Origin: Myxococcales bacterium
GTDB lineage: Bacteria; Myxococcota_A; Polyangia; Polyangiales; Polyangiaceae
Direction: 5' to 3'
Length of the DNA: 37,050 nucleotides
Assembly (NCBI GenBank): GCA_025351875.1
Contig: JANXVA010000289.1
Location: 1-37,050, forward strand
The translations under genes were made by a program, and so were the position numbers. Numbering within the stretch: position 1 is the stretch's first letter; every line of letters begins with the position of its first letter. A model generated the notes under the pieces. The model ran no database searches, was not told the origin of the DNA, and saw only the letters and a list, made by a program, of their open reading frames with translations. Below, piece by piece: positions 1 to 37,050 of this stretch.

Positions 1-169
1 TCCGCTCGTGCAGCTCGCGCTCGAAATCAGCGAACGATCGAGGGCCTGTCTTCGACCTCATTCCCTCAGTTTCGAGGAACTCGCGCAGCTTCTCCAGAGG
101 CGTCGACTCCGCTTCCTTCAGGTCACGCGTGGCCGCTCGCGGGGCCGCCACTCGGCTCGGGCTCTTCAT
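1..169 (-). CDS. Partial CDS (N-terminus), possible transposase-like protein running off the window edge
   Basis: Reverse complement from ATG at 169 reads MKSPSRVAAPRAATRDLKEAESTPLEKLREFLETEGMRSKTGPRSFADFERELHER with high GC3 and no stop to position 1; RSFxxFERELHER resembles the start of some IS transposases, by memory only. Confidence 0.4.
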   Translation of the reverse strand, partial: MKSPSRVAAPRAATRDLKEAESTPLEKLREFLETEGMRSKTGPRSFADFERELHER

Positions 170-406
170 GCCGCGAGCAACGCCGCGCAGATCGCCTTAA
201 TTCCCAGGCTTCACCCGTCACGATCGGATCTCCACCCTGACCGGAGGCATAGTGAAGTGCCTCCGCCATCCGGCGCTCCCAGCGCGTCCGTTCCACCGCC
301 CTCTCATCAGCCGCGGAGAGGTAGCGTGTTTCCTACGTCGCCCCCGTCGAGGCCTTCGCTGCGGCCCCCCAAGGATCTTCACGAGCACGAGGCGCTCGTT
401 CTCCGC

Positions 407-562
407 ATGAAAGGACTGTCCTGGCCGCCGACCTTCGACCAGCTGAACGCGGCGCGGCGCGAGTTCGCCCTTCTGATGCATCCCGACAAGGGAGTGGAGA
501 TGCCTGGTCTCGCCGCGCTCAACGACGGGTGCGATCGCCTCAAGGCGCGGCTCGGCGGCTAG
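407..562 (+). CDS. Small J-domain-like protein or C-terminal remnant
   Basis: MKGLSWPPTFDQLNAARREFALLMHPDKGVEMPGLAALNDGCDRLKARLGG carries the HPD motif; the ORF track extends it to 8 but the upstream part overlaps an antisense CDS. Confidence 0.45.
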   Translation: MKGLSWPPTFDQLNAARREFALLMHPDKGVEMPGLAALNDGCDRLKARLGG

Positions 563-580
563 TCGCGTAGACTTCTCGCG

Positions 581-1555
581 ATGGCCGACACGATCCCGGT
601 GACGGTGTTGACCGGCTTCCTCGGCGCCGGAAAGACGACGCTCCTGAACCGGTGGCTCGCGGAGTACCCACGCGGGGACGTCGCGGTCGTCGTGAACGAG
701 CACGGCGAGGCGGGGATCGACGGCGAGCTCCTCGCGGCGCGCGTGCGGACACTGGTCGAGATCACGGGAGGCTGCGTTTGCTGCACGACGCAGAACGATC
801 TGGTGCGGACGCTCGGGGAGCTAGCGTTCCGGCAGCCGCCGTTCACCAGGATCTTCGTCGAGACGTCGGGGGCAGCGTCACCCGCGGGTGTCCTCCGTGC
901 GATTGCCCGCGCGCAGACGGAGCCGCCCCTCGTGCTGGATGGTGTCGTCACCGTCGTCGACGCGACACGCTCGAGCGTGCTCGAGGAGCACGAGCTCGCG
1001 GTCGAGCAAGTCGGCTATGCCGACGTGATCGTGCTCACGAGGGCCGACGCGTGCGATGCCGAGGCCCTCTCTCGCGCGGAGCACGCGGTCGCCCTCTGGA
1101 ACGGCGCCGCGGTGATCTGTGGCGCCGCGCGCGGCGAGCTCACGGGGGCAGAGGGCGATACGCTCCTTGCTCTCCTCGGGCGTCGTCAGGCCGACTTGCC
1201 GTCGCCGCGTCCTGTCCCGGCGACTCCCGCGAGCCACGCGTACGAGTCCGTGTCGCTGCAGCTCGACGGCGAGGTCTGCGGTGAGCGCTTCGCCGAGTTC
1301 GTCGAGACCGAGCTCGGGCGGTTCGCGGGCCGGCTGCTCCGGACGAAGGGCATCCTTGCCGTCGAGGGCGTCGAGGCGCGGATGATCCTTCAAGGCGTGG
1401 CCGATCTCGTCGAGCTCACGTTCGGCGACGTGTGGGGCGACGCGCGTCCCACGTCGCGCCTCGTCGTGGTCGGTTTCGGGCTCGATCGCCACGCGCTCAC
1501 CGAGGCGTTCGCGCGCTGTGCGGCGCCCGCCGTCGCGCCGAGCTCGCCGCCGTAA
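581..1555 (+). CDS. CobW/G3E-family GTPase (metal chaperone type)
   Basis: Walker A TGFLGAGKTTLLNR, VVNEHGEAGID, metal-binding GGCVCC motif, CobW C-terminal domain. Confidence 0.93.
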   Translation: MADTIPVTVLTGFLGAGKTTLLNRWLAEYPRGDVAVVVNEHGEAGIDGELLAARVRTLVEITGGCVCCTTQNDLVRTLGELAFRQPPFTRIFVETSGAASPAGVLRAIARAQTEPPLVLDGVVTVVDATRSSVLEEHELAVEQVGYADVIVLTRADACDAEALSRAEHAVALWNGAAVICGAARGELTGAEGDTLLALLGRRQADLPSPRPVPATPASHAYESVSLQLDGEVCGERFAEFVETELGRFAGRLLRTKGILAVEGVEARMILQGVADLVELTFGDVWGDARPTSRLVVVGFGLDRHALTEAFARCAAPAVAPSSPP

Positions 1556-1563
1556 GTGCGGGC

Positions 1564-1599
1564 CGTTGCGTTCGCGTTCTCGCCGACGCAAACGCAACG
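1564..1599 (+). terminator. Stem-loop downstream of the CobW-type gene
   Basis: CGTTGCGTTCGCGT-(8 nt)-ACGCAAACGCAACG, 13 of 14 pairs, 8 nt after the TAA stop; no U-tract. Confidence 0.5.
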
Positions 1600-1625
1600 C
1601 CTCGTGGTTACAATGTGTTCATCGA

Positions 1626-2654
1626 ATGTGGAGAGCGCGCGGGGGAACACAGCTTGCGGTCATCGCGTGCGCGCTCGCCGCGGCCGCGATCGGGCACGTC
1701 GCGTGCGGCGGCGTGAAGCCAGTGCCGCGTCCGCCGCCAGCCGCCGTGGCGGTCGCCTCCGTAGCGCCTTCGGCTCCGGATGCATCCGCGCCGGCAGAGG
1801 GCGACGCCGGCAACGCTTCGCGCGCGACGCGACTCGTTGAACGTCTTTTTCTCGGAGAATCGATCACGGTCGACCTGGCGGCGCTCGACGAGCGCGAGCG
1901 CGAGGACTTCGCGGCCCTGGTCGACGCGCAGCTGGTCGCCGCTCCGGCGATGATGCCCATCCGGCCGGTGCTCGGCGCTCTCGCTCGCGCGTGGAGCCGG
2001 CGGGCCGAGGCGATCGTGGCGAGGTATCTGGTGCACCAGGACCATGCGCTCGCCGAGCACGCGCGGCTCATCGTGCGCGCGAACGGGCTCTCCTCCGCGG
2101 CCGTTGCCATCGCGGTGCTGCCGAAGGATCCCGACCCGGACGCCCGAGCGAACGTCGCAGACGCCGCGAGTCGTGCGCCCGACGCGAGCGTCGCCTCGCT
2201 CGAGCACCTCTGTCGTTCGATCCCCGCGGGCTCGGACGCCGACTGGACGTGCACGGCCGCGCTCACCCGTCTTGGCAGCGCGACCGCACGCGCGGCGCTC
2301 GCCGCGAAGACGCGAGCGAGCTGCGCGACCGCTCGGCCGTCGGAGGTGATCGCGAGGTTCACGTGGCTCGCTGCGGAGGTCGGCACGCGCGCCCCCTGGC
2401 GCGAGCTCGGCGAGCAGATTCGCAACACCCGCGCGATGCCGATCGTTCTCTGCGTCGACAACTTCGATGCACGCAGCGACAGCGGCTGCAAGACCGTGGG
2501 CCACTACGCGCCGATCGGGGATGCGTTCCTCCGCGAGGTGGTCGGGCTCTACGGCCTGAAGGTCTCGTTCGCGCTGGACGGGAACGCCAAGACGTTCACG
2601 AGCGCGCAGCGGGCGGAGGTCCTTCGTCTCCTCTCGGCACCGTCTTCGCCGTAG
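1626..2654 (+). CDS. Hypothetical lipoprotein
   Basis: Start MWRARGGTQLAVIACALAAAAIGHVACGG (lipobox-like); GC3-rich ORF to 2654. Confidence 0.7.
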   Translation: MWRARGGTQLAVIACALAAAAIGHVACGGVKPVPRPPPAAVAVASVAPSAPDASAPAEGDAGNASRATRLVERLFLGESITVDLAALDEREREDFAALVDAQLVAAPAMMPIRPVLGALARAWSRRAEAIVARYLVHQDHALAEHARLIVRANGLSSAAVAIAVLPKDPDPDARANVADAASRAPDASVASLEHLCRSIPAGSDADWTCTAALTRLGSATARAALAAKTRASCATARPSEVIARFTWLAAEVGTRAPWRELGEQIRNTRAMPIVLCVDNFDARSDSGCKTVGHYAPIGDAFLREVVGLYGLKVSFALDGNAKTFTSAQRAEVLRLLSAPSSP

Positions 2655-2663
2655 CGCGAAGAG

Positions 2664-2805
2664 TCACGGCGCCGGAAGATCGCCGAGATGCTCGACGATG
2701 CGGTGCACGAGCCCGTAGGCGCACGCCTCCTTCGCGTTCATCCAGAAGTTCTTCCCGGTGTCGCGCGCGATCGTCTCGTAGTCCTGTCCCGTCGCGCGAG
2801 CGAAC
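2664..2805 (-). pseudogene. ClpP C-terminal fragment
   Basis: Reverse complement reads RTFARATGQDYETIARDTGKNFWMNAKEACAYGLVHRIVEHLGDLPAP*, matching the ClpP C-terminal pattern (TGQ..E.I.RDT.r...m.a.EA..YGLVd.i); the rest of ClpP is absent. Confidence 0.75.
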
Positions 2806-3130
2806 GTGCGCGCGCTGGGGGCCGACCACGTCATCGACAAGTCGAGCGGAGATCTCTGGCGGCAGGCCGAGCGCCATTCTCCGCGCGGCTACGACGTCGT
2901 GCTGGACGCGAACGGCGTCGAGACTCGCGGAGGGAGCTTCAGCCACCTCGCGCCTACGGGGCGACTCGTCGTCTACGGGTTCGCGACGATGATGTCGCGC
3001 GGCAAGGACCGACCGAGCTGGCCCAAGCTCGCGGTCGACTGGCTGCGGACGCCGCGCTTCGGTCCGCTCTCGATGACCAACGAGAACAAGAGCGTCATGA
3101 CGTTCAATCTCTCGTACCTCTTCGCCGCGC
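2806..3130 (+). pseudogene. Internal/C-terminal fragment of an MDR-family (VAT-1/quinone oxidoreductase-like) dehydrogenase
   Basis: VRALGADHVIDKSSGDL...PRGYDVVLDANGVETRGGSFSHLAPTGRLVVYGFATMM...NKSVMTFNLSYLF; catalytic domain and C-terminal end missing. Confidence 0.75.
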
Positions 3131-3240
3131 TGAGCCGGTCTTCGACGGATGCGAGTGCCGAGCGGGGCCCAAGACCTCTCGGCGTGGCGTGTCTCTTCCT
3201 CGAGTCCGTCGTCCGCGTCCGGACGACCCTGGAGGAAGCC

Positions 3241-3594
3241 ATGCTCGAGATTTTTCGTAACGGCGGCGTGGGAATGTACCCGACCGCGCTCTTCGGTCTC
3301 CTCTTGCTCGCGGTCGCGGCCCGGTACGCGGTCCGCCCCGAGAGCCGATGGATTCCGCTCCAGATCTCGCTGGCGATCGTGACGCTCACGGTCGGAGCGA
3401 CCAGCTTCGTGAGCGGTCTCATCGCGACGACGACCCATCTCGAGGAGATCGGTGATCGCGCCGGCATCATCGGAGCCGTCGGGTTCGGCGAGTCGCTGAA
3501 CAACGTGGCGCTCGCGCTCGCGCTCGTCGCCATCGCCGCCATGGCCACCACCGTGGGGGTGGCGCGAGGGACGCGACAGCAAGCCGAAGCCTGA
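3241..3594 (+). CDS. Small integral membrane protein, MotA/TolQ-like topology
   Basis: GGAGGAAG just upstream of ATG at 3241; MLEIFRNGGVGMYPTALFGLLLLAVAARYAV... with three hydrophobic segments. Confidence 0.65.
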   Translation: MLEIFRNGGVGMYPTALFGLLLLAVAARYAVRPESRWIPLQISLAIVTLTVGATSFVSGLIATTTHLEEIGDRAGIIGAVGFGESLNNVALALALVAIAAMATTVGVARGTRQQAEA

Positions 3595-3637
3595 GCCGCC
3601 TCGTCTTCACGGCGCGGATCATGCTCTGCTGTGGGCC

Positions 3638-4288
3638 ATGCGAGCGTCTATCGTCGGAACAGCCTTGTTTTGTGGGCTCTTCGTGTGGGGCGCAGCGTGC
3701 GGTGGGACATCGTCCACCGCGACAGAAGTGTCCGATTCCGGCACACCCGGCACGGATGCGAGCCCGCTCGTGGACGCAGCCAGCCTGACCGACGCGGCCG
3801 ACGGCAGCACGCCGAACGACGCCAACGTCGCGTGCACCGACTGCGTGACCGGCACGCTGAGCTGGGGTGACAATGGCGGCCTCGTCGCCTTCCGGGACGA
3901 GAGCGCGCTCGCGACGTGCAGGGATTTTCAGCGCAAGCGCTCGGCGCCGAGCGACGGCGGGTCGTTCTCGTGCGCCACGCAGCTCGGCGCGTGCGACGCG
4001 GGTCCCGTCGCGGTCGGGGAGGTCGAGCGCGCGCTCGCGCACCCGGACGTCGTCGCCGCGTTCGCGGCCGTGACGACCCCGGTCTTCGGCGTGGACAGTC
4101 GCCCCGTCGACGGCACCGTGTTCGAGATCACGCGGAACGGGAAATCGATCGACGTCGGCAGCGACTGCGGCGCGTCGTCCGCGCCGGCGTGCGTCCCGGT
4201 CCCGCCCGGCGTGGCCGCGCTCGCCGCCGTGCTGAAGTCGCTCGACGCGCAGGAGCTCGCGAAGCCGGCCTGCGACGCCTTCGACTAG
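3638..4288 (+). CDS. Hypothetical lipoprotein
   Basis: [23 protein letters not shown] lipobox followed by an S/T/D-rich linker. Confidence 0.75.
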
Positions 4289-5445
4289 GGCCTGGCGGCG
4301 CGCGAGATCTTGATGCCCTTGATGGTGACCGGCGTCGTCGGCTTGTCGGACCCGTCCTTGGGCACGCTCGCGATGTCGCGGACGATCTTGGTGGGCGCGC
4401 ACTCGCCGAAGATGGTGTACCCGGCGTCGAGGTTCGGTGCGGGCTCGTCCGTGATGAAGAACTGCGCGCCGTTGGTGTTCGCGCCGCGGTTCGCCATGCA
4501 CAAGAGGCCTGCGCGATCGTGCTTGGCGCCCTCCCAGATCTCGTCCTTGATCACGTAGCCGGGCTCGCCCGTGCCGTTGCCCTTCGGGTCGCCGCCCTGG
4601 ATCATGAAGCCCTTGATGACGCGATGGAACGAGGTTCCGTCGTAGGCGGGCTTCGTCACCCACTTGCCGCTCGCCGGGTCCTTCCACGTGCGCTCGCCGG
4701 TGGCGAGGCCGATGAAGTTCGCGACCGTGACGGGCGCCTTGTCGTCGAAGAGCTTGCACTCGATCGCGCCCATCGACGTGTCGATCTTCGCGACGAGCGC
4801 GCCGGTGCCCTTCACGTTCTTCGTGGCGTCTGCGAGCGTCCACTTCCCGGCGAGCGGGTCGTCGGCGCCCTCCTTCGCTGCGCTCGGCGCCGCGGCGCCC
4901 TTGGTGACCGCGAGCAGCTCGATCTCGAAGACCAGCGTTGCGTTCGCGGGGATGACCGGCGGATGTCCGCGCTCGCCGTAGCCGAGGCTCGCGGGCACGG
5001 TGAGCTTGCGCTTCCCGCCGACCTTCATCCCGGGCACGCCCTGGTCCCATCCCTTGATGACCTGCTGAGCGCCAATCTTGAAATCGAACGGCTTGTCGTG
5101 CTTCTTCGAGCTGTCGAACTCGGCGCCGTTCGTGAGCGTGCCCCTGTAATGGACCGTCACCTTGTCGCCGACGGCCGCCTCGTCGCCGCTCCCGACGGCG
5201 AGGTCCTCGATGCCGAGCTTGCCGTCCGCGGCCGCGGACGACGCGGTGGTCGTGCCGGCGTCCGTGCCGGGCGGCGCCACGTCGTTGCCGCGGATCGCGG
5301 CAAACGCGCCGAGCGCGACGACGGCGCCGATCACCACGATCGCCGTCCAGGGCGTCTCTCCGGGCTTCGGCTTCGGCTGCTCGGTCGCCGTTGCGCTCGC
5401 GGGCTTGGGGTCGGACTTGCTGGCTTCGCGCGGTTTCTTGTTCAC
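4285..5445 (-). CDS. FKBP-cyclophilin fusion peptidyl-prolyl isomerase with N-terminal TM anchor
   Basis: FKBP block [18 protein letters not shown]...[29 protein letters not shown]; cyclophilin block [28 protein letters not shown]...[17 protein letters not shown] start inferred at 5445. Confidence 0.93.
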
Positions 5446-5541
5446 GGCGCCAGTAGAGGCGGCGCGCGCACGTATGTAAATACCGACGCGCTGGGCTAGG
5501 GCGTGTGCGACGCGCACGACACGTGCCTCGCGAACGTTGCC

Positions 5542-7035
5542 CTAGGTCGTCGCGCGTCTCCGCCGGCGAATGACGCACGCGAGCGCGAGCCCGAAAAGGG
5601 CGGCGAAGGACGCCGCGCCGCCTCGCTGCGGAGTCGTCGTGCAGGCGCAGCCGGACGAATCGCTCGCGTCACCCGCGCCGCCGCCGGGAGTCGCAGTACC
5701 CGCGTCGGCGCTCGAGCCAGGTCCGCCGGAGTCAGCCCCCGCGTCGCCGGCCCCCGGTCCCGGACCGACGCCGCCATCGGGGGGTGTGGTGCCCCCGGGC
5801 GGAGTCGTCGTCGTACAATCGCCGAGAGAAGCCTGGAGCGCCCCGAGGTCGTACGAGCCGCTCCGCGCGCGCGCACAGTAGTCGTCACTGACGTCGGCGC
5901 GAGCCACCGCCTTGGCGAGGAGCGCTTCGAGTCCACCCTTCTTCCGCAGGTCGCCGAGGAGCGGTGCCTGGTACCAGCCGGAGAAATCCGTGTCGAGCAC
6001 GTTCTCGAGGTTGGTGGTCTTCGTCATCGTCGCCCCGTCGCGAATGCGCAGCGCGGACGCGAGGACGTTTCCGTTCGCCTCGCCGCTCGTCGTGGCGAAG
6101 CGAAAGTCGACGCCGGCGGTCGCGATGAGCGTGTTGAAGAGGACCTTCGTGTCCTTCGATCGGTTCAGATAGATACCGACATCGGAGCACTGCACGATGA
6201 TGTTGTTGCGCATCGTGCCGTTCGTCTGTTCGACGTCGCACGGCGTGCCTCCATTGAAGGCGGGGGCGCAGTACTGAGGCGCCGTCCCGCCACCGCCGAA
6301 GGAGAGGCCGATGCGTGTGCCTCCCGACGTGTCGTTCCTCGTGCACATGACGAGGTTGCGCTCGTAGACGCCGTTCTTCCCGCCGCCCTTCATGAACGAC
6401 TGGTAGCTGACGTTGTCACCTCCGTTCTTGTGAGCGTCGTAGATGGTGTTCGCGCGCACGACCCAGCCGTCGACCGTGTCGATGTTCAACTTCGTGACCG
6501 GATTCGACGTCTGCCTCGAGTGCGTGTCGAAGACCTCGTTGCCCTCGACGAGTCCTCCGTTCGGCTGCACGTACGCGCCGGCGGGGCCTACGGCGTCGGC
6601 GTTCACCTTGAGCTGCGCGTTGAAGTCGACGATGCGGTTTGCGCGCAAGACGAAGCCCGTCGCCTTGCCCGTCACGTGGAAGGCGTGCTCGCAGTTCGAG
6701 TCGTCGGCGCAGACGCCGTGGACGTCGAGTCCCTCGAAGCGCCAGCTCGGGCCGGTGACGTGGAAGCCCTCGACGGCGTCGAACTCGATCTTCGCAGCGA
6801 GAGCGGTCGCGGCGCGAACGACCACCGGCGCCGCGGGTGTACCCGCCGCGCTGCACGTGGGGGAGCTCGTGAAGTGATAGGTGCCGGGCGCGAGGACGAT
6901 CTCGTCTCCCGCCGCGGCCGCTGCGATCGCGGACGTGAGCGAAGGAACATCCGTCACGTTGACCGTTCGGGCACGGGCCGGTCCGGCTGCGAGCAGGACG
7001 AGGAGCGACGGTGCGATCGCGCGGTGGAGACGCAT
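5542..7035 (-). CDS. Secreted right-handed beta-helix protein (PL6/chondroitinase-B-like) with MYXO-CTERM-like tail
   Basis: Signal peptide; DVPSLTSAIAAAAAGDEIVLAPGTYHF; repeated N-x-I/V turns; tail SGCACTTTPQRGGAASFAALFGLALACVIRRRRRATT (Cys-TM-Arg). Confidence 0.8.
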   Translation of the reverse strand: MRLHRAIAPSLLVLLAAGPARARTVNVTDVPSLTSAIAAAAAGDEIVLAPGTYHFTSSPTCSAAGTPAAPVVVRAATALAAKIEFDAVEGFHVTGPSWRFEGLDVHGVCADDSNCEHAFHVTGKATGFVLRANRIVDFNAQLKVNADAVGPAGAYVQPNGGLVEGNEVFDTHSRQTSNPVTKLNIDTVDGWVVRANTIYDAHKNGGDNVSYQSFMKGGGKNGVYERNLVMCTRNDTSGGTRIGLSFGGGGTAPQYCAPAFNGGTPCDVEQTNGTMRNNIIVQCSDVGIYLNRSKDTKVLFNTLIATAGVDFRFATTSGEANGNVLASALRIRDGATMTKTTNLENVLDTDFSGWYQAPLLGDLRKKGGLEALLAKAVARADVSDDYCARARSGSYDLGALQASLGDCTTTTPPGGTTPPDGGVGPGPGAGDAGADSGGPGSSADAGTATPGGGAGDASDSSGCACTTTPQRGGAASFAALFGLALACVIRRRRRATT

Positions 7036-7045
7036 GAGGCCGACG

Positions 7046-8422
7046 CTACGCCGTTTCGGGGCGTTGCGCGATCACACGGCGAAACAGGAGGATTCCGACC
7101 GGCCCGAGGATCGTCATGAGCCCGATGATCACCCACATGGTTCCGGAGTGCCGCTCACCGGTCGGCGGACAGTACGCCGTCAGCAGCTTGCCCGCCGTCA
7201 TCGCGACCAGGAACTTCGCCATGAAGTAGGGGAGGACCGCCAGGCTCACGTAGGTCGCCTCGCGCCCAGGCGGCGCGATCGAGACGTTGTACTCGTAGCT
7301 ACGCGGTGACCAGAGCGCCTCGCCGATCGTGAGGACGACGATGGCCGTGATCTGGATGGGCGTGGACGTGCCCAGCGCGAAGATGAAGGGGCTCGCGGCC
7401 GTGATGAACGAGCCGATCACGATCACCTTGTACGCCGACACCTTGCGCGTGAAGGCCGTGACGATCGGCACGAAGACGAGGATGAGCACCGAGTTCAGCG
7501 CCCAGAGCCAGCCCCAGTCGAAGTCCTCACCGCGCTCGCGCGTGATGTACTTCGGCCACGTCGAGTGCATGTGGACGAAGATCGCCTTCACGAGGACGAG
7601 GAAGCCGATGAGGAGCATGAAGCGCCAGAAGCCGCCGTCGCGGACGACCTCGCCCAGCACGGCGAGCGGGTTCTTCTTCTTCGTGGGCGTCGCGTCGTCG
7701 GACTTCGTCGCGAGGTTTTTGATGTCCTCGTCGTTGCGCACGAACATCGTGGCGGCGAACGCCATCGCCGCGGTGAGAGTCCCGAGACCGATGATCGCGC
7801 GGTAGGCGCTCATCGACGTTGGCCCGAGGAGCGGCAGATCGACGACGCGGATCACGAGCTTGTGCGTCTGCGCATCGACGAAGAACGCCTTCGTTCGATC
7901 GATGAGCTGACCGGCCAGCACGCCGCCGATGTTGAGCGCGATGTAGAAGAACGAGAACGCGATCGCGACGGTGCGCTTGTTCGAATACTTGTGGACTGCC
8001 GTCTGGAGTACGGGGCTGCCGCTCGCCAGGGCGAACGAATAAGCCACCAGCGCGGGGAGCGCCATCGCCGCCGTGGGCGAGACGGACATGAGCGCGCGCG
8101 TGAGCATCGCCGCGCCGAACGAGAAGATGAGCGTCCGCCGCGTGCCGACGACGTCCGCGATCGCGCCGACGAGGAATGCGAAGAGCGAGAGCAGCGCGCT
8201 GAAGACGCCGAACCAGTTGCTCGCCTTGTTGTCGTCGAACCCGAAATCACTGGTCAGCCACAGCGAGAGGACCGACATGAACGAGTAGAGCCCGACGTAC
8301 TCGAAGACGATCGCCGCGTAGGTCAGCCAGAGCTCGCGCGGGCAGCGGAGGAGCTCCTTGAGGTCACCGAAATACGTGCGCTCTTCCTCGTCCGAAACCT
8401 CGGGGCTGGTCACGCGGAGCAC
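7046..8422 (-). CDS. MFS transporter
   Basis: 458 aa polytopic protein; GVFSALLSLFAFLVGAIADVVGTRRTL typical of the MFS A-motif region. Confidence 0.82.
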   Translation of the reverse strand: MLRVTSPEVSDEEERTYFGDLKELLRCPRELWLTYAAIVFEYVGLYSFMSVLSLWLTSDFGFDDNKASNWFGVFSALLSLFAFLVGAIADVVGTRRTLIFSFGAAMLTRALMSVSPTAAMALPALVAYSFALASGSPVLQTAVHKYSNKRTVAIAFSFFYIALNIGGVLAGQLIDRTKAFFVDAQTHKLVIRVVDLPLLGPTSMSAYRAIIGLGTLTAAMAFAATMFVRNDEDIKNLATKSDDATPTKKKNPLAVLGEVVRDGGFWRFMLLIGFLVLVKAIFVHMHSTWPKYITRERGEDFDWGWLWALNSVLILVFVPIVTAFTRKVSAYKVIVIGSFITAASPFIFALGTSTPIQITAIVVLTIGEALWSPRSYEYNVSIAPPGREATYVSLAVLPYFMAKFLVAMTAGKLLTAYCPPTGERHSGTMWVIIGLMTILGPVGILLFRRVIAQRPETA

Positions 8423-8583
8423 GCTACCGAAGAACCGCCCGACGGGCCGACGATCCCGTACGCCGGCGGGCCACGCGCGACCGAAAGATCCACCATCAGC
8501 GGACCCTCTCCGCGCAACTACCGGCGATTATGCGGGCTTTTGGCCCCATGCCGCGCGGAGTGGATCTTGCTCGAGTGGGTGCC

Positions 8584-9306
8584 GTGCGCACTTTCGTCTA
8601 CCTCGCTCCGCTCCTCGGGCTCGCGCTTCTTGCCGGCTGCGCGGCCGAGACCGCGGGTGAGGAGAGCGGGTCGACGGACTCGGCGATCGTCGAGGCGATG
8701 CAGGCCGGCACCGCAACCGCGTTCCCCGAGGCGGTGCAGATCCTCCACGGCAACGGCGTCGACTACTGCACCGGCGTGCTCGTGAGCCCGACGGTCGTCC
8801 TCGGCGCGGCGCACTGCATCTGGGGTACCGCGTACACCGTGAAGGCGCCGTTCGCGCCGGGCGCGCCGAGCCGCAAGGTGGTGCGCTCGAAGGTGCTCTC
8901 GCGCGGGTACTCGAACGACGCCGCGGCCCCCGACGTCGGGATGCTGTTGCTCGCCGCGCCGATCACGCTCCCGCAGTACGGCGTCTTGACCAGCATCGGA
9001 ACGCAGGCCGATCGCGGAACCTCGTTCAAGGGCGTTGCGGTCGGTCGCAGCTTCGAAGCGCGCACGGCGCCGCTCGTCCGCTCGACGCTCCTCACGATCA
9101 CGAGCGGCAAGTCGGAGGGCTATGCCACCGGCCTCCGCACGCCGTACTACTCGACCGGCGGCGACTCTGGCGGACCGCTCTTCCTCGTCGAGAACGGAAG
9201 GCTCACGCACAAGGTGGTGGCGGTCGAGCGACAGCCCGACCCAGGTAACGACGCTGACTGGTTCACGCGTGTCGACGCCAGCGTGCTCGCGCTCGCCCGC
9301 CCCTGA
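8584..9306 (+). CDS. Trypsin-like (S1) serine protease lipoprotein
   Basis: VRTFVYLAPLLGLALLAGC lipobox; VVLGAAHC, APDVGMLLLA, GDSGGPLF catalytic motifs; ORF opens at 8530. Confidence 0.88.
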   Translation: MRTFVYLAPLLGLALLAGCAAETAGEESGSTDSAIVEAMQAGTATAFPEAVQILHGNGVDYCTGVLVSPTVVLGAAHCIWGTAYTVKAPFAPGAPSRKVVRSKVLSRGYSNDAAAPDVGMLLLAAPITLPQYGVLTSIGTQADRGTSFKGVAVGRSFEARTAPLVRSTLLTITSGKSEGYATGLRTPYYSTGGDSGGPLFLVENGRLTHKVVAVERQPDPGNDADWFTRVDASVLALARP

Positions 9307-9320
9307 GAGACGCGCGTGCG

Positions 9321-9343
9321 ATTGTATCGGTACGTTATACAAT
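9321..9343. promoter_or_regulatory. Perfect 7-bp inverted repeat in an AT-rich intergenic patch
   Basis: ATTGTAT-cggtacgtt-ATACAAT upstream of the gene at 9398, followed by TATCGATA. Confidence 0.4.
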
Positions 9344-9397
9344 AGCGTGTTGAACATATCGATAGTTCGCGTAGGTCAGGCTGCTACGTAGAGGCCC

Positions 9398-10084
9398 ATG
9401 CGCTTCCCCGTTCTCGGCCTTGCCGCCGCCGCTGCCTCCCTCCTCGCGTGCTCCACCCCGTCTCCGGAGTCCTCCGACCCAGGGACGCCCGCGACCGCCT
9501 CCGAGAGCGAGCTCTCCGCGGCGAGCGGCGAGTGCGTGATCGACACGCTGTTCGTGAAGAAGGGCTTCATCGCGGATCTCGCCGCGTCCGTCGACCCGTC
9601 GTTCGTGAAGGACTACGGGCCCGAGTATTACAAGCACGTCCTCATCCCGAAGACGCTCGACGCCGCGCTCGGCGGCGGCGAGTACGGCGAGGCGTTCTAC
9701 ACGCTCCACGGGTTCGACTTCTATCCGGAGGAGGTCGCCGCGGGGTCGTCGGCGAAGCCGCGTTTCGTCGCGACGGTGGAGGGCGGCCCGGTCGTCGACG
9801 CGAAGCTGACGCTGTCGAAGAAGCGTGCTGCCGCGGCCAAGGCGATCTTCGAAGCGCTGACGCGCGCGGTGGAGGCGACGGAGAACCACGTCGTTCCGCC
9901 TTCGCACGTCTACGACAGGAGCTGGACGAGGGTGACGCGCACGTCGCCAGGCGGCCGCATCGCCTGCGTCAAGACGACCTACCCCAACGACCCCACGGTG
10001 CTGCACTCGTGCACGGTCTTCGACGTCGAGCGCAACATGGTCCAGAACTACAACAGCAAGGACGCCGCGTGCCTCACGCGGTGA
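9398..10084 (+). CDS. Hypothetical lipoprotein
   Basis: MRFPVLGLAAAAASLLACSTPSPESS lipobox; GC3-rich. Confidence 0.75.
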   Translation: MRFPVLGLAAAAASLLACSTPSPESSDPGTPATASESELSAASGECVIDTLFVKKGFIADLAASVDPSFVKDYGPEYYKHVLIPKTLDAALGGGEYGEAFYTLHGFDFYPEEVAAGSSAKPRFVATVEGGPVVDAKLTLSKKRAAAAKAIFEALTRAVEATENHVVPPSHVYDRSWTRVTRTSPGGRIACVKTTYPNDPTVLHSCTVFDVERNMVQNYNSKDAACLTR

Positions 10085-10145
10085 GGGTCGTGTTGCGGCG
10101 GGTAGCGCTCAGCTCTCTCCAAAGGTGATGGGCCTGGTGTCTTCT

Positions 10146-11636
10146 TCACCGTGGCGAGCGGGCGTCGGCGCGCGCGTTCAGGTAGCACTCGAGGGCGGTG
10201 TATCCGGGCGGGCAGCCCGTCACCTGAGCGAGCGTCGCGCCGTCCGCGCGTGACGGGTCGAGACCATTGGCCTTCTCCCACGCGTCGGGCATGCCGTCAC
10301 CGTCTGTGTCGGCGGCCGGAGGCGGCGCGCCCTTCTGGGCCATGAAGCCATCTCCGACGTCCACTCCCTGGCCGCTACGCCACGAGGGCGGGCGAGCATC
10401 GATCGGTCGCGCGAGGTACGACGAGAGCCGCTCGTCCATCCGATCGCGCGGCCACGGGCCAGCCGTCCGCGCCAGGAGCGCGACGAGCGCGCTCGCCTTC
10501 GTATAGGTGACCTGCGGAAACGGCTGGCGGACCGGCGCCGGGTGGCCGGGCGAGGGGACCGCGGCGGGCGCCGCTGCGCCGCGACCGAGGAGATTGTCTG
10601 CCGCGTACACCGAACCTCCTGGATGCGTGTAGAGTGCACCTTCAGCAGACGGCCCGTCCGGATCCGCGCTGCCTCGTCGCACCATGACGTTGCCGACGAG
10701 GTTCAGGCGGAGCGCGAAGCTCGGCGCTGTCGGCGCGCAATCGTTCCCCGCATTGTTGCCCGTGCACCGGTTGAACCAGATCGGGTCCGACGCATCCCAG
10801 AGGACGTTGTTCGACAGCTCGATCGACAGGACGTGCCCCGTACAGTTGCTCTTGCCAGGGCCGTCGTCGTTCTCCTCGCAGCTCATCTCGGGGAGGCGCC
10901 CGGCGACTCCGTTCCACACCGTGTGGTGGATGGTGATCGCGTCGAGCGACAGGACGTCCTTCGAGTAGTTGATGAGGACGCCGCCCCACTGGTAGTGCTC
11001 GCCGCGCGGCTCCGCGATGATCGAGTGCTGGATCGTCACGTTGCGCGAACGCGTGAGCTCGACGTTCTCGTCCTCCGCGCTCCCCATCGAGCAGTGGTCG
11101 ATGATCACGTCGTGCGCGCCGCCGATCCGGAGCGAGTCCGGATCGCCGGCGCGGAACCGCATGTGGCGAACGATGAGGTCGTTGCAGTCGTTGGGGTCGT
11201 AGACGTTGTCGCAGACCATGCCGCCCTTCACGACGACACCGCCCGGCGAGGTCTGCCCCGCGATGGTGAGCTGCCCGTGCTTGATCTCGAGTGGCCCTTC
11301 GATGGTGCCGGAGACGTCGAAGACGACCGTTCGCGGTCCGCGTGCATCGAGGCACGCCTGCATCGAGCCAGGCCCCGCGTGCGCGAGCGTCGTCACGTGG
11401 CAGACGGCTCCGCCACGCCCGCCCTTGGCGCCGGCGCCGAAGCCCTCCGCGCCCGGAAACGCGACCAGGCCGCGCGCCGGGCTCGTCGTCCCCACGGCGG
11501 GGACCATCGGCGGGACGGGATCGTGGGGCGTCGCCGGGCTCGCGCTCGGCGGGTCGAGTCGTTCGCGAAGGCGTGAGCACGCGCTCGTCGCCACGCAACA
11601 CGCAAGGAGAGCACACACGGTCCGCGCAAGGTGCAT
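10146..11636 (-). CDS. Pectate lyase-like (PL1-type) lipoprotein with C-terminal DxDGDGxPD calcium-type motif
   Basis: AFPGAEGFGAGAKGGRGGAVCHVTTLA...GTIEGPLEIKHGQLTIAGQTSPGGVVVKGG...DLIVRHMRFRAGD...DVIIDHCSMGS; tail DTDGDGMPDAWEKANGLDP. Confidence 0.88.
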   Translation of the reverse strand: MHLARTVCALLACCVATSACSRLRERLDPPSASPATPHDPVPPMVPAVGTTSPARGLVAFPGAEGFGAGAKGGRGGAVCHVTTLAHAGPGSMQACLDARGPRTVVFDVSGTIEGPLEIKHGQLTIAGQTSPGGVVVKGGMVCDNVYDPNDCNDLIVRHMRFRAGDPDSLRIGGAHDVIIDHCSMGSAEDENVELTRSRNVTIQHSIIAEPRGEHYQWGGVLINYSKDVLSLDAITIHHTVWNGVAGRLPEMSCEENDDGPGKSNCTGHVLSIELSNNVLWDASDPIWFNRCTGNNAGNDCAPTAPSFALRLNLVGNVMVRRGSADPDGPSAEGALYTHPGGSVYAADNLLGRGAAAPAAVPSPGHPAPVRQPFPQVTYTKASALVALLARTAGPWPRDRMDERLSSYLARPIDARPPSWRSGQGVDVGDGFMAQKGAPPPAADTDGDGMPDAWEKANGLDPSRADGATLAQVTGCPPGYTALECYLNARADARSPR

Positions 11637-11687
11637 TGGCGGATCAACGGCGGCCCCCGCGCGACCGTTAAACCCGATCCGTGGCGC

Positions 11688-12131
11688 TCAGAGGCAGCCG
11701 CAGTTCGCGGAGTAGAGCGTCCGAGCATCGCCGTCGTTCGCGCAGTTGTCGTCGCCGACCTGCGTCGTGATCTCGTCGCCGGTCGTGCAGGTGCAGACGC
11801 CGTCCTGGCAGTCCATCTTGACCGTCTGACCGCTCGTGTCCTGGGCCGTGCATCCGCAGGTGCCGCCGCCGACCGTGCACGTCGGGTTCTCGCAGACGTT
11901 CGTCCGGAGCGGGGTGCTCGGCGCGGCCGGCGTGGTCGCGGGTGCCGAGGTCGGTTGCTGCGTGGAGCCCTCGGGTGAACGGGCAGGTGAGGTCCCGCCG
12001 CCTCCGTTCTTCGTGTTGCTCGCCGTCGCTCCCGAGCCCCTGCGACCGAGCGAAGAGTCGGTTTCTGCCGAGCAAGCCGTGACGAGACCGGCAGCGAGGA
12101 GGGCGACGGCGGCGAGGGGATGAAAACGCAT
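11688..12131 (-). CDS. Cys-rich hypothetical lipoprotein
   Basis: MRFHPLAAVALLAAGLVTACSAE lipobox; C-terminal CENPTCTVGGGTCGCTAQ...CQDGVCTCTTG...NCGCL. Confidence 0.7.
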   Translation of the reverse strand: MRFHPLAAVALLAAGLVTACSAETDSSLGRRGSGATASNTKNGGGGTSPARSPEGSTQQPTSAPATTPAAPSTPLRTNVCENPTCTVGGGTCGCTAQDTSGQTVKMDCQDGVCTCTTGDEITTQVGDDNCANDGDARTLYSANCGCL

Positions 12132-12179
12132 GCGTTCCCTCGAGCAAGCACCGTGCCGCCGCAAGGCGATGCGCATCCG

Positions 12180-12341
12180 TCAGCGGCGACTCTGCGGGTC
12201 TTCCTGCGGCTGGCCGTCGACCAGCCGGTACGCGCCGGGCGACCGCTTGCAGCGTGCGATCTGCGGGAAGGGCTGCGGCGACGGCAGCGTGATCCGCTGG
12301 GATTCGGGCAGCTCCTCTTTCGTCGCGGGCGGGTTTGCCAT
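12180..12341 (-). CDS. Candidate small protein (53 aa), absent from the supplied ORF track
   Basis: MANPPATKEELPESQRITLPSPQPFPQIARCKRSPGAYRLVDGQPQEDPQSRR*; roughly nine in ten codons end in G/C; no clear RBS. Confidence 0.4.
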   Translation of the reverse strand: MANPPATKEELPESQRITLPSPQPFPQIARCKRSPGAYRLVDGQPQEDPQSRR

Positions 12342-12430
12342 CCGTTCACTCTGCAGCCTGGTCGCCCTCGTTGCCAGTCACCCGGACGGACGACGCGAGG
12401 CAAGAACCCCGCGCTACAAGAGGACGCGAA

Positions 12431-12890
12431 ATGACGCCGCGCCTCGTGCTCACCGAGGAGATGCACGCGCCGCTCTTCGCGTGGCGCGGCGCGCTCGGTG
12501 CGGGCGGTCGTTCGATTCCCGTCTCGGGCCCGCGACGAGACGCGTCGGGTACTTCCACGCGCTGCGAGGGGCCCGGCCTACGTCGAGGAGCTCCTCATGA
12601 AGATCGACGAGGCGGGGGTCGCGCGCTCGACGACCGCGATCGAGGCGGTGTTCGCCACCGTGAACGAGCGTCTCTCCGACGGTCGCAAGACGCTCGCCGG
12701 AGACGTGGTCACCGCGGCCGACCTCACCTTCGCCGCGGCCGACCTCACCTTCGCCGCGCTCGCCGGGCCGGTCGTGATGCCACCCACGTACGCGACGCGA
12801 TTCGGTAGCGCCGCCCGCCTCCCCGCGCCGCTCGCCGCGATCGTCGACAGGATGCGCGCGACGAGGGCTGGCGCGTTTGCGATAGGATCG
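12431..12890 (+). pseudogene. Degenerate glutathione S-transferase remnant
   Basis: LTEEMHAPLFAWRGALGAGGRSIPV (GST N-terminal-like) in one frame; YFHALRG in a second; PAYVEELLMKIDEAG...IEAVFATVNERLSDGRKTLAGDVVTAADLTFA...PVVMPPTYATRFGSAARLPAPLAAIVDRMRATRAGAFA (GST C-terminal) in a third. Confidence 0.65.
12714..12755 (+). repeat. Perfect 21-bp tandem duplication
   Basis: gcggccgacctcaccttcgcc at 12714-12734 repeated exactly at 12735-12755. Confidence 0.95.
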
Positions 12891-12894
12891 GGGC

Positions 12895-13827
12895 GTGCGA
12901 GGACGTGCGTTCGCGGTGGGAGCAGTGGCTGTGATGTTCGTCGTCGCCGGCGCGTGCTCGTCGTTCGACGAGGCCGGCGCCGGGACCAGCGAGGAGGCGG
13001 GTACCAGCCTCGACGGCGCGACCGACGGCGCCTCGTCGGATGCCCTCGACGGAGGTCCTCCCGACAGCGCTTCCCTCGATGCGGGCTTCATCCCCTGCGC
13101 CAAGCGAGCGGCCGACCCCGCGCACTTCTGCGACGACTTCGACGATCCCGAACGAGTGGACGCGAAGTGGAAGAGCGCGACGCTCGACGGCGGCGTGATC
13201 GCGGAGACCGGCGCCGCTCTCTCTGCCCCGCGCGCGCTCCTGCTCCGACTCGTGGGTGGCGACGGGCAGTCGAAGGCGTTTCTTCGCAGCAACCGGGGCG
13301 GCCTCGTCGATGTCTCCGCGAAGAATCACCTCGCGGTCTCCTTCTCCATGCGCATCGACAGCGCTCCGTACGCGGTAGCCGGTGGCATTGGCTACATGCA
13401 CCTGGCGCTCATCGAGCTCGACGCGCCCCCGTGCGATTCGACCGCGGGGCAGCCGCAGCGGCAGATCGAGCTCTCGTTGTTCCCCGATGGCTCGCTTGGC
13501 GCGGCTCTCAAGGGCCTTCGCGATTTGTGTCCCAACGATGCCGGCGACTACGCGCCGCTGGCCTCGACAGCCAAGCCGGTGGATTTCGCGCAGAAGTTTC
13601 GACGGATCACGCTCGATGTGTCGCGAGTTCCATGCAGCGGCTCCTCCGCGCAGGCGACGGTTCGATTCGCGGTCGAGGGCTTCAGCGAAGTCGGCTGCCA
13701 GTCGCTCGGAATGGGCGATCCGTTCGCGCATGGGACGGCGCTCACGGTGCAGCTCGGGCTCTTCGCGTCGGGCAAGTGGGGCGACACCGCGATCGCCTAC
13801 GACGACGTCAGCGTGGACTTCGACTGA
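12895..13827 (+). CDS. Hypothetical lipoprotein
   Basis: VRGRAFAVGAVAVMFVVAGACSS lipobox, A/S/D-rich linker, folded domain beginning PCAKRAADPAHFCDDFDDP. Confidence 0.78.
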   Translation: MRGRAFAVGAVAVMFVVAGACSSFDEAGAGTSEEAGTSLDGATDGASSDALDGGPPDSASLDAGFIPCAKRAADPAHFCDDFDDPERVDAKWKSATLDGGVIAETGAALSAPRALLLRLVGGDGQSKAFLRSNRGGLVDVSAKNHLAVSFSMRIDSAPYAVAGGIGYMHLALIELDAPPCDSTAGQPQRQIELSLFPDGSLGAALKGLRDLCPNDAGDYAPLASTAKPVDFAQKFRRITLDVSRVPCSGSSAQATVRFAVEGFSEVGCQSLGMGDPFAHGTALTVQLGLFASGKWGDTAIAYDDVSVDFD

Positions 13828-13830
13828 CGC

Positions 13831-14691
13831 GTGGCCCGTCACCCCTTTCGGCTCCTGAACGTCTTCGCCGAGTCGCCGCTCTCCGGCAACGCCCTCGCGG
13901 TCTTCGAGGACGGTAGCGGACTATCCGACGAGCGGATGCAGGCGCTCGCGCTGCAATTCAACCTCTCGGAGACGACGTTCCTGTTTCCCTCGGCGACCGC
14001 GACGGCCAAGGTGAGGATCTTCTCGCCCGGCTTCGAGATGCCGTTCGCGGGGCACCCGACGCTCGGAACGGCGCACGTGGTCCGTTCGCTCCACGGCGCG
14101 GGCGACGCGCTCACGCTCGAGATGCGTGCGGGGGTAATCCCCGTCACGGCAGCAGGGAACACGTGGACGCTGCAGGCAAATGCGCCGCGCACGCGCCCCG
14201 CCGCGTCGACGCAGGCGGAGCTTGCCGCGATGCTCGGAGTGAACGAGGAGGAGATCCGCGACGGCGCGATGTGGGTCGACACGGGCTCCGAGCAGCTCAT
14301 CGTCCGCCTCACGACTCCCGAGGCGGTACGACGCTGCCACCCCGAGCCGGAGTTGCTCGCACGCCACGGCTCGAACGCGCAGCGTGCCGGCCTCGTCTAC
14401 GTCTGGGCGCACGAGGACGTGCCGCCCGCGGAAGACGGCGAGAGCATCCTGGCGCGCTTCTTCTTCTTGAAGCACGGCGCCGTCATCGAGGATCCGGGAA
14501 CGGGCTCGGCCTGCGCGAACCTCGGCGGGTGGCTGGTCGCGCGTCGTCACGAGCTCCCCGTTGCGATCTCGATCGCGCAAGGAGAGGCCACCGGCCGCCT
14601 TTGCAAGCTGGGACTACGCGTCGACGCGGAGCAACGGATCTTCGTCACCGGAAAGGTGATCGAGGTCGGACGCGGCGAGATCACCGTCTAA
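13831..14691 (+). CDS. PhzF-family isomerase/epimerase
   Basis: FRLLNVFAESPLSGNALAVFEDG...NLSETTFLFP...ARIFSPG-type RIFSPGFEMPFAGHPTLGTAHV; DPGTGSACANLGGWL. Confidence 0.92.
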   Translation: MARHPFRLLNVFAESPLSGNALAVFEDGSGLSDERMQALALQFNLSETTFLFPSATATAKVRIFSPGFEMPFAGHPTLGTAHVVRSLHGAGDALTLEMRAGVIPVTAAGNTWTLQANAPRTRPAASTQAELAAMLGVNEEEIRDGAMWVDTGSEQLIVRLTTPEAVRRCHPEPELLARHGSNAQRAGLVYVWAHEDVPPAEDGESILARFFFLKHGAVIEDPGTGSACANLGGWLVARRHELPVAISIAQGEATGRLCKLGLRVDAEQRIFVTGKVIEVGRGEITV

Positions 14692-14701
14692 GCTGCCCCC
14701 G

Positions 14702-16183
14702 ATGACGCCCTACGGCTTGCTCGTTCAGCGGTTCGATCGTCACTACCTCCTCAGGAGCTCCGCCGACGTCCTCGAGTGGGATGCCCAGGCGATGATGCCC
14801 GACGGCGGAGGCGATCTCCGCGCGGCGCAGCTCGGTACTCTCCGCGTGCTCGCGCACGAGGCCATCGCGACACCCGACATGGCAGAGCGCCTCGCCGCCG
14901 CCGAGGCTGCCCCTCCCGAAGACGGGTGGGAGCGCGCCAACCTCGCGGCGATGCGTCGTGCGTGGGTGCACACCGCCGCCGTCCCGTCCGATCTCGTCGA
15001 GGCTCATGCGCGCGCAGCGTCGGCCTGCGAGCTCGCGTGGCGTGCGGCGCGTCGTGGGGACGACTTCGCGAGCTTGCTGCCGCACCTCGAGCACGTCGTG
15101 AAGCTCACGCGCCAGGTCGGTGAGGCCAAGGGCGCGATGATGGGGCTCTCCGTCTACGACGCGCTTGCCGACGAGCACGAGCCTGGCGCGCGCGAGGCGC
15201 TCCTCACGCCGCTGTTCGCGCGGCTGGAGCGCGAGCTCCCTCCGCTCGTGGACTCCATCGTCGCCGCGCAGGCACGCACGTCGCGAGCGCCTGAGCTCGT
15301 CGGTCCGTTCCCGGTCGCGCGTCAGGCGGCTCTCGGCCGTCGCGTCGCGGAGCGCATGGGCTTCGACTTCACGCGCGGTCGCCTCGACGTGAGCGCGCAT
15401 CCGTTCTGCGGCGGCGCCGCCGAGGACGTGCGCATGACCACGCGCTACGACGAACGAGATTTTCTCCCGAGCATCCTCGGCGTCATCCACGAGACGGGCC
15501 ACGCGCTCTACGAGATGGGGCTGCCGCGGGCCTGGGTTCGCCAGCCGGTGGGGCGCGCAGCCGGGATGGGACTCCACGAGAGCCAGTCGCTCCTGATGGA
15601 GATGCAGGCGGCACGCTCTCCCGAGTTCCTCGGCTATCTGGCGGGCGTGGCGGCGGAGGAGCTCGGCGTCGAGCTCTCCAGGGAGACGCTCGTTCGCAAC
15701 GCGCTAGGCGTCGAACGAAGCTTGATCCGCGTCGATGCCGACGAGGCCACGTATCCGCTCCACGTGATCGTGCGCTTCACGCTGGAGCGCGCGCTGCTCT
15801 CGGGTGATCTGCCGGTGGGGGAGCTCCCGGGCGCGTTTCGCGACGCGATGGAGCGCGTGGTGGGCATCCGTCCCCCGAACGATCGCGACGGCTGCCTCCA
15901 GGACGTTCACTGGCCCTCCGGCGCGTTCGGCTACTTTCCGAGCTACACGATCGGCGCAATCGCCGCGGCGCAGCTCTTCGCGATCGCCCTCGAGAAGCAC
16001 CCGATGATCCCCTCGGAGCTCACGCGCGGTGAGCTCGGCACGCTGCGCGAGTTCGCGCGCGAGCATGTCCATCAGCACGGGTCGCGCTTCGACACGAATG
16101 CGATCCTCGAGCGAGCCACGGGCCGCGGGCTCGACGTCGATGCGCTGCTCGCGCACTTACGGCGACGCTACCTGGGCGCCTAG
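14702..16183 (+). CDS. Carboxypeptidase Taq (M32) family metallopeptidase
   Basis: VIHETGHALYEMGLP (HExxH), HPFCGGAAEDVRMTTRYDE, GMGLHESQSLLMEMQ, IRPPNDRDGCLQDVHWPSGAFGYFPSYTIGA. Confidence 0.93.
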   Translation: MTPYGLLVQRFDRHYLLRSSADVLEWDAQAMMPDGGGDLRAAQLGTLRVLAHEAIATPDMAERLAAAEAAPPEDGWERANLAAMRRAWVHTAAVPSDLVEAHARAASACELAWRAARRGDDFASLLPHLEHVVKLTRQVGEAKGAMMGLSVYDALADEHEPGAREALLTPLFARLERELPPLVDSIVAAQARTSRAPELVGPFPVARQAALGRRVAERMGFDFTRGRLDVSAHPFCGGAAEDVRMTTRYDERDFLPSILGVIHETGHALYEMGLPRAWVRQPVGRAAGMGLHESQSLLMEMQAARSPEFLGYLAGVAAEELGVELSRETLVRNALGVERSLIRVDADEATYPLHVIVRFTLERALLSGDLPVGELPGAFRDAMERVVGIRPPNDRDGCLQDVHWPSGAFGYFPSYTIGAIAAAQLFAIALEKHPMIPSELTRGELGTLREFAREHVHQHGSRFDTNAILERATGRGLDVDALLAHLRRRYLGA

Positions 16184-16194
16184 CGAGCGCTCGT

Positions 16195-16656
16195 TCAGAG
16201 GCCGAGCCTCTTCCACACGACCGCCGCCTGGCTCGCGACGGTCCTGTCTTTGTCCGAGAGGAGCGGCTCGAGCGCCGGCTTGATCTTCGCCCGCACCGCC
16301 GCGTAGACGGCATCGTTCCTCGGGCCCCAGCCCCGGTTCAGCGCGATGAGGCCCGAGAGGCGGACCTTCGCTTCGGCGTCGGCGAGGCACGAGGTGATCG
16401 CGGTCAGGGGGAACAGCTCCCGTCGCCTTGCGGTCGCTGTCCCTCCCTCGACGGCAGCCGCGCGGATCTTCGGGTCGGGACTCCGTGCTGCGACCACGAA
16501 GCGCGGGCCCACGACGTCGTCGGAGAACGCCTGGAGCGCCGTGCGCGCACCCGACGCGGTGCCACCGCCTTTGGCACTCTTCGCGATCAGCTCGTCGATC
16601 TTCGCGACCTTGGCATCGGCGGCCGCGGGGGTAACAGTCTTCTTCTTCGCACCCAT
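16195..16656 (-). CDS. Hypothetical HEAT-like repeat protein
   Basis: 153 aa alpha-helical, repeated SPDPKIRAAAVEGG / LADAEAKVRLSGLIALNR / LLSDKDRTVASQAAVVWKRL. Confidence 0.65.
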   Translation of the reverse strand: MGAKKKTVTPAAADAKVAKIDELIAKSAKGGGTASGARTALQAFSDDVVGPRFVVAARSPDPKIRAAAVEGGTATARRRELFPLTAITSCLADAEAKVRLSGLIALNRGWGPRNDAVYAAVRAKIKPALEPLLSDKDRTVASQAAVVWKRLGL

Positions 16657-16666
16657 TCCACCGATC

Positions 16667-17821
16667 TTAGCGCACGCGAGGAGGCTGAGGGACCAGGTCT
16701 CGTTCGTAGCGGCGGCGCGACCGCGCGAGCGCGGCGAGCAGGAAGACTCCGGCCAGCCACCCGGAGGACGGCGACCTCGGCGAGCCCGATGCCGCGCAGC
16801 CCGAGGAAGCGATCGTGGGCTCGTTGCTCTTGTCGTTCGCCGTCGAGCGGGCGGTGTTGAGGTCGACGGAGTCCGGCTCGCCCGCCGCTGACGGCGGTGC
16901 CGAGCCTTCCTTGGTCGCCGTCCCGGTCGACTCGAGTCTCGGCGTTGCCCCGGCGGCCGCGAACGCGCGATCGAACAGCTCCTTCACGCTCACGAGATCG
17001 TTGAAGTAGGCGCGTGCGCTGGTGCCCATGCACGTCGCCCGCGGATCGCTCGGCTGGTCCGCCTGACCGTTCGTGACCTCCACGGCCACGCCGATCACGG
17101 CCTTGGTCTTCGCGGAGAACGCCGGAGCGCCCTCGTCCCCGCGGCAGAACGACTCGCCCGTCATGAACTCGCCCTTGGCGAGCTGCGCGGAGTCGTTCGG
17201 GCCGACCGCGAGCACCGAGAGTCCCGAGCGCTGCTCCCGGATCGAAGGGAGCTTGTTGTTCTGGTCGTAGCCGAAACCCGCGATCGTGAGCGCCTCGTCC
17301 TGAGCTGCGCCCTTCGTGAGGCGCAGCGCGGCGATCGGAGCATCGACGTCACGATCGAGCCGTAAAATCGCGACCGCGGGGTAGAGCGAACCCCCCGCGG
17401 GGACGAACAGCTCGGTGCCGAGGGCCGTGGGAGCGAGGTTCTTCTGGGCCTTCTCGCCGCCGTTCGCGCCCGTGTAGATGCCGAGTGCCGACGCCGCGAG
17501 ATCCTGGAGCGTCTTCTCCTGCGTGACGAAGGAGACGCAGATTCGCGAGATGAGCACGAGGCGCTTCGCGATGATCGTGCCGGTACACTGGAGGCTCCAG
17601 ACGTTGTCGGAGCTCACGCTGTTCACCCCCAGCGCGACGACCGCGCCTTGCTCGGCGCCCGCCGTCGTCGTCCCGCTGATGATGGCCTGACTCGCGCGCC
17701 CCACTTCTTCGGTGGGCTCGAGGGGCGCGGTGCACGCTGCGCCGGCCAGGGCGAGGAGGGCCAGCGCCCCCGGCGCGAGCCGGAGGCGGAGCGAGGTCGA
17801 CGTGGACGTGAGGAGGCTCAT
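16667..17821 (-). CDS. Trypsin-fold (S1) protein, catalytic residues apparently lost, MYXO-CTERM-like tail
   Basis: SQAIISGTTTAGAEQGAVVAL, CTGTIIAKRLVLISRIC (for LTAAHC), GDEGAPAF (for GDSGGP), tail GCAASGSPRSPSSGWLAGVFLLAALARSRRR. Confidence 0.78.
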   Translation of the reverse strand: MSLLTSTSTSLRLRLAPGALALLALAGAACTAPLEPTEEVGRASQAIISGTTTAGAEQGAVVALGVNSVSSDNVWSLQCTGTIIAKRLVLISRICVSFVTQEKTLQDLAASALGIYTGANGGEKAQKNLAPTALGTELFVPAGGSLYPAVAILRLDRDVDAPIAALRLTKGAAQDEALTIAGFGYDQNNKLPSIREQRSGLSVLAVGPNDSAQLAKGEFMTGESFCRGDEGAPAFSAKTKAVIGVAVEVTNGQADQPSDPRATCMGTSARAYFNDLVSVKELFDRAFAAAGATPRLESTGTATKEGSAPPSAAGEPDSVDLNTARSTANDKSNEPTIASSGCAASGSPRSPSSGWLAGVFLLAALARSRRRYERDLVPQPPRVR

Positions 17822-17833
17822 GGTGTCTGCCGT

Positions 17834-19198
17834 TCACTCCGGAACGCAGCGGCAGAACGAGCTCGCGGTGCGCCCACCGCACTGGAGGACGTGGTGCGCG
17901 CGGCAGGCGCCGCCGACCTTCACCGCGACGCTCTTCGAGGTCGAGCCGACGCTCCGGAAGTGGAGCGAGGCCTCGATGACGCCCGGGTCCGATGCGCTCG
18001 GCTCCTGCTCGACCTGGGGCTCGTCCGGCGCGGGCGCGTCGGGCTGCGAGGCGACCTCGGGATCGTTCGGGTTGGGGTCGAGGTCAGTCCCGGGATCGGC
18101 GTTCGGGTCGACCGTGTCGGCGGTGGAGCACGCCGGATCGTTCGCGTCCGTGCATGCGCCGTCGGGCGTCGCGTTCGGGTCGGCGTTCGGGTCCGCAGGA
18201 GCATCACACGCCGGGTCGTTGGCGTCCGCGCACTTGGCGTTCGGGTCCTCGGGCGCATCGCACGCCGGATCGTTGGTGTCCGTGCACGTCGCGCTCGGAT
18301 CCTTGTTCGGATCGCACGCTTGATCGTTCGGGTCGCACGCCGCGTTCGGATCTGCGGCCGGGTCCTTGCCACTGGTCGCGCTCGGGTCGCCGCCCGGCTT
18401 GGCGGTCGACGCGTTCGGCGCGGCCTTGTCCGCGGCAGTCTCGGCCTTGCCCTTGCCCTTGAGGTAGTCCGAGCACGCGGTGTACGCCTTGCCGCCGGAG
18501 CCGCCGCATCCCGCGGCGGCGAGCTTGTCGGCTCCCACGCACGCGGCGGTTCCCGCGACGCCGCCGATCACGGTGCCCGCCGCGAGGCCTCCCGGAATGG
18601 GCGCCAGCCCGCCGACCACGGCGCCTGTCCTCGCGCCCGCCGCCGCCGCCGGAATGCAGTCCCGCAGCAGCTTGCCACAGGTGCCGACCGCGGCCAGCGC
18701 GGACCACCCGCAGTCCGATGCAGCACCGCTGATGGCCGCGAGCGACTTCGGCAGCACCGAGCCCGTGGACGCCTTGTCGGCGAACGCCGAGAGCACCGAC
18801 GAGCCGCCGTAGAGGACGCGCATCTCGGCATTCTTCATCGTGTTCTTCGTGATGTGTCCCGCGTCGTCGATGACGAGCTCACCACCGCGGCGCATCGTCT
18901 TGAACGAGACCGAGCCGCCCGAGCCGCTCGCCCCCACGACCGTGAAACGGATCCCGTCGACGGGCTTGCCCTTCGCGTCGAAGCCGAGCGCGGTGGTCTG
19001 CCCATAGCCGCGGTAGATCTGCCAGGTCTTGATGCGGGTCGCCTTCAGCGTCAGCGCCGATGACGTGACCTTCGCCGCAGCGGTCGGCTGCTCGACGCGC
19101 GCGACCGCCTTGGTCGAGGGCTCCGGCGCCGCGCATGCAGCGGTACCCGCGAGAGCGGCGACGGAAACGAGCAAGAGAGATCGGCTGCGGAGAAACAT
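17834..19198 (-). CDS. Lipoprotein with Asp/Cys-rich DPNA-x-C-x-DxNDPACD repeats
   Basis: MFLRSRSLLLVSVAALAGTAACAAPEP lipobox; repeat block DPNAACDPNDQACDPNKDPSATCTDTNDPACDAPEDPNAKCADANDPACD. Confidence 0.72.
   Translation of the reverse strand: MFLRSRSLLLVSVAALAGTAACAAPEPSTKAVARVEQPTAAAKVTSSALTLKATRIKTWQIYRGYGQTTALGFDAKGKPVDGIRFTVVGASGSGGSVSFKTMRRGGELVIDDAGHITKNTMKNAEMRVLYGGSSVLSAFADKASTGSVLPKSLAAISGAASDCGWSALAAVGTCGKLLRDCIPAAAAGARTGAVVGGLAPIPGGLAAGTVIGGVAGTAACVGADKLAAAGCGGSGGKAYTACSDYLKGKGKAETAADKAAPNASTAKPGGDPSATSGKDPAADPNAACDPNDQACDPNKDPSATCTDTNDPACDAPEDPNAKCADANDPACDAPADPNADPNATPDGACTDANDPACSTADTVDPNADPGTDLDPNPNDPEVASQPDAPAPDEPQVEQEPSASDPGVIEASLHFRSVGSTSKSVAVKVGGACRAHHVLQCGGRTASSFCRCVPE
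18110..18360 (-). repeat. Imperfect coding repeats (Asp/Cys-rich)
   Basis: Recurrent gcgttcgggtc / cacgccggatcgtt(g) words encoding NDPACD and DPNA. Confidence 0.7.
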
Positions 19199-19225
19199 GG
19201 TGGGCTCCCGTTCACTGGTTGGCTG

Positions 19226-19246
19226 CCGGGCGCGCTACGCGCCCGG
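19226..19246. promoter_or_regulatory. Perfect 9-bp GC-rich stem-loop upstream of the 17834-19198 gene
   Basis: CCGGGCGCG-cta-CGCGCCCGG; a second dyad CGAGCAGCC/GGCTGCTCG lies at 19260-19297. Confidence 0.45.
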
Positions 19247-19546
19247 AGGGTCATCGAGGCGAGCAGCCTTCGCGCGGGTTGCGCTCCAGGCTGCTCGGCG
19301 TGTCTGACGAACCAGAATGCAGCGCACGTGCCATTCGCCCCGGCTCGAGGACCGATGTCATGAAGGCACGTAAATCAAGGTGGATCGTGACCTGCGCCCA
19401 CGTCAGCGCACGTTGCGCGCATCGCGGTGGGCGACACGTCTCGAGTGTAAAGGCGGCGCAACACCCTGGATCGCGCGGAGGGCTCGCGGCTGTTCCTCGT
19501 GTCAGGTCTGAGTGAGAACGAGATCGGGCACGGGCACGGGCACGGG

Positions 19547-21715
19547 TCACTCTGCGTCGCGTGGGGCTGCGCAGACGTCGACCGGAACCCCGCTGAAGGC
19601 GGCGTTGCCGCTCAGCGTGTCGAGCATCTGGTCGTCGGTGAGATCGTTCACGCTGACGCCAGGATGCTCCGTGGCGACGGCGAGCTTCACGCCCGGACGC
19701 CGATGCCCATAGCCATGGGGCAGGCTCACGACGCCGCGCATGATCTCGTCGGTGACGGTCACGGGAACGCGCACCTCGCCGACACGCGAGCGTACGATGG
19801 CCTCCGCGCCGCCCGCGAGACCCAGGCGCGCCGCGTCCTCCGGGTGAACGAAGAGCGTGCAGCGTGGCGTCCCGCGCATCAGCTGCGGGACGTTGTGCAT
19901 CCACGAGTTGTTGTCGCGGAGATGTCGGCGGCCGATGAGCACGAGACGATCCCGCGTGCTCGCCGTCCCGTCGCCCTCGAAGGTGGACCAGAGGCGCGCG
20001 AGATCCGCGACGAGGAGCGGCGGCGCGAGATCGATGGTCTTTCCCCGGCGAAAGAGGCGCTCCGGTAGCGATGGCGTCAGCGGACCGAGGTCCACGCCGT
20101 GCACCGCCGCGCGCAGCTTCGCGAGCGTGAGCCCGACGCGGGGCGGCCGCAGGCGCGCACCGAATCGCCCGAGGCGCAGCCCCACGTCGAGCACGCGCTC
20201 GGGGCCGAGCCGCTCGAGCGCACGGTACTTCAGCGTGCGCCGCACATCGCGTCCGAGCTTCAGCGTGTCGATGCGACGCGCGAGCCCGAGCAGGATCTGC
20301 CAGTCGTGCCGCGCGTCGGGCCCGGGATCGAACAACGCCGGCGCGAAGCGCGCGGTCTCGTGCACGGCGAGGAGATGAAAGACGACATCGTAGTGAGGCC
20401 GCTCGAGCGGCGACGGTGGCGGCAGGATGAGGTTCGCGTGCCGCGTCGTCTCGTTGATGTACGGATCGATCGACACCATGAAGTCGAGCGACGCGAGCGC
20501 CCGATCGACCTGAGCGCCATTCGGCGTGGAGAGCACGGGATTGCCCGCGAGCGTGACCATCCCGCGGAGTCGCCCCTCGCCCTCGGTGAGGATCTCCTCG
20601 GCGAGGACCGCCACCGGGAGCTCGCCGCCGAACTCGGGGAGGCCACGGACGCGGCTCTTCCACCGCCCATAGCTGCCCTTGCCCACCTGCTTGAGTGCGA
20701 CCGGGTCGAGCGCGGGCTTCGGGAACATGGCGCCGCCCTCACGATCGAGGTTTCCGGTGACGATGTTGAGCGCGTTGACGAGCCACTGGCAGAGCGTGCC
20801 GAAGAGCTGCGTCGACGTGCCGACGCGCCCGTAGCAGACGGCCGAAGGTGCACTCGCGAAGTCGTTCGCGAGGCGCGTGATCGTCTCCGCGGGTACGCCC
20901 GTCGGTCCCGCCACGCGGGCAGGGGTCGCTTCGCGCACAGCGTCGCGCAGCGCATCGAGCCCGTCGGTGAGCTCCCCCAGACGTCCGAGGGCCAGCTCTC
21001 CCTGGAGCACCACGTGGAGCATCGCGAGGAGGAGGAGCGCGTCCGTTCCGGGCCGCACGAAGACATGCTCGTCTGCGCGCTCCGCGGTCTCGGTGCGCCG
21101 TGGGTCGACGACCACGACGCGCCCGCCTCGCGCGCGGATGGCATCGATGCGGTGGCGCATGCCGGGCGCCGTCATCAGGCTGCCGTTCGACGCGACGGGA
21201 TTGGCGCCGAAGATCAGAAAATGCTGCGTTCGATCGACGTCGGGCACGGGCAGGAGGAACTGGTGTCCGAACATCCAGTACGCCGCGAGCATGTGCGGGA
21301 GCTGGTCGACCGACGTGGCCGAGAAGCGGTTCTTCGTGCGGAGCGTGCGGATGAAGGTGGGCGCGAAGAGCATCGAGCCCGTGTTGTGGACGTTCGGATT
21401 GCCGAGGTAGACGCCGACCGCGTCGTTGCCGTGGGCCTTCTGCACGTCGACGAGCCCACGCGAGGCAAAATCGAGCGCGTCGTCCCATGCGAGACGCTCC
21501 CACCCGCTCTTCGTTCGCCGGACCGGGTGGCGGAGGCGATCCGGATCCTCGTGGAGATCCTTCAACGCGAACGCCTTCGGGCACAGGTATCCGCGCGAGA
21601 GCGGATCCTCGTCGTCGCCGCGGATCGACGTGACGCGTCCGCCCTCGGCCTCGATGCGAAGCCCGCACATCGCCTCGCACAGGTTGCAGGCGCGGAAGTG
21701 GGCCTCTGCGGTCAC
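19547..21715 (-). CDS. Molybdopterin-dependent oxidoreductase
   Basis: GTG start (VTAEAHFRACNLCEAMCGLRIEAEGGRVTSIRGDDEDPLSRGYLCPKAFAL); FGANPVASN, VVDPRRTETAERAD, LAGNPVLSTPNG, INETTRHANLILPP; start placed by GTGA overlap with upstream gene. Confidence 0.92.
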   Translation of the reverse strand: MTAEAHFRACNLCEAMCGLRIEAEGGRVTSIRGDDEDPLSRGYLCPKAFALKDLHEDPDRLRHPVRRTKSGWERLAWDDALDFASRGLVDVQKAHGNDAVGVYLGNPNVHNTGSMLFAPTFIRTLRTKNRFSATSVDQLPHMLAAYWMFGHQFLLPVPDVDRTQHFLIFGANPVASNGSLMTAPGMRHRIDAIRARGGRVVVVDPRRTETAERADEHVFVRPGTDALLLLAMLHVVLQGELALGRLGELTDGLDALRDAVREATPARVAGPTGVPAETITRLANDFASAPSAVCYGRVGTSTQLFGTLCQWLVNALNIVTGNLDREGGAMFPKPALDPVALKQVGKGSYGRWKSRVRGLPEFGGELPVAVLAEEILTEGEGRLRGMVTLAGNPVLSTPNGAQVDRALASLDFMVSIDPYINETTRHANLILPPPSPLERPHYDVVFHLLAVHETARFAPALFDPGPDARHDWQILLGLARRIDTLKLGRDVRRTLKYRALERLGPERVLDVGLRLGRFGARLRPPRVGLTLAKLRAAVHGVDLGPLTPSLPERLFRRGKTIDLAPPLLVADLARLWSTFEGDGTASTRDRLVLIGRRHLRDNNSWMHNVPQLMRGTPRCTLFVHPEDAARLGLAGGAEAIVRSRVGEVRVPVTVTDEIMRGVVSLPHGYGHRRPGVKLAVATEHPGVSVNDLTDDQMLDTLSGNAAFSGVPVDVCAAPRDAE

Positions 21716-22338
21716 TTGGTGTTCAGCCCGCGCTCCTCGCGGATGGCGGCGTTGCGCGCCTCGGCGCGCTGGAATGCAGGCCGTGCGGCGATGCGCTCCG
21801 CGTACGCGTTGAACGACGGGCGCGGCTCGATCATCTTGAACATGAGCATGAAGCGGAGCGTGCCGCCGAAGACGGCGTCGGCCATCGAGAACTTGTCGCC
21901 CAGGAGAAAATCGCGGTCCTCGATGGCGCTCTCGATCGTCGCCAGCATCGCTTCGTTGGAGCCCCACCCTGCCTGGCTGTCCTTGAATCCCCATCCACCC
22001 ATCTTGGCCATCGCTCCCGGCTCGATGACCGACGGCGCGAAGAAGGACCACCGCAGGTACGTCGCCCGCGCGGGATCGTCGACGCGCGGCGCGAGGTCGC
22101 CATACGAGTAGCGGTCGGCCAGGTAGAGGGCGATGGCCGCGGACTCCGTGACGACAGCATCGCCGTCGGTGAGGACGGGCAGCTTGCCCATCGGGTTCAG
22201 CGCGAGCATCTCGGGGGACTTTTGCCCTCCCTTCGGCATGTCGACGTGGTGCAGCTCGTAAGGGACGCCGATCTCCTCGAGCATCCAGATCACGTTGGCC
22301 GCGCGCGAGAACGGGTGATGGTAGAGGACGATGGACAT
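21712..22338 (-). CDS. Glutathione S-transferase family protein
   Basis: MSIVLYHHPFSRAANVIWMLEEIGVPYELHHVDMPKG...LNPMGKLPVLTDGDAVVTESAAIALYLADRY. Confidence 0.92.
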   Translation of the reverse strand: MSIVLYHHPFSRAANVIWMLEEIGVPYELHHVDMPKGGQKSPEMLALNPMGKLPVLTDGDAVVTESAAIALYLADRYSYGDLAPRVDDPARATYLRWSFFAPSVIEPGAMAKMGGWGFKDSQAGWGSNEAMLATIESAIEDRDFLLGDKFSMADAVFGGTLRFMLMFKMIEPRPSFNAYAERIAARPAFQRAEARNAAIREERGLNTK

Positions 22339-22376
22339 CGGAGTGCCTGCCTTTCGGGCTGGCGAGTCTACTCCGT

Positions 22377-23897
22377 TCAAGAGGGCGGCGCCGCGTTCTC
22401 CCAGCCCGTCAGGCGCGCGAGCTCGGCACGCGTCATGTTCGTGTCCAGCAGTGCTTGTAGCTGGTTCGCGCGCGCGAGCAGCATCGTCCGCAGCGGCTCG
22501 ATGAGCGCGCTCTCGTCCTTCGTACCTAGGTCGATCGCATCGCGCACGGCCACGAGCCACCCCTTCGCGCGATGGACCGCGCGACCCCAGGTCTCCTCGC
22601 GTGTGCTCGCCTCGACCGCTGCCGCGTAGGCTGCCTCGACCTCGGTCGCCACGCCCCCGAGCGCGAGGCGCTCGAGCGCGCGTGCCTCCTCGAGGTTCGC
22701 CTGCGCCTGGTGCACGCGGGCATTCTTGGTGAAGACATCGAGCGACCAGTGCAGCCCGAACGCAGCGGCGAACTGCGGGCTGTTGAGCGACGTGGTGTCG
22801 ACGCCCGCCACTGGCCCGGTCACGCCGGGCGCGGCCGTCCAGTCGAACTGCATTCCGAGCCCGAGATCGGGCAGCAGGTTCGCGTGAGCCGAGTCGACGA
22901 GCGCGCTCCGGGCGGCGACCCCCGCGCGCGCACGGTTCACATCGGGACGATGGGTCCGCGCTGCGGTGAGGTAGGTCACGACGGGCCCGAGCGGCGTCGC
23001 GGGCCGCGTGAGCGGTACGTCGGGCACGTCGAACCCGGTCTGCACCCCGGTGTAGAAGCGGAGCGCCGCGAGCCCCGCGACCTCGCCGCGTCTCGCCTCG
23101 CCGATGCGCGCGAGGATGTCGTCGCGGCTCACCTCGAGTCGAATCCGATCCACCTCGTCGACCCCGCGCTCTCCTGCCGCGAGCTTCGTTCGCACGGCGC
23201 CGATGGCGTCGTCGAGCTTTGCGAGCGCGTCGGCCGCGAGCGCGAGGAGATCACGCGCGACCGTCACGCCATAGAACGCACGGCGGACGTCGATGCGCAC
23301 CTGCTGACGCTCCTTCTCGACCTCCCACTCACCGACGCGCACCTGCGCCTCGGCGGCGCGGTTGGCCGACGAGATCTTGCCGAACGTGTAGAGCGGCAAC
23401 GTGGCGGTCAGGCCGAGCTGCACGAACGGGCCGACCCCGGAGCTGAGGCTCTGCGAGATGAAATTGCTGGACGTCGTGGCGGCCCCGGTTGCCGCCGGCG
23501 TGTTCGGAACGACGCCGAACCGGCTGTTCAGCGCGACGAGCGGCGCGCGCGCCGCGGCGGCCTCCTCGACCTGTCCGTGCATCGCGCCGAGGCGCGCACG
23601 CGCAGCCGAGATCGCGGGGTGATTGCGCTCCGTGAGCGAGAGGCATTCGCCGAGTGAGTACGCGTGACCGTCGGGAGCGCGCTCGTCCGCGCACGCGGAG
23701 CGCGTGAGCGCGAGAACGATTCCGATGCTGAGCAGAACACCGAGCGCGCCCAGCCAGCGCGCGAGTCGCCACGAGATCCGTGATCGCCGTGTCGCGGAAG
23801 GTGTGGAGCGCGCTTCGCACCCTGGAAAAGTTCGGCCGTGGAGCGACGCTACGCGCGGCAGGAACAGCGGCGAAATGAAGAGAGCGAGCACGCGCAT
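22377..23897 (-). CDS. TolC/outer membrane efflux family protein
   Basis: YSLGECLSLTERNHPAISAARARLGAMHGQVEEAAAARAPL; LPLYTFGKISSANRAAEAQ; internal repeat typical of OEP family. Confidence 0.82.
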   Translation of the reverse strand: MRVLALFISPLFLPRVASLHGRTFPGCEARSTPSATRRSRISWRLARWLGALGVLLSIGIVLALTRSACADERAPDGHAYSLGECLSLTERNHPAISAARARLGAMHGQVEEAAAARAPLVALNSRFGVVPNTPAATGAATTSSNFISQSLSSGVGPFVQLGLTATLPLYTFGKISSANRAAEAQVRVGEWEVEKERQQVRIDVRRAFYGVTVARDLLALAADALAKLDDAIGAVRTKLAAGERGVDEVDRIRLEVSRDDILARIGEARRGEVAGLAALRFYTGVQTGFDVPDVPLTRPATPLGPVVTYLTAARTHRPDVNRARAGVAARSALVDSAHANLLPDLGLGMQFDWTAAPGVTGPVAGVDTTSLNSPQFAAAFGLHWSLDVFTKNARVHQAQANLEEARALERLALGGVATEVEAAYAAAVEASTREETWGRAVHRAKGWLVAVRDAIDLGTKDESALIEPLRTMLLARANQLQALLDTNMTRAELARLTGWENAAPPS

Positions 23898-23938
23898 GCG
23901 CCGCGCCTCAGCAACCTCCGTACCGACGCGCGTCGACC

Positions 23939-24538
23939 CTAGAGCAGCGCGAGGACCTCGGCGTCGACCGTGGCCTCTTCGCCGTCGTGCCAGCCACCGT
24001 GGACGTGCCGCACGATCCCGTTCCGGTCGAGGATGTAGAACGTCGGCATGTGAGACGGTCTCCATTGGCTCGCGATGGCGTGGCCCCGATCCCATCCGAC
24101 GGGGAACTTCGCGCCCCAGGTCCTCGCGGCGTCGGCCACGATGTTTCCGCGTCGGAGGCACGTGTCGCCCCACCCGTTCGTCTCGGCGCAGCCCTCGCTC
24201 TCGTCGTCGACGGAGAGCGCAGCGATCTCGAGGCCGCGAGCGTGGTACTTCACGTAGAGCTGCTGGAGCTGCGGGAAGGATTTCTTGCAGGGCTCGTTCC
24301 ACGTCGCCCAGAAGAAGACGAGCGTGACCTGACCCGCGGGGATGGTGACGTTGCCGTCCGTCGTGAGCGAAGCGACGGAGAACGGCGGCGCGCGCTCGCC
24401 GACAGCAGCCTCGCTCGGCCTCTCCGCCTTCGGGTCTTCCGGGTGGAGCGGATGCCGCGAGGCGGGATCGGGCGTCCTCGCACCCCTGGCGCACGCCACG
24501 AGAAGGAGGATCGGGCCGAGGAACGAGAGCCGGCGCAT
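23939..24538 (-). CDS. TlpA/AhpC-TSA thioredoxin-fold lipoprotein
   Basis: MRRLSFLGPILLLVACARG lipobox; VTLVFFWATWNEPCKKSFPQLQQLYVKYHARGLEIAALSVDD; HMPTFYILDRNGIVRHVHGG. Confidence 0.85.
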   Translation of the reverse strand: MRRLSFLGPILLLVACARGARTPDPASRHPLHPEDPKAERPSEAAVGERAPPFSVASLTTDGNVTIPAGQVTLVFFWATWNEPCKKSFPQLQQLYVKYHARGLEIAALSVDDESEGCAETNGWGDTCLRRGNIVADAARTWGAKFPVGWDRGHAIASQWRPSHMPTFYILDRNGIVRHVHGGWHDGEEATVDAEVLALL

Positions 24539-24641
24539 CGCCCCAACGGTACCACCGGTCCCGTACGGGACTCACTCCCCGCCGCAGACGTCCCGCAGAC
24601 GAAGGCGGTCGGGAAGCGATTCACCGGCTATCCTGCTCCCG

Positions 24642-25223
24642 ATGGGAACGAGCGAGCTCGAGGAGCTGTTGCCGCGCGTCGTCGGTGTTCTCGACGCCGT
24701 TCGAGTGCCGTACATGGTCGCCGGCTCGGTCGCGAGCAACGTGCACGGCGTGGAGCGCTCACGCTCCGACCTCGACATCGTCATCGACCCGGACGCGGCG
24801 ACGCTCGAGGCGCTCGTCGACGCGCTCCCCCGAAGCGCCTATCACGGCAGCGCGGACGCGGCGCGCGAGGCTCTCCGCGCGCGCACGAGCTTCACCGTGG
24901 TCGACTTCGCGACCGCCACGCGCATCGACTTCATCATCAAGAAGGATCGCCTCTTCAGCCAGCTCGAGATGGAGCGTCGCGTGCGCGTCGACCTCCACGG
25001 CTGCTCGGTTTTCGTCGTCTCGGCCGAGGACACGATCGTCGCCGAGCTCGAGTGGTCGAAGCAGCAAGGCGGGTCGAAGACCCAGATCCAGAACGCCGCG
25101 GACATCCTCGCCCGCCGCGGCGACACGCTGGACCGCGCCCACATCGCACGCTGGGTGGCCGAGCTGGATCTCGCCGCAGAGTGGGAAAAAGCTGCGGCCG
25201 TGCGCGCTCGACCGACGGTCTAG
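24642..25223 (+). CDS. Nucleotidyltransferase-fold protein
   Basis: PYMVAGSVASNVHGVERSRSDLDIVID (GS...SDxD signature); TRIDFIIKKDRLF. Confidence 0.75.
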   Translation: MGTSELEELLPRVVGVLDAVRVPYMVAGSVASNVHGVERSRSDLDIVIDPDAATLEALVDALPRSAYHGSADAAREALRARTSFTVVDFATATRIDFIIKKDRLFSQLEMERRVRVDLHGCSVFVVSAEDTIVAELEWSKQQGGSKTQIQNAADILARRGDTLDRAHIARWVAELDLAAEWEKAAAVRARPTV

Positions 25224-26458
25224 CGTGCGAGGACGAGCGTGGCGCGCTGGAGCTCCGTCTCCGTCGCGGCGACCTGCTCCACGCGACGCCCCTCGAGCGC
25301 GCGAAACATGAGGTAGTCACCGCGCCCGAGTCGGGCCTTGACGAGCCGGCCAGTGGCGGCGTCACGCAGGCCGACGAGCGAGGAGGGCGTGTCGTCCGGA
25401 CGAAGCTCGCAAACCACGGGCTCGCGCTCGCCCGAGTCGAGCAGCGTCGTTCCCTCGATCCGAAGCGCGCCTGCCTCGATCGTCACCCGCGACCCGTGCT
25501 CGAGCCGACCGTACGAGTTGTCCGCGAGGACGAGCTCGAAGCCCGTTGCGTCACGCAGCACAGCCGGACAGTCGCCGCTCGGCGTATGGCCGATCACGAC
25601 GCGCCGCACGCTCGACGCGCGCAGCGCTTCGATGACGGGCTCCTGAGGAAGCATCGGGTTGCCGAGCGTGTCGCCCGGGCGCGCATACACCACGCTCGCC
25701 TGGTTGAAGGCCGTGCCGGGAAGCGGGGCCTGATACGCGAGGAGCTTCTGCCAGAGCGGCGCGCCGTCTGGCGCGCATCGTCGCGCGACGAACGCGCTCA
25801 TCGACTCGGCGTAGAAGTCGTTGAGCGCGCGCACCCACGTATCGACGCCGGCGACGCGTGGCGCGCTGCCGGGCACCACGCCGAGGTTCTCGGCGGTCAC
25901 GCCGCCGTGGAGAAAGAGAGTCTCGTCCTCGCGATGCGCGAGCACCGCGGCGGCAAGGTAGCTCGTATGCGCCCCCGCCGGCCCGATGTCCTCGAGCCAG
26001 CTGTCGACGACGGCGTCGTCGCTGGCGGGCCGGCCCTCGGTCGTGAGCTCGGTCAGTCGGTGCTCGAAGGCGTCACGTGCGCCCATCGTCCTCGAGAAGA
26101 TCGCGCGGAGCAGCTCGCCGCGCGTCCCCGCCACGGGGCGGACGTCGAGCTCGCGCGCGAGACGAAGCTTGTTGATGTCGCGATTACCGGCGAGGAGCAC
26201 GACGCGATCGGGCTGCGCGCGCTTGGCCGCGAGCAGGGTCGCGACGATCTTCCGTCCCGCGGGCCCGCGATCGATGGCGTCACCGCCGAAGACGAACACG
26301 GTGTCGTCGGCCACGCGCAGACCACGTGCCTCGTCGTAGCTGACGAGCGATGCGCCGGGCCCGTTGCTCGCGCAGAAGTCGAGGAGCTTGTCCCAACGAC
26401 CCTCGACGTCCGTGAGGTACGCCACCTTCCGCATTCGACGAGTCCCATCTTCACACAT
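25220..26458 (-). CDS. Calcineurin-like metallophosphoesterase
   Basis: YLTDVEGRWDKL, VFGGDAIDRGP, VLLAGNRDINKLRL, LFLHGGVT, VIGHTPSGDCP; the true start may be internal (MRKVAYLTDVEG). Confidence 0.88.
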   Translation of the reverse strand: MCEDGTRRMRKVAYLTDVEGRWDKLLDFCASNGPGASLVSYDEARGLRVADDTVFVFGGDAIDRGPAGRKIVATLLAAKRAQPDRVVLLAGNRDINKLRLARELDVRPVAGTRGELLRAIFSRTMGARDAFEHRLTELTTEGRPASDDAVVDSWLEDIGPAGAHTSYLAAAVLAHREDETLFLHGGVTAENLGVVPGSAPRVAGVDTWVRALNDFYAESMSAFVARRCAPDGAPLWQKLLAYQAPLPGTAFNQASVVYARPGDTLGNPMLPQEPVIEALRASSVRRVVIGHTPSGDCPAVLRDATGFELVLADNSYGRLEHGSRVTIEAGALRIEGTTLLDSGEREPVVCELRPDDTPSSLVGLRDAATGRLVKARLGRGDYLMFRALEGRRVEQVAATETELQRATLVLAR

Positions 26459-26511
26459 CTCGGGGTGAAGGTGATCTGACAGGTCCGGCAGGGTCGGCCT
26501 ATGCTTCGCCC

Positions 26512-26997
26512 ATGGCCTGGATCAAGGTTCCCGCTGAGCATCACCCGATCTTTCGCGCGGCGTTGCCGAAGGATCCGCGCGTCGACACGCTTCCGATGTT
26601 CGGCGGGCTCGCGGCCAAGGTGAACGGGAACTTCTTCGCAGGCCTCTTCGGCCGTTCGTCGATCATCTGGCTCCCGGAGAACGAGCGCGGCGAGGCGCTC
26701 GCGCTCGAGGGGGCGGCGTTCTTCGACCCGATGGGCGACGGGCGCGCTCGGAGCGACAAGGTGATGTTGCCCGAGGCGATGATGGAGGAGCCCGAAGAGC
26801 TCCGGCGATGGATCGTGCGCGCCTTCAAGGCGGCGGCGAAGCTCCCGCTGAAGGTCAAGGAGCCGAAGAAGAGCGCGAAGAAGGCGGCGACCCCGAAGCC
26901 GAAGGCGGCGGCCTTGAAGCCGAAGGCGAAGGCGGCGGCCTTGAAGGTGAAGGCGGCGGCCTTGAAGCCGAAGGCGGCGAGGCCGAAGGTGAAGTAG
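26512..26997 (+). CDS. TfoX N-terminal domain protein with K/A/P-rich tail
   Basis: DTLPMFGGLAAKVNGNFFAGLFGRSSIIWLPENER; tail KAATPKPKAAALKPKAKAAALKVKAAALKPKAARPKVK. Confidence 0.8.
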   Translation: MAWIKVPAEHHPIFRAALPKDPRVDTLPMFGGLAAKVNGNFFAGLFGRSSIIWLPENERGEALALEGAAFFDPMGDGRARSDKVMLPEAMMEEPEELRRWIVRAFKAAAKLPLKVKEPKKSAKKAATPKPKAAALKPKAKAAALKVKAAALKPKAARPKVK

Positions 26998-28219
26998 CCC
27001 CGCGCACGCGCATGTGCGCGTCGCCGACCGCGACCGCCACGAGCTTCTTCACGCGCGCGAAGACGGACTCCTGTCGATACGGAACACCGAAATGCTCGCA
27101 GATCGCCCGAACCCGAGGCTGGATGCGCTGGTACTGACGGGGCGGAAGATCGGGGAAGAGGTGATGCTCGATCTGGTAGTTGAGAAACCCGTGCAGAAAA
27201 TCGCGCACATCTCCGCCCGTCGAAAAATTGACCGTGCCGATGACCTGCCGCAGAAACCATTCGCGCCGATCACGAGGTGAGCCCGTGAAACGGTGGAGGT
27301 CTTCGCCCGCATGATTGGGGGCGATGATCGCGAACGTGTGGAGGTTCGTCAGCAGCTCGGCACCGAGCGAGTTGGCCCACACCGAGGCCACCGCGAGCGG
27401 ACCGAGCGGCGCGAAGAGCGCGGGGATGGCGACGAAGCGTCCGACCGCGTAGGGGAGAATCGACCTCCACCAGAGCTCACGCCCGTCACCGGTGCGCGGG
27501 TCGAATGCCGCCACGAAACGCTCCGGGCCGCGCGCGTCGTCCTTGAGCGTTCCCTCGCGCGTCGTTCGTCGCCTCCGCTTTCGCTGGAGGATCTGCAGCG
27601 TGCTCGGTGCGTAGTACGTCACCTTCCACGTGAGCGCGTAGGCCGCGACGGCGAGCTGCTTCAGCACGCGTGGCACGCGCGCCTCGCGGATCGGCGCGAC
27701 GTTGAGCTCGACGAGATCGGGGTCGGCGACCTCGTTCGTGTAGCCGTGGTGAAGCACGTTGTGCTCGTAGTGCCAGGCCTCGGGCACGAACCAGTCGAAC
27801 CAGTCGACAAAGCGCCGAGAGCCCTGCGCGAAGCCGGCGGATGTGAGCCGCGTCGGTGTTCCCGGCACGCGGTCCATTCCCTTGTGCATCGTGTGATGCG
27901 CGACGATCGCCCAGCGCGCCACCGAGCCCGTCGACAGGAGCGCCATGCTGAGCGGGTTCGGCATGACCCAGGCCGTCGCGTACCCCGCGGTCGTGCACCA
28001 GCGGCCCCAGCGCTCGAGGCGCAACATGTGCGCGAGATCCTCCGCGCCAAGCGAGGCCACGGCCTCTGCCTCGAGGGCACGGAGCGCGCGCGCAAATCCT
28101 TCGAGGTCGATCGCGTCCAGCTCCGGCGCAGGCAAGGAGTCGATCCTCACATCTGCGGGCAGCCTGCGCAAGGACGGCGCGCGCCCTCGGGGCTTGGCCG
28201 CCACGGGCGTTGACCCCAC
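26855..28219 (-). CDS. Fatty acid desaturase (membrane, three His boxes)
   Basis: HHTMHKGMD, HYEHNVLHHGYTN, QIEHHLFPDLPPRQY; GTG start at 28219 inferred; C-terminus overlaps the TfoX gene antisense. Confidence 0.87.
   Translation of the reverse strand: MGSTPVAAKPRGRAPSLRRLPADVRIDSLPAPELDAIDLEGFARALRALEAEAVASLGAEDLAHMLRLERWGRWCTTAGYATAWVMPNPLSMALLSTGSVARWAIVAHHTMHKGMDRVPGTPTRLTSAGFAQGSRRFVDWFDWFVPEAWHYEHNVLHHGYTNEVADPDLVELNVAPIREARVPRVLKQLAVAAYALTWKVTYYAPSTLQILQRKRRRRTTREGTLKDDARGPERFVAAFDPRTGDGRELWWRSILPYAVGRFVAIPALFAPLGPLAVASVWANSLGAELLTNLHTFAIIAPNHAGEDLHRFTGSPRDRREWFLRQVIGTVNFSTGGDVRDFLHGFLNYQIEHHLFPDLPPRQYQRIQPRVRAICEHFGVPYRQESVFARVKKLVAVAVGDAHMRVRGATSPSASPPSASRPPPSPSRPPPSPSASRPPPSASGSPPSSRSSSAP
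26881..26991 (+). repeat. 21-bp tandem repeat, about five units
   Basis: aaggcggcggccttgaagccg-type units at 26881, 26902, 26929, 26950, 26971 with an aaggcg insertion at 26923. Confidence 0.9.
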
Positions 28220-28246
28220 GATGGGTGACAGGCGGCGCGCCCGCTC

Positions 28247-28453
28247 GTGCGCTACCTTGACGACTGCGTGTGCCCGCCCGACCAGGTGACCTATCGGAAC
28301 GGCAACGACGGCTCGGTGCGCTGCCTCCCGAAGCCGCCCTGCGATCCCGGGCTCACCCGCAACGCCGCGGGTGACTGCACGTGCCCACCCGACCAGGTCG
28401 CCCTTCGCGTCGGGTCGGGCGGGCCGACACGCTGCATCGCGAAGCCGCGCTGA
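28247..28453 (+). pseudogene. Cys-rich repeat protein remnant (C-terminal fragment)
   Basis: DDCVCPPDQVTYRNGNDGSVRCLPKPPCDPGLTRNAAGDCTCPPDQVALRVGSGGPTRCIAKPR: two related Cys-rich units, in-frame stop just upstream, no signal peptide. Confidence 0.5.
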
Positions 28454-28527
28454 GCTTCGATACCGCACCCGCCCGCTGCAAGGACGCCGCGCTTTCGGTC
28501 CGCGCACGAGCCGTGCTACCGAGAGAC

Positions 28528-29913
28528 ATGGTCGACGTCTCCCGTATCGCTCTCGCCGCCGAACAGTCCGTCGAGGGCTCCTTTGCCCGTCTCGGCCGCT
28601 ACCTCGCGTTCGCGCCGATCTCGAGCGATCCGGAGGCGAAGCCGAGGCTCGCGGCGCTCGCCGAGACGCTCCGCGCGGACCTCACGACCCTCGGTATGTC
28701 GCGAGCCCGCGTGCTCGAGCTACCCGACGCCCATCCGTGCGTCGCTGCGGAGTGGATGGGTGCGGGCCCGAGCGCGCCGACGGTGCTCATTTATGGTCAC
28801 TTCGACGTGCAGCCGGTGAAGGGAGAGACCTGGACCACCGAGCCGCACGCGCTCGTGCGGAAGGGCGATCGCCTGTTCGGCCGCGGCTCGGCCGACGACA
28901 TGGGCGGCTGGCTCAGCCACTTCATCGCAATGGAAGCCTGGCTCCGCGAGACGGGCTCGCTCCCGTGCAACATCAAGATCCTCCTCGAGGGCGAAGAGGA
29001 GATCGGCAGCCCGAACCTCGAGCGCTTCATGGATGCGCATCCGGACGCGTTCGACTCCGACGCGATGGTTCTCACGGACTGCGAGAACCCGAGCGTCGAC
29101 ATCCCAGGGCTCACGGTGAGCCTGCGAGGGCTTCTCGAGGTCGAGGTCTCCATCACGAGCGCGCAGAGCGACGTGCACTCGGGCCTCTGGGGCAACATCG
29201 TCCCCGACCCGGCGATGGCATTGATCACCCAGCTGGCGCGTCTCGTCGATGCGGATGGTCGTCTCAAGCTCGCGCGTCGCGACGTCGATCCCGCGTGGCT
29301 CGTCACCTCGCGCGACGTGCCGCTCACCTCCGCGGTGATCCGCAGCGGAGCCCGCCTGCTCGAGGGCGTCGACCCGCTGCCCGACCGTGGCCTCACGCCG
29401 GCGGCGTGGGTCGCCCGTCAGCCCGCGGTGACGGTGCTCTCCACCACGTTCCCTGCGCCCGGCACGGAGAAGAATGCGATCCGCAAATCGGTCTCCGCGA
29501 AGCTGAGCCTCCGCATCGCGCCGGGCCAGACATCGGAGGAGCTCTTCGAGGCGGTGGCCGCCGAGCTCCGTCGTGACGTCCCGGCCGGACTCTCCGTCAC
29601 GCTGACGACGCTGCCGGGCGCGGCTTCGTCGTGGGACTACGTCGCAGAGGGGCCGGCGTTCGACGCGGCCGACCGCGCGTACGTCGCCGCGTGGGGCCGT
29701 CCGCCGCTGCGTATCGGTCTCGGCGGCTCGATCCCGTTCGTCGCGCTCTTCGGCAAGCGCTTCGCGCGGCTGCCGCTGGTGCTCAACGGCGTCATCGACC
29801 CGGAGACCGGCGCGCACGGCCCGGACGAGTCGATGCACATCGGCGTCTACACGAAGACCGTGAAGGCGAACGTGCACCTCTACGCCGAGCTCGCGACCGC
29901 GCTGAAGAAGTGA
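28528..29913 (+). CDS. M20-family dipeptidase/metallopeptidase
   Basis: VLIYGHFDVQPVKGETWTTEPH, LFGRGSADDMGGWL, LLEGEEEIGSPNL. Confidence 0.93.
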   Translation: MVDVSRIALAAEQSVEGSFARLGRYLAFAPISSDPEAKPRLAALAETLRADLTTLGMSRARVLELPDAHPCVAAEWMGAGPSAPTVLIYGHFDVQPVKGETWTTEPHALVRKGDRLFGRGSADDMGGWLSHFIAMEAWLRETGSLPCNIKILLEGEEEIGSPNLERFMDAHPDAFDSDAMVLTDCENPSVDIPGLTVSLRGLLEVEVSITSAQSDVHSGLWGNIVPDPAMALITQLARLVDADGRLKLARRDVDPAWLVTSRDVPLTSAVIRSGARLLEGVDPLPDRGLTPAAWVARQPAVTVLSTTFPAPGTEKNAIRKSVSAKLSLRIAPGQTSEELFEAVAAELRRDVPAGLSVTLTTLPGAASSWDYVAEGPAFDAADRAYVAAWGRPPLRIGLGGSIPFVALFGKRFARLPLVLNGVIDPETGAHGPDESMHIGVYTKTVKANVHLYAELATALKK

Positions 29914-29985
29914 TCCCGTCGTCACGACTCGCAGGCGCGATGATCCTCGCGGCCTCGGCGTGCGTGTCCGCGCAAGTTCCGAGGC

Positions 29986-31131
29986 TCAGAAGAACACCCC
30001 GAGGCCGAGCTCCATCGTCGGTGACTGGCTGCCGTCGAGAGGAACGCGCACACGTCCTCGCAGCTCGACGCCGGAGACGGAGAACGCGACGCCGGGCGCC
30101 AGCTGGGCCCACGTGCTCTTCGTTGCTGCGTCGAAGGCGGTGGCGCCGTTCTCACGAATCGTGTCCTGCACGCCGAACGCGACGCCGAGCGAGGGCGTGA
30201 ACGCGATCGGCCACGCGCGCGCACCGCCGACGCCACCGACGACGGCGCGGTAGCCGAGCGACGGTGTCGCGACGCCGCGAATGCCCGCGTAGCATCGACC
30301 AGAGCACCCCTCGGGCGCGCTCTTCGCCGGTACGAGCACGGTGAAATCGGCATCGAGGCGAAGCTCGATGACATCGCGGACGCGCGCTCCGAAGCTGAGG
30401 CCGAGGCCGAACCAGAGACCGCTCTCGGGCCCGAAGGCGAAGGGGAGGTTCACTCCCCCGTAGAAGATGAGCGGGCGCCTCGCGCGCTGCGAGCCGTCGA
30501 GCCTCGCGAGCGACGCCGCCGAGAGCGCGAGCGGGAGAGCGCCGACGAGCTGCCCTTCGCTCATGATGGCGACGAGCCGGCCCTCGACGTCGATGATGGG
30601 CGAGCCCGCACGCGGTGACCCCAGCGGCGCGCCCTCGTGCCGACAGGGCTGGACTCGTCCTCGCGCGGCGAACGCTCCGGCGGGATAGAACGACCACGCG
30701 GAGTCCTCGAGGACGTCGGACAGGTCGTAGCTCGCGATCGCGAAGGTGTCGATGGGGTCCGAGAGCGTGGACTGGCTCATCGCGAGCGGAGTCGCCGTGA
30801 GCGGCTGTTCGACGGCGAGGAGCGCGAGCCCCGATTCGCGGTCGGTCGCGGCGATCCCGGCGTCGTGCCGACCGCCGCTCGCGTCGATCACGATCGCGTG
30901 CGGAAAGCCGGGTCGTGCGACCTCGATCGCCTCGAAGGGGACGAGCACCAGGCGACCGTCGGCGATCACCACGCCGAGCGTCGCGTGCTCGTAGGCATCG
31001 ACATGAACGACGGCGCTCGTGACGTGAGGCGGGAGCTTCGGCGCGTCGTGCGCGAACGCGCGACGCGGAAGAAGCGTGAGGGTCGCGAGCGTGGCGACGA
31101 GGACGGCGAGGAGCTTCTGGCGGAAGGACAC
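29986..31131 (-). CDS. Exported protein: HtrA/trypsin-like fold lacking recognisable catalytic residues, plus C-terminal beta-strand-rich domain
   Basis: Signal peptide VSFRQKLLAVLVATLATLTLLPRRAFA; LGVVIADGRLVLVPFEAIEVA, DRESGLALLAVEQP, RAGSPIIDVEGRLVAIMSEGQL; C-terminal repeated amphipathic strands ending GLGVFF. Confidence 0.62.
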   Translation of the reverse strand: MSFRQKLLAVLVATLATLTLLPRRAFAHDAPKLPPHVTSAVVHVDAYEHATLGVVIADGRLVLVPFEAIEVARPGFPHAIVIDASGGRHDAGIAATDRESGLALLAVEQPLTATPLAMSQSTLSDPIDTFAIASYDLSDVLEDSAWSFYPAGAFAARGRVQPCRHEGAPLGSPRAGSPIIDVEGRLVAIMSEGQLVGALPLALSAASLARLDGSQRARRPLIFYGGVNLPFAFGPESGLWFGLGLSFGARVRDVIELRLDADFTVLVPAKSAPEGCSGRCYAGIRGVATPSLGYRAVVGGVGGARAWPIAFTPSLGVAFGVQDTIRENGATAFDAATKSTWAQLAPGVAFSVSGVELRGRVRVPLDGSQSPTMELGLGVFF

Positions 31132-31294
31132 GCCCCGATCGATCGCAAGCGACGCGCCAACCGTCGAAGTGCGAAGAGTCCGCGATTCCAGCGTGCGAAG
31201 CCTGCTTCTCGCGTGATCGCGCGGGCACCGGTGAGCAGCGCGCTGCACACTGTCCACGCTCAGGGCGTGGCGACGAGCGTGGCGGGCCTCGGTG

Positions 31295-31702
31295 TCAGTG
31301 GGCGGTCGGCGACTTCGTCATGTAGCAGCAGACATCGGACGCCGCGCAGCCCGCTGTCGGGCGGCCCTCGTTGGCTGCGCACGCCACCGTCGAGAGCTGG
31401 TTTACGCAGACACCGCCGGCTTTGGCGCATGCGCCGGCGGTCGCGGCTGCAGCTGGGGTCGCCGTCGCGGTGGCCGCAGGACCTGGAGCCGTGGTCTTGC
31501 CGCTCGGGGCCGGCGCTGCGGTGACGGCGGTGACCGCCGGCGGAGTCGGCCCGTTCGCGGGCGGCGACGCAGTGACGGCGGAGACCGCCGGCGGAGTCGG
31601 CCCGTTCGCGGGCGGCGGCGCGTCGCCACTGCACGCGACCGCGAATGCCATCGAGGTTGCCGTTGCTGCGCGCACCACGACACCGTGCAAAACGCTGTTC
31701 AT
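31295..31702 (-). CDS. Proline/alanine-rich lipoprotein
   Basis: MNSVLHGVVVRAATATSMAFAVACSGDAPPPANGPTPPAV; C-terminal Cys cluster ACAKAGGVCVNQLSTVACAANEGRPTAGCAASDVCCYMT. Confidence 0.7.
   Translation of the reverse strand: MNSVLHGVVVRAATATSMAFAVACSGDAPPPANGPTPPAVSAVTASPPANGPTPPAVTAVTAAPAPSGKTTAPGPAATATATPAAAATAGACAKAGGVCVNQLSTVACAANEGRPTAGCAASDVCCYMTKSPTAH
31521..31622. repeat. 51-bp tandem duplication (two copies)
   Basis: gtgacggcggtgaccgccggcggagtcggcccgttcgcgggcggcgacgca at 31521-31571 and a near-identical copy at 31572-31622 (3 differences). Confidence 0.92.
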
Positions 31703-31999
31703 GCGCGAGTGTACGCACGCACGCGCACAACGATCTATCAATCTGTGCGAACGCCGCGCGTGATGGCGCAGGGGATGAAGCCGCCGCCGCCGATGCAAAG
31801 CCGGATCATGCGTGGCAGGCCACGATGCACGCGCCGATCGACGCTCGTTCCTTCTCTCGAGTGACCTCGAGTCGCCTCGAAGTCAGGGCGCGACGTGTTT
31901 TTGATTGCTCTCCCTGCCGACCGTGGCACGAACGCGACCTGTTCCATCAACGCGCCAGTCTGCTCGTCACCGCCTTCATTCTCACAATGGCTGGCCCCG

Positions 32000-32285
32000 G
32001 CTCTTCGCGGCATTCAAGGACACGCGCGCGCGCAACGCGGGCCTCTCCAAGGCGAGCTCTGCGCTGCTCGGGCCGCCGGTCAGTGACGAAAAGTTCTCGG
32101 AGACCGACACGACCATCACCCTCGAGTCGAGCGTGAAGGTGACGATCGTCGCTCCGGACGCATTCCGCAGTTCAAGCCGGACCAGAAGAAGAACTCATCA
32201 CGACCGGCGCAAAGACGTTTGGCGAGGGGTTCTCACCGGCGGCGGCGGGCGCACGGGCGCCGGCGGGCACCATCATCAAGAAGTG
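32000..32285 (+). pseudogene. Frameshifted gene remnant of unknown family
   Basis: GC3-rich LFAAFKDTRARNAGLSKASSALLGPPVSDEKFSETDTTITLESSVKVTIVAPDAF, then AVQAGPEEELITTGAKTFGEGFSPAAAGARAPAGTIIKK* in another frame. Confidence 0.5.
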
Positions 32286-32324
32286 AACCGCCTGCGCCGA
32301 TCTCCCGGTGCTAGAAGCGCCCGG

Positions 32325-32771
32325 GTGGAGGGCTACGTCGGCATCGGGATCTACAACGGCAAGCGGACGTACAATTTCGGTGCGCTCGTCCGCACCGCGC
32401 GCGTCTTCGGCGCCGACTTCGTCTTCAGCGTCGGACACCGGAATCCCGGGGAGACGAGCTCGGTCAAGGCGGAGCTGACCATCCCCGTCTTCCACTTCGA
32501 GACCCTCGAGCTGTTCGTCGCGTCGATCCCCGCGAACGCGAACCTGGTGTGCGTCGAGCTCGCGCCCGACGCGCTCGACATCCGCACGTACGCCCATCCG
32601 CCACGGGCCGTCTACCTGATGGGCCCGGAGGACGGCGCCCTGCCCACGTCGATCATGAGGCAGCACGACACCGTGATCCTCCCCGGCGCGTACCCGCTCA
32701 ACGTCGCGATGGCCGCGACCGTCGTGCTCTACGATCGGCTGCTCAAGGTACGAACGCCGTCGCTCGCGTGA
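32325..32771 (+). CDS. SpoU/TrmH-type RNA methyltransferase
   Basis: VGIGIYNGKRTYNFGALVRTARVFGADFVFSVG...YLMGPEDGALP...ILPGAYPLNVAMAATVVLYDRL; GTG start inferred. Confidence 0.82.
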   Translation: MEGYVGIGIYNGKRTYNFGALVRTARVFGADFVFSVGHRNPGETSSVKAELTIPVFHFETLELFVASIPANANLVCVELAPDALDIRTYAHPPRAVYLMGPEDGALPTSIMRQHDTVILPGAYPLNVAMAATVVLYDRLLKVRTPSLA

Positions 32772-32772
32772 C

Positions 32773-34041
32773 TCAGCGAACGGGCGGAACGGGCTTCGGT
32801 CCGACGCAAACGCCGACCTCGAGGAGGATGTGCATGAGCGCCTTCTCCTGCGCGAGGAAATCTCCCTGGCCGAGCGCGGTGTCACTGCCCTCGGCGTGGT
32901 AGGTGCTGTAGAGCACGCGACCGCAGCGATCCTGGAACGAGACCGTCGCCGGGTGTGTGCCGCTTCCTTGCTTCACGGACGCCCAGATCTTCGGCGTCTG
33001 CATGAAGGTGTTGCCGTTCTCGTCGAGTGACGCGACGGGGTTGACCTTCTGGATCGTGCTCCACGCGCTCTTGAGCGTCGCGTTGCCCTCGCCAATCGCG
33101 GTCATCCAGTCGTTGAGCGACTTGTCGTCGAACTGCGCGGGCGAGTCGGCGCCGCCGGACTGGCAGCCCGAGCCGAGCTGCGCCGTCTCGCCCACCCAGG
33201 AGATCGCGCCGGGCCAGCCCTGGCGCACGTACTCGTAGCTCCAGTCGGAGACGTAGAGCTTGCCGCCCTGCGCGACGAAGTCTTTCGCCGCGGCCTTGAG
33301 CTGCGGATCGACGGACACGCTGCAGGCCGGACCGCTGCTGCTGCCCTCGTTGCTGCTCACCGTGCCGGAGCAGGGGAGGAAGACGATGTGATAGGTCGAG
33401 AGTGTCTTTATCTTGTTGCCGTAGGCGGCGAAGTCGAGACCCGGGTCGAACTTCTCGAAGTCCGTGACGCCGATCTTGGTGAGCGACCTCTCGATGTGAT
33501 CCCACTGGCCCGGCCAGATGAGCATGCGCGGCGTGGTGTCCCCGAGCGCGGCGTCGGTCTTCCCGGGAAGGCGCGTGAGCGCGGCGTCGACGGCCTGCGC
33601 GCCCGGCGTGACCTTGATCGGACGAACGCGACGGAACTGCCCCTTCTGCACGACGAGGAACTGGTCGCCGGCCTGGTAGGCGGGAAGATCGAAGGTGCCG
33701 TCGGGCTTCGAGTACGTGAACGCGTACGAGTCGAGGAGCACGCACTTGTCGCAATAGGCGCCCGTCGGGATCGCCTCGGGGGGCGTCGGCGTCAGGTACA
33801 CGAGGGCGTCGGAGAGCGGGATGGTGCCTTCGGGCATGACGACCTTGCCGACGAGGTTGCCGATCGCGGGCGGGCGAGCGTCGCTGCCGGCATCGGCCGT
33901 CGTGCCGAACTCGGTCCCGGTGCCGGGGCCGCCGGGCCCAGGGCTGCCGGTTGGGCCGTCGAACCCGCGCTCGCCCGAGCCGCAGGCCACGACCACACAC
34001 GCGACCGCGGCGAGGGCCGCGGGAACTGCCCTGATCTTCAT
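32773..34041 (-). CDS. Lipoprotein with carboxypeptidase-regulatory-like domain and Gly/Pro-rich linker
   Basis: MKIRAVPAALAAVACVVVACGSGERGFDGPTGSPGPGGPGTG; VVMPEGTIPLSDALVYLTPT...KPDGTFDLPAYQAGDQFLVVQKGQFRR. Confidence 0.75.
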   Translation of the reverse strand: MKIRAVPAALAAVACVVVACGSGERGFDGPTGSPGPGGPGTGTEFGTTADAGSDARPPAIGNLVGKVVMPEGTIPLSDALVYLTPTPPEAIPTGAYCDKCVLLDSYAFTYSKPDGTFDLPAYQAGDQFLVVQKGQFRRVRPIKVTPGAQAVDAALTRLPGKTDAALGDTTPRMLIWPGQWDHIERSLTKIGVTDFEKFDPGLDFAAYGNKIKTLSTYHIVFLPCSGTVSSNEGSSSGPACSVSVDPQLKAAAKDFVAQGGKLYVSDWSYEYVRQGWPGAISWVGETAQLGSGCQSGGADSPAQFDDKSLNDWMTAIGEGNATLKSAWSTIQKVNPVASLDENGNTFMQTPKIWASVKQGSGTHPATVSFQDRCGRVLYSTYHAEGSDTALGQGDFLAQEKALMHILLEVGVCVGPKPVPPVR

Positions 34042-34093
34042 GCAGAATGGATAGCCCTGGAAACCCGGGTCCGGGCATCTCCGAAGCGTCCCA

Positions 34094-34113
34094 ATTGGAG
34101 CAATTGCTCTAAT
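34094..34113. promoter_or_regulatory. 20-bp near-perfect palindrome, candidate operator
   Basis: ATTGGAGCAATTGCTCTAAT: 9 of 10 half-site positions match, core GAGCAATTGCTC perfect; about 53 nt upstream of the 34041 start codon. Confidence 0.5.
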
Positions 34114-34116
34114 GCG

Positions 34117-34599
34117 TCAAGCTGTGCCGTCCCGCCGCGCCCGCAGGGCCTCCAGGGCCTCGCGGGCCTCGGTCTTCTCGGCCAGCACGGCCCGTTTGTC
34201 GTGGGCCTTCCGCCCACGGCCTAGGCCGAGGGTGACCTTCACCCGGCCCTCCTTGAAGTAGAGGTCGAGCGGCACGAGCGTGTAGCCCTCGCGAAGGACG
34301 GCCCGCTCGAGATGACGGATCTCACGGGCGTGGAGGAGCAACTTGCGCGCGCCCTTCTCCACGTGAGGGAAGGCGCGGGCAGCGGAGAACGACGCGATGT
34401 GCATCTGCCGCAGCCACACCTCTCCGTTGTCGACGGACGCGTACGCCTCGGTGAGATGGGCGTGCCCGTTGCGGAGGGATTTCACCTCGCTGCCGCGCAG
34501 CACGATGCCCGCCTCGTAGCGCTCGGAGAAGACGTAGTGGAAGCTCGCGGCGCGGTTCTGCGCGATGAACTTCTGGGCGTCTTTGCGTCCTCGCGTCAC
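34117..34599 (-). CDS. smpB: SsrA-binding protein SmpB
   Basis: IAQNRAASFHYVFSERYEAGIVLRGSEVKSLRNGHAHLTEAYASVDNGEVWLRQMHI; LKLLLH-type KLLLHAREI; LVPLDLYFKEGRVKVTLGLGRGRKAHDKR. Confidence 0.97.
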   Translation of the reverse strand: MTRGRKDAQKFIAQNRAASFHYVFSERYEAGIVLRGSEVKSLRNGHAHLTEAYASVDNGEVWLRQMHIASFSAARAFPHVEKGARKLLLHAREIRHLERAVLREGYTLVPLDLYFKEGRVKVTLGLGRGRKAHDKRAVLAEKTEAREALEALRARRDGTA

Positions 34600-34639
34600 C
34601 GCTCTTCTCTAGCACCGGGCCGGCCCGGCACCCTCTCGC

Positions 34640-35149
34640 TCAGGGGGCGCCAGGGGCGAGGCCGCACTGCGTGTCGCACGCGTTGAGCGCGCTATCGCAG
34701 GCCTGGGCATTCTGACCGCAGGTGGCGTTCCAGCACGTGTCGTCGCATGCCTGATTTTTGCAGCTCGCCGAGCACGTCCAGTACGTCGCGGCTGGCGTCT
34801 TCGCCGCGCACTGGTCCATGCACGCCTGCGGGGTGCCGGCAGGAGCAGGCGTCGTGGCCGGGGGCGTTGTCGCCGGGGGCGTTGTCGCCGGAGGCGTCGT
34901 GGCTGGAGGCGTCGTGGCCGGAGGCGTCGTTGCCGGAGGCGTCGAGGGGGTGGGCGTCTTGTTGCTGCTGGTGTTCGTCGGCTTCTTCGCTGGCAGCTTG
35001 CCCGTCTGGTCGCTGTCGCTCGTGGTCGGGTCCGTGGTCTCGTCGCCGCTCAGGGTCTGGGGCGTCGGAGCCGCGCAACCGGTGAGCACCGAGATGCCCA
35101 GGGTGGAGAACGCGAGGAGCGAGGCGAGGAGCTGAATGACTGGCTTCAT
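34640..35149 (-). CDS. Lipoprotein with (TPPAT)n linker and Cys-rich C-terminus
   Basis: MKPVIQLLASLLAFSTLGISVLTGCAAP lipobox; STPPATTPPATTPPATTPPATTPPATTPPATTPA; CMDQCAAKTPAATYWTCSASCKNQACDDTCWNATCGQNAQACDSALNACDTQCG. Confidence 0.78.
   Translation of the reverse strand: MKPVIQLLASLLAFSTLGISVLTGCAAPTPQTLSGDETTDPTTSDSDQTGKLPAKKPTNTSSNKTPTPSTPPATTPPATTPPATTPPATTPPATTPPATTPAPAGTPQACMDQCAAKTPAATYWTCSASCKNQACDDTCWNATCGQNAQACDSALNACDTQCGLAPGAP
34850..34955 (-). repeat. 15-bp tandem repeat, about six to seven units
   Basis: gtcgtggccgggggc / gttgtcgccgggggc / gtcgtggctggaggc-type units encoding TPPAT. Confidence 0.85.
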
Positions 35150-35362
35150 GGTGGAGGTCCTTTGAGTCCTTCGCGCTGCCGCGTCCTCACCTCCACTGCA
35201 TCCGCTAGACCAACGACCCCAGGATGGAGATCACCCCCCCGAGAGCCGCAGATCCCCGCAAACAACGGAGGCCAACTGGATCGAGGACCCGCGCGAGGTG
35301 GGGCTCCGTCGAGCGTGATCACCCACCCCGACACCGATCATGCATTACACTCACAAGCGAAA

Positions 35363-35818
35363 ATGACGACCAACGACGACATCGCGCGCCTCCTGAAGGA
35401 TGCGGCGGCTTCGATGAAGAGCGACGTCCGCGGCGCGGTCGGCAAGCTCGAGGCGGCTTACGCGCTGGCGCTCCAGACGGGCGACGCCGACGAGTCCGCG
35501 AGCGTCGCCGAGGAGCTTGCGCGTGGCTGGGCTCGTCGCAAGTCGACGGCCAAGTCGTTGTACTTTGCAGTAAAGGCAACGAAGACGGCTCCGGATCGCA
35601 AGGCGGCGTGGAGCACCCTCGCCAAGACGTGCGAGCTCGTCGCGTCCCGCACGAGCGAAGCTGACAAGCAGCGCCGCGCGCAGGCGCTCTATCGCGCCGC
35701 GGCGACCGCTTTCAAGAAGGCGGCGTCCCTCACGAAGGACCCCGAAGACAAGCGCTGGCTCCTCGAGCTCGCAGGCGACGCCGCGCGTCAGGCCAAGCCG
35801 GCAGCCTCAGCGACCTGA
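35363..35818 (+). CDS. Hypothetical alpha-helical (TPR-like) protein
   Basis: MTTNDDIARLLKDAAASMKSDVRGAVGKLEAAYALALQTGDADESASVAEELARG...; GC3-rich. Confidence 0.65.
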   Translation: MTTNDDIARLLKDAAASMKSDVRGAVGKLEAAYALALQTGDADESASVAEELARGWARRKSTAKSLYFAVKATKTAPDRKAAWSTLAKTCELVASRTSEADKQRRAQALYRAAATAFKKAASLTKDPEDKRWLLELAGDAARQAKPAASAT

Positions 35819-36226
35819 TCAGCGCACGGCGGGTCGAAGCTGCTTCCTGACCTTCTTCACGAACGTCTGGGTGCACTGACCGTGCGTGCCCTCGTACTCG
35901 ATGATGTCCCGCGTCAGCCGCTCCTTCGTGGCGTCGGAGAGGCTGGAGTCGTCACGGATCTGCGTCGCGAGCTGGGCGCCGACGGGCGTGCTCGGCCACG
36001 TCTGCTTCTCGACGACGCCGTTGCGGTTGGTCGGGAGATGGTGCGAGGCCTTGGTCTTCGTCACGTCGTGAAAGCCCAGGTCCTGGGCGCGCTTGCCGCT
36101 CCCGTGACAGCTCGGGCACTTGGCGACGTTGCCGAACGAGTTGTCGATGCGACCGTCGCCTCCGCAGATGCGACACGTCTCGGGGCCCTGACGCTCGCCT
36201 GAGCCTGACTGCAACGGATCGATCAT
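35819..36226 (-). CDS. Small protein with DnaJ-type CxxCxGxG zinc motifs
   Basis: CRICGGDGRIDNSFGNVAKCPSCHGSGK: two CxxCxGxG motifs. Confidence 0.75.
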   Translation of the reverse strand: MIDPLQSGSGERQGPETCRICGGDGRIDNSFGNVAKCPSCHGSGKRAQDLGFHDVTKTKASHHLPTNRNGVVEKQTWPSTPVGAQLATQIRDDSSLSDATKERLTRDIIEYEGTHGQCTQTFVKKVRKQLRPAVR

Positions 36227-36294
36227 GATCGACCCTAGCGCAGATCGCGCGGCAACGCGCGAACGGCCTCGGCCTCAGGTATGTTGGGGGGACG

Positions 36295-36981
36295 ATGGCC
36301 GACAACCCCGAGGCGCGATATCCCCTGCGCGTCAGCTACGAGCACGCGTCGGAGGGCACACGGCAGATCGCGTCCGGATCGGAGCTCAGCCTCGGTGGTA
36401 TCTTCGTCGAGACGGCGGCAGCGCTTCCGGTCGGGGCTCTCCTCAGCCTCGACATCGAGTCCGGCACCACGAAGGTCTCGCTCGACGGGCGCGTCCTGTC
36501 GCGCCGAGCCGCCGAGGCGGATCGCCCCGCGGGATTCGCGGTGAGGTTCCTCGATCTTCCCAACGACGCCGCGGCGAGCCTCCACTTCATCATGTCGACA
36601 CGTGCGCCGCGCAAGGGGACGATGCTCGGCCTTGGCGAGGCGGAGGACGACATCCCCGCGTACGAGAGCTCGCGCAAGCTCGCTGCGGCGGAGCCTGTCG
36701 CCGCCGCCCCAGCGGTGCCCGTCGTGAGCTCGCCATCGCCGGTGAACGCGAGCCTTGCGAACCCCTTCAACCCGCCCAGCCCGCCGATGGTTCACGCACC
36801 CGCGCCGGTGCCCGCGCCGCTTCCTCCCGCGAGCGCCCCCCTCGCGCCCGCCTGGCCCGTGGTCGCGGCCCCCGCTCCAGTACGCAAGGATCGAAGCACG
36901 GTCGTGATGATCGCCGTGCTCCTGCTCCTCGTGCTCGTCGCGGTCGCCTCCGTGGTGTGGGGACTCCGCAGCGTCGTCTGA
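36295..36981 (+). CDS. PilZ-domain protein with Ala/Pro-rich linker and C-terminal TM anchor
   Basis: ARYPLRVSYEHASEG (RxxxR), SELSLGGIFVETAAALPVGALLSLDI; C-terminal VVMIAVLLLLVLVAVASVVWGLRSVV. Confidence 0.85.
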   Translation: MADNPEARYPLRVSYEHASEGTRQIASGSELSLGGIFVETAAALPVGALLSLDIESGTTKVSLDGRVLSRRAAEADRPAGFAVRFLDLPNDAAASLHFIMSTRAPRKGTMLGLGEAEDDIPAYESSRKLAAAEPVAAAPAVPVVSSPSPVNASLANPFNPPSPPMVHAPAPVPAPLPPASAPLAPAWPVVAAPAPVRKDRSTVVMIAVLLLLVLVAVASVVWGLRSVV

Positions 36982-36987
36982 CGGCCG

Positions 36988-37050
36988 CTAGGGTCGACGC
37001 CGGAGGACGACGACTCGCCCGGTAGGGGTCGCGATGGTCTTCTCGTGCAC
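36988..37050 (-). CDS. Partial CDS, C-terminal end of a gene entering from the right edge
   Basis: Reverse complement reads VHEKTIATPTGRVVVLRRRP* with GC3-rich codons. Confidence 0.4.
   Translation of the reverse strand: MHEKTIATPTGRVVVLRRRP

Follow-up and report, generated by a model that had tools for sequence, protein, structure and literature searches.

Gene remnants at bacterial deletion and inversion joints are partial genes that have intact counterparts in relatives, end sharply and share little or no sequence at the joint, and the locus described here is of the same make. It brings together pieces of two unrelated genes. For one of them, Listeria monocytogenes ClpP1 (PDB 4jcq, 6sfx) is the nearest solved structure to the intact homologue, and ClpP1 of this Listeria type has an Asn where the catalytic Asp is expected (PMC9765437, PMC12900304). 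The type of the lost gene has this Asn at the third triad position in common with L. monocytogenes ClpP1, whereas just the last 48 codons are kept here, without the catalytic Ser and His. For the other gene, the solved structures that come closest to the intact MDR of a relative genome (G011) are VAT-1-like MDRs (PDB 6lhr, 6k9y), in contrast to which only the middle of the protein is left. The window, that is, the whole stretch of 37,050 bases that was analysed, corresponds to the whole of one contig (contig 502) of a myxobacterial draft genome (8.93 Mb, 805 contigs, completeness 94.75%, contamination 3.96%). The features around the joint are as follows.

1626 to 2654, plus strand: ORF of 342 aa converging on the clpP remnant
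2664 to 2810, minus strand: 3′ remnant of a clpP1-type gene, 48 codons and stop
2806 to 2810: breakpoint zone (GTGCG), in which the homologies to ClpP and to MDR touch or overlap
2806 to 3124, plus strand: internal remnant of a VAT-1-like MDR gene
3124 to 3240: second breakpoint, followed by DNA without MDR homology up to the next gene
3241 to 3594, plus strand: small membrane-protein gene, 117 aa, apparently intact

On the minus strand, positions 2810 to 2664 encode RTFARATGQDYETIARDTGKNFWMNAKEACAYGLVHRIVEHLGDLPAP-stop, with the stop codon at 2664-2666. This translation matched the Pfam CLP_protease profile (E 1.6e-9) at positions 143-181 of 182 only, and it forms the end of longer ClpP genes in G005 (two genes), G004 (two genes), G006, G011 and G001. 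At the DNA level, positions 2667-2810 shared 80-89% identity with four genes that are intact or nearly so, and all four of these closest matches terminated at exactly 2810. The initial annotation had recognized a ClpP-like 3′ end on this strand, and translation, profile match and DNA homology all bear this out; it had placed the cut at about 2805 and counted about 47 residues, and while the truncation itself stands, the figures are to be replaced by 2810 and 48 codons. The Ser-His-Asp/Asn catalytic set is not present in one chain, since Ser and His fall in the missing part and only the Asn is kept. The piece is thus a remnant and not a working ClpP. Judged by its homologues, the lost clpP belonged to the Listeria-ClpP1 type. 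In genomes of the genus, a ClpP of this type, whose third triad residue is Asn, occurs patchily, and sometimes twice, besides a usual ClpP (L010, L011, L012, L013); several genus members miss the ClpP1-type gene altogether. The ORF at 1626-2654 had no good homologue among 37 relatives, 11 of them in the same genus.

To the right of the joint, the plus strand encodes from 2806 onwards VRALGADHVIDKSS...MTFNLSYLF, which is the middle of an MDR. Positions 2806-3123 matched Pfam ADH_zinc_N_2 and ADH_zinc_N (cofactor-binding domain, partial), and a profile built from 42 intact homologues matched at states 181-289 of 342 (E 1.9e-57), with no match past YLF, so that about 180 profile positions are missing at the N-terminus and 53 at the C-terminus. 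Homology to the genes of relatives starts at 2805-2817, and the DNA similarity of three intact MDR genes from three genomes ceases at 3124. The missing C-terminus was not found in 3124-3240. Gapped matches to L090 and L102 had pointed to a decayed C-terminus past 3124; this candidate was ruled out, as a profile of the C-terminus gave 0.6 bits and an alignment tolerant of frameshifts scored no better than shuffles. Having neither the N-terminal catalytic domain nor the C-terminal segment of a VAT-1-like MDR, the piece is a remnant without both ends. That it starts inside an MDR cofactor-binding domain had been read correctly from the sequence; a further cut after MTFNLSYLF had also been proposed, rightly, although at about 3130 instead of 3124.

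The ORF track shows the frame 2806-3594 as one gene, in which the MDR piece had been suspected to be fused with a separate membrane-protein gene at 3241. Our results agree with this suspicion. Homologues of the membrane protein begin at 3241, the best of them 58-61% identical and with the same start residue, and the start context is GGAGGAAGCC-ATG, with GGAGG just upstream. The frame is a chance read-through from the MDR piece into the separate gene. A functional fusion protein, composed of the MDR fragment and the membrane domain, would fit with a frame that is open from 2782 to 3594 and with the codon bias kept in the MDR part, but this part would come without the N-terminal domain and the C-terminus, the strong ribosome-binding sequence stands ahead of the ATG at 3241, where the membrane-protein homologues start, and long chance open frames are plentiful in this high-GC window; we regard such a protein as very improbable. 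Slighter still is the chance of a gene birth by rearrangement, with the frame giving rise to a novel chimeric protein, anchored in the membrane and built from the MDR piece. The gene displayed here is hence a false fusion, and neither this clpP nor this MDR gene is to be counted as present.

Relatives hold the ClpP and MDR genes full-length and at separate loci, which upholds the view of the initial annotation that two unrelated truncated genes abut here in opposite orientation. Neither the joint nor ClpP and MDR as neighbours was seen in any relative, and a synteny comparison found no relative with the same arrangement and intact genes. The nearest spacing, in G006, was 60 kb, with both genes on the same strand; in three single-contig genomes the genes lie 1-2 Mb apart. 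Divergent neighbours from which a simple deletion could be traced were looked for in relatives and not found. Both genes are patchy across the genus and the family, indicating that both are dispensable and that their loss is tolerated. In the genus members that were compared, hardly any window gene has retained its neighbours, and genes are reordered along the whole window. With gene identities of up to 80-89%, any one window gene tends, in each relative, to have its match on a different contig. No relative had a conserved gene order around the joint that would display the ancestral arrangement, in keeping with how little gene order is retained among members of the genus. Literature searches on synteny in myxobacteria, on microhomology and on chimeric contigs yielded nothing specific to this case.

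We also searched the own genome at the protein level with full-length ClpP and full-length MDR from relatives. In this 94.75% complete draft, the lost parts of both proteins were not found, and the intact clpP and MDR genes that had been thought worth looking for elsewhere did not appear: the search gave only the pieces at the joint and distant paralogues. The only other ClpP (contig 135) is 37% identical and a more usual ClpP, and the other MDRs are 29-38% identical. As the missing halves are absent from the assembly, no reciprocal half exists on another contig; such a half would often remain after an inversion with both ends kept or after a simple mis-join.

Two further observations were made elsewhere in the window. 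The minus-strand gene at 4285-5517 carries an FKBP domain and a cyclophilin domain in one protein, and these two parts match different contigs or places in relatives; by this comparison the fusion may be unique to this genome. Elsewhere, immunophilins that combine both families are known. At about 400-562, plus strand, a short frame (MKGLSWPPTFDQLNAARREFALLMHPDKG...) looks like part of a J-domain (HPD) and is perhaps another remnant.

At the joint itself, the homologies of ClpP and MDR overlap by no more than about 6 bp. The GC-only sequence had been put forward as microhomology, and this is possible, as CGTGCG is common to the joint and one MDR homologue; at a GC content of about 67-70%, however, a shared stretch of 3-6 bp is weak evidence. 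Elsewhere in the assembly, exact matches to the joint region reached no more than 17 bp, and no exact repeat of at least 21 bp was found at the joint in the contigs binned into this genome. We found no terminators at the joint and no repeats linking its two sides, and the 27-base joint pattern had no exact match in viral contigs, where none was expected. To the left of the joint the composition is not unusual for the contig, and there is no compositional break: the tetranucleotide distance was 0.146, with all 32 other segments of the same size differing equally or more, and GC was 0.70 versus 0.69. G005 was the nearest relative to the left as well as to the right of the joint (cobW 87%, ClpP 89%, gene at 8.5 kb 83%). 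The second break lies 315 bp from the joint, and both breaks fall within 460 bases.

Both pieces differ from intact genes mainly at third codon positions, contain no stop or frameshift and keep their codon bias, and their divergence falls within the range seen between intact genes. This implies either that the truncation is recent relative to the divergence of this genome from G005 and G011 or that the joint is artificial; un-decayed remnants are predicted both by a recent scar and by an assembly chimera. The initial annotation had named these two possibilities together, and its first half now appears the likelier. In the case of a chimera, the assembler would have wrongly connected two or three pieces, drawn from a single organism or from several, at 2806-2810 and perhaps at 3124. 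The draft state of the genome, with its many contigs and some contamination, would permit this, and the remnants running un-decayed right to the joint, in an arrangement found in no relative, would suit it. Graph assemblers, however, join on shared words longer than about 6 bases, and with a longest match of 17 bp a repeat-driven mis-join is unlikely. The even composition and the absence of the severed gene halves from other contigs also speak against a chimera, which would need two mis-joins 315 bp apart; two breaks so close together suit piecemeal loss better than one mis-join. We therefore consider an artefact unlikely, although it is the most serious competitor. A lesser one is that the MDR piece of about 315 bp is a short foreign or ectopic insertion flanked by the clpP remnant and the membrane-protein gene, and not what remains of a resident gene. 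Both MDR ends are indeed missing, no flanking MDR sequence is left, and no MDR gene was seen beside the membrane-protein homologue in relatives. Yet the own genome has no intact donor copy, no mobile-element protein occurs among the scanned window genes, and the closest relatives of the piece are genes of the same genus, as for a native gene, making an insertion improbable.

Taken together, full-length homologues in relatives set against abrupt ends in the window, the lack of an exact repeat of at least 21 bp or of a compositional break at the joint, the second break nearby and the absence of the missing parts from the assembly favour a real chromosomal scar, probably the result of two dispensable genes having recently been lost; the presence of the joint in the cell, the succession of events and the route of repair are what we infer from these data. 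A break-and-join would have removed the 5′ parts of the clpP1-type and VAT-1-like MDR genes and joined the leftovers at 2806-2810, and a second deletion or join at 3124 would have taken the MDR 3′ end. The break-and-join could have been a deletion between genes that had become divergent, or else an inversion or a translocation with loss afterwards; a deletion after the genes were brought into divergent order and an inversion with later loss are both compatible with the data. No function would be expected of either remnant.

The locus matters little in itself; as a recent scar, it adds one data point on gene loss and on the loss of gene order in the genus. Compared with known gene remnants at bacterial joints it has nothing distinctive: it is an ordinary gene-remnant joint, in which two remnants happen to adjoin, each with its lost 5′ side towards the other.
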